DNA of 39,516 nt from a virus, in IMG/VR virus record IMGVR_UViG_3300049855_000314, positions 1 to 39,516 of that record; one strand, given 5' to 3'. Both the position numbers and the translations under genes were made by a program. Numbering within the stretch: position 1 is the stretch's first letter; every line of letters begins with the position of its first letter. The notes below the pieces were generated by a model. That model did no database searches. It saw nothing but the letters and a program-made list of their open reading frames with translations, and had not been told where the DNA came from. Positions 1 through 39,516 of this stretch are shown here, piece by piece.

Positions 1-127
1 TCGTATGAGGAACTGTATATCCGTAATGAGCTACGGACGTATAGTTAACTTTACCGAACCTCCATCATATCTCCTCAAGGCTGCCTCTCCTCAGCCGACC
101 GAAAGGCGCCCCTTCTGGGGCGTTTTT
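1..127. repeat. Left copy of the 127-bp terminal repeat
   Basis: These 127 bases are identical to the last 127 bases of the window (39390-39516). The copy ends exactly at the T-run of an intrinsic terminator. 127 is a usual largest k-mer in short-read assemblers, so the repeat most probably marks a circular or circularly permuted contig. A genuine short direct terminal repeat, as in T7-like phages, is the alternative. Confidence 0.95.
107..127 (+). terminator. Rho-independent terminator upstream of the early operon
   Basis: A 6-bp GC stem (CGCCCC / GGGGCG) with a TTCT loop is followed directly by five T. The same sequence forms the last bases of the window. It lies about 200 nt downstream of a consensus promoter at 39280-39308 and about 245 nt upstream of the first early gene, so it either ends a small RNA or acts as an attenuator of early transcription. 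Confidence 0.85.
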
Positions 128-298
128 CCTTTCTAAACCACTAAACAGCGATCGACAGAGTATTTATTAGGACAAATACTTATAGCATTTAGCAGTTAAA
201 CCGGTAAGATACCCATAAGACGGCTACCCAGCTCGGTACAGTTGGTTTTAGCGACAGGGTTAAGTCGCTGCAGGTGTCAGATTTAGGTAACTATGCTG

Positions 299-326
299 TT
301 GACAAAGATTCGCAATAAGGTAGCAT
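299..326 (+). promoter_or_regulatory. Candidate sigma70 promoter of the early plus-strand operon
   Basis: A TTGACA -35 box (299-304) is followed by a 16-bp spacer and TAGCAT (321-326, 4 of 6 matches). It sits 46 bp upstream of the first early gene. Upstream, 130-298 holds no ORF that I can support. It does contain an AGTATTT/AAATACT inverted repeat at 159-180 and an AGCGAC/GTCGCT hairpin at 250-269, which are candidate regulatory structures. Confidence 0.5.
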
Positions 327-371
327 TACTATCACATATGCAACTTATGCAGGTTAACTGGAGAGATAGCC

Positions 372-656
372 ATGAAGAACATTTTTAAACTTGACCATTC
401 CAAAGATTTTGCTGTGTTTACAGTAAAGAATGGCACATATTCTGCAACCACATATAGCAGTAAGAACGATTATTATCAGGATGTCGGCACACTGGGTACC
501 ACACGTGCAGATGCCATGGAATGGGAAAGGCTGTTCGATTACTGCGAAGTGGTACAGACAGAATCAGACTTGAACGATGTGTATCTACATACAAAGAACA
601 GAAGTGCGGTGGATTTAGCTCTAGGCGCTGCCGGGTTTAGCGTTTTCCCTAGTTGA
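372..656 (+). CDS. Hypothetical early protein (94 aa)
   Basis: This is the first gene of the rightward operon, preceded by a GGAGAG ribosome site. The product is small, soluble and rich in Asp, Lys and Tyr, with no membrane segment or motif that I recognise. By position it should be expressed immediately after infection, when small host-takeover proteins are typical of podophages, but no specific function can be assigned. Confidence 0.7.
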   Translation: MKNIFKLDHSKDFAVFTVKNGTYSATTYSSKNDYYQDVGTLGTTRADAMEWERLFDYCEVVQTESDLNDVYLHTKNRSAVDLALGAAGFSVFPS

Positions 657-705
657 CGTATAGTGTAGGGCAATTAAACTGTACCCATACACAAAGGAGA
701 ACAAA

Positions 706-987
706 ATGAGAGCCTCAATAGAAAACGCAGTAAAAGCGGTAACAAAGCTGTTAAACAGCTTCAAACAACCTCGCAAGAATAGATTTTTAGCAACTTTGGA
801 ACACCAGACAGAAGAGCAGGCAGCAGAGTTAATTGAGCATATAGAAGCAGAAAGGCAGGCATTGAAACATGGAATTCCGATTCCCCAGAGCCTTAGGGAC
901 GCAATCGATAACCTGTCTTCAATGGTAGAAGCTAACGAAAGGGCAATTTCACTATTGACGAGTTTAGAAGCACAGAGGCAACAATAA
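706..987 (+). CDS. Hypothetical early protein, helical (93 aa)
   Basis: A strong AAGGAG site lies 8 bp before the ATG. The protein is predicted to be almost entirely helical, with long Glu/Ala/Gln-rich stretches (residues 30-55 and 65-93) that suggest a coiled coil or helical bundle and a basic N-terminal third. No family is recognised. It directly precedes the ClpP-like gene with a 33-bp gap and probably shares its transcript. Confidence 0.75.
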   Translation: MRASIENAVKAVTKLLNSFKQPRKNRFLATLEHQTEEQAAELIEHIEAERQALKHGIPIPQSLRDAIDNLSSMVEANERAISLLTSLEAQRQQ

Positions 988-1020
988 GCAACTTTACCAG
1001 AACCTTACTAGGGGCTAGAA

Positions 1021-1572
1021 ATGAAAACTTTTAAAAAATTAGTAACTTCGCTGATACTATCATCATCCGTGTCAGTAGCTGCTCGTACTGTTCTGGTAGA
1101 GCTGCCGCAAGAGATAGATAACGCAAACGAAGTTACTCAGATAGTAAAAGATATAAACGGAGCAGGAAGTTGGGATACTGTAAAGATAGGTATAACTAGC
1201 TTCGGAGGAGACGTAATGCAAGGGTTGCGGATTGTAAACGCCATATCTACCTCCAAAGCTAGAATAGAATGCAATGTAGTGGGCTTCGCAGCCAGCATGG
1301 CAGCAGTTATCGCAACAGCATGTCCGCACATTACGGTAGCCAATGGCAGTACTGTCATGTTCCACCATGCGTTTACTATTGGCCCAGATGGTAAAAAATC
1401 ATTTGAGTTAGATAGAGTGGGGAAAGCTCTAACGTCTGTCGGGGACACTTTAACAAGAAGCGTGTTGCCGCCAGACCTGTTCGATAAAGTAGATAAGGAG
1501 AAAGAAGACGTGTTTATCACAAAGGAGCAATTTCTTAACTTTATGTGCAAATATAGGCACGTATGTAAATAA
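1021..1572 (+). CDS. ClpP-like serine protease with N-terminal signal/anchor
   Basis: This is a serine protease of the ClpP/crotonase fold (S14/SppA-like). Visible motifs are ITSFGGDV (58-65, equivalent to the ClpP SPGG oxyanion region) and GFAASMAA with the presumed nucleophile Ser92. They continue with MFHHAF carrying His115 and KEDVFIT with the presumed Asp163, so the full triad is present in ClpP order and spacing. Residues 1-20 are basic then hydrophobic (KLVTSLILSSSVSVAA) and resemble a signal peptide or membrane anchor. They replace the ClpP axial-loop segment, and the first core strand starts right after. At 183 aa it is near normal ClpP size, but the C-terminus ends early (no YGLVD-type strand). 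It is far from the capsid genes, so a prohead-protease role is unlikely. It heads a cassette with a ClpX-like ATPase. The family is confident; partner and compartment are inference. Confidence 0.88.
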   Translation: MKTFKKLVTSLILSSSVSVAARTVLVELPQEIDNANEVTQIVKDINGAGSWDTVKIGITSFGGDVMQGLRIVNAISTSKARIECNVVGFAASMAAVIATACPHITVANGSTVMFHHAFTIGPDGKKSFELDRVGKALTSVGDTLTRSVLPPDLFDKVDKEKEDVFITKEQFLNFMCKYRHVCK

Positions 1573-1583
1573 AGGGGGATATC

Positions 1584-1742
1584 ATGCCATTATTATTCAT
1601 ATTCTTTATCACTGGATTAGTGTTATTATTATCGGCTACGAAAAACGAACATAATACTTCAGAAGATTGGTGGAATGAGGTACTATTAATGGCAGTCTTT
1701 TTAGTATTTCCAGGTTGCGTTATATATTTAATTAAATGTTAG
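1584..1742 (+). CDS. Small two-helix membrane protein (52 aa)
   Basis: A GGGGG ribosome site lies just before the ATG at 1584, 11 bp after the protease gene. The product has two hydrophobic segments (about residues 2-17 and 34-51) joined by a polar loop containing NEHNTSEDWWNE, as expected for a helical hairpin in the inner membrane. It overlaps the 5' region of the next gene. No homologue is recognised. Its position between the ClpP-like and ClpX-like genes suggests a membrane partner of that system. Confidence 0.65.
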   Translation: MPLLFIFFITGLVLLLSATKNEHNTSEDWWNEVLLMAVFLVFPGCVIYLIKC

Positions 1743-1759
1743 CCATACAGGAGATTGAA

Positions 1760-2035
1760 ATGTGTGCCGCATATTTAACAATCAGTATACTTATTTTTCT
1801 ATTTACATTTACTGCTATTTCACTATTGATTATCTACGTAGGTAGCGGGGAAGTAATTAGTCAGTTTACCAGCAGTTGCCCTAAAGAATGGAGGAGAATA
1901 TCCACCACATATTGGTATGATCCGGATAATGGGCCGTCGTATAAAAAGCCACATTTTCCCCCAAGACGCACAAAATACTACACAGCATTAATTGGCGTAA
2001 ATAGACATCCTCTACCGATTGCGGATGGGGAATAA
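1760..2035 (+). CDS. Single-pass membrane protein (91 aa)
   Basis: I chose the ATG at 1760 because an AGGAG lies 7 bp upstream; an in-frame ATG at 1736 lies inside the previous gene and has no ribosome site. Residues 4-28 form a strong transmembrane segment (TISILIFLFTFTAISLLIIY). About 60 polar, Pro/Arg/Tyr-rich residues follow (KKPHFPPRRTKYYT). No family is recognised. It is the second small membrane gene between the protease and the unfoldase. Confidence 0.65.
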   Translation: MCAAYLTISILIFLFTFTAISLLIIYVGSGEVISQFTSSCPKEWRRISTTYWYDPDNGPSYKKPHFPPRRTKYYTALIGVNRHPLPIADGE

Positions 2036-2078
2036 TAGGAATACAGTGTAACCATCCCGAGACTTCTTGGAGAACGAA

Positions 2079-3083
2079 ATGAATGGCTTACTAGTAAGGT
2101 TTCCATCGTCGTTAGTCGTAGAGAAAAAGGACAGAATCACTCCCCAAACAATGCTCGACCACTTAGACACTGTAGTGATCGGACAAAATGAGGCGAAAAA
2201 GAAACTAGTAGCGGCCACGATGATGCATCTGGTTCGTATGGGAATGCACATAGAGTCTCCAGAGGAGTCTAAACAGGAGTCTTATGAGATACATCGCAAT
2301 CACGTATTACTTACCGGACCCACCGGAGTAGGTAAAACTCTAACTTTAAGGACATTGGCCGAGTACGTCAAGCTCCCGTTCATAGAGCTAGACATGACCA
2401 AGGTAGTGCCGGAGGGATATAGAGGATCTACCATACACGATCTGATGAAAGATGCTATAAAGAACATATCTAGCAAATACTCTACGTCTCTATTGAGCCA
2501 CTCTATCGTATTCATAGATGAAATAGATAAAGCTAGCACTAACGGCACGAATGAGGCAGGTTGGTACGCAAAGATACAGTCCTCGCTACTTAAGTTACTA
2601 GAGGGGCAGGACATAGGCGACGCAGGAGTGTCCTCACACAGAATGATGTTCGTGTTCGGAGGTAACTTTGCAGAATTCAGAAAGAACAAGAAAGAGGCTA
2701 CTAAGAAATCTATAGGGTTTTCAGAGTCCCTAGTCAACCCAGATGCAGCCGAGATGGACGTGCATGAGGGATTAGCTAAATGTGGGATCCTTTTAGAGCT
2801 ATTAGGGCGTATAGCGGTTATTGGCGAATTACAAGAGTTGACCGTCGAGCAATACAGAAAAGTAGTACTGTGCAGCGGGGCCTCCCCGTACCTAGATTAC
2901 TTGAAGACGCTGAAAAGAATAGGCATAGACGCAACATTATCCGAATCTGAAATAGATAGTATTGTGAGCAAGGCTATGAAGAAGAAAACTGGCCTCAGGG
3001 CTCTAGTTTCCATACTATCGGACCACTACATGCCCAGGATATTGAATCACGATTACAGTATAGTTAACCCGAGCAATGCATAA
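2079..3083 (+). CDS. ClpX-like AAA+ protein unfoldase (no zinc-binding domain)
   Basis: This is a 334-aa AAA+ ATPase of the ClpX type. Walker A is GPTGVGKT (80-87), followed by a pore-loop GYRG (113-116, GYVG in ClpX). Walker B is IVFIDEIDK (143-151), and SSLLKLLEG (168-176) matches the ClpX QALLKL segment. Sensor 1 lies at FVFGGN (191-196), an arginine-finger-like LLGRI at 241-245 and sensor 2 at KKTGLRAL (302-309). An IGF tripeptide (212-214) stands where ClpX carries the loop that docks onto ClpP. The N-terminal zinc-binding substrate domain of cellular ClpX is absent. The ATG at 2079 follows GGAG by 6 bp; an upstream TTG at 2067 is less likely. It most likely unfolds proteins for a ClpP, either the phage one at 1021 or that of the host. 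Confidence 0.9.
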   Translation: MNGLLVRFPSSLVVEKKDRITPQTMLDHLDTVVIGQNEAKKKLVAATMMHLVRMGMHIESPEESKQESYEIHRNHVLLTGPTGVGKTLTLRTLAEYVKLPFIELDMTKVVPEGYRGSTIHDLMKDAIKNISSKYSTSLLSHSIVFIDEIDKASTNGTNEAGWYAKIQSSLLKLLEGQDIGDAGVSSHRMMFVFGGNFAEFRKNKKEATKKSIGFSESLVNPDAAEMDVHEGLAKCGILLELLGRIAVIGELQELTVEQYRKVVLCSGASPYLDYLKTLKRIGIDATLSESEIDSIVSKAMKKKTGLRALVSILSDHYMPRILNHDYSIVNPSNA

Positions 3084-3099
3084 AGTTTATTAATAGCTA

Positions 3100-3129
3100 T
3101 TGACTGGCGGAACTCGCGGGATCTAAACT
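3100..3129 (+). promoter_or_regulatory. Weak candidate promoter before the SbmA/BacA-like gene
   Basis: TTGACT, an 18-bp spacer and TAAACT (4 of 6) lie in the 81-bp gap between the ClpX-like and transporter-like genes. The same TAAACT -10 box is seen in the candidate capsid promoter at 32079. It would allow extra expression of the transporter-like gene. Confidence 0.3.
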
Positions 3130-3164
3130 GGCCCCGTGATCTACTAAACCCTGGTGAGAATATC

Positions 3165-4082
3165 ATGAGCAACATTCTGAAGGAACTGAAAAGTAGCACT
3201 ACTAAGCAGAACCGTACCAGAATATTGTTAGGTTGCGCGGTTCTTATAGCTCTGGTAGTACTGGAGATATATGGAACGTACTTGATTCCAGCATGGAGAA
3301 AGGATTTCTACTCCGTGTTGGAAGCCAAGGACGCATCCAGGTTAGTAGGGACATTACAATACTTTACATATGTCATGGCAGCCCTAATATTTAGCCAATC
3401 TCTTAAGTCATATGTAGCAAGACGTACAGCTTTGATTTTGCGCACATCGCTCACTGGAGTACTATTATTTAAATGGAAGAAAGCCCCGCACAGAATGTCA
3501 GTAGATAATCCTAGTCAAAGGATTAACGAAGATTGCAAAATAGCAACTGATATGGCTACCAAGGTTGGCGTAGAAGTACTAATATCAGCCTGTTTAGTAG
3601 TAATGTTGATTGCAGAATCTAGCCATAATATGTTATTAGTAGGATCTGCAGTAGGATATACAGTTCTAGTAAGTCTTTTGGCCATACTATTTAGAAAACC
3701 ACTAATAAATACTGAGATAAATACTCAGAAAGCTGAGGCGGACCACAGACAAGTATTAAGCGGAATAGCATTAGGCATAGATTCAGAAGAGGCCCCTAGC
3801 AGGTATGAAGAGATACTCATTACCACTAAAAAGTATCTTAGAACCCTACTTGGATATACAGTATTTAGTTCTGTGCAAGGTCAATTCTCTATACTAGTAC
3901 CGTGGGCAGTATTATCTATACCGTATTTTCAAGGCCACATGTCTTTAGGAGACTTCATGTCCGGGGTAGCCATTTTTGAGTTGATAGTAGTTAACTCAAC
4001 CATACTCATATCGTTATTTCCAGAGGTAACGAAAGCTCAAGCATCATGGATAAGAATTCGGGAGTTTTATTCAGTACTTTAA
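3165..4082 (+). CDS. SbmA/BacA-like peptide transporter membrane domain
   Basis: This polytopic inner-membrane protein belongs to the SbmA/BacA-YddA (ABC_membrane_2) family. Diagnostic stretches are WRKDFYSVLEAKD (44-56) and NPSQRINED (115-123), matching the family's RDFYDAL..KD and NPDQRIxED signatures. The C-terminal LGDFMSGVAIFELI (261-274) and FPEVTKAQASWIRI (285-298) follow the family pattern. Hydrophobic segments lie near 18-42, 64-82, 134-151, 156-176, 241-256 and 264-285. There is no nucleotide-binding domain, as in proton-driven SbmA, which imports antimicrobial peptides. At 305 aa it is about 100 aa shorter than SbmA. An inner-membrane carrier of this family is very unusual in a phage; a role in peptide uptake, peptide disposal or exclusion is inference. 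Confidence 0.8.
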   Translation: MSNILKELKSSTTKQNRTRILLGCAVLIALVVLEIYGTYLIPAWRKDFYSVLEAKDASRLVGTLQYFTYVMAALIFSQSLKSYVARRTALILRTSLTGVLLFKWKKAPHRMSVDNPSQRINEDCKIATDMATKVGVEVLISACLVVMLIAESSHNMLLVGSAVGYTVLVSLLAILFRKPLINTEINTQKAEADHRQVLSGIALGIDSEEAPSRYEEILITTKKYLRTLLGYTVFSSVQGQFSILVPWAVLSIPYFQGHMSLGDFMSGVAIFELIVVNSTILISLFPEVTKAQASWIRIREFYSVL

Positions 4083-4094
4083 AGGAGAGTTAAA

Positions 4095-4313
4095 GTGGAC
4101 ATTGCAGAACAAATTATTATCAGGCCTTTATTGAAGTATTTAAAGGAACAAGAGGCTAGGGCCATAGACGAAGAGCTATCTTTAGACAAGTATTACGAAT
4201 ATGAACAAGAGCGCATATCTGACCTGATGATGGAGGAATACGAAGCAGCGTTCGGTCAAGACATACAGGACCTGAAAGGCGATATAGAAGGAGACCTAGA
4301 TGAAGACATATAG
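4095..4313 (+). CDS. Small acidic hypothetical protein (72 aa)
   Basis: It starts with GTG preceded by AAAGGAG and ends overlapping the next gene by 14 bp. The protein is helical and very acidic, especially at the end (DIQDLKGDIEGDLDEDI). No family is recognised. The negative charge would fit a DNA-mimic or inhibitor role, but there is no direct evidence. Confidence 0.65.
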   Translation: MDIAEQIIIRPLLKYLKEQEARAIDEELSLDKYYEYEQERISDLMMEEYEAAFGQDIQDLKGDIEGDLDEDI

Positions 4314-4647
4314 CACCGGAGCTAAAAAGGACGTACAGGGGAAGCTCCCGTATCATCTAATCCCTAAGGAGGCTATGGACTCGATGGCAGCAGGCCTGCA
4401 ATGTGGCACAACTAAAGGGTACGATGCACATAACTGGCAAGGAGGCCTCCCATATATGGAAGTTCACGTTGCCGCACTGTTACGACACCTGTATAAATGG
4501 ATAGGAGGAGAGGAAGATAATATAGAGATTAATGCAGAGGGTAAAGAATTTGCAACACACCACCTTGACAACGCAATGGCCCACATGGTAATGTTAGTTA
4601 CACAGGTGAGGAGAAATAGAACTGATTTAGACGACAGGTATAAATGA
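4300..4647 (+). CDS. dATP/dGTP diphosphohydrolase N-terminal-domain-like protein (DUF5664 type)
   Basis: This 115-aa protein has the pattern of the phage family annotated as dATP/dGTP diphosphohydrolase N-terminal domain. GKLPYHLIPKEAMDSMA (14-30) corresponds to the 'GKPRYDLIPPxALxxxA' opening. It continues with a KGYDAHNWQGG region (39-49) and HVAALLRHLYKWIGGE (57-72), then ATHHLDNAMAHMVML (85-99). Members are presumed all-helical nucleotide-processing enzymes that act on dNTP pools during phage replication. It is translationally coupled to both neighbours (14-bp overlap upstream, ATGA overlap downstream). Confidence 0.7.
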   Translation: MKTYSTGAKKDVQGKLPYHLIPKEAMDSMAAGLQCGTTKGYDAHNWQGGLPYMEVHVAALLRHLYKWIGGEEDNIEINAEGKEFATHHLDNAMAHMVMLVTQVRRNRTDLDDRYK

Positions 4648-4910
4648 AAACACTACAGGTTAATACATTACAGGACACTATTTCAAACATGTATATATTT
4701 AAAAAGTTTACAGTTAACATAGCAGATACTCCCGATTTAAACAGTGTCTTATTTGAAATGGAAAATATAGAGAAAACAGGAGTAAAAAGGGAGGACATTA
4801 CAGTTATAATGAGCCAAGTAGGGGCAGACTCATTACCTGAAAATGATCTAGATATATTTACTAACGGCTATGCTGAGGACAATGAATTCATTTTAGCAGT
4901 TAATAGGTAG
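4644..4910 (+). CDS. Hypothetical protein, possible paralogue of the next gene (88 aa)
   Basis: The start overlaps the preceding stop (ATGA). No known family. The order F-K-K-F-T-V, then an acidic helix, then DITVIM and a terminal FILAVNR parallels the next gene (F-S-K-F-A-V, ATILM, YCVAVRNK), suggesting an old tandem duplication of a small alpha/beta domain. Confidence 0.65.
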   Translation: MKTLQVNTLQDTISNMYIFKKFTVNIADTPDLNSVLFEMENIEKTGVKREDITVIMSQVGADSLPENDLDIFTNGYAEDNEFILAVNR

Positions 4911-4920
4911 GAGATATAAA

Positions 4921-5199
4921 ATGCGACATATTCTTGTAGGAGATGTGCAGATACCAATATTTGATTATTATGACATTATGTCAGGAGGCACTCTAGACAA
5001 GTATGATATTGTATTTTCTAAATTTGCAGTACAGGGGGAAATAGACGTAGAAAGCCTTATTACCGCCCTACGTAAATTTAAGGTAAAATATAACGAAGCT
5101 ACAATTTTAATGAAAGGTAGATGCTTAGAGCACCTTAGCTATAGCGGTACCCACTTAGATTTTTGTGTACTATACTGCGTGGCAGTGCGTAACAAATAG
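4921..5199 (+). CDS. Hypothetical protein, possible paralogue of the previous gene (92 aa)
   Basis: It is preceded by TAGGAGAT. The product is a small alpha/beta-like soluble protein. The central IVFSKFAVQGEIDVESLITAL and the later ATILM and YCVAVRNK segments line up by eye with the previous gene. No function can be assigned. Confidence 0.65.
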   Translation: MRHILVGDVQIPIFDYYDIMSGGTLDKYDIVFSKFAVQGEIDVESLITALRKFKVKYNEATILMKGRCLEHLSYSGTHLDFCVLYCVAVRNK

Positions 5200-5209
5200 G
5201 AGTAATAAT

Positions 5210-5494
5210 ATGGCACTCGAAACTATTGTACAGGATCTATTTATAGATAAGAAGTACCCAGAAGTACCGTGCAGACAGGAAACTATGCAGGAACGTATAA
5301 GTTTCGATGTAAATATGTTACTTTTGGAAGCTGTACGTTTATTGAACTTATTTTCTAAGCACAAATCTGAGGAACTATTAAATGCTATACAGTTAATAAA
5401 TAATGCTAGAGAAGCTACTAGTTTAGCAACGAGTTTAACAACGAGTTTAGCAAATAAGGTAGATATTAAGGAGAATCAAAATGGCGATCAGTAA
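5210..5494 (+). CDS. Hypothetical protein with C-terminal short repeats (94 aa)
   Basis: I chose the ATG at 5210 because it follows TAGGAG; an in-frame ATG at 5165 lies inside the preceding gene. Residues 20-55 form an amphipathic helix. Near the end there is a run of three imperfect 12-bp repeats encoding ATSL, ATSL and TTSL (about residues 70-84). No family is recognised. It overlaps the next gene by 14 bp. Confidence 0.65.
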   Translation: MALETIVQDLFIDKKYPEVPCRQETMQERISFDVNMLLLEAVRLLNLFSKHKSEELLNAIQLINNAREATSLATSLTTSLANKVDIKENQNGDQ

Positions 5495-5762
5495 AGATTC
5501 AATTAAACCCAAAAAGGAAACAGCCGTGTTAGATAAAGAGCGCACAATGTCAGATATTAACAACGAATTGGCAGCACATAATGCACAGGAAGAGTTGTTA
5601 TTATCAGAAAGAGCATTAAGTGAGGCTAAACAGTTGTTGACAGAAGCAGAAAAACAGCTTATCGTATACTCACAGACTGACTTAGGAAGAGCTAGTGCGG
5701 GATGGGTAAATAAGGCACTACTGAAATTGAACATGACCAAAGACGCAATGAAGTTGATATAG
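5481..5762 (+). CDS. Hypothetical coiled-coil protein (93 aa)
   Basis: A strong AAGGAG site lies inside the 3' end of the preceding gene. Residues 20-65 are Glu/Leu/Ala-rich with heptad-like spacing, predicting a coiled coil. The basic N-terminus (KDSIKPKKE) could bind nucleic acid or an acidic partner. No family is recognised. Confidence 0.65.
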   Translation: MAISKDSIKPKKETAVLDKERTMSDINNELAAHNAQEELLLSERALSEAKQLLTEAEKQLIVYSQTDLGRASAGWVNKALLKLNMTKDAMKLI

Positions 5763-5778
5763 AGGTAATCCGAAGAAA

Positions 5779-5807
5779 TTGATATAACTTTTATTTAATC
5801 GTAATAC
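5779..5807 (+). promoter_or_regulatory. Candidate promoter before the ssDNA-binding gene
   Basis: TTGATA and TAATAC are separated by 17 bp in an AT-rich 61-bp gap just before the SSB gene. This could give the abundant SSB its own promoter. The -10 match is weak. Confidence 0.35.
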
Positions 5808-5823
5808 TCTAGGAGAGAGAACC

Positions 5824-6312
5824 ATGGCAGCTAACAACCAATTTACCACCGGTTTGGGCAAGATCAAGTTTGCAGCACTAGCTCGCCCTCAAAAGAACCG
5901 CACAGACCCAACTAAGCTTGAATACACAATCAAGTTGGATATTGACGGCAACTCCCCAGAAGGAATGTCGTTAAAGAAACATTTAGCTGCCATCAATCCT
6001 AAAAAGATTGTTACAGTTAACGTTACAGGCGATCGTATTGTAGAAGACGGCCACTTTTTAGTAAGCTTCAGCACCAATCGTGCCCCGTTAATAGTTGCAG
6101 AGAACGGAGACGAACTCAAAGGAGCAGACGTACCCTTCTTCGACAGCCGAGTAGACACTGGGGAAGCCTCAGTGGTATACATGGTAGGCGACTACGAGGG
6201 CAAAAAGTATATCCGTTTAGTGGCAGTAAAGCTCCGTAATATAGTTATTGCTCCCAGGGAGGGGTCAGTATCGTCTAATAAGGACGAAATTCTCGCAATG
6301 ATCAACTCCTAA
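5824..6312 (+). CDS. Single-stranded DNA-binding protein (T7 gp2.5-like)
   Basis: This 162-aa protein has the layout of podophage OB-fold SSBs. The start (TTGLGKIKFAALARPQ) and an early strand (EYTIKLDIDG) are followed by a DGHFLVSFSTNRAPLIVAENG strand pair. It continues with VPFFDSR and ends in a YEGKKYIRLVAVKLRNIVI strand (about 124-142). T7 gp2.5 has the same order and ends with an acidic tail; here the tail is short (SNKDEILAMINS). It would coat ssDNA during replication and recombination with the polymerase and exonuclease further downstream. A terminator-like hairpin follows. Confidence 0.7.
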   Translation: MAANNQFTTGLGKIKFAALARPQKNRTDPTKLEYTIKLDIDGNSPEGMSLKKHLAAINPKKIVTVNVTGDRIVEDGHFLVSFSTNRAPLIVAENGDELKGADVPFFDSRVDTGEASVVYMVGDYEGKKYIRLVAVKLRNIVIAPREGSVSSNKDEILAMINS

Positions 6313-6321
6313 AAAGTAAAC

Positions 6322-6340
6322 GGGCCCTTCGGGGCCCTTC
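6322..6340 (+). terminator. Intrinsic terminator-like hairpin after the SSB gene
   Basis: GGGCCC, a TTCG tetraloop and GGGCCC form a very stable 6-bp hairpin 9 bp after the SSB stop. The 3' tail is only TTCCTAAT, so it may slow or partly terminate transcription, or stabilise the SSB mRNA end. Confidence 0.6.
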
Positions 6341-6357
6341 CTAATGGGAAACATTAC

Positions 6358-6525
6358 ATGGATAAATTGACAAAAGAGATAATACGTAACTCCCTAATAG
6401 GTGTATATCCATTACGAGAAGATATGTGCGAAAAGATGGACTGGGCGGACTACGAGAGCCAAACAGAAGAGGATAAGGAATGGTTGAATATGCTACCCGT
6501 GGGAAAGGAAATATGGTGGGAATGA
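6358..6525 (+). CDS. Small acidic hypothetical protein (55 aa)
   Basis: This short ORF starts at ATG 6358 with a weak GGGAAA site. It encodes an acidic, Trp-rich peptide (MDWADYES, DKEWLNML, EIWWE). It fills the space between SSB and the next small gene in the same direction. No family is recognised. Confidence 0.5.
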   Translation: MDKLTKEIIRNSLIGVYPLREDMCEKMDWADYESQTEEDKEWLNMLPVGKEIWWE

Positions 6526-6546
6526 CGATAACTTAAAGGAAACGCC

Positions 6547-6711
6547 ATGAACAAAATATTAAATTGGATAAAAGTTTCAGTTCTAATGATGGCACGAGAG
6601 ATTCTAGGTGCAATAGAGATAATAGTAATGGGAGCGATCAAAGTAGTAAAGACAGTAGTATTGGGTACCATTAAGTTAGTTGCAAACCTTATAGGTTGCC
6701 CGATAAAATAG
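6547..6711 (+). CDS. Small hydrophobic/amphipathic peptide (54 aa)
   Basis: AAAGGAAA precedes the ATG at 6547. The peptide is alternately hydrophobic and basic along its length (IKVSVLMMAREILGA, VVKTVVLGTIKLVANL), consistent with membrane-surface helices. It lies between SSB and DNA polymerase. No family is recognised; a membrane-active early peptide is possible. Confidence 0.5.
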   Translation: MNKILNWIKVSVLMMAREILGAIEIIVMGAIKVVKTVVLGTIKLVANLIGCPIK

Positions 6712-6725
6712 GATTCAATATCTCT

Positions 6726-6752
6726 CTGCCCAGATATGCCGCTTCTGGGCAG
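6726..6752 (+). terminator. Hairpin before the DNA polymerase gene
   Basis: CTGCCCAG and CTGGGCAG pair perfectly (8 bp) around an 11-nt loop. The following ATTCTCGT is only weakly T-rich. It may be a partial terminator or an mRNA processing/stability element in the polymerase leader. Confidence 0.45.
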
Positions 6753-6794
6753 ATTCTCGTAATTAGGCTAAGTAGTACCTCATAGGAGAGTACC

Positions 6795-8822
6795 ATGTTT
6801 GCGATAGACTTCGAAACATATTTAATATCTTCCAACACACCTGCACCAAAACCAGTTTGTGTCTCTTGGTATGACGGAAAAAAGTCCGGCCTAGTCAGAG
6901 GGGCGGACATGTCAAATTTCCTCAAAGAAACTCTGCAACGCCCTTTAGTAATAGCCCACAATATGAAGTTCGAGTTAGCAGTCATATACGAGTGGTTCCC
7001 AACGTTACGATCTGCAATAGATAAAGCGCTAGATGAAGAGAGACTCATGTGCTCTAAGATAAATGAGCAACTATTAGATTGTTTTCGCAAGACTCCAGTA
7101 AAGGCGTACTCGTTGGCCGATGCCGTATTGTCGTATTTCAAGACGGACATCTCCGATTCCAAGACTGACCCAAATGCCTGGAGATTACGGTATAGCGAAC
7201 TGGATGGAGTGGAAGACTGGCCGCAAGCAGCAATAGATTACGCTATAAGTGACTCCATATGGGCATACAAAGTCGCCGAGTTACAGATACCGACCCTACA
7301 AGGGGTAGACATGTTTGGGCCAGTTAGAGCAGAACACTACCTAAACGATACAGGGATGTATGGGCTAAGGGTAGACCAAGATAGGGTCAGCTTGCTAGAA
7401 GACGAGATCCTAGAAAAATTAGCCGCCCCCAGGGACGCGTTGATATCGTACGGTATGATGACCTTAGGCAAAAACGGGAAATACAAAAAGAAGAGTAAGG
7501 CATTTAGGGAATATATAGAGCAAACTATCCCAAAAGATGCAATATTGTTTACTGCAAAAGGAGGAGTATCTACATCTGCGGAAAGTATAGAAAAATACAA
7601 CACTGAAAATAACCCAATCTTCACTAACTATTTAGTCCTAATGGAATACGACAAGGTACTGTCTTCCTTTGTCTCCAGATTACGTCAAGCCGACCCATAT
7701 ATTAGAACTGAGTATAACGGGATAGTAAAGACTGGGAGGTCTTCTAGTAGAACATCTGATTTATTCCCATCAGTTAATATCCAACAGATGCCTAGAAAGG
7801 TTAGAGACGTAACGTATGATGTTAGAAATTGTTATATACCTAGAGATGGATATAAGATATGTAGCATAGACTATTCAGGGCTAGAGTTAATCTCAGCAGC
7901 ATATCAATTGGGTAATTATTACGGTAGCTCTAAATTAAAGGATACCATGAATTCTGGCACAAAGCCTATGGATATGCACAGCCTGTTGGCACATAGGATC
8001 ATGACCATGAAATCAGGTAAGATCGTAACGTATGACGATTTCGTAAAGAACAAAAAGGTAGACGAGTATGCTGTAATGCGCCAAATAACCAAGGCTGTAA
8101 ATTTGGGAATTCCAGGAGGGTTGGGGTACAAGACCATGAGATCTCAGCTCCTGAAAGAAGGGGTAGTAACTAAGTATAAGGTTATATCTACCGCCCCATA
8201 TGAAAGCACCATTCGTCACGACTTACGTAAATTCAAAGGTGACATCCCTAACCTAAGATGTGAACGCACTGGAAGGTACTCATATAGTTTAGTTTACGAC
8301 GAGTTAGTCACTTTAAAGGAAGAATTATTCGCTTTGTATCCAGAGATGGGAACGTTCTTACGAGAAGACCATCTAGAATTCACCACAGGGGAAAAGAAAC
8401 GTGTAAAGAATGATTTCGGCGAATGGGAATGGGAAGACATGTATGCCTATCAAGTAGGCGGATTTAAAAGGAGCTACTGTACGTACACTGAATTTTGCAA
8501 CGGGTTCCTTATGCAGTCCCCCTCAGCAGTAGGTGCCAAAAGGGCCATGGCCAATACTGTAAAGAAGTATCGAGCAGGAGATGAAGTCAAGTGTTTAGCG
8601 TTCATTCACGATGAAATAGTATTCGAAGTTAAGGATTGTGCAAGGATGCTCGATCTAGTTAAAGATGTCGCATATATAATGATAGATTCCATGCAGGAAA
8701 CCTTACCCGGAATAAGGGTAGCAGTCGAAGCAGACGTAATGGACTATTGGAAGAAGTCTGGAGGGTTCCACGTAGAGACGTTCTTCAAGGATCCTATAGA
8801 AAATAAGAAGGTGCAATCGTGA
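6795..8822 (+). CDS. Family A DNA polymerase with 3'-5' exonuclease domain
   Basis: This 675-aa replicative polymerase has an N-terminal DEDDy exonuclease (residues 1-165). Exo I is AIDFET with D5 and E7. Exo II is HNMKFE with Glu60 where Asp is usual, and Exo III is YAISD with Y149 and D153. The polymerase core shows motif A DYSGLEL (359-365) and motif B RQITKAVNLGIPGGLGY (429-445). Motif C is HDEIVFEV (605-612). In motif B the residue equivalent to E. coli Phe762 / T7 Tyr526 is Leu437. Studies of viral PolA link Leu at this site to slower, more accurate polymerases and often temperate or slow lifestyles. GGAGAG precedes the ATG. No helicase or primase gene is present, so host factors are probably used. 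Confidence 0.95.
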   Translation: MFAIDFETYLISSNTPAPKPVCVSWYDGKKSGLVRGADMSNFLKETLQRPLVIAHNMKFELAVIYEWFPTLRSAIDKALDEERLMCSKINEQLLDCFRKTPVKAYSLADAVLSYFKTDISDSKTDPNAWRLRYSELDGVEDWPQAAIDYAISDSIWAYKVAELQIPTLQGVDMFGPVRAEHYLNDTGMYGLRVDQDRVSLLEDEILEKLAAPRDALISYGMMTLGKNGKYKKKSKAFREYIEQTIPKDAILFTAKGGVSTSAESIEKYNTENNPIFTNYLVLMEYDKVLSSFVSRLRQADPYIRTEYNGIVKTGRSSSRTSDLFPSVNIQQMPRKVRDVTYDVRNCYIPRDGYKICSIDYSGLELISAAYQLGNYYGSSKLKDTMNSGTKPMDMHSLLAHRIMTMKSGKIVTYDDFVKNKKVDEYAVMRQITKAVNLGIPGGLGYKTMRSQLLKEGVVTKYKVISTAPYESTIRHDLRKFKGDIPNLRCERTGRYSYSLVYDELVTLKEELFALYPEMGTFLREDHLEFTTGEKKRVKNDFGEWEWEDMYAYQVGGFKRSYCTYTEFCNGFLMQSPSAVGAKRAMANTVKKYRAGDEVKCLAFIHDEIVFEVKDCARMLDLVKDVAYIMIDSMQETLPGIRVAVEADVMDYWKKSGGFHVETFFKDPIENKKVQS

Positions 8823-9028
8823 TTCGTTGGGTAGGGACCGCATTATGTATGATAGGGATGGCATTAACGTCTCTAAATATATACCCTTATAATCTTTATT
8901 TCTCTTGCATTGGCAGTCTATTATGGTGTATAACAGCCATTAGATGGAACGATAACGCATTAGCAATCGTAGAAGCAGCAGCCGTAGTGATCTATATAGT
9001 AGGGATATTAAGATTCATATTATTTTAA
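8819..9028 (+). CDS. Small membrane protein (69 aa; DUF6552/YgjV-like layout)
   Basis: It starts with GTG overlapping the polymerase stop. The protein has about three hydrophobic segments (residues 4-20, 27-43, 48-67), with the pattern W-G...LNIYPYNLYF..GSLLW...IRWND..L...AAAV. Phage and bacterial small membrane proteins of the PnuC/YgjV-like DUF6552 kind share this layout. Function unknown. Confidence 0.6.
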   Translation: MIRWVGTALCMIGMALTSLNIYPYNLYFSCIGSLLWCITAIRWNDNALAIVEAAAVVIYIVGILRFILF

Positions 9029-9039
9029 GGGAGAGTACT

Positions 9040-9252
9040 GTGAATACTATTAAATATGCTTTACTGTTAGGTCGCGTATTATCTGGAGGCAAAGTAGCAT
9101 ATTCATCAACATCTCCCGATATAGAAATGGGATATACAGTTTTACGTTTAGATGGGGAAGGAGACGATATCGAGTACTCACCGGTGTATTATAGTTCAAG
9201 CATTAAAGACGTGAAAACTATGTATAAAGCGCTAACTCTGGAGAACTCTTAA
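9040..9252 (+). CDS. Hypothetical protein (70 aa)
   Basis: It has a GTG start after AAGGGAGAG, and its last base is the first base of the next ATG. The short soluble protein contains YSSTSPDIEMGYTVLRLDG and YSPVYYSSS segments. No family is recognised. Tight coupling to the ParS/MbcA-like gene suggests they act together. Confidence 0.6.
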   Translation: MNTIKYALLLGRVLSGGKVAYSSTSPDIEMGYTVLRLDGEGDDIEYSPVYYSSSIKDVKTMYKALTLENS

Positions 9253-9563
9253 TGGCTACGTTAAATACAGAATCGTCAGATATGGATACTATTAATAAAG
9301 CATTAAAGAACTGGGGAGTATCGGAATCTGATGCTATTAATATTTTGGGAGCAGAAGGAAACGCAGATAGGCCAAGAGTCATTAAAGTATTACTTAACAT
9401 TATCCAAAGAGTAACTGAAGTGTTCCCTAAACAGGAACTAAGCTCTAAGTTAATGACTACCGAGAATAGAGCACTAGATGGAGACTCACCAGTAACTATT
9501 ATGATTCGAGACGGTTTAGACGGGGCCATTATGGTACAGAAATATTTATATCGGTATATGTAA
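9252..9563 (+). CDS. MbcA/ParS/Xre antitoxin-like protein (DUF2384-type)
   Basis: This 103-aa protein matches the layout of the DUF2384 toxin-binding antitoxin domain. An N-terminal helical part (NKALKNWGVSESDAINILG) leads to RVIKVLLNIIQRVTEVFP (about 46-63). It ends with the signature NRALDGDSPVTIMIRDGLDGAIMVQKYL (about 72-99), comparable to 'N.aLgG.sPle.l..G......v..yL'. Family antitoxins neutralise RES-type toxins, but no RES gene is visible here, so it may counter a host toxin or act only as a regulator. The start overlaps the preceding stop by one base. Confidence 0.6.
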   Translation: MATLNTESSDMDTINKALKNWGVSESDAINILGAEGNADRPRVIKVLLNIIQRVTEVFPKQELSSKLMTTENRALDGDSPVTIMIRDGLDGAIMVQKYLYRYM

Positions 9564-9574
9564 AGGAGATAAAA

Positions 9575-9784
9575 GTGAAATTCACTTGCGATAAATTGCC
9601 GTATAATGTGAGAAAAGTAACTGGGACTATTTCTTTAATGTCCGCAGATGGAACGTTAGTCATAGTTAAAAGGTGGCCATTTATAAAACTTGTTGTAATG
9701 CGTACTCTCAAGCCCGCCTTTTGGGGACTATCGATATTTTTAGTTCCAATTATAGTAGGATTAGCCGCATCCTGGATTCTTTGA
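9575..9784 (+). CDS. Tail-anchored small membrane protein (69 aa)
   Basis: A GTG start follows AAAGGAG. The N-terminal half is beta-like and soluble; residues 44-68 form a single C-terminal transmembrane helix (LKPAFWGLSIFLVPIIVGLAASWIL). No family is recognised. Confidence 0.6.
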   Translation: MKFTCDKLPYNVRKVTGTISLMSADGTLVIVKRWPFIKLVVMRTLKPAFWGLSIFLVPIIVGLAASWIL

Positions 9785-9800
9785 TAAATAGGAGATGATA

Positions 9801-10073
9801 ATGTCTACAGAAAGAAGCGGAGATCAGTATAGCGAACGTGCGTCAAAAGGGCAGGCATATAATTTAGCTGTGCTAACTGCAATAGCAGACGGTAAACAGC
9901 ACGATAATAAGTATATTTTGCAGCAGTATTTCAGACATAAAGCCTTTGCTCAAATGTTGCAAACAGCAGACGAGAAGATATTGATCCAAGCTATCGATAG
10001 ACCAGAATTTGTAGAAGCTCTGGCCGGGCTGCATAAGTTGCTAACTTCGGTGAACGGTCATGCAAGCGTATAA
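9801..10073 (+). CDS. Hypothetical helical protein (90 aa)
   Basis: I use the ATG at 9801 because the in-frame ATG at 9795 directly abuts the GGAG ribosome site. The protein is mostly helical and soluble, with no recognised motif. It overlaps the following exonuclease gene by 14 bp, so it may be co-translated with it. Confidence 0.6.
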   Translation: MSTERSGDQYSERASKGQAYNLAVLTAIADGKQHDNKYILQQYFRHKAFAQMLQTADEKILIQAIDRPEFVEALAGLHKLLTSVNGHASV

Positions 10074-10722
10074 GGTATCTACCCTAGAAGAGTGGCATGC
10101 CATCAGGGCCAAAGTAACAACGGCTACTGAAGCGTGTTCCATACTAGGACTAGACCCTTGGACCTCTGTGTCTAAGATGTTAGAGGAGAAACGCAATAGC
10201 ACATTTACAGGTAATGCATATACTTGGGTAGGAACAAATATGGAGCCTGTAGTCGTTCAAGCCACTAACACGTATATGGGTAGGGAATTTAAATTATTCG
10301 AAGATCAGGGAGGAAAGGTAATATATGCAGACTTAGATGTAGCACTAGGTGCTACCCCCGATGCGTCAGACGGGACGGACCTATTAGAATGTAAAACAAC
10401 TGGAACGATTAATTGGTACAAATGGAACGCATGGCCCCCTTTGAAGTATCTGTGCCAGCTCCAAGTGCAACTTATTTGTACCGATCTTAGGAGGGGATAT
10501 TTATCAATATTGAGTAACGATTTGCAGCAGTATGGTCAGAAATTAGCGTTAAAATTAGCAATCTTTGAAGTTATTCGATCAGAAAACTTCGAAACAGGTC
10601 TGAGGAGAGAGCTCAAACGGTTCAATGAAGCGCTATCGGACGGCAAAGTAATGCGAGTGGACAGAAAACACTCAGCTCTAATGCAGTTCGAACTTGTAAA
10701 ATCTAATATTAAAGTGATTTAG
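10060..10722 (+). CDS. YqaJ/lambda-exonuclease-like nuclease
   Basis: This 220-aa protein shows the YqaJ viral recombinase order of conserved residues. An early helix (ITATEACSILGLDPW-like, 18-34) is followed by Glu62 in TNMEPVV. Asp101 (GATPDAS) and Glu110/Lys112 (LLECKTT) give the PD-(D/E)xK core, and glutamines 133 and 135 (CQLQVQL) follow. Family members digest one strand of dsDNA 5' to 3' and work with an annealing protein in recombination and end processing. No Beta/RecT-like annealase is visible; the SSB may serve. Confidence 0.75.
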   Translation: MQAYKVSTLEEWHAIRAKVTTATEACSILGLDPWTSVSKMLEEKRNSTFTGNAYTWVGTNMEPVVVQATNTYMGREFKLFEDQGGKVIYADLDVALGATPDASDGTDLLECKTTGTINWYKWNAWPPLKYLCQLQVQLICTDLRRGYLSILSNDLQQYGQKLALKLAIFEVIRSENFETGLRRELKRFNEALSDGKVMRVDRKHSALMQFELVKSNIKVI

Positions 10723-10755
10723 CAGTAAATTAATATACTATCTAGGAGAGACGAT

Positions 10756-11250
10756 ATGGTAAAGAAATTCGGAATGGACGATACGGTCGTTGGGTGGGAT
10801 ACCTGGAGAAGTAATATGTGTGATTCCATATTTGCCGAGGGCAGGGATCACCACGAGTTTCTCTACGGCATGGAAAAGGGGCTATGCTACCCAGTTCCTT
10901 GGCTGGCTAGTAAGTTTATGTATGACTCGACATATACTATTTGGCTGGCAGATAAGAAACTAGTAGATAAAAACCCACATTCTATACTCATTCTAGACTG
11001 GGCAGACGATAACACGGCTATCATAAAGATATCAGGATACATATACTTAAGTGATATACGAGCAGCTAAACCGTTATATAGCGAAAATGACGAGAACGTA
11101 TCTTTAGCATATCAAAAGGGATTCGTTAACGCCATTCGTAATAGGGCAAAATGGGCAGAAGAAGCACTAGAGGACCATTTAGATGATATGGAGAGGAATA
11201 AACAGGCAATCAGAGATATGTGTAAGGGGACATTGCGGTCAGTAAAGTAA
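10756..11250 (+). CDS. Hypothetical protein (164 aa)
   Basis: GGAGAGAC precedes the ATG. The soluble protein starts with a Trp/Asp-rich part (GWDTWRSNMCDS) and ends in a charged helix (AKWAEEALEDHLDDMERNKQ). I recognise no family. It lies between two exonuclease genes, so a DNA-metabolism role is plausible by context only. Confidence 0.75.
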   Translation: MVKKFGMDDTVVGWDTWRSNMCDSIFAEGRDHHEFLYGMEKGLCYPVPWLASKFMYDSTYTIWLADKKLVDKNPHSILILDWADDNTAIIKISGYIYLSDIRAAKPLYSENDENVSLAYQKGFVNAIRNRAKWAEEALEDHLDDMERNKQAIRDMCKGTLRSVK

Positions 11251-11292
11251 TCCTTAAAACTCAATACTTGCCCTTACGGGATAGGAGCTATG

Positions 11293-12048
11293 ATGGACGC
11301 TAAAAAGATTTTATTTTATGACATTGAGACGAGCCCCATGCAAGTGTGGACGTTTCGCATAGGTAACAAAGTAAGCATCCCTCATAGCGCCATTGTGCAG
11401 GGGTCCAAGACAGACATCATTTGCGTAGCTTGGAAGTGGGCTCATGAGAAAGAGACCCACAGTTTAGATTGGGGATGGGACAAGCAATCTAGCAAGGCAA
11501 TGATATCAGCTTTTGATAAAGTTATTAATGAAGCCGACATAGTTATCGGCCACAATGCTGATCAGTTTGATTGGAGGCATCTTAATACTCAAAGGATGCT
11601 TAACGGACTTCCTGCAATTAACTGGGGAACTAAATCAGAAGATACATTGAAGCAGATTAGAAGGCACTTTTACTTACCGTCATACAAACTAGACTACGTA
11701 GCAGATCTGCTAGGGGTAGGGAACAAGTCTCCAATGACGTTTTCAGACTGGGTGGACATCTCTACAAAGAAAGATAAGTCTAAATTGGATAAAATGATTA
11801 AGTACTGTAAGAAAGACGTACAGTTATTGCAAAAAGTATACAATGTGATTAAACCGTACGTTAGACCAAAGATGAGAGCATCTGATGTACTACATTCCTG
11901 TACAGTTTGTGGTAGCACTGATTTAAAGAAGAACGGCACCAATACCTATAATGGAAAGACGCGCCAAAGCTTCATATGTAGGTCTCATGGGGGGTATGCT
12001 GGAAGTGCATTGGTAAATACGGCAGGTAAAGTGGCGACAATACAGTAA
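11293..12048 (+). CDS. DEDDy 3'-5' exonuclease with C-terminal zinc ribbon
   Basis: This 251-aa RNase H-like exonuclease has Exo I YDIETSP (D10, E12), Exo II GHNADQFD (N88, D93) and Exo III YCKKD (Y171, D175). A zinc ribbon follows: CTVCGS (C203, C206) and CRSH (C229, H232), where the usual last Cys is His. I take the second ATG (11293), 5 bp after GGAG. It resembles the stand-alone PolB-type proofreading domain. Because the phage polymerase carries an altered Exo II (Glu60), this enzyme could supply extra proofreading or DNA trimming. It is the last gene of the rightward arm, and its stop abuts the convergent resolvase stop. Confidence 0.85.
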   Translation: MDAKKILFYDIETSPMQVWTFRIGNKVSIPHSAIVQGSKTDIICVAWKWAHEKETHSLDWGWDKQSSKAMISAFDKVINEADIVIGHNADQFDWRHLNTQRMLNGLPAINWGTKSEDTLKQIRRHFYLPSYKLDYVADLLGVGNKSPMTFSDWVDISTKKDKSKLDKMIKYCKKDVQLLQKVYNVIKPYVRPKMRASDVLHSCTVCGSTDLKKNGTNTYNGKTRQSFICRSHGGYAGSALVNTAGKVATIQ

Positions 12049-12525
12049 TTATAGATTAATGTAGTAATCACAAATAAGTAGCGCTTCAGCTCTCCCGTGG
12101 TCTTTCTTTCTCAATAGAGATTTAAAGGCCGCGGGATATTTTTTTAGAGCTAACTGCCTAGAATCTTCTTTTTCTGTCTTAATTAATCCCTGAGCTTTCT
12201 TCCAAACTTGCGGAGTGATGCCTAGTAGGTTCGCTCCAGCTATCTTAACGGCCGTCAGGATAGTTCCGTAGGATTTCCCAAAGTTAAACATGCTGGTAAC
12301 CCCTTGGCCAGGCATGGCGTGTACTTTTTCTACAACAACTGTACATGGCATGAATTTATCTATTAGTCTATACAGTAAGTTCCCGTCAACGCTTGGCTTA
12401 TCCTCGTCAGTTAAAGGTAAGTCTGTGCACAGTATCACTTCATCAGTCGGGGATACGATAGCAATGGCCCCGGTGAGCCCTGGATCGATACCTATAACGT
12501 GATGTTCTCTTTTTTTACCGGTCAT
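12049..12525 (-). CDS. RuvC-like Holliday-junction resolvase
   Basis: This 158-aa RNase H-fold nuclease has GIDPGLTGAIA with Asp14, VVVEKVHAMPGQG with Glu66, and KKDHGRAEALL with Asp142 and Glu147. That is the RuvC acidic set, with Glu at the usual last Asp position. It would resolve branched DNA before packaging. It is the last gene of the leftward transcript and overlaps the gene before it by 4 bp. AAGGA lies 8 bp before its ATG. Confidence 0.85.
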   Translation of the reverse strand: MTGKKREHHVIGIDPGLTGAIAIVSPTDEVILCTDLPLTDEDKPSVDGNLLYRLIDKFMPCTVVVEKVHAMPGQGVTSMFNFGKSYGTILTAVKIAGANLLGITPQVWKKAQGLIKTEKEDSRQLALKKYPAAFKSLLRKKDHGRAEALLICDYYINL

Positions 12526-12830
12526 TTTCTTGTCCTTAGATGGGGAGGAAGACTAAACTTTTGAGGTATAACAGAGATGTCGTGGACGGAACTTAGACGT
12601 ATCGGAGAGATCATTGCGCTTATATACAGCGGGACGGAAACCGAACTACGAAGAGGGTTTCTTTTAATTATTGTAGAGTTGCATTGAGATAACGCCCTCT
12701 GCATCGCTGGAGAGAGCTTTATTGGACTGTTTATATCGGAGACGATCCTGTCCCAGTCAGCCTTAGATACCTGTACGGTTTCATATTGGGCAGGATTAAG
12801 GTCTTTTAAGCCAGGCTCGTCATTGTTCAT
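12522..12830 (-). CDS. Hypothetical protein (102 aa)
   Basis: It is coupled by ATGA-type overlaps to the membrane gene before it and the resolvase after it. The N-terminal half is acidic (MNNDEPGLKDLNPAQYETVQVSK is the general character); the C-terminal half is basic and Ser/Arg-rich. No family is recognised. Confidence 0.6.
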   Translation of the reverse strand: MNNDEPGLKDLNPAQYETVQVSKADWDRIVSDINSPIKLSPAMQRALSQCNSTIIKRNPLRSSVSVPLYISAMISPIRLSSVHDISVIPQKFSLPPHLRTRK

Positions 12831-13243
12831 ATTCTAATTCGTATTAAAAAGGACACTATAGACAGTGCCAGATAGAAAGTTAAGACAGGCGTAGTTAGAG
12901 CAGCCGACATTATACTTCCGCCGTGTGCTTCACAATGTTTACTAGTAAGATCTTCTTTTTGCAGAGATTCTTCATATGCTTTACATACGATTTCCTCAAC
13001 GGTACATATTAAACCTTTCTCATTTCTGACATGATACGCATCCAATATAAAGAACAGTAGTATCGGTAATGGGTAGAAGTCAGCAAAGGCGGATCTATAC
13101 ATCATGACTGTGAGAAAGAATAATGTGAAAACAGATATGGCACACATAATCTTAGTTACTGTGCTGTTCAATCTAGCTTGCTTAATAGAACTCTTAAGAT
13201 TAGCTAAGTAATACTCTACAATATCGTGTTGACCTTTACGCAT
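12827..13243 (-). CDS. Membrane protein with LDAYHVRNE motif (138 aa)
   Basis: AGGAGA precedes the ATG. There are hydrophobic segments at about residues 31-48, 56-69 and 112-135. The second is followed by FFILDAYHVRNEKGL, resembling the 'FWFLDxYxLRQERLFR' signature of a widespread bacterial two-helix membrane family of unknown role, some members of which I recall near defence genes. It is the first gene after a good promoter at 13275-13303. A role at the inner membrane, for example exclusion, is speculation. Confidence 0.65.
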   Translation of the reverse strand: MRKGQHDIVEYYLANLKSSIKQARLNSTVTKIMCAISVFTLFFLTVMMYRSAFADFYPLPILLFFILDAYHVRNEKGLICTVEEIVCKAYEESLQKEDLTSKHCEAHGGSIMSAALTTPVLTFYLALSIVSFLIRIRI

Positions 13244-13274
13244 GATTTTCTCCTAATAATTAACCATGCGGCGA

Positions 13275-13303
13275 AGCATATTCTATTAATACTTTAATGT
13301 CAA
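13275..13303 (-). promoter_or_regulatory. Promoter for the membrane protein-resolvase group
   Basis: On the minus strand TTGACA (13298-13303), a 17-bp spacer and TATGCT (13275-13280, 4 of 6) lie about 32 bp upstream of the 138-aa membrane gene. Confidence 0.6.
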
Positions 13304-13307
13304 CATA

Positions 13308-13547
13308 TTATTTTCGCATATACTTCTTACGTATCCCTCGAAATAGCCACTGAGTTCCGTGTTTAGCGAAACTATAAGTGTTAGATGCATCATTTATAGA
13401 TAGTGGAATGTATTCATCTGGCGGGATACACTTAAGTCTTATGCGTTCTTTGGAGCGTAACTTAGAGTGCCACCGTTTCTTGTCCTGTTTCTCACTTTCT
13501 GCACACGTGAGCCCCATCAGAGGAGTATGTCTTCGGCTTCTGCTCAC
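13308..13547 (-). CDS. Small basic protein with SEKQDKKRWH motif (79 aa)
   Basis: I take the GTG at 13547 because GAGG lies 6 bp upstream; the GTG at 13559 has no ribosome site. The very basic protein contains RRHTPLMGLTCAESEKQDKKRWHSKLRSKERIRL. A short family common in phages and proteobacteria has a similar 'R..TP..G.T.A.SEK.DK..WHR..R' opening, with no known function. Strong positive charge suggests nucleic-acid binding. Confidence 0.65.
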   Translation of the reverse strand: MSRSRRHTPLMGLTCAESEKQDKKRWHSKLRSKERIRLKCIPPDEYIPLSINDASNTYSFAKHGTQWLFRGIRKKYMRK

Positions 13548-13608
13548 AATGCACCTCACAGGTAAAGAGGGCTGCTTATAAGAAAATTCCCTATTAAGGA
13601 ACTATAGT

Positions 13609-13637
13609 AGTATACTATATAGTATCTATTACGTCAA
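13609..13637 (-). promoter_or_regulatory. Promoter overlapping an AGTATACT palindromic site
   Basis: On the minus strand TTGACG, a 17-bp spacer and TATACT form a good sigma70 promoter for the 79-aa basic gene. The -10 box lies inside the repeat AGTATACT-nnnn-AGTATCT (13609-13627), which also occurs at 39258-39276, so the promoter may be controlled by a phage repressor. Confidence 0.6.
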
Positions 13638-13761
13638 CTTTAAGATCATACGCTTTAGGTAGCCCTAGGTTTTCAGCGATCTCTATAGCTTTGGCAGTCT
13701 TCTCCTTTGCCATGTCCATAACTTTCTGTAACGTTTCTGGGTTTTCTATAAAATTATCCAT
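13615..13761 (-). CDS. Small hypothetical protein (48 aa)
   Basis: This short ORF has a strong GGAGG ribosome site 5 bp before its ATG. The helical product contains ETLQKVMDMAKEKTAKAIEIAENLGLPKAYD. It directly follows the terminator at 13801-13829, and its 3' end overlaps the next promoter. No family is recognised. Confidence 0.6.
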   Translation of the reverse strand: MDNFIENPETLQKVMDMAKEKTAKAIEIAENLGLPKAYDLKVDVIDTI

Positions 13762-13800
13762 TTCAACCTCCGAAGTTTACTGAATGGTAGCACACGTTGA

Positions 13801-13829
13801 ATAAAAAATAAAGCCCTCCGAAGAGGGCC
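13801..13829 (-). terminator. Terminator of the lysis region transcript
   Basis: On the minus strand GCCCTC, a TTCG loop and GAGGGC are followed by TTTATTTTTTAT. This is a strong intrinsic terminator 25 bp after the stop of the 264-aa gene, ending the long leftward virion and lysis transcript. Confidence 0.85.
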
Positions 13830-13852
13830 AAATCATCTAAGTATTCAAACTG

Positions 13853-14647
13853 TTAATTAGAACATTTGAAGCAGAAAACTTCCTTGATCCTTACAGCCAT
13901 GCGGGCAAAAATCCCTAATTTTCTAGGGGGATCTATAGAGACATATGGAATGTCGTCAATGCTGTTAATTAGGGGAATAAGTCTTTTCCTAATGTCAGTA
14001 ATGTCGTCTGCTATTAAACTGTACGCGTCCTGGGTGGTACGTCTAAACAGTTCCTCGTTGCCTCCAGGAGATCCCTTAAGAATCGAAAGTAACTTTTCAG
14101 GGGCAGATTTGAATCTTGTTTTCTGCTGAGTGTCGCCGTCTAGTTCTACTACTCTAACGTCGATAACTCGTATAAAATCAGTTAACTCCTCTACTCTTGA
14201 TAATACTGGATGGCATCTTAAATACGTTTTTGCATCCCCGAACGTCTGTGACCCTTTAGATGCTAAATCGTTTAAAGTAGCCATAACGTTCATTACATAA
14301 TCCCAATGGTTACTACCGTGAAGGTCGTCATATAATGCATCTATAATTTCTGGAGTGACCTCCTTAGTAGAAAATCCTTTTAGTTTCTCTGATAATATTG
14401 CTCCGTGGTGTTCTAGCGAATCTGAACAAAATATTAATTTGGTAACTAGAGAACATCTTTTATGTGATTTTTCATATTGAACGTTATGCAACCTAAGTTC
14501 CTCAGGAGACACATAAGCTGCTCTAAATAAATCTAGAAATCTAGTTCCCAAACTCTTTCTAGGAGCATGTTGGGTAGGGACATCTTGAGTATCTATTGGG
14601 TATTTAATCCATCTTGGCATTTCTTTTATTGGTGTATTTCTAGGCAT
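13853..14647 (-). CDS. Hypothetical protein (264 aa)
   Basis: AAGGGA precedes the ATG, and a TATAAT box without a clear -35 lies just upstream. The protein is soluble, helical and has Cys/His near the C-terminus (KEVFCFKCSN). I recognise no family. It is the last gene before the terminator, after the lysis genes; phages often carry accessory genes at this place. Confidence 0.75.
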   Translation of the reverse strand: MPRNTPIKEMPRWIKYPIDTQDVPTQHAPRKSLGTRFLDLFRAAYVSPEELRLHNVQYEKSHKRCSLVTKLIFCSDSLEHHGAILSEKLKGFSTKEVTPEIIDALYDDLHGSNHWDYVMNVMATLNDLASKGSQTFGDAKTYLRCHPVLSRVEELTDFIRVIDVRVVELDGDTQQKTRFKSAPEKLLSILKGSPGGNEELFRRTTQDAYSLIADDITDIRKRLIPLINSIDDIPYVSIDPPRKLGIFARMAVRIKEVFCFKCSN

Positions 14648-14682
14648 ATAATCCCTTATATTATAATACTTATTCGTTTAAG

Positions 14683-14943
14683 TTATTTAGAGCACTCTAG
14701 TAGTCTATCTATCTTTGATTCTAACATAGATATGCGGCCGGAGACGTCTTCCAGCCTACTACATACGTGTTCGTTACGTAAGTCGATTACGGTCTTTACA
14801 GAACCTATCTCTCTATCTAATAGGGATATTGGGGCCTTCGCAGACAAGTCTGTCTTTAATCCGCTTAGTTGCATATGAGTCCACCCGAATAGAGTAAGTA
14901 TTGGGCCGCCGATAAATCCCAATAGAGACTGTATAGATTCCAT
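14683..14943 (-). CDS. Small membrane coiled-coil protein of the lysis cassette (86 aa)
   Basis: One N-terminal hydrophobic segment (residues 4-21, SLLGFIGGPILTLFGW) is followed by an amphipathic coiled coil (about 45-83). This layout fits an inner-membrane spanin-like protein or a small holin/antiholin. It directly follows the endolysin gene in the transcript. No outer-membrane lipoprotein partner is visible, so the exact lysis role is open. Confidence 0.6.
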   Translation of the reverse strand: MESIQSLLGFIGGPILTLFGWTHMQLSGLKTDLSAKAPISLLDREIGSVKTVIDLRNEHVCSRLEDVSGRISMLESKIDRLLECSK

Positions 14944-14964
14944 GTTAAAGACCTTTTATTTTCA

Positions 14965-15486
14965 TTAGAAGATACTTTGTGCCAGGATATCGGCTTCAGC
15001 CCTTCTTCGCTTCACTAAACCGGGTAGGACTCTTCCTCCTCCACGGACCCATTTTAATAATTGAGTAATAGCTTCTTCCTTGTTGTTTTCGTTAATCTTC
15101 TTACGTAGAGTACTTCCACGTAGCGCACCTGATCCTACATTGTACGCAAAGTCTGCAATGGCATACAGCCCGGGGCCAGTTAAGTTCGGGCACGCCTGCT
15201 GGGCTACCTCTATGAACTTGTTGGCATCTTTATGCATTCTTGCGTCTGCTTCTTCCTGGGTCCAAGTTAGACCAGGATATACGTCAATCCCTGTGGAGCC
15301 CCACCCTATGGTCCATATCCCTGCTGGGCAGGAATACGCAGTAAGGGAGCACCCTTCAAATCTACGAATAAGACCGTAGAGAATCTCCGGGCCGCCCGCA
15401 AATCGATCTTCTGAATCGGTTATTGGGCAGGGAGCATTAATGTTTTCCACGGCAGCTTCTATGGCTGCTAAGGTTTCCTCTATCAT
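14965..15486 (-). CDS. Endolysin, GH24 lysozyme (T4/P21-like)
   Basis: This 173-aa muramidase hydrolyses peptidoglycan between MurNAc and GlcNAc. The catalytic stretch is RFEGCSLTAYSCPAGIWTIGWGST with Glu44, Cys53 and Thr59. Cys in place of the T4 Asp is common in this branch. IADFAYNVGSGA (111-122) and the C-terminal LVKRRRAEADI (157-167) are standard GH24 motifs. There is no signal-anchor; the first 20 residues are acidic, so export needs a holin. Start and stop share a base with the preceding holin-like gene. Confidence 0.93.
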   Translation of the reverse strand: MIEETLAAIEAAVENINAPCPITDSEDRFAGGPEILYGLIRRFEGCSLTAYSCPAGIWTIGWGSTGIDVYPGLTWTQEEADARMHKDANKFIEVAQQACPNLTGPGLYAIADFAYNVGSGALRGSTLRKKINENNKEEAITQLLKWVRGGGRVLPGLVKRRRAEADILAQSIF

Positions 15487-15947
15487 TATTTACCAGTAGA
15501 GATGGTACGGGATGCGAAGTAGAAACCCATGATGACTCCCACCAGTTGCATATCCCACTCGTTCATGATCCAATTCTGTGCAATGAGACCTGTTAGCCAG
15601 AGAAACAGAGCTACTGTAGCGGCTGCTGGTCGGATGCACCCGTTCCACAAGTCGACTACGAATACTCCAGTAGACTTAGTAGCGGCTGCTGCGGCGTCCC
15701 CGAAGGACTTAGCGTCTACTACTGCCATGTCGGCCTGGGCCTTGACGCCAATCTCTTTAATGCCTAATTCAGATACTAACTTGATCTTTTCCAACTCTCT
15801 ACCGTGAGCTTTAGCGTCCAAATCACCTTGCAAAGTTAAACTGTCAAGTTCCTGCCTATGTTCCTGACGTTTAGTAAACCAATCTGAGATGTTGCCCCAG
15901 ATCAGTCTAAATGCTGCTCCGCCAAGGAAAGAAATAATCGCACCCAT
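15486..15947 (-). CDS. Holin-like membrane protein (153 aa)
   Basis: There is an N-terminal hydrophobic segment (2-18) and a charged helical linker (25-85). Two C-terminal membrane segments follow: CIRPAAATVALFLWLTGLIAQ (about 104-124) and LVGVIMGFYFASRTI (135-149). The pattern 'RP..T...F......W.......iigFYFgsR' is typical of phage three-helix holin-like proteins. Immediate coupling to the endolysin supports a pore-forming lysis role. AAGGAGA precedes the ATG. Confidence 0.7.
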   Translation of the reverse strand: MGAIISFLGGAAFRLIWGNISDWFTKRQEHRQELDSLTLQGDLDAKAHGRELEKIKLVSELGIKEIGVKAQADMAVVDAKSFGDAAAAATKSTGVFVVDLWNGCIRPAAATVALFLWLTGLIAQNWIMNEWDMQLVGVIMGFYFASRTISTGK

Positions 15948-15957
15948 ACGATCTCCT

Positions 15958-16020
15958 TTAATGTTTTAACGCTAAATGTACCATTGCGTAGAGTAGTACC
16001 ATGAAAATAATTCCCATCAT
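15958..16020 (-). CDS. Possible 20-aa hydrophobic peptide before the holin
   Basis: AAGGAGGG lies 5 bp upstream of an ATG opening a 20-codon ORF (MMGIIFMVLLYAMVHLALKH). The ribosome site is stronger than most in the genome. It could be a single-helix membrane peptide modulating lysis, or a leader peptide for the holin-like gene that starts 11 bp later. Confidence 0.4.
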   Translation of the reverse strand: MMGIIFMVLLYAMVHLALKH

Positions 16021-16057
16021 GTTAGCCCTCCTTAGAGTACTGTTAAGTTTCGCTTCA

Positions 16058-16237
16058 TTACTGCGCAGCCTCTTCCTCCTGTACTGTGTTGACATTTAAA
16101 TTATTGCCCTGATTTTTTAATTTTAAGTTCTCGATTGCCCAATACGTTAACGCGTTAGGCATCTTCGTTCTAGAACAGTTTCTAAACCATTCGTGATCCA
16201 ATACTGGATCGTTCGGATTAGGATGAGGTTTTGGCAT
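16058..16237 (-). CDS. Small hypothetical protein after the tail fibre (59 aa)
   Basis: I use the ATG at 16237, one base after the tail-fibre stop (TAATATG); the longer frame reaching 16336 would overlap the fibre gene. There is no clear ribosome site, so translation is probably coupled. The product is Pro/Asn-rich (KPHPNPNDP) with LTYWAIENLKLKNQ and an acidic end. No family is recognised. Confidence 0.5.
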   Translation of the reverse strand: MPKPHPNPNDPVLDHEWFRNCSRTKMPNALTYWAIENLKLKNQGNNLNVNTVQEEEAAQ

Positions 16238-16238
16238 A

Positions 16239-19200
16239 TTAGTAAGATTGTATGTCAGGGTTAAATGGTGGAGGGTCTCCTCCTGAAAGTTTGGCCCTAT
16301 GTGCCGATAGCAACGCCGCATCTCTAGTTTTCTCAACTGCTTTAGAGGATACTACTAGATCCTGTAATTGGTTATTCGCAATGCTTCCTGTATATACTCT
16401 TTCTGCTTCTAGGGCCCTCAGCATCGCATATTTTTCTCGAGGGGTCCCTTTTGCAGCTTCTGCCTCTGCCTGTTTAGTGACCATTAGCACTCTTCTGCGT
16501 TCTATTACCTCTGGAGTAACTGAGCGAAAGGTTGAAGAATTCATCTTAGGAACAGTACGCAGCCCTACCGTATCTGGCAAAACTACTGGAGAGGTAGGAG
16601 TAGTTATACCCGCAGCAGTCTTAAGCCTTACAATTTCAGCCCTAAGCACATCTACCTGTTCTGTTAATGTTTTGATTATCTTAGTATTCTCGTCAGAATT
16701 ATCTAAAACTTCTTGCAGAGCTTTAATGGTCAACATGTTAAGAGAACTTGCGTCTACTGCCCAAGGATATTTTACAGTACCGTCCGGATTATCTTGTCCT
16801 GGAGTTACCGCGTTAGGGAATACCCTATATAGCTCCTGTGCAATTACCCCATAGTCTGTTTGGAATTCGGTTTCTTTCCATTTAAACTTGACAGGACGAA
16901 TGGACCTTAATGTTTCTATTGCGGATTCTGCTGGCTCTATATCTTGTTTTAACCTGACATCAGAGGTAGTGTTGTATGCGACTACTCCTCCACCTCGGTT
17001 ATATACTATGTTACCTCTAGTTGTCGGAGACGTATCTGTAGCAAATAAGGTAAATAGGTTGTTTCCGGCAGCCTCAGTGTTCCACTGAGCCTCACAATAA
17101 CTACCTGCTGAAGTAGAGTGCTGAAGAGCTGCCGGTTTGGCATTATCGTTTGAGTTAGTTGCAGTAAAGTGATAACTAGAGCTCGGGACAGACGATGCTC
17201 CGACAACAAAATTCATTCCGGATACTAGTCCTCTAGTTGACCCTCCAGTTTTAAATATTAATGTCCCTGTACCGTTCGTATCTGAGATATTGTCCCCGTT
17301 AGTGTTTGAGGATACTATGGTGTTACCAGAAGTCTTAAGGTTCGCAACGGTTAATTGCGTTCCGATAGTAACTGTACCGCTACCGTTGGTCGTCGTTCCA
17401 GAATCTCCCGCAATAGTGCCGGCATTGTTATATTGCATTTGAGTAGTAGACCCGCCGGCTGTCGCGGAAACTGTAACGAATGATAGGTTTGCAGACCCAT
17501 CTGTTTTTAATACTTGGCCGGCTGTACCATCTGCGGAAGGGAGCTTAAACGTGATGTCTGCAGCAACGCTATCTGGAGCTGAAAGCTTAATTACATTGGA
17601 TCCCGTACCTGTTTTCTCGCTGAAAGCAATAGAGCTGGCATTACTAGCATCTGCCGGAAGCACTATAGCTATCGGTAAAGATAGTGTCGGATTGCCTGAG
17701 ACCCCATTGCCGTTAGTAACAGTAATCTGACTAGCTGTGCCGGTTAATGTTCTTCCCACAAACGTGTCGGCTGCCGTCTGATGTAAAGATCCGTTAGTAT
17801 TATATGCGGCTAAAGCAGCTAAAGTAGCATCGTACGCTTGTACGTCAGTGCCGATAACGGACCCTAATGTTGTCCTCGCTGTGGCAGCATCTGTATCGTC
17901 TATTAAGGATCTTCCAAATGTAGTTAATGTAGAGGTTGCTGCTGTGCCCGATCCAGTAAAGTACGGTACCTTATCGGCGGCTGAAGTCAACCCAGCTAGT
18001 GCTGATAATTCAGCATCTTGAGCTTGCACATCGGTGCCGATAACGACCCCCAATGTTGTGCGCGCGGCTGAGGCACTTACGTCATCTATTAAGGATCTTC
18101 CGAAAGTTGTTAGGTCCGAAGTAGCTGCGGTACCGATACCTGTAAAGTATGGAACTTTATCTGCTGCCGACGTTAACCCTGCCAATGCAGATAGTTCAGC
18201 ATCTTGAGCCTGCACATCTGTTCCTATGACGACCCCTAATGTCGTGCGTGCGGCTGAGGCGCTTACGTCATCTATTAAGGATCTGCCGAATGTCGTCAAA
18301 TCGGTAGTGGCTGCTGTTCCGGAACCTGTAAAGTATGGTACCTTATCGGCGGCTGAAGTCAATCCAGCTAGTGCTGAAAGTTCTGCGTCTTGTGCCTGAA
18401 CATCGGTACCGATAACTACTCCCAACGTTGTACGGGCGGCAGATGCTGTAGTGTCGTCTATTAACGACCTACCGAATGTTGTCAAATCCGTTGTAGCAGC
18501 CGTTCCAGATCCTGTAAAGTACGGTACCTTATCCGCGGCAGAGGTTAAACCGGCTAGTGCTGAAAGTTCGGCATCCTGTGCTTGAACGTCAGTGCCGATA
18601 ACTACTCCTAACGTAGTGCGTGCGGCTGAGGCAGTAGTATCGTCTATTAACGATCTTCCGAATGATGTAAGAGTTGTAAGAGCTGCCGTACCTGAACCTG
18701 TGAAGTACGGGGCAGTATCTGCAGCGGAGGTTAATCCAGCTATAGCGGCCAACTCTGCATCATATGGCTGCACATCAGTGCCTATGACAATCCCAAGGTT
18801 TGTCCGGGCAGCACTAGCTGTGCTGGCCCCGGTACCTCCATCAGCTACTGCCAGATCTGTTATGCCAGTAATCGAGCCCCCGGCGATCGCTACTGTAGCA
18901 GCGTTCTGAGTAGATATAGTTCCTAGTCCTAATCTGTCCCTAGCGTCAACTCCTACTTCTGTAATGAATTCTGTACCGTTGCCTACAACGAAACCATTCG
19001 CTTCTGGATATAGTTCCGATGTCAATCCTGCAGCAACTGGGTTGACTGCTTGTATCCCGTCATTAGTTAAATTTACTCTAAGGATGTATCCTGCAGTAGT
19101 TGTGGTGATTATCGGATCCACACTATCTAGATCCGCACCTAGAGTTATGGCTCTATTGCCCTTATCGTGTTGCTCTTGGGCAATCTTAGTTAATTTATCT

Positions 19201-19526
19201 AAAGCTGCCTCATGTGAGCTTGCTGGAAACCTATCTCCCTCGACGTAATCTGTATTTTGAGAGAGCGGAGTGTTGCCTTCTATAATAATTATATATGCAG
19301 AAGGGGGTGCAGAAAAGAATGTAACATTTCCACCAGTTAGTGTGGCAGTAGCTGAATAGTCTACCCCTAGATATTGAGGAAGGTAGCCCGCTCCACCTAT
19401 ACCTACAGGTGCCTTAAGTGTCACCTTAAGTTCCGAAGTGGCTGCTACAGGAAAGCTGTAAGCAAAAACGGTGCTACTCCCGTTAGCCGTATACGAATTC
19501 TTTCTAACTGTAACTGGAATTGTCAT
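16239..19526 (-). CDS. Tail fibre with T7-like N-terminus and S74 chaperone domain
   Basis: This 1095-aa host-recognition fibre has several parts. Residues 1-130 match the T7 gp17 N-terminal virion-attachment domain ([51 protein letters not shown]). Residues 244-581 are five 62-aa repeats plus a partial sixth, probably shaft. Residues 855 onward form an S74 intramolecular chaperone ([34 protein letters not shown]), which in this family cuts itself off before the Ser, here Ser855, after trimer folding. A coiled coil at about 945-970 follows. A further 120 residues after it (LRTVPKM to the end) are unusual. Confidence 0.9.
17868..18797 (-). repeat. Five tandem 186-bp repeats in the tail fibre gene
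   Basis: The spacing is exactly 186 bp (landmarks at 17901, 18087, 18273, 18459, 18645). Each unit encodes [20 protein letters not shown]...YFTG.GTAAT...[15 protein letters not shown] with only a few residue changes. Yet the DNA differs mainly at third codon positions. A partial sixth unit follows at 17784-17867. Confidence 0.95.
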
Positions 19527-19535
19527 ATTGTGCTC

Positions 19536-21998
19536 TTATTTAGATGGAGGAGATGATACTTCTGGGAGTCTAGACGGTGCTGATTCCCCGCGCTTCCACC
19601 AGTTGTCCTGGCCTGTACGTTGACGTTGCTTCATGGCAGATCGCTGAAAGACTTCAGCCGCCATGGGATCTGTAGCTTTTTGTAGATTATCCTTTAGGAG
19701 TCTATCTACAGCTAACTTAGTATACCATAAATTGTTACCAGGCGCAATCCCTTCTATGATAGTTTTTCCAAGCATGAATGTATCGTGTTTAACTTGCATA
19801 GATGTAGCGGAACGGTCTCCTATATGCACACCTAACTGTTTAGCTTGCATAAGCACACTAAATGCGTATCCGGGAAGTGCTCCAGCAAACGATTGGGCCA
19901 AATCTGATTTAGAAGAACTATCTAATAACCTCAATGATACGTCTCCAGGTAGCCCTAAAGTATTCAAAGAGGACTTAAGCCATAGCATCGGATCATTAAT
20001 AGACTGTATGTCCTTTCCAGAAGACAAACTTTTTAACTGTAAACTAACTGCTGAGAACAACGTCCCATAGGCTACATATGCTGCAATATATCCTAACTTA
20101 CTTCCCTTAGTGCTTAAAAGTATGTTATTTCTTAACACTTGAGCCTGAACGTGTGTGGTAGATATGTTATATGACCATAGTTGCATTAACGATGCTCTTA
20201 CTTCTTTTGCAAAAGTTCCTGGAGAGTTCGCTGCTCCCAACGATACGTGCGCCCAAGCTGCCGGTTCCGGAATGGCTAATCGAGTAGCTGCGTTAACGCT
20301 AGACATCCATTTCTCTACAGTTGCAAAATTAGACACCTTAGCAGGATCTATAAAGGTTCCAGACGGGTCCACTGCGGCCCTTAATATGTCCCAATCTTTA
20401 CTTTCAAGACCATTAAGTTTTAACCATTTCTGTTGCGCTATAGGTAATTGGGACAGCTCTAAATTGGCATGTGCTGCGTATTCTACGTGTAAAGACGTTT
20501 GAAACGCATTCTTAACGGATTGCGTATGTCTAGCTAGGCCAGATGCTCTGATTACGGCTTCGCTAGTTCTGTGTGCAAATTTAGAGAACTGGGTATTAAC
20601 ATTGTCATCGGCCAACTTAGCTGCAGACATTGACCCTGTTACGATGGAATCTATAACTTGTCCCATTGCTGCGGCCTGGTTTCGAGACATCTGATTGCCT
20701 GCAACTAACTTAGCATAATGCTTCATAGTTCCTGCAAAAGATGATCCGACTAGATCTGCTGCTACTTTCGACGTCGCAAAGTCATTAATACTTGCTAGAA
20801 CTGACGACCCTAAAGATGCGCCTAATTTAAGAGCTCTTAGTGCCGTAGCGAACTGCCCTATCTTATGCCCTAAAGTATCTCTTGGTCCCAATGTGTTGCC
20901 TGTCAGGTATCTGAATAAGTTCTCGTTAGATACGATGGCGGAAGATATTTTATCTGCCGTAGAAAGCGGGTGACTCAACGCTTCCAATTTAGCAATATTA
21001 TTCAGTTTAGCGAACACATTATTATAATTAGGTCCAAATGTCCTAACTAAAGCGAGCTCTCTAGATGCGCTATCTATGGATTTAATCATATTTTCGAAGA
21101 TGTCGCCTTGTCCGAACTTCTCGTGCGACGTCATGAACGCTTCCGAATCCTTAAACTGAAAAGATCTTTCTCCGAATAACGATGAACTACCTGCTCCTTT
21201 AGCGTGCGTGACAGTTGCACTATCTGTTTTTACGGCCGTATGGAGACCGTTAGTTACTATATCTTTATATGTTTCGCTCAAGTATACCTTAAATGCGGCC
21301 TCATCAGAAAAGCCGTCATGAGTACGTGCCATATCTAATGCTGAAGAGAAATGCTCTACAAACGCTTTTTCTCCAGCTTTTTGGACAGCTACTGGGTCCC
21401 AATTTTGCGGCATCCAATTATTATCTAAATGGACGGCTGCCCCTAATCTTTTGAGCTCTACTGCCATGGCCCGGTTAGCTGAGCTGAACGCTTTGGCCAT
21501 ATCTGCTATCTCGTTACTCTTAACTGGGTTGCCGTATATCCCATCTACAAGCATCTTGATATCTTCTAAGCGTGCCTTAGATTTGAAGTCTAGCCCTCCA
21601 GGAACTTTGCTGCGGAACTTTTCCATGAACCCCATGAGATCTTTAGAGTAATACCCTTGGTACGTCTTAGATAGCGTCCACACGTCCGAAGGAGTGACGT
21701 CGTCGTATGCGTATTTTCCTGTATAGTCGTGCTCGAGAAGTGCCCCTAAATTATTAGAGGCTTCCTGGCCAGATATTTTTTTCTTTAGATCGATATACTT
21801 ACGAGCAGACATGATCTGCTTATAGGCTTCCTGTTTCTTTTCGGCTAAAAAAGATCTAACAACTTCGAGATCTTGAGGAGAATCGGTCAGCCCCCTTTTC
21901 TTTTTAAACGCTTCTAATTTCTTCTGTATGGCATCTGCAGAATCTTTAGTCAGATCTCCAGATATTTGAAGGTTAGATAGGCAGGATGTTATTCCCAT
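19536..21998 (-). CDS. Large internal virion / ejection protein (820 aa)
   Basis: This long, mostly helical protein has an N-terminal coiled region (residues 20-75). A central part contains HEKFGQGDIFENMIKSIDSASRELALVRTFGPN, a type of segment seen in podovirus proteins encoded next to ejection genes. There is no catalytic motif that I recognise. It lies between the tail fibre and another ejection protein, 1 bp from its neighbour. A T7 gp15/gp16-like role, being ejected with DNA and spanning the envelope, is inferred from position and size. Confidence 0.75.
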   Translation of the reverse strand: MGITSCLSNLQISGDLTKDSADAIQKKLEAFKKKRGLTDSPQDLEVVRSFLAEKKQEAYKQIMSARKYIDLKKKISGQEASNNLGALLEHDYTGKYAYDDVTPSDVWTLSKTYQGYYSKDLMGFMEKFRSKVPGGLDFKSKARLEDIKMLVDGIYGNPVKSNEIADMAKAFSSANRAMAVELKRLGAAVHLDNNWMPQNWDPVAVQKAGEKAFVEHFSSALDMARTHDGFSDEAAFKVYLSETYKDIVTNGLHTAVKTDSATVTHAKGAGSSSLFGERSFQFKDSEAFMTSHEKFGQGDIFENMIKSIDSASRELALVRTFGPNYNNVFAKLNNIAKLEALSHPLSTADKISSAIVSNENLFRYLTGNTLGPRDTLGHKIGQFATALRALKLGASLGSSVLASINDFATSKVAADLVGSSFAGTMKHYAKLVAGNQMSRNQAAAMGQVIDSIVTGSMSAAKLADDNVNTQFSKFAHRTSEAVIRASGLARHTQSVKNAFQTSLHVEYAAHANLELSQLPIAQQKWLKLNGLESKDWDILRAAVDPSGTFIDPAKVSNFATVEKWMSSVNAATRLAIPEPAAWAHVSLGAANSPGTFAKEVRASLMQLWSYNISTTHVQAQVLRNNILLSTKGSKLGYIAAYVAYGTLFSAVSLQLKSLSSGKDIQSINDPMLWLKSSLNTLGLPGDVSLRLLDSSSKSDLAQSFAGALPGYAFSVLMQAKQLGVHIGDRSATSMQVKHDTFMLGKTIIEGIAPGNNLWYTKLAVDRLLKDNLQKATDPMAAEVFQRSAMKQRQRTGQDNWWKRGESAPSRLPEVSSPPSK

Positions 21999-21999
21999 G

Positions 22000-23592
22000 T
22001 TATTGTACCCTTACTCGAGGTTTAGGTGTGAGCAGGCATTCCTGAAGTTTCTTAAGGGAGGATACGCTGTCTGAGTATTCTGAGAGGTAGCTATATATCT
22101 GAGTGCCGTCTTCTACGTTAAAGTCTGCTAACTCGTCTTTATTCGTAGAGAGGAAGTCGCTTATTGTAGCATCTATTTGATCTGGATGCAACGCGTCCAT
22201 TTCCTCTTTAGCAAACGGTTCTTTTAATGGTGGAGTACCTTCGTCAAACCTTTTAGCTGGATTATTGTAACTATCAAGAATGTTGGATTCCTCTTGTGTT
22301 AATTTAACGCCGCTATCCACCTTATCCTGAATTCCTAAAACTGCCGACTGGGGCATCTCTAGTTCCGAACGAGCATCTGCATAGTTCTTAATATGTTCTA
22401 ATTGTGATATTTCTGCAGGTTTTTCAGATATTAAATCGTCTATGGCCTGTAATGCATGTAATGATTCCTGTTGCTCCTGACTCAACTGTAATTCTGGCCT
22501 AGACGGATTGGCTAGAGCGATACTTTCTTGTTCCTTAAGCATCTCTAGAGACGATCTCATCTCTGCAGTATACGGGTTTTCCCTATCTATTCCGGCAACT
22601 TCCGATGGAAGTGGGCCCTTTTGCGCAGGCAGTTCCCATGGCACCTCTGTAGAATACGTAGCTTGTTTACCTGGAAGTAATGTGCCGGTCTCACCAGTAA
22701 TCGAAGGTGCTTGCTCTGGAGCCGGGGCCAGTGTTCCCTCCGCCGAAGCTGGCGTCGGGATTTCTGTAGGGGTCGGGGCGAGTTTATCTTTGGAGATAGC
22801 TTTTCCGATGGCTCGAGATATGCCTGACGCACCTGCTACTAGTCCTGTTCCAAGGACGCCGCCTATAGCCGATTCTGTTAATATTTCACCAGGTATGTTT
22901 ACTTTGGACACGTCTTCGCCTAGGACATCTCTTCTATATGCTATGTCGCGAGCCTTAGATACTACTGATCCTGCACCGGCTGCTGCGGTTGCGTATGTCC
23001 AAATGCGAGGAACTTGAGAGAGTAACCTTGCCCCAGCTTCTACTTGCCCTCCAGGTATTGCAGCTAGGGCTATCTGGATCGGATCCGTCATGGCGCCGGC
23101 TAGGGACCCTACTATTCCCCCAACTTTACCTAAAGTGCTAGCATTTAACTGGGTGGCTTTTATCCCCTCCGACTCTTTCTTTAATGCATCTAGCCGGTCA
23201 CTTTCGATCTTTGACGGTAGAGCTATACCTAAGTCTGGGTTATCTGTGGAGTATTTCTCGATAATATCTTTATGGCGAAGGTACTCTTGAGCTGGAGAAG
23301 TCTGGTACCCGGCTCTGGGGTCCAATCCCATATTCAACAAAGCCCCAGATTTAGCTAACTTCATGTACTCTTGCCCGTACAATTGTTCCTGATCGTATGA
23401 TCCGTAGCCTATGCTGCGATACGCGCTCATGAACCCGGCTTTAGCGTTCTCTAAGAAGCCAGTTTCATCCGAAAGGTGAGTACCTGCGTCAGGGGTAGCG
23501 ACTGCGGTCTTAGGTATGTCTACTGGAGCGACTTGCTCCTTAAGACTATTCTGCCAGGCAGCGTACTCTGGAGTATCTTCGTAGATATTCAT
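22000..23592 (-). CDS. Internal virion / ejection protein (530 aa)
   Basis: Residues 145-270 contain Gly/Ala-rich hydrophobic segments (LGKVGGIVGSLAGAMTDPIQIALAAIPGG; GGVLGTGLVAGASG) that could insert into a membrane on ejection. They are followed by a Pro/Thr-rich linker (about 275-320) and an acidic helical C-terminus. The start shares the boundary with the preceding gene. Function is inferred from the order of the virion cluster. Confidence 0.7.
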   Translation of the reverse strand: MNIYEDTPEYAAWQNSLKEQVAPVDIPKTAVATPDAGTHLSDETGFLENAKAGFMSAYRSIGYGSYDQEQLYGQEYMKLAKSGALLNMGLDPRAGYQTSPAQEYLRHKDIIEKYSTDNPDLGIALPSKIESDRLDALKKESEGIKATQLNASTLGKVGGIVGSLAGAMTDPIQIALAAIPGGQVEAGARLLSQVPRIWTYATAAAGAGSVVSKARDIAYRRDVLGEDVSKVNIPGEILTESAIGGVLGTGLVAGASGISRAIGKAISKDKLAPTPTEIPTPASAEGTLAPAPEQAPSITGETGTLLPGKQATYSTEVPWELPAQKGPLPSEVAGIDRENPYTAEMRSSLEMLKEQESIALANPSRPELQLSQEQQESLHALQAIDDLISEKPAEISQLEHIKNYADARSELEMPQSAVLGIQDKVDSGVKLTQEESNILDSYNNPAKRFDEGTPPLKEPFAKEEMDALHPDQIDATISDFLSTNKDELADFNVEDGTQIYSYLSEYSDSVSSLKKLQECLLTPKPRVRVQ

Positions 23593-26133
23593 TTATTTCT
23601 GCTTAGCTAAATTATTAACAATGTTCCGTACGTACTGCCTAGTTTCCTTGAAGTTCGGAACTCCTCCGGCTTTGTCCACTGCTCCGGGGCCGGCGTTATA
23701 TGCCGCAAGGGCTTTGGGGATATTCCCTTGGTATTTACTTAATAGTTGAGACAAGTATTTGGCTCCGCCATCTATATTGGATGCTGGGTCATTAATGTTT
23801 TGTACCCCGAGTTCTTTTGCGGTGCCTGGCATTAGCTGCATCGGACCTACAGCACCCTTACTAGATACAGCATTAATGTTTCCCTTGGACTCTTGTTGTA
23901 TAACTGCGCGCAATAACTTAGGGTCTACTCCGTGTTGTTGGGCAGCAGCTTGAATGTGCCCCTCTAGATCTGGAGTGACGGATGTAAGTGCAGGCTTAAA
24001 CGTTAATTTATCCAATAGGTCTGAAATTCTGGTAGGTGCCTGTGCAGGAGCGCTAATCATTGTCGAAGGGGCCCCAGATTGCAGGTCTCTAATCATGTCG
24101 TAATCTAGGATAAACATTTGACCCTTGCTGTCTTGTACAGGTGAGTACCCTGTAGACGACATCTTAGACGGCAATAGGACCAAATATTTACCTAAGCCTG
24201 CCTGTTCAAATTTAGCTTTTTGTAACTGATCAGACATGCCTGACGTCCATCCTGCCCACCCACCTGCCGCATTAATATTTGAGTCAGATACTGTCCCGAG
24301 CCAGCTTTGAAATCCTTTGGCGTCCATGTCTTTAACTGGAGGGACGATCTTGGACCCGCTATCGAACCATCCGGCATCCTTAGTGGAAACTTTAATTGTT
24401 TCTCCGCCCATTACTTCTTGCAATGAGTTTTTCCACCTATCCGAATTGAAAACTTGTGTGAAATCTTTAGCGACTGCCGTCTTTTGAGCATATACTGCTT
24501 TTGCCATGTCTACAATGTCTGCCTCAAATGCTGGATTACTGGTAGGGGGCAACGTATCTGACGCTTCGAGTGCTGAGTTTTTATCGAAGACAGGACCTAA
24601 CTTTAATGTACCCTCTTGCATAAACTGTTTGCCGGCCAGTATCTTAGATGCTAGATCTTGTCTTCCGTCCAGTACTAGGGATCCTATCAAGGCATCTGAC
24701 CTGTTTCCATTTTTAGCCATTTTGCTGAATAGATCTATGGATTTGCTTCCTAGTCCGCCTACTATGTCTCCGAAAAACTTCGCCTTATCTGATGGGGGCA
24801 AGGAATTGGCCTTACTAACTAGTGCATCCAACTCATCGCTAGTAACCCCTACGGCCTTCTGTCCATAATGACTCTGTATGACCGCTAACGTGCCTCTACG
24901 TTGAGCCAATTGTCCTCGTATGTCACCGTTGACATCTAAAGGGGCTGGAGCAGGTACCAAGTTTTGGCTTATGGCGAAACTATAAATATCCTTATTTTGA
25001 GCTTCTTGCAACTTACCGTCGATTCGGGAATATAATTCGTAGTCACTGGTGAGTTCCCCCTTACTACGCATGGAAGTCAATACAGCATTGCGCTCAATCG
25101 ACGACAATCCGGAGAATAACGTAACTCTACTGGCCTTATCTTGCAGCTCAGCTATCTTTTGAGAGAACGGAGTGCCCTCTGCAGCATTCTTCATGGTTGC
25201 TATTACTTGAGGGTCAGGTACTCCACCTCGTTCGATTAGCTTATCTGTTTCGCTATACAGATCCTTAATGGAATCTATGCGAGCAGACTCGGTAGCTTGA
25301 CGTAACCTTAACTGATGCTCGTTCGCCCGAACTGCCTCTTCGTGCAGTTGATTTCGTTTATCTTCGTTAAGAGATATCGCATTAGCTTTAAGGACCTCTC
25401 CGTCACTATTTGGCGAGAGTGCTTCTGACATTACTGTAGGGTCTGACTGGATCATTCTGCGGGTACGATTCTCCGATACCCATTGATTAAAAGCTTCTTT
25501 ACGTTTCTCTGCTACAGCGAAAGTCATGGCCCCGTTAGCTACCAAGCTGTCTAGCTGTCTTGAGTATTCTTGAGTGCCTCCTACTGCATCTATTATAGAT
25601 CCGGTAGAGGCATAGTTCCCTAACGTTTTAAACGAGGCATCTGCCTGGGAATTAACGTAATCTTCTTGTTGCTTACGTGCCTGCGAGAGCGCTTCCACTT
25701 GGGTGTTAGCCATAAGGCCCCCAAAGGATTCCTTGAACTTAGCAGCTACTGTAGGAGACCGTAATGTTCCACTTATATCTGATGAGATGTTATTCCCGAT
25801 ATTAACTATATCGTCATGCATACGATCAAATGACGGGTTACCCTCTTCGTCTATTTGCTGATTGTATCTTTCCTGTTTACGTTGAGCTAGCTGTACAATA
25901 GCTTTATTCATAGCTTCAGAGTACTGAGCTGTATCTGTGGCCGCTTTAGCTTCATTGAAGTACTGCTGACTCATCGCACCGATATTCTGCGCGTTAGCTG
26001 CTAATAATTCTCCACCGGACTGTACAGATCTTCCTAACTGTGCGGCAGAGTCGAATGCTGACGACGAAGCCCCTACTCCAATGTTACTTTGAAGAGGGGA
26101 CGATTGAGGTATCGGAGGTAGTATGATGGCCAT
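23593..26133 (-). CDS. Internal virion protein with C-terminal lytic transglycosylase
   Basis: This 846-aa protein has a long coiled, Gln/Ala-rich N-terminal body (residues 40-360) and a C-terminal SLT/lysozyme-like domain at about 721-846. The domain shows LLRAVIQQESKGN with catalytic Glu748, then SSKGAVGPMQLMPGTA and ALAAYNAGPGAV, all hallmark motifs. It locally opens peptidoglycan during genome entry. In T7 gp16 the SLT domain is N-terminal in a much longer protein; here it is at the opposite end. Confidence 0.9.
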   Translation of the reverse strand: MAIILPPIPQSSPLQSNIGVGASSSAFDSAAQLGRSVQSGGELLAANAQNIGAMSQQYFNEAKAATDTAQYSEAMNKAIVQLAQRKQERYNQQIDEEGNPSFDRMHDDIVNIGNNISSDISGTLRSPTVAAKFKESFGGLMANTQVEALSQARKQQEDYVNSQADASFKTLGNYASTGSIIDAVGGTQEYSRQLDSLVANGAMTFAVAEKRKEAFNQWVSENRTRRMIQSDPTVMSEALSPNSDGEVLKANAISLNEDKRNQLHEEAVRANEHQLRLRQATESARIDSIKDLYSETDKLIERGGVPDPQVIATMKNAAEGTPFSQKIAELQDKASRVTLFSGLSSIERNAVLTSMRSKGELTSDYELYSRIDGKLQEAQNKDIYSFAISQNLVPAPAPLDVNGDIRGQLAQRRGTLAVIQSHYGQKAVGVTSDELDALVSKANSLPPSDKAKFFGDIVGGLGSKSIDLFSKMAKNGNRSDALIGSLVLDGRQDLASKILAGKQFMQEGTLKLGPVFDKNSALEASDTLPPTSNPAFEADIVDMAKAVYAQKTAVAKDFTQVFNSDRWKNSLQEVMGGETIKVSTKDAGWFDSGSKIVPPVKDMDAKGFQSWLGTVSDSNINAAGGWAGWTSGMSDQLQKAKFEQAGLGKYLVLLPSKMSSTGYSPVQDSKGQMFILDYDMIRDLQSGAPSTMISAPAQAPTRISDLLDKLTFKPALTSVTPDLEGHIQAAAQQHGVDPKLLRAVIQQESKGNINAVSSKGAVGPMQLMPGTAKELGVQNINDPASNIDGGAKYLSQLLSKYQGNIPKALAAYNAGPGAVDKAGGVPNFKETRQYVRNIVNNLAKQK

Positions 26134-26141
26134 ATTATACT

Positions 26142-26735
26142 TTATAGAAACGCAAAGGTTGCTAAATTAGCAATATTAGATATATCTTGTCTGTTGGCTG
26201 CCTGGTCTTGTTGATATTTTGCAAGTTTACCTTGATAGTCCGCATTGTTCGCTTGGTTAATGCTAGCAGTTTTTGCTATCTCGCCTTGAAATAGAACTCC
26301 CTGTTGTTGCACAGCAGTAGCAAGTTTCATGCTAGTAGCTTGCTGAGAATACGAGTTTAATGTGGAATTCGCTATTGCTAGATACGATTTGGAGCTACTA
26401 GAGAACCCTGAGGCTCCCATTTGGGCCCTTTGGGTGCTCGACATTTGCTCTTGCATCTGACCTAACTGTCCTAACTGTTGAGCTAAATTTGCAGAAAGGA
26501 TCTGAGAATTATATTTAGCTAGCTCCATAGCAGAATCCCCAGCCTGTCTGTAAGCTGTGGCGGCTTGGGCGCCCCCTTGGGCAGCTACGTCTCCTGCTTG
26601 ACGCAGATCTGAAGATGCTAGGAGCCCTCCGAAGATTCCCCCTAATTGCCCTAACGAACTAGTGAAATCTGAAGAGAGCCCTAAAGCGCTCCCTGCGGCT
26701 TGCCCTAAAGAACTATACGGCGATTGGTTTGCCAT
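26142..26735 (-). CDS. Internal virion protein (gp14-like, 197 aa)
   Basis: A Gly/Ser-rich N-terminal part with a hydrophobic patch (LGQLGGIFGGLLASS, 28-42) is followed by Gln/Ala-rich amphipathic helices (60-180). Small ejection proteins such as T7 gp14, which forms the outer-membrane part of the DNA conduit, share size, composition and position before the SLT protein. Assignment is by layout and context, not by strict motif. Confidence 0.65.
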   Translation of the reverse strand: MANQSPYSSLGQAAGSALGLSSDFTSSLGQLGGIFGGLLASSDLRQAGDVAAQGGAQAATAYRQAGDSAMELAKYNSQILSANLAQQLGQLGQMQEQMSSTQRAQMGASGFSSSSKSYLAIANSTLNSYSQQATSMKLATAVQQQGVLFQGEIAKTASINQANNADYQGKLAKYQQDQAANRQDISNIANLATFAFL

Positions 26736-26752
26736 GAGTATTCCTACGTGCT

Positions 26753-27199
26753 TTAATCGGGAAACGTTATTGCTACTATGTAGCTATCCGTTCCATCTGG
26801 GTTAACTCTTCTAAGTCTACCTTCTTTTCTAAAATGAAAATATGAAGCAAACTTTAAATTTTCTTTATATCTAGCATCTATTAATGTTTCGATTCTTCTT
26901 AGATGGTGCTCAGAAGCCACATAGTTTAAGAAATCACATACTTGTTTCACAAAAAATATGGGGGCAGACGTTACGTGCGTTGTGACATTTGCCCAAAGTG
27001 AACCTACTCCTGTACTTGATAGGATGATGCCTCCGCAACATATCAGCTTTTCTTTATATATGACAGCATGTGATGGCCCCATTGTAGTATACATTACACT
27101 TAAGTCCACTAACTCTTTTTTAGGGAGAGTGTGCAGATAGGGCTTACCTTCGTCATATGAAGTATTTAAGAGTTCTCTTGTTACAGGCACCATATCCAT
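26753..27199 (-). CDS. T7 gp13-like protein with GNAT-type fold
   Basis: This 148-aa protein has a GNAT acetyltransferase-like pattern: HAVIYKEKLICCGGIILSSTGVGSLWANVT (about 44-73), then HHLRRIETLIDARYKENLKFASYFHFRKEGRLRRVNPDG (about 98-136). Podophage proteins between the tail tubular and internal virion genes, including the T7 gp13 family (DUF2833), share this fold. T7 gp13 is needed for correct internal virion protein assembly; enzymatic activity is uncertain. Confidence 0.75.
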   Translation of the reverse strand: MDMVPVTRELLNTSYDEGKPYLHTLPKKELVDLSVMYTTMGPSHAVIYKEKLICCGGIILSSTGVGSLWANVTTHVTSAPIFFVKQVCDFLNYVASEHHLRRIETLIDARYKENLKFASYFHFRKEGRLRRVNPDGTDSYIVAITFPD

Positions 27200-27224
27200 C
27201 TTGCATTCTCTCCTATTAAGTTAG

Positions 27225-29624
27225 CTATTTGACACCGCCTTCTATGGAACCAAATATGCCAATTAAATTGAGTGGGTAAGGTCGGTTAGTTGCAATGTTT
27301 AACTGGCCAGTATTTCCCCATACTGTAGGGCCGTACTCTAAGTTACCTGTGTATAACGGTACTGCATTATCCATGGCGTCATTGGTGTTTCTAGCTGGCA
27401 AGTACTGCCCGTTTAAATTAGGTACTGTAGATTGATACACTTTAAGTACCGGCCTTGGCCACCTTGACCGTTGAGAGTACATGGTAGTGCCTTGTCCGCT
27501 ATTAAATTCTGCTGGGAGGGTAGTGATAGAAGTATTATAGGGGAGACCTACTGTAACTTCTGCTGAGGGGAACTGCAGGGTAATTGAACCTGAAGAGACT
27601 GTACAGTCCGGATGCGTGGCCCCGTCGCACTTTACCTGTACAGTCTTGCCCTCTAGGTGAGCTAGTCCGGATATGGTGAGTACCCTTTTGTGGACTTCTC
27701 CAGACGAAGTATACACATTATATAACGTCGTGTCAACCCCCGATAGCTGAAAAGTATTAGTGGTAACCCCGGCTACTGTAAAGATCATATCATTTACTTC
27801 CGTCATTCCCTCAACATTCTTAATTAATACCGTATCGCCATTGGATAATCCATGGGCTGCGCTAGTAACTACTCCGGGATTCGCATTAGTTATATTGGTT
27901 ATCGTCAACGGGAGACTATAATAGCTGCAACTATCTGAGAAGATATCTATAGGAAGTGAGCCGTCTCCGTGACTAAATATTTCTACAAATCTTTTGTAAG
28001 TGCCGTTAATATTCCGTCTGACTACGATATACACGTCGTCAACTCCACCATTTTGTACGGAGGCTACATTCTCTATAGTTCCATCAGTTGTTATCAGTGA
28101 CGTACCTAGTACCTGAGGGGACCTCATGTATGTAGTAGCTGCCATGTCTCCAGTTGATAGCACCGAATATATAATCGGATATGGGTTTTGGACGTATCCT
28201 AATTGAGTGACCCCTGCTGAAAAGATATGTTCAGATATTAATGATATATCTTCTGCATTATACGAGTCGACCCCGTAGTCGTATAGGAGTGTCCTGAGTT
28301 TCGTTAATGATTTCTGAATAAACACCACTTCGTTAGGTAGCTGAATAGGCTGATGGGGGTTGGCCCCATGCGGTGTCCTACTGCGCTGTAATGCTGTAGA
28401 GGGCGTTATGGGGGAGTTCTGTCCAGATGACACTGAGACCTCAATCGAGTCCCCTCCAATAATTAATTCCCTGTTAGCTGCCATCCAGGATATACCTGCT
28501 CCCGAGTTAAGATCGAACTCTAGTGCGTCTGCATCTTTGCTCCCTACTCCGAAATCTGAGGGGTCCCCTGATGCGCTTCCCCAAATAGTTACCGGTTGGG
28601 CTCCTGTGCCGCCTAAAAATAGGCGCTGTTCGAAGAAAGAGATAGCTGTAGGATATCCTCGTGATCCTCCCCACGTAGGAAGTTCAAATGTAAATACAGT
28701 GGCCGCTGTGCTGGTGGACAGAGATTTCTGAACTTCTGCTTGGGCTACCGTGGAACTAGTGACAGTAATTATTTTAGCTACCCCGTCGTTCATTAAGACA
28801 TAGGTTCCCACGTCAGTAGACCTAAAAGCTGCTGCTGCGGCTGTTAAGGATATTATGGAGCCTAAAGCGGTGCCAGAAGGAGTTAGAGTAGTAAGAGGGG
28901 ACAGATCTAATTTCCAGTTTCCTGATGTAATCGCCGAGGTACTTGGAAAGTTCTCCACAATGCTAACTGTGCAGGATGTGCTAGACCCTACTGCAGTGAT
29001 AGCTCCTCTACCTGATCCAGAAAGATTAACAATTTGGCGACCCACGTCGCTTGCTAATAAGGTAGCTGCCGAGAACGTAAACGTTATACCTGTACCGGAT
29101 GTGGCTCCGGGAGTAACACTAGATGCCCAGTTTATTAGGCCTGACTCGTATGTTGGCTCTGGGTGCAGCCTGAGTGCAGATATGCTCCATACTCCTGCTG
29201 CGCTACGAGTGAGCACTTGTGGGGTATGAGACGGGTGGGATATGTATAAGTCTAGACCGAACTGGGCTACTTGCATATCTTGAGCCTCTACGGCTGTAAA
29301 AGGTGTGACTAGTTCTAGCGGGACACCTCCTGACAGCACTTGCCCACGTTGTGTATAGAACCTGGCGTAGGTTTCCCCAAATTCTATGATGTATGAATAA
29401 TTAGAGGTTAATCTGTATCGAATCAACCTAGCTCTATATGACGAATTCTTGACTTCGGCAATAAATTCCGTTCCAGTTCTACGGGACAGTGGCCCATGTG
29501 GGAGGATTATACAGTTAAGCGCTTCTAGTACTGAGCTCTTGTATACGTCCTCTTCAGTCCTACCCTGTAGCAGTGGGGACACTTCCCCACGCGTGAAGTT
29601 GCTCTGACCGATTGTTGTTTTCAT
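27225..29624 (-). CDS. Tail tubular protein B (nozzle, T7 gp12-like)
   Basis: This 799-aa tail protein begins with NFTRGEVSPLLQGRTEEDVYKSSVLEALNCIILPHGPLSRRTGTEFI (9-55), the standard opening of podophage nozzle proteins. A beta-rich insertion at about 630-690 (AHGLSNGDTVLIKNVEGMTEVND) looks like an FCCH-type module found in phage tail proteins. WGGSRGYPTAISFFEQRLFLGG (about 318-339) is another family hallmark. It joins the gatekeeper ring to form the short tail tube. The ATG overlaps the stop of the preceding gene. Confidence 0.88.
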   Translation of the reverse strand: MKTTIGQSNFTRGEVSPLLQGRTEEDVYKSSVLEALNCIILPHGPLSRRTGTEFIAEVKNSSYRARLIRYRLTSNYSYIIEFGETYARFYTQRGQVLSGGVPLELVTPFTAVEAQDMQVAQFGLDLYISHPSHTPQVLTRSAAGVWSISALRLHPEPTYESGLINWASSVTPGATSGTGITFTFSAATLLASDVGRQIVNLSGSGRGAITAVGSSTSCTVSIVENFPSTSAITSGNWKLDLSPLTTLTPSGTALGSIISLTAAAAAFRSTDVGTYVLMNDGVAKIITVTSSTVAQAEVQKSLSTSTAATVFTFELPTWGGSRGYPTAISFFEQRLFLGGTGAQPVTIWGSASGDPSDFGVGSKDADALEFDLNSGAGISWMAANRELIIGGDSIEVSVSSGQNSPITPSTALQRSRTPHGANPHQPIQLPNEVVFIQKSLTKLRTLLYDYGVDSYNAEDISLISEHIFSAGVTQLGYVQNPYPIIYSVLSTGDMAATTYMRSPQVLGTSLITTDGTIENVASVQNGGVDDVYIVVRRNINGTYKRFVEIFSHGDGSLPIDIFSDSCSYYSLPLTITNITNANPGVVTSAAHGLSNGDTVLIKNVEGMTEVNDMIFTVAGVTTNTFQLSGVDTTLYNVYTSSGEVHKRVLTISGLAHLEGKTVQVKCDGATHPDCTVSSGSITLQFPSAEVTVGLPYNTSITTLPAEFNSGQGTTMYSQRSRWPRPVLKVYQSTVPNLNGQYLPARNTNDAMDNAVPLYTGNLEYGPTVWGNTGQLNIATNRPYPLNLIGIFGSIEGGVK

Positions 29625-30187
29625 TAGCGTCTCGCGGTGATGAGCGGATTATCTTCGAAGGTTTCGGACGTGCCTTGTTTACCGTCTACCCCAAGGCCGT
29701 GAATAAGTGTTTGGCGATATTTATCTTCTGCTGCCTGTACTATTGAGGTCTGGCCAGAGATTACATATGCCAATTCCATTCTTAATCGAGCTACTACAGT
29801 GGCTTTAAGCATCTGATCATATGCAGAGGGGTCTGCAGGGCGACCTATGTATCGTAACTCTATAGGAGACTCGTTAGATAGAATCTTGCGACCTTCTACC
29901 TTATATACTCCAGTATGATTGTATAGATTAAGTACCCTAAGACAGTATGGGTCTTCTGGTAATTGAAATTGATAAGAGAACTCGAAACTTGGAGTTGTAG
30001 TTGTAGGGGCTAATTGGGCTCTAAATACACAAGATGTCCACGGCCCAAGAGCTATGACCTCATCGGATATGTCGTCGAATAGCGTGTTACATAGTGTGGC
30101 CTCTTCCGTGCCGTCATCTAAGCTGATGATACGATGCGCTCCGATCTGAGTTAGTGCTAGGTTGCACATTTGAGTTTTAGAGGTCAT
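29624..30187 (-). CDS. Tail tubular protein A (gatekeeper, T7 gp11-like)
   Basis: This 187-aa protein has the canonical pattern: CNLALTQIGAHRIISLDDGTEEATLCNTLFDDISDEVIALGPWTSCVFRAQLAP (8-61) and LPEDPYCLRVLNLYN (75-89), followed by a helical C-terminus. It forms the ring between portal and nozzle. Confidence 0.9.
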   Translation of the reverse strand: MTSKTQMCNLALTQIGAHRIISLDDGTEEATLCNTLFDDISDEVIALGPWTSCVFRAQLAPTTTTPSFEFSYQFQLPEDPYCLRVLNLYNHTGVYKVEGRKILSNESPIELRYIGRPADPSAYDQMLKATVVARLRMELAYVISGQTSIVQAAEDKYRQTLIHGLGVDGKQGTSETFEDNPLITARR

Positions 30188-30256
30188 CGGTATCCCGTTA
30201 GCAGTGAATAATTAATAAATGGAGAGCCGCTAAGCCCTCCCTTACTGGTAATGCTA

Positions 30257-30763
30257 TTATGCCCCTACGATTCCTGCTATTGCTGTTACGGTACCGGCTG
30301 CGGTTACGGCTGCTGGGAAGGATACACCAAGGTTGAACTCAGGGTAACTGGGTTTAGCTGACAATCCAGCAAGTTCCCAAGCTTTCTTGTTAATTGTGTC
30401 AATATTCTTAACAGAGAACCTAACTTCTGTGATAGCTGTGGCGGCAGTAGCTACGTCTAAAGCTGAAACGAACGCTGCTGCTGATATGGCAGTAAATGTG
30501 GAGCCCATTCCGCCACCGTCACGAGCATACAGACCTACCGACATAGTGGTACTGGTGCCCAAATCGTCAACTGCGATTTTCAGACTAGAAACGATAGCGT
30601 CTACTGGAATCCGAATATCGAGAATAGCTGTATCGGCTGCAGATCCGGCGGATACTTCCATTGTATCACAAATGACTCTATGTTCCCCGAGAGCTTCTGG
30701 GTTGTTGACTACTCGTGGGTTTGCGGTCGCGTTAGTTACTCTTGTGCTAATTTCTTGTGCCAT
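30257..30763 (-). CDS. Probable capsid-associated structural protein (168 aa)
   Basis: The protein is Ala/Thr/Val-rich and predicted to be beta-strand rich, with a conserved-looking middle (TAILDIRIPVDAIVSSLKIAVDDLG...MSVGLYARDGG). It is encoded directly after the major capsid gene with its own AAGGAA ribosome site, where many phages place a decoration or head-fibre protein. The role is inferred from position and composition. Confidence 0.6.
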   Translation of the reverse strand: MAQEISTRVTNATANPRVVNNPEALGEHRVICDTMEVSAGSAADTAILDIRIPVDAIVSSLKIAVDDLGTSTTMSVGLYARDGGGMGSTFTAISAAAFVSALDVATAATAITEVRFSVKNIDTINKKAWELAGLSAKPSYPEFNLGVSFPAAVTAAGTVTAIAGIVGA

Positions 30764-30794
30764 GATATTTCCTTAAGGGATGTCTATAGAACTA

Positions 30795-30809
30795 CCGAGA
30801 AGATCTCGG
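30795..30809. terminator. Hairpin between capsid and the next structural gene
   Basis: CCGAGA-AGA-TCTCGG gives a 6-bp stem 20 bp after the capsid stop. The T-rich flank (TTATTTTTAAATTT) is on the plus-strand side, so as a terminator it would best stop rightward antisense transcription. For the leftward capsid mRNA it may be a partial terminator or end stabiliser. Confidence 0.4.
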
Positions 30810-30828
30810 CAGTTATTTTTAAATTTAA

Positions 30829-31767
30829 TTAAACTGTGCAGATTAGGCGTACAATCTTGGCTTCGTCCATACGAACTGCCCCGATGTCCATCATTGCGTA
30901 TATTTGGACAGGGAAGCCTTGCTTGTCTTCACGAACCGTAAGTTTAACACTAGCTTCGTTCCAGATACCTAATTTGATAGCTGATTTTGCCATCACATAA
31001 ACGTATTGGTTAGAAGAAACTAAGTTAGCTGCATCCTTTAATGGCTCGTACTTGATAAACTTAAGACCGCGGTAGTTGCCTAAGGATTCAAACAAGCCTG
31101 GGATTTTCAAACTGTTGTCGCCCAACATATCTCTGCGGAGTTCGCCTAAGGATTCCAAACGAGTAACTAATTTGGTCAACTGTAAACTGGTCCCAATAAC
31201 AAAAATGTCTTCGTCGGCTGCGCTAACATAGTTACCTTCAAGAATATTAATAGCGGCTGACAATTTACCTTCGTGTAACCCTGTGTTACCTGAGAGGGTA
31301 GAGGCTGCAAAGGTGTTATCGTCAACAGCGATAGTGTTCCCACTCGTAAACGATACGGTGCCTGCTACACCTGCTACTTCTCTTGAGGCTGCGCTACCGA
31401 AAGCACTAAAGATTAATGCGTCTTTTTTACGGCCCATCCCCATAACTACAGCTTTAACTATGTCGGAGGTTGGGTTGGACCCTCTAACTAGATCTGTATG
31501 GTCAACAAACTTAGCATCGCTAATAGTACGGGGAGTTATAAAACGACGCTCAAAGCTGGCCATATCGGGGACGATATCTGCAAATCTGGAAGTAACTTCT
31601 GCAGCCGTATCGCTTGCGCCAATGCGGTTAATATAGGTCCTTTCTCCCATAGCTGGCTCAATAGATACGCAACCTTCGAGCACGCTACCTTGCTGTTGAA
31701 GTTCGTGGAGGATAAGGTCAGAATATTTACGTTGATAGAGGTCAATTGGGTTACCGGTCAATGCCAT
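30829..31767 (-). CDS. Major capsid protein
   Basis: This 312-aa HK97-fold-type capsid protein starts LTGNPIDLYQRKYSDLILHELQQQGSVLEGCVSIEPAMGERTYINRIG. It contains RRFITPRTISDAKFVDHTDLVRGSNPTSDIVKAVVMGMGRKKDALIFSAFG, typical of podophage major capsid proteins. It follows the scaffold gene and precedes the tail tubular genes. A dedicated promoter and a roughly 300-nt leader lie upstream, fitting very high expression. Confidence 0.9.
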   Translation of the reverse strand: MALTGNPIDLYQRKYSDLILHELQQQGSVLEGCVSIEPAMGERTYINRIGASDTAAEVTSRFADIVPDMASFERRFITPRTISDAKFVDHTDLVRGSNPTSDIVKAVVMGMGRKKDALIFSAFGSAASREVAGVAGTVSFTSGNTIAVDDNTFAASTLSGNTGLHEGKLSAAINILEGNYVSAADEDIFVIGTSLQLTKLVTRLESLGELRRDMLGDNSLKIPGLFESLGNYRGLKFIKYEPLKDAANLVSSNQYVYVMAKSAIKLGIWNEASVKLTVREDKQGFPVQIYAMMDIGAVRMDEAKIVRLICTV

Positions 31768-32008
31768 GATGTTTTCTCTTTAAAGTTAAGATTAAATTAG
31801 CCTACGCACCAGAAGCTGAAGAGCTTCTATATAGCCGGGGCCAAGGTTTCAGCCCAAAAGGCGGTTAAGTACTGGGCAAATTTGGCAGGATTAGACCGGT
31901 GGCCGTCCTTAATATGCCTAGATCGCGGCACGGGTCCGAAGATTTACCGTAACAATCTGGGCTTAGCCCCATGAGGCCCTAACTCATAGTGCTAAATTTG
32001 GCGCTTGA

Positions 32009-32042
32009 CAGTAACTATGTAGTTACTGTACAGTATACTGTA
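32009..32042. promoter_or_regulatory. Palindrome pair, operator-like, in the capsid leader
   Basis: A perfect inverted repeat CAGTAACTA-TG-TAGTTACTG (32009-32028) is followed by the 14-bp palindrome TACAGTATACTGTA (32029-32042). The whole block is repeated on the other strand at 38771-38813. It lies about 35 bp downstream of the candidate capsid promoter, where a bound protein could block transcription. Confidence 0.6.
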
Positions 32043-32078
32043 TAGATTTACTGGGAGGTTTCGGGAAAGAACGACCCG

Positions 32079-32107
32079 AGTTTACAGCTAATTCTCGGGC
32101 CTGTCAA
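32079..32107 (-). promoter_or_regulatory. Candidate promoter for the major capsid gene
   Basis: On the minus strand TTGACA (32102-32107), a 17-bp spacer and TAAACT (32079-32084, 4 of 6). It lies between the scaffold stop and the capsid start, giving a roughly 300-nt leader. The promoter overlaps a CCCGAG/CTCGGG hairpin. Confidence 0.55.
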
Positions 32108-32132
32108 GTATCCTTACAATATTTATTGTATT

Positions 32133-33080
32133 TTATGACCCGTATGCCTTTTTATATAGCTTATCCATCTCTGCTACAGCTTGTCTATGCCCCGGCAAGC
32201 GTTCGTTCCAGTATGGATGGTCCCTTCCGGACGACTGTATTTCAGCTATTTTGGCCAGTGCAGATTCTTTTTCACCCTGGAAGCTACCTTTAACGTTACT
32301 GTCTATTGACCTGCCCTCACCCATTCTAGACCCCAGCTCGGCAAAGAGTGCCAATATAGCGGGGTTATTAGACGTATGGGGGTCGCTAGTTAGCTTCTCC
32401 ATTTCTTTAGGGAACTTTTCATGATACGCTTTTAGCGCCACGTTAGCTGCTGATAAGTTATCGTCAAAGTTGCTGCCCCATTCTTTTTTCAGAGTCTGGT
32501 AAGCTTCGTCTTTGGCTACCTGAGACTGCTCTACAAATCTCTCCATAATACCGTTGTAAACGCCCAGAACGGCCTGCACTTGATTTTGATTCAATCCTGC
32601 ACCATGGGCAGCCTGAAGTAAATTAGCGATCTCTGGGGACTCTATGGTCTCTCCAGTAGCCAATTCTACTTTATATGCACTGGGGGACTCGGGCCTACCT
32701 AGTCTCGTGTACAGATCTTCTAATCCTTTAGTGTCACCCTCTTCTGGTAACTTTACAATGCCTTGCACGTTTCCTAATTTTTCATAGAAGGCAGCTTTCT
32801 CTTCTGGTGAAGCAGATTCCCCCGGTATCCTAATACTACTGGTGACTACTTTCTCGGCAGATAAGTAGCTTTTAGCCAGCCCGCCAATATCCTTGAATTT
32901 AGACAGGCCCTTCTCGTTGCGCAAATCATCTGGCAATCCAGACATCCAAGATGGAGGAGCGGCTGCTGCGTTACCTAGTAACGATCCAGATACGGTTTCG
33001 CTTCCGGTAACTGGCGCAGCACTTACAGGTGCGTCAGAGATTGCGGGAGATGTTTCACCTACGCTGGTTATTTCGCTCAT
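32133..33080 (-). CDS. Scaffolding protein
   Basis: This 315-aa acidic, Ser/Glu-rich protein (ISDAPVSAAPVTGSETVSG) has WMSGLPDDLRNEKGLSKFKDIGGLAKSYLSAEK (about 44-76), the recognised opening of podophage scaffold proteins. A helical middle (about 150-200) and a basic C-terminal helix (QAVAEMDKLYKKAYGS) that would contact the coat follow. I use the ATG at 33080 after GGAG; the TTG at 33092 overlaps that site. It directs prohead assembly and then exits. Confidence 0.88.
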   Translation of the reverse strand: MSEITSVGETSPAISDAPVSAAPVTGSETVSGSLLGNAAAAPPSWMSGLPDDLRNEKGLSKFKDIGGLAKSYLSAEKVVTSSIRIPGESASPEEKAAFYEKLGNVQGIVKLPEEGDTKGLEDLYTRLGRPESPSAYKVELATGETIESPEIANLLQAAHGAGLNQNQVQAVLGVYNGIMERFVEQSQVAKDEAYQTLKKEWGSNFDDNLSAANVALKAYHEKFPKEMEKLTSDPHTSNNPAILALFAELGSRMGEGRSIDSNVKGSFQGEKESALAKIAEIQSSGRDHPYWNERLPGHRQAVAEMDKLYKKAYGS

Positions 33081-33095
33081 CAGTAGCTCCAATAG

Positions 33096-33314
33096 TTATA
33101 TAGGATTGTTAATAATTTCGAACAAGGACCCTACAAGTTCTGATTTTCCTAACTTATAATAGGTCATATATGGATCTTTACCGATACATGTGTGTTGCAT
33201 ATTTAATTCTTTTAGTGCATCTAACACTTCTTTACCGTCTACTGTCTTGTATAAGCGACAAAGTGCCCGTTTGAATTGGTCAACTTTGGAGTTATGTGAG
33301 TTAAGTACGTTCAT
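33096..33314 (-). CDS. Bbp19-like small protein (72 aa)
   Basis: FKRALCRLYKTVDGKEVLDALKELN (14-38) followed by KDPYMTYYKLGKSELVGSLFEII follows the Bordetella phage Bbp19-like pattern 'F..ll.T..G..VL..L....DP..t.y..G.r.....i'. These small proteins sit between portal and scaffold genes in many podophages; their role is unknown. The start overlaps the portal stop by 4 bp. Confidence 0.65.
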   Translation of the reverse strand: MNVLNSHNSKVDQFKRALCRLYKTVDGKEVLDALKELNMQHTCIGKDPYMTYYKLGKSELVGSLFEIINNPI

Positions 33315-34975
33315 TGAGGGGATGACCTTTGCATTTTAGCTTGCATGTCTGCCAATTTTACGCCACTCTCGAGTTGTTGAGCTTGCTGTGCCTGCTGAGC
33401 TCGATCTTGTCTCATTTTAGCAACATCTGAGTCTGGTCTGATGATAGATTCTGGTACTCCAGAGACTCTCCCTAGCATTAATGCTGCCTTATCACCATCT
33501 ATGTTGTCCGCTATCGAGGGACCTAACAGTTGAGCAGCGGCCGCTAATTGCTGTACCCATCCTTGGATCGCCGTCCCATCTCTTAATTTTTGAGTTCTTA
33601 CCAGTTGACTAACGAAATCCACTTTAATGTCTATACCCATTACCTTAAGAATATCTGGTACTGGAGGAAACTCCCCAGCTCTCAGTAACATGCTAAAGGA
33701 TCTTAGTAACATCGGTGTTAAGAATTCATTGTTTAGCCTGCCTGCAGTAGGGCCTAGTACTTTATGAGCCTGCTCCATCCTTCTAGATACCTCATATGCA
33801 CTCATCTCACCCGTCTCAGTTCTAGCAGGTAAGTAGAGTTTATCTAGATAGAAGATCTTTTGAATCGTTTCGGAGAATCTTTGGTGAGCATAATCGATTT
33901 GGCTGAAGTCTTTACCCGATCTTAACGGTTTTATAGAGTCCACACTGTCTACAACGTTCAGCATATTAGGACGAAGGTCCAGTTGAGCAAACGAGTTCTG
34001 CTTATCTACTAGCCAAGTCGTGTTAACAGCTTCATAGAATGCTTGTAAGGATAGTCCTACAAATCTGTTAAGCGTCTTTATCTCGGGCTCAGCAATATGG
34101 CCAGGTCCGCGACCTGTTACTTCCCCGGGCATCGTGTCCCATCTAGTTACAAATATGGGGAACTCGTTATATCCGTCTTCTCTGACAATCTTCTTAGCAG
34201 ATACCTCGATATACAGTGACTCAAAAGGCATCTTCTGAGCGTCTAGGAGGCCCGTAGGCGAGCTTTCTGTGCCAGGTAATACCCTAGGGTATATGCAGTG
34301 AATAAAGTCGTGCTGCTCGTCTAATTTATTAGCAGCTATCTGAGACCTAATCTTATCAGATACTACATCTAGACCGAATCGTTCTACTGCCTGCTTAGCG
34401 GTTAACTTTAACTTTCTAAATACAGTATCCACCATGCCGTCCATATTCTCTGCCCAGACTATTTCAGCTAAATGGATAGACTTGAATACGAACCCCCCAA
34501 AACTACCATTAATGGTCGGCTTCTTTTGTTCCTGCAGCATGATCATATTCCCTAACGCAGGGAACATAGTATAATTTTTAGAGGCTTCGGAGTCCAAATT
34601 AGACTCACTCAAGTGGTGATGTAGCTTAAAAGTAGCTTCTTCCAGCCACCGTATAGCATCGTTATCGTTATTTAATTCTTCTGATACGAACCTGAAAGAC
34701 GGGCGCTCAGTCGGGTCGGCAAAATCCCGGATAAATGCAGCTAAATCGCGGTTAGCTATGACGGCCTCTGCAGTATACACCCCGTCCATGGTAGATGCCC
34801 CTGGCGAAGTATTCTCTACACTGGCAAAAGTAACTAGTTGGTTAGGTAGAACGTACTTACAAATGTCTTGCCACCTGGCTTCCGCAGTGGTACGCTCTGT
34901 AGATTGGAATAGAGATGAGGATCTTTTTATCAGATCTGCAGCTTTGTTCTCAACAGTTGAGTCATTTTTAGACAT
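33311..34975 (-). CDS. Portal (head-tail connector) protein
   Basis: This 554-aa T7 gp8-type portal has ERTTAEARWQDICKYVLPNQ (22-41) and FADPTERPSFRF (85-96) in the N-terminal third. MPGEVTGRGPGHIAEPEIKTLNRFV (about 275-299) and ETGEMSAYEVSRRMEQAHKVLGPTAGRLNNEFLTPML (about 380-416) are characteristic of podophage connectors. The C-terminal tail is Gln/Ala-rich. It forms the dodecameric channel for DNA packaging and ejection. The length is close to T7 gp8 (536 aa). Confidence 0.92.
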   Translation of the reverse strand: MSKNDSTVENKAADLIKRSSSLFQSTERTTAEARWQDICKYVLPNQLVTFASVENTSPGASTMDGVYTAEAVIANRDLAAFIRDFADPTERPSFRFVSEELNNDNDAIRWLEEATFKLHHHLSESNLDSEASKNYTMFPALGNMIMLQEQKKPTINGSFGGFVFKSIHLAEIVWAENMDGMVDTVFRKLKLTAKQAVERFGLDVVSDKIRSQIAANKLDEQHDFIHCIYPRVLPGTESSPTGLLDAQKMPFESLYIEVSAKKIVREDGYNEFPIFVTRWDTMPGEVTGRGPGHIAEPEIKTLNRFVGLSLQAFYEAVNTTWLVDKQNSFAQLDLRPNMLNVVDSVDSIKPLRSGKDFSQIDYAHQRFSETIQKIFYLDKLYLPARTETGEMSAYEVSRRMEQAHKVLGPTAGRLNNEFLTPMLLRSFSMLLRAGEFPPVPDILKVMGIDIKVDFVSQLVRTQKLRDGTAIQGWVQQLAAAAQLLGPSIADNIDGDKAALMLGRVSGVPESIIRPDSDVAKMRQDRAQQAQQAQQLESGVKLADMQAKMQRSSPQ

Positions 34976-34976
34976 T

Positions 34977-35492
34977 TTATAGCCCTGTTAAGGTAGACGA
35001 TTTAGCGCTAGGGGCTTGCATTCCTAGTATCGATGCAGGTCTCCTAGATTGTTTACGTCTTGCGTCTAACGATGCTTGGAGTCCTTGTTGAACGTCTGAT
35101 GCAGCAAGGGGGGATTGATTAGCTATATTGCTAGATGAAACTAGATCTGACAGAGGGGCCGGTTTAGCTGACGCAGTAGCTTGGCTTGCAGGTGTCGCAT
35201 TAGATTGCAATATATCAGCAGATGGTAAGTTACCTGCTGGTGTCGCTGGAGTAACCTGATTGTCCGCTGAGGTACCGGGTCTTATTAGGTTAGGCAAATC
35301 GCTTCCCCAACCGCCTCGCTGTGCCGCCCCTACATAATCTTGTAATTGCTTGGAAGATGCGTTCTCCCAAGTTTTGGTCGCATCATTGAATAACTGCCCA
35401 GACATATCAGGAGCTGCCCCTGAAGATAGTTGAGTATAAAATGCAGATCTAGCATTAGCGTTAATGCTCCCTGTTCTAGCTATGTTTCCCAT
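34977..35492 (-). CDS. Hypothetical, probably virion-associated protein (171 aa)
   Basis: The protein is low-complexity, rich in Ser, Ala, Pro and Gln, and probably disordered from residue 75 on. It lies 1 bp before the portal gene and after the large terminase. No family is recognised; a structural or assembly role is inferred from position. Confidence 0.65.
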   Translation of the reverse strand: MGNIARTGSINANARSAFYTQLSSGAAPDMSGQLFNDATKTWENASSKQLQDYVGAAQRGGWGSDLPNLIRPGTSADNQVTPATPAGNLPSADILQSNATPASQATASAKPAPLSDLVSSSNIANQSPLAASDVQQGLQASLDARRKQSRRPASILGMQAPSAKSSTLTGL

Positions 35493-35501
35493 TATTAGCG
35501 C

Positions 35502-35780
35502 CTAATTAGATATTATGTCGGAAGGGGATCGGTTACCTAAGTTTACCAAAGATTGATCTGCAGTCTGAGCCTTCAATCTTCTAAGCCGTAGAACCCTATC
35601 TTGCTCGTTCTGAGCCGCCGCTGCTTGATCTGCAGCTTGCTTAGCCGCAGCAGCCTGTGCTTCTGCAGATAATGTAGGAGTCACTGGAGCAGGTGCCGGA
35701 GGAGGGGCTTGCGGTAAATCCTGCCCGCCTCCAAATACGTTACCCACTACGCCAGTTAGTGCTCTAACTATTCCACCCAT
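35502..35780 (-). CDS. Small Pro/Ala-rich protein (92 aa)
   Basis: It begins with MGGIVRALTGVVGNVFGGGQ, a short hydrophobic, Gly-rich segment, then APPPAPAPVTPT and an Ala/Gln helix ending in basic residues. Small proteins of this layout lie next to terminase and portal in podophages; function unknown. AGAGG precedes the ATG. Confidence 0.65.
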   Translation of the reverse strand: MGGIVRALTGVVGNVFGGGQDLPQAPPPAPAPVTPTLSAEAQAAAAKQAADQAAAAQNEQDRVLRLRRLKAQTADQSLVNLGNRSPSDIISN

Positions 35781-35789
35781 CTGAACCTC

Positions 35790-37130
35790 TTATATAAGTT
35801 TGTAAGATCGTACAATCGGTTTAGGCATCTTAGCCCAGTCACCTGAAGTGAGCTGATTACAGTCCTTGCCTAAGTATATGTTGAGAAACGCATCAGCAGC
35901 GTGAGAGTTCTCGTCGTGTGTCGGGTCTATTGAGAAAGTATTTTGTTTTGCGTTGAACTTGCGCTTATACAGCTCTAAGCGTCTCAGTCCAGTCTTCGTG
36001 GTAGTTTCGTTGAAGTGAAATGCATTAAACATGCTGCGAAGACCGTTAATTGCGTGTATCTTTCTACTAGGCTTATTACACAGGACAGAACTACCCATCC
36101 TCTTAAGTTTGTCTTCACTGAGCAGTATATCAAACATTTGCTGAGTTGTCAATACTTTATCGATTCCATAATTACGTTTATTTCCATCATGTGGTAAAAA
36201 ATGATACCTGTATCTATACCCTTTACTTACTAGCATGTCGTAATATCCCCTAAGGGTCTTTCCCGCATCTTCATAGTAATCTATGACGTTATACCTCGAT
36301 CCGTCCCTTTGTACAAACCATACTGTGGTGTCATCACCTATCCCTAGGTCCCAATAAGTGTCTACAGGCTGAGAATCGTCATGGTCGTAATGCCCAATAC
36401 GGCGCTCATTTCTGGCTTTCTGAATAACGTCACCGAAGTACGAACCGGAGGCCTTCACCGTAAACTTGCAATAATATTCCTGATCAGCCTTATCTCTAGT
36501 GGTCTCGCCAGAATCTACTAATTTATCTACTTCTTCCTTGCTGACAATTCCAGTATCGTCAACTGTAATCTTGTCGACAACCCAATCCGGGTTACCCATG
36601 ACCCTTCCTATCATATCATAAAAGTGGTTAGGGCCGTCTGGAGTACTGTTTATGATTGCCCAGCCCCCGTTAGCTTTCAGCATTGGTTGAATAATGTTAG
36701 GCCAAATAGTGGCACTATGCCAGGCGTACTCGGACATGACCACCCCAAGCGGGTTCGGGCCCCGAAGCCTGTCTGGCTCTAATGCGCCAACTATGCTAAT
36801 CAGGGAACCGTTCTTAAGACGCATCTCCATCCGCTGATCATTAGTCTTCTCGACAAATTCTTTAGGTATCAAGTCTTTTAATTCTCGACCCTCATTGTCC
36901 ATCCCCTGCCAAAGCACTTTGCGACCCAGCTCGGCAGTTGGAAAGATGTAAAAGTATAATCCGGGCCGCATGGCAGCTTTGCGAATCAAATGCACCCAGC
37001 TAACCACGTCCTTTCCCGCCCGTCTATGCCAAAGCAGAATAGCGTACTTCGACCCCGTCTCTTCTAATTTCTTCAATAATGCCAGTTGATGGGGCCTCGG
37101 AGTAAATTTGTGCGGGATCTCAAGTGCCAT
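35790..37130 (-). CDS. Terminase large subunit
   Basis: This 446-aa packaging motor has the ATPase P-loop WHRRAGKD (34-41) and Walker B LGVVMSEYA with Glu134. The C-terminal RNase H-like nuclease has YWDLGIGDD with Asp261 and HDENSHAADAF with Asp406 and Asp413. I start at the ATG 37130; the frame is open to 37265, but that extension overlaps a promoter and has no ribosome site. The small subunit gene lies about 0.9 kb upstream, separated by a regulator and a gene-free stretch. Confidence 0.93.
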   Translation of the reverse strand: MALEIPHKFTPRPHQLALLKKLEETGSKYAILLWHRRAGKDVVSWVHLIRKAAMRPGLYFYIFPTAELGRKVLWQGMDNEGRELKDLIPKEFVEKTNDQRMEMRLKNGSLISIVGALEPDRLRGPNPLGVVMSEYAWHSATIWPNIIQPMLKANGGWAIINSTPDGPNHFYDMIGRVMGNPDWVVDKITVDDTGIVSKEEVDKLVDSGETTRDKADQEYYCKFTVKASGSYFGDVIQKARNERRIGHYDHDDSQPVDTYWDLGIGDDTTVWFVQRDGSRYNVIDYYEDAGKTLRGYYDMLVSKGYRYRYHFLPHDGNKRNYGIDKVLTTQQMFDILLSEDKLKRMGSSVLCNKPSRKIHAINGLRSMFNAFHFNETTTKTGLRRLELYKRKFNAKQNTFSIDPTHDENSHAADAFLNIYLGKDCNQLTSGDWAKMPKPIVRSYKLI

Positions 37131-37688
37131 AATTTTAAATCCTATAAATTTGAGTTCTATTTGAACAGCATAAGGGCTCGTTTTGAGTATATTTCCGTGC
37201 AGTTCCAGCAAATTCGCCTTACTAAAATGAACTAATATGGGCTCTTTGCTGTCCCTAAATACCACTATACTATCTTACAAAAGCTGTCAAGATATATTAA
37301 TAGAACACCGCCCAGCGGCCTCCTAACGCTCTTAAGCTTACTCCCCGGACACCCTCCAGTTCCCACTTTTTAGCCCTTTTTAGGCCTTTCTGGGTCGCTT
37401 TCCAGTACCCACCTCCGTCCCCTCAGGATTGGATTTTAGTTACAAAACCCCGCTGTACCGGTCTGGATATCCCCTGGGTCCTTACTGGATATGGCTTTTA
37501 GGTTTTGAACCTAGCTGCACGGTACTACTGTGAAGATTCTGACCAGTATCTGTGCAGTTTCTTTAACTATCTAGCTCTCTGCAGCTCCCTATAGGGTGTC
37601 CGCGCCTTAAACGCGCTGTGAAGTAGGCTGTCCAGCTACTGATAAGTATTCTTTTGGGTTGCTTCGCAGCATCTATCCAGCGAGTGCC
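37131..37688. other. Gene-free region between the XRE gene and large terminase
   Basis: No supported ORF in 558 bp. The plus strand is pyrimidine-rich at 37330-37440 (runs of CTTTTTAG, CCCC, CCTCC), an asymmetry not seen in the coding parts. There are small hairpins: TAGGTT-TTG-AACCTA (37499-37513), GCGC..GCGC (37602-37615) and AGTAG..CTACT (37622-37640). Its place between the terminase genes makes it a candidate packaging recognition (pac/cos) region or a long untranslated leader. Confidence 0.6.
37264..37290 (-). promoter_or_regulatory. Candidate promoter for the large terminase/virion operon
   Basis: On the minus strand TTGACA (37285-37290), a short 15-bp spacer and TATAGT (37264-37269, 5 of 6). 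It gives a leader of about 125 nt to the terminase ATG. The -10 is embedded in GATAGTATAGT, related to the AGTATACT sites elsewhere. Confidence 0.45.
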
Positions 37689-37961
37689 CTATCGTGGGAG
37701 GGCGCGCTGTTCTATATCGCCATCTCTAAAGTTTCGGACCAGTAGGAAATTCTTCCGAGCCTTTACTGGTAAGGGTCTCAAGAGATGCTCAACACTAACT
37801 TGAAGGTGCTCCGATAACTTAGCTATTGAGGGACCTGAAGGGATTGCTGTGCCGTCCTCATACTTCTTAAGATACTCTTTGGGCAGTTCCATTAAGTCTG
37901 ATAATGTAGTGAGCGACATGTTGATAGACTGTCTAGCTTTACTGATGCGATACGAAATCAT
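37689..37961 (-). CDS. XRE-family (Cro/CI-like) DNA-binding regulator
   Basis: This 90-aa protein has an N-terminal helix-turn-helix at residues 3-62: ISKARQSINMSLTTLSDLMELPKEYLKKYEDGTAIPSGPSIAKLSEHLQVSVEHLL. That is the XRE pattern of recognition helix, then 'yE.G...P....l..la..l.v....Ll'. A basic C-terminal tail (VKARKNFLLVRNFRDG) follows. It lies between the terminase subunit genes. It is the only recognised transcription factor in the genome and the best candidate to bind the AGTATACT-type palindromes. Confidence 0.85.
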   Translation of the reverse strand: MISYRISKARQSINMSLTTLSDLMELPKEYLKKYEDGTAIPSGPSIAKLSEHLQVSVEHLLRPLPVKARKNFLLVRNFRDGDIEQRALPR

Positions 37962-38006
37962 TGGAGATGCCTTTCTGTGTACTGAGGTGTTACGGGATAG
38001 AATATG

Positions 38007-38474
38007 TTAGGGTTTCGGAACAGGATCACTATAAGATGTGACAGATATCTCTATAGGCCCTTTAGACTGCTCAGATCGAGCTGAGACGCTCTTTTGTGGA
38101 GCAGTAGGGGTAGGCCTATGCTTATTCAAAAGCACCTTTAAAACGTCCACCTGAAGCCTTCTACGTTGAAGCTCTGCAGTTAGCTGTAATTTGTCGTCAA
38201 AGAGTGGCATTGGAGCAGAAGCTATGGAGTACAGTTCGTCACTCCACAGAGCTGAGCGGGAGTCATAAGCGAGCTCGTATTCTTCTTTGAAGTCTGGATG
38301 GTTACGTCTCCAACCCAGAACAGTATAAGGTTGAAGCTCGATTCCGTGGCGCTCTGATACAATTGTGCAGAGCTGAGAAAGGGTGTTGCCCTGTTCCATG
38401 AGGTCAACTACTAGAGCTGCTAGGCGCTTCGAATACTTGAGGCGAGTATGTTTCATTCCAAGCTTGCCTGCCAT
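38007..38474 (-). CDS. Terminase small subunit (Sf6 gp1-like)
   Basis: This 155-aa protein has an N-terminal HTH-like part (YSKRLAALVVDLMEQGNTLSQLCTIVSERHGIELQPYTVLGWRRNHPDFKEEYELAY, about 14-69), then TAELQRRRLQVDVLKVLLNKHRP (about 99-121). This matches the small terminase pattern 'G.sl..i....g....t...W...hpeF...Y..A' and 'R.rvd..k...sk..P'. It recognises phage DNA for packaging. AGGAG precedes the ATG. It is the first gene of the leftward late arm. Confidence 0.8.
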   Translation of the reverse strand: MAGKLGMKHTRLKYSKRLAALVVDLMEQGNTLSQLCTIVSERHGIELQPYTVLGWRRNHPDFKEEYELAYDSRSALWSDELYSIASAPMPLFDDKLQLTAELQRRRLQVDVLKVLLNKHRPTPTAPQKSVSARSEQSKGPIEISVTSYSDPVPKP

Positions 38475-38528
38475 GTTGAGCTCCTAATGGAATATAAATG
38501 AGAAGATTAACTGTGTAGTCAGGTGCAT

Positions 38529-38557
38529 ATTGTAGCATATTGGTAGCATTTTGGCAA
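38529..38557 (-). promoter_or_regulatory. Promoter for the small terminase gene
   Basis: On the minus strand TTGCCA (38552-38557, 5 of 6), a 17-bp spacer and TACAAT (38529-38534, 5 of 6), 55 bp before the ATG. The -35 box coincides with the first of four direct repeats. Confidence 0.65.
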
Positions 38558-38672
38558 GCTGAGAGGTACTATAGGGGTACATCGATGGCTTTTAGCAAGT
38601 TGGGCATTACTTTAAAGATACTATAACGGATTTTGGCAAGTTAGAGAGTACTTTAGAGAGCATATCTGCAAG
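38552..38672. repeat. Four spaced GCAAG-containing direct repeats
   Basis: The core TGGCAAGTTGG recurs at 38552, 38593, 38634 and 38666, with GCAAG at 38554, 38595, 38636 and 38668 (spacings 41, 41 and 32 bp). Three units are followed by related TACT(T/A)TA sequence. The 41-bp step is close to four DNA turns, placing sites on the same face. They may be binding sites for a regulator, replication initiator or small terminase. Confidence 0.7.
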
Positions 38673-38709
38673 TTGGGCAGCACTGCTGCATTAATATTGT
38701 AAAAAGTTC

Positions 38710-38738
38710 TTGACAGAATTAATTTTGAGTGTTAGACT
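38710..38738 (+). promoter_or_regulatory. Rightward promoter toward the 60-aa gene
   Basis: TTGACA (38710-38715), a 17-bp spacer and TAGACT (38733-38738, 4 of 6). It would transcribe antisense through the minus gene at 38749-38928 and then the plus gene at 38953. Confidence 0.5.
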
Positions 38739-38748
38739 TCGGTCGTCT

Positions 38749-38928
38749 TCACCGAAAGCTCCAAAGTAATACTATACAGTATACTGCGCAGTAGCTACGA
38801 AGTAACTGTACAGCTCCTCGAACGAAGATATGGGCTCGTACAGCTTTCTCGGCCGCCTTTGCGCATACAACTGTATATATCTTGTCAGTGTGTACGCTAA
38901 TGAACTTTATAGCGGCATTTTCTTCCAT
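38749..38928 (-). CDS. Small hypothetical protein (59 aa)
   Basis: I use the ATG at 38928 (weak GGTGA site) because the ATG at 38985 would overlap the divergent plus gene. The alpha/beta-like part (AIKFISVHTDKIYTVVCAKAAEKAVRAHIFV) looks protein-like. The last 15-20 residues are encoded by the palindromic element 38771-38813. No family is recognised. Confidence 0.45.
   Translation of the reverse strand: MEENAAIKFISVHTDKIYTVVCAKAAEKAVRAHIFVRGAVQLLRSYCAVYCIVLLWSFR
38771..38813. promoter_or_regulatory. Second copy of the palindrome pair (operator-like)
   Basis: This block contains the 10-bp palindrome CAGTATACTG (38777-38786) and the imperfect inverted repeat CAGTAGCTA...AGTAACTG. It aligns over about 45 bp with the reverse complement of 32005-32045. 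It lies between the divergent control genes. Confidence 0.6.
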
Positions 38929-38952
38929 TTTGTCACCATTTAGCCTAATATT

Positions 38953-39135
38953 ATGCCTACAATTAAAGACATCACCCCATCGCAACGCAAAGCTTTGATA
39001 GATTTACTGTCAGAAGACATGGAACTCGATTTTGATCCCGAAAATATCCAGATAGAACTCTGGAATGACGGCGGCGACGTCCATAAAATACTCTCTAGAT
39101 GGAGAGACGACCACTTGGAAGACACTCCTCTGTAA
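38953..39135 (+). CDS. Small acidic hypothetical protein (60 aa)
   Basis: The ATG has no clear ribosome site, but the frame encodes a protein-like acidic helical sequence (TPSQRKALIDLLSEDMELDFDPENIQIELW). It lies downstream of a rightward promoter at 38710-38738 and upstream of the hairpin at 39155-39190. It is divergent from the 59-aa gene. No family is recognised. Confidence 0.45.
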   Translation: MPTIKDITPSQRKALIDLLSEDMELDFDPENIQIELWNDGGDVHKILSRWRDDHLEDTPL

Positions 39136-39154
39136 GACTCAATAATTAATGTCC

Positions 39155-39190
39155 GGGCGGCACCAAAGCACTACGCAGACTGGTGCGCCC
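39155..39190 (+). terminator. Long hairpin after the 60-aa gene
   Basis: GGGCGGCACCA and TGGTGCGCCC pair over 10 bp with one bulged G around a 15-nt loop, 20 bp after the stop. The following TTCACAGTTT is only partly T-rich, so termination may be incomplete. It isolates the 60-aa gene from the next promoter. Confidence 0.5.
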
Positions 39191-39257
39191 TTCACAGTTT
39201 CGGCGCAACCCTTTAGATTTAGACTGAATATCTTTTAAAACATGGCCTCGGCAATTT

Positions 39258-39276
39258 AGTATACTCTTCAGTATCT
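39258..39276. promoter_or_regulatory. AGTATACT-type site upstream of the consensus promoter
   Basis: AGTATACT-CTTC-AGTATCT matches the site at 13609-13627 apart from the central four bases. It ends 3 bp before the -35 box at 39280, a position suited to an activator or repressor. Confidence 0.55.
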
Positions 39277-39279
39277 CTA

Positions 39280-39308
39280 TTGACAACAAGACTTACTTCC
39301 GTTATAAT
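39280..39308 (+). promoter_or_regulatory. Perfect-consensus sigma70 promoter
   Basis: TTGACA (39280-39285), exactly 17 bp, then TATAAT (39303-39308). It is the strongest promoter in the window. It reads rightward over the contig end into the terminator at 107-127. Confidence 0.9.
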
Positions 39309-39314
39309 AGTTTC

Positions 39315-39516
39315 ATGTCGCTTCAATTCTATCCCATAAGCCCGACCTCTCGGCGCTCTTTGGTCTCCCGACCAGCCAACTATTGAGTATCGTATGAGGA
39401 ACTGTATATCCGTAATGAGCTACGGACGTATAGTTAACTTTACCGAACCTCCATCATATCTCCTCAAGGCTGCCTCTCCTCAGCCGACCGAAAGGCGCCC
39501 CTTCTGGGGCGTTTTT
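39315..39516 (+). ncRNA. Candidate small RNA or attenuated early leader (~200 nt)
   Basis: The segment runs from the expected start about 7 bp after TATAAT to the intrinsic terminator that forms the last bases of the window (also 107-127). Within it the only ORF starting near the 5' end is 23 codons (ATG at 39315) with no ribosome site. The transcript is either an untranslated RNA or a leader whose terminator must be overcome for this promoter to serve the early genes. It crosses the 127-bp repeat, consistent with a circular map. Confidence 0.5.
39390..39516. repeat. Right copy of the 127-bp terminal repeat
   Basis: This copy is identical to bases 1-127. Joining the two copies makes the genome continuous: a promoter at 39280-39308 then reads into the terminator at 107-127 and the early plus-strand genes. 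The unique length is therefore about 39389 bp. Confidence 0.95.

Follow-up and report, generated by a model that had tools for sequence, protein, structure and literature searches.

A conserved phage gene block with a predicted exported ClpP-like peptidase, a ClpX-like unfoldase and a YddA-like membrane protein

In a small environmental phage (IMG/VR record IMGVR_UViG_3300049855_000314; the 39,516 nucleotides analysed are called the window), a gene cassette lying directly ahead of the replication genes probably supplies two proteolysis tools for two compartments, together with a membrane protein. This reading is held with moderate confidence. It draws on homology, predicted fold, catalytic triad, sequence motifs, export segments, gene order and conservation, and from these the location, the partners and the activity of the proteins are inferred. 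An earlier note on this DNA had described five co-directional open reading frames, and all five were confirmed (Table 1).

Table 1. Positions of genes and sequence features of the cassette within the window
Feature	Position	Strand	Evidence or remark
Small ORF, part of conserved gene block	372..656	+	tblastn 34% over 91 aa to L001:7908-8186, same place
Small ORF upstream of ClpP-like gene	706..987	+	tblastn 42% to L001:8208-8423, same place
ClpP-like serine peptidase, predicted exported form	1021..1572	+	Pfam CLP_protease 6e-11
Predicted Sec signal peptide MKTFKKLVTSLILSSSVSVAA	1021..1083	+	cleavage after residue 20 or 21
Cys84 and Cys101 codons, ClpP-like gene	1270-1272, 1321-1323	+	
Triad codons Ser92, His115 and Asp163, ClpP-like gene	1294-1296, 1363-1365, 1507-1509	+	
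Small membrane protein	1584..1742	+	hydrophobic by eye
Small protein, hydrophobic N-terminus	1736..2035	+	
ClpX-type AAA+ unfoldase without N-terminal zinc domain	2079..3083	+	E. coli ClpX 7e-41
Walker A, ClpX-like gene	2316-2339	+	
Walker B, ClpX-like gene	about 2505-2522	+	
IGF loop, ClpX-like gene	2712-2720	+	
Stand-alone ABC-type transmembrane domain, SbmA/YddA/ABCD superfamily, no ATPase domain	3165..4082	+	Pfam ABC_membrane_2 2e-11, SbmA_BacA 2e-9

The ClpP-like protein and its predicted export

The ClpP-like protein reaches 43 bits in the Pfam family CLP_protease (cut-off 20.2). The ClpP fold with a full triad, as the earlier note had read it, was borne out: Ser92, His115 and Asp163 do not vary among seven exported homologues and align to S97, H122 and D171 of E. 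coli ClpP. A monomer model (pLDDT 90) matched ClpP chains with a Z score of about 19 over 149 residues and an rmsd of 2.6-2.7.

What had been overlooked is that the protein starts with a predicted Sec-type signal peptide. The export signal rule is passed by five of five ClpP-like proteins of this lineage and by 0 of 12 other phage ClpP-like proteins, and is a simple sequence rule that about 10% of background open reading frames pass as well. The ClpP-like proteins of the loci L073 and L076 fail it, though their N-termini are hydrophobic. The protein of the window passes, and going by its sequence it would not be located in the cytosol. A tree of 27 ClpP-like proteins neither showed nor rejected a single origin of export (p-AU 0.21).

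Residue 22 of the model aligns with residue 25 of ClpP, and the residues preceding it form the predicted signal peptide; the mature model begins at ClpP residue 25 and therefore lacks the axial loops, which gate the pore. The hydrophobic pocket into which the IGF loop of ClpX docks is missing as well: in a low-identity alignment, E. coli Y60, Y62, F82, I90, M92, F112, L114 and L189 correspond to K, G, T, N, V, a gap, A and a gap. In the canonical ClpPs of the relatives L026 and L073, this pocket is largely kept.

Non-structural phage ClpP-like proteases (PHROG 1827; T5-like, KVP40-like, Schitoviridae and Otagovirus phages) resemble the protein in ClpP fold, triad and a gene outside the capsid module. 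However, those tested had no export signal and no annotated ClpX neighbour in the stretches examined, whereas the protein described here is predicted to be exported and is encoded beside a ClpX. Bacterial ClpP (S14) and ClpXP share the fold and catalytic triad as well as the AAA+ motifs and IGF loop of ClpX, but differ from the phage pair, of which the exported ClpP-like member is without axial loops and IGF pocket and the ClpX without zinc domain. SppA and periplasmic ClpP-fold peptidases belong to the same clan and are exported or membrane-anchored, and weak SppA matches were obtained (4e-8 for L001). SppA catalysis relies on a Ser-Lys dyad, in contrast to the Ser-His-Asp triad of the phage protein.

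The ClpX-like ATPase and the YddA-like membrane protein

The ClpX-like gene is better started from the ATG at position 2079 than from 2067, as a GGAG ribosome site precedes the former. Its product matches the Pfam families AAA (4e-16) and AAA_2 (1e-14) and stays below the curated NCBIfam cut-off for ClpX (146 versus 359 bits). Its assignment as a ClpX-type AAA+ protein with an IGF loop holds, with the tripeptide present and the AAA motifs kept. Walker A, Walker B, the arginine finger, sensor 2 and the IGF/MGF loop are retained in the ClpX-like proteins of four relatives; at the ClpX position of the docking loop, IGF is found in the window and L001 and MGF in L006 and L026. The N-terminal C4 zinc-binding domain is absent from the ClpX-like proteins of the window and these three relatives; the C4 pattern was seen at 72 of 80 phage ClpX loci. 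Jumbo phages likewise supply a ClpX of their own, often with a canonical ClpP (PMC7824862), but unlike here the zinc domain is mostly kept and there is no exported ClpP-like neighbour.

L026 and L073 each have a further, canonical ClpP gene next to ClpX or close by; in L026 this gene overlaps that of ClpX and matches CLP_protease with 1e-86. A canonical ClpP of this kind is the more natural partner of the ClpX-like protein. Since these two phages bring their own, the ClpX-like protein elsewhere probably docks on the ClpP of the host.

The membrane protein had been placed in the SbmA/BacA family, which is true in part: the SbmA_BacA score lies above the Pfam cut-off (37.5 versus 24 bits), but the YddA-type domain ABC_membrane_2, likewise above its cut-off, scores higher. 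By sequence, the protein is nearer to YddA/ABCD than to SbmA. YddA was its best profile match in hhalign (probability 98%, 8e-15), Rv1819c (2e-5) and ABCD4 were the best solved-structure matches, and ABCD4 was also the top fold match, obtained from a moderate model. With 305 aa the chain stops after the transmembrane domain, as do its counterparts in L001 (61% identity) and L006 (46%), whereas the transmembrane domains of YddA, ABCD and Rv1819c, which it resembles, share their chain with an ATPase domain. The SbmA/BacA (SLiPT) importers also have no ATPase domain, and their glutamate ladder consists of E193, E203, E269, E276, E287 and E378 (PMC13316013). The phage protein keeps only E193, E269 and E276 of these and has no equivalents of E203, E287 and E378, the position of the last being uncertain by a few residues; it aligns only from SbmA residue 88 and is without the TM0 helix. 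Movement of peptides across the membrane by this protein is possible. Pattern scans, sensitive to close relatives only, were negative for the SbmA-like protein across 50,697 phage records and yielded no confirmed hit among GTDB genomes.

Gene order in relatives and rival explanations

Scanning IMG/VR with the ClpP-like or the SbmA-like protein as a single sequence returned no relative. Relatives were found by a ClpX scan, by two-sequence alignments and by alignments of DNA polymerase and of ClpX. The co-occurrence that the earlier note had proposed as a check was seen in part. Two diverged relatives (L001 and L006) have the ClpP-like, ClpX-like and SbmA-like genes in matching order, so that their co-occurrence is not random. 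A third, L026, has the ClpP-like and ClpX-like genes; no SbmA-like gene was found in the sequence examined of L026, L073 and L076, all three of which encode the exported ClpP-like protein. The two small membrane proteins of the window, formerly counted as members, have no homologue in L001, L006 or L026 and are therefore probably outside the system. In L073 the exported ClpP-like gene adjoins a zinc-less ClpX and no other gene is shared with the window; in L076 it likewise lies beside a zinc-less ClpX. A Fisher test of this adjacency (2e-6) is given no weight because it was computed after the data had been seen and because three of the five loci are related to one another. There was no match in Rfam, and promoter and terminator scans did not rise above shuffles.

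A single cytoplasmic ClpXP formed by the phage ClpX and the ClpP-like protein, with the SbmA-like protein moving the products, might be expected from adjacent genes in an order conserved in L001, L006 and L026 and from an intact triad and IGF loop. This single machine, as proposed earlier, is contradicted by the export signals, by the absence of axial loops and IGF pocket and by the separate canonical ClpP of L026 and L073. That the three proteins form one ClpXP machine is very unlikely, because the ClpP-like protein appears to be exported while the ClpX-like protein remains in the cytoplasm and probably relies on an ordinary ClpP. Even less credible is a prohead protease or lysis-related factor. 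The top PHROG and NCBIfam matches of the ClpP-like protein are head maturation proteases, and ClpP genes of T5-like phages adjoin holin and endolysin, that of Acinetobacter phage TaPaz adjoining Rz. However, the NCBIfam head-protease score is 73.5 bits, far under the cut-off of 120, the capsid genes occupy 30.8-37.3 kb of the opposite strand, some 30 kb away, and an export signal is present; a prohead protease was rejected on gene position and export signal. The view of the earlier note that ClpP-like genes of phages usually accompany capsid genes holds only in part: those of T5-like, KVP40-like, Schitoviridae and other phages lie among non-structural genes. The loci L008 and L009 proved to be ordinary head-region ClpP genes.

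The genes might also be unrelated early genes without common function, their order kept merely as small phage genomes keep order. Two observations fit: in these genomes the trio has diverged about as fast as the DNA polymerase, and the SbmA-like gene is missing from L026. Yet the genes between the three are replaced across relatives while these stay, and L073 pairs the exported ClpP-like protein with a zinc-less ClpX although it has only ClpX in common with the window. This explanation is rather unlikely. Less probable still is periplasmic proteolysis coupled to import, in which the peptidase would attack proteins or peptides in the periplasm and the YddA/SbmA-type protein would import what is released, like Fus/PqqL, with ClpX as a separate neighbour. 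YddA provides the nearest transmembrane domain, and the closeness of a gene for an exported protease to one for a YddA-type transporter recalls the E. coli yddA-yddB-pqqL cluster and Fus, which also joins a periplasmic protease to an inner-membrane transporter (PMC6793856). Fus/PqqL comprises an M16 metalloprotease and a TonB-dependent receptor instead of a ClpP-fold serine peptidase, and neither gene was recognised among the open reading frames read. Against this explanation, the protease of L026, L073 and L076 comes without an SbmA-like gene in the sequence examined, and with an incomplete glutamate ladder and no ATPase domain an energy source is not evident.

Proteolysis in two compartments

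In the preferred reading of two tools for two compartments, the ClpP-like protein would leave by the Sec pathway, as its sequence suggests, shed its signal peptide and act, as a serine peptidase of the ClpP fold, either in the periplasm (only if the host is Gram-negative) or at the outer surface of the inner membrane. In the absence of ClpX its substrates would be limited to peptides and to unfolded stretches that lie exposed. The ClpX-like ATPase would remain cytoplasmic, unfold proteins and pass substrates via its IGF/MGF loop to a canonical ClpP, supplied by the host in the window phage and by the phage itself in relatives such as L026. The third protein, SbmA/YddA-like and consisting of a transmembrane domain alone, would be located in the inner membrane, where it may transport peptides or cargo borne by them. 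The likeliest use would be the remodelling of host proteins early in infection. A bolder and unlikely extension is a two-sided system: the exported peptidase might cut selected membrane proteins of the host in their outer part, ClpX with canonical ClpP might pull in and degrade the cytosolic part, and the SbmA/YddA-like protein might clear the peptides. The processing of RseA by DegS, RseP and ClpXP is a model for such two-sided proteolysis.

Non-structural phage ClpP and phage ClpXP are already known. In the literature accessible to the search, neither a phage-encoded exported ClpP or phage SbmA nor an exported ClpP-like form paired with a zinc-domain-less ClpX was found described. Phage ClpP-like proteins are interpreted either as head proteases or as components of ClpXP. 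The cassette hints at a set of phage tools directed against proteins on either side of the membrane. A triad-bearing ClpP-like protein that is exported, and that accompanies zinc-less ClpX proteins in two or three phage lineages at the least, would if true be a phage protease acting outside the cytoplasm. Receptors of the host, sensors of envelope stress and rival phages on their way in would come within its reach.

Gene order in the window and its relatives

The five co-directional ORFs described in the earlier note, encoding a ClpP-like protein, two small membrane proteins, a ClpX-like protein and an SbmA/YddA-like membrane protein, are present and real in the window, a virus record of 39.5 kb with no completeness estimate attached. 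Downstream lie matches to ssDNA-binding protein, DNA polymerase A, a RecE-like exonuclease and a polymerase exonuclease subunit, and the capsid genes are on the opposite strand from the five ORFs. The label 'early' is suggested by the position of the cassette ahead of these replication-type genes.

Three same-lineage relatives, L001, L006 and L026 (polymerase identity in the best segment 63%, 51% and 49%, respectively), came out of scans that used the ClpX protein or two-sequence alignments and, after these, an alignment of three DNA polymerases. Co-occurrence of the five genes held only in part. ClpP-like, ClpX and SbmA-like genes occur in order in L001 and L006, followed as in the window by a dGTP-hydrolase-type gene, an ssDNA-binding gene and the polymerase, whereas the two small membrane ORFs had no counterpart in any of the three relatives and no SbmA-like gene was found in the 16 kb of L026. 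L006 carries two ClpP-like genes in tandem. In L026, 11 bases separate the ClpP-like gene from ClpX, whose end is then overlapped by a canonical ClpP gene; this small phage contig holds a compact phage ClpXP pair.

Features in the window and related phage loci
Feature	Location	Strand	E-value	Remark
dATP/dGTP diphosphohydrolase N-terminal domain	window 4300-4647		2e-17	Retained 3' of SbmA-like gene in window, L001, L006
DUF6552 small membrane protein	window 8819-9025
DUF6552 homologue	L006:5818-6123			Between ClpX and SbmA-like gene
Tandem exported ClpP-like paralogues	L006:1976-3581			Triad in both; second cysteine pair in one only
Product resembling HslV/proteasome-type Ntn hydrolase by eye	L006:8317-8883			No Pfam match
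MPTase-PolyVal zincin metallopeptidase	L001:10942-11499		4e-26	Inserted between ClpX and SbmA-like gene
ClpX and canonical ClpP overlap	L026:2481-4057			One base ends one gene and starts the other
Peptide deformylase gene	L076:4339-5587	-	5e-29	Overlaps membrane-anchored ClpP-like gene

The ClpP-like protein and its fit to ClpX

Three lysines, a hydrophobic stretch free of charged residues and a small-x-small cleavage site mark the N-terminus of the window's ClpP-like protein. A simple sequence rule for such a signal (background pass rate 92/928 ORFs) picked out 3 of 47 window genes and every one of the lineage's five ClpP-like proteins, but no canonical ClpP and not one of 12 further ClpP-like proteins from phages (T5-like, KVP40-like, Schitoviridae, Limnohabitans, Otagovirus, Acinetobacter and two head proteases). 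Ser92, His115 and Asp163 are invariant in 7/7 exported homologues, and Cys84 and Cys101, flanking the nucleophile, in the window, L001 and both L006 copies. The structure model (pLDDT 90, confident save for the first 20 residues) matched ClpP chains with Z about 19; residue 22 falls on ClpP residue 25, so the mature protein would be without axial loops. The pocket for the IGF loop is not retained; it is largely retained in the canonical ClpPs of L026 and of L073, a further phage locus. Export signal, missing axial loops and missing pocket are three separate reasons to doubt pairing with ClpX, and the proposal that both proteins form one machine is disfavoured.

ClpX without a zinc domain

The match to E. 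coli ClpX spans the entire AAA+ module, and Walker A, Walker B, arginine finger, sensor 2 and the IGF/MGF tripeptide are retained. The zinc domain is absent, and phage ClpX therefore probably picks substrates other than those of host ClpX. Its natural partner would be a canonical ClpP, either the host's or, in L026 and L073, phage-encoded.

A broader gene scan gave 80 phage ClpX loci, with the zinc domain scored by pattern. The N-terminal pattern was found in 72, some also with canonical ClpP and none with an exported ClpP-like gene; it was missing in eight, and five of the eight encode a ClpP-like protein that is hydrophobic at its N-terminus. By BLAST, one of these five, L073, has only ClpX in common with the window, and the pairing is thus not merely common descent of one small genome. 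Another zinc-less locus, L076, has low-identity counterparts of the window's terminase, portal, lysozyme and exonuclease. The ClpP-like proteins of L073 and L076 failed the strict signal rule, though their N-termini are hydrophobic; that of L076 may, by eye, be a lipoprotein.

The membrane protein and a possible division of proteolysis

The membrane protein consists of a transmembrane domain alone, with no ATPase domain, and falls in the superfamily of SbmA/BacA, YddA and ABCD transporters. YddA is nearer than SbmA (hhalign 8e-15 versus 7e-7); unlike SbmA, the phage protein has no TM0, and it retains three of the six glutamates of the SbmA ladder (PMC13316013). In a moderate model (pLDDT 75, pTM 0.58), the fold matched ABC transmembrane domains best, those of ABCD type among them, and SbmA followed closely.

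Already known, or visible in public records, are phage ClpX (ClpX/ClpXP: PMC7824862), ClpP-like genes that phages carry away from the capsid module, and phage genomes with both. The literature searched held no exported phage ClpP-like form, tandem copies, pairing with zinc-less ClpX or phage SbmA/YddA-type gene, and the SbmA-like gene had no match among the phage records searched. The cassette is a variation on known kinds, not a new kind. In composition it resembles, without belonging to, the E. coli yddA-yddB-pqqL cluster and the Fus systems, in which import is coupled to a periplasmic protease (PMC6793856). The membrane protein is an uncertain member of the proteolytic scheme given next, since it is absent where ClpP-like protein and ClpX are both kept. 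In the best-supported picture, proteolysis may work in two compartments: the exported ClpP-like peptidase would act outside the cytoplasm, and the ClpX-like unfoldase would serve canonical ClpP in the cytosol.
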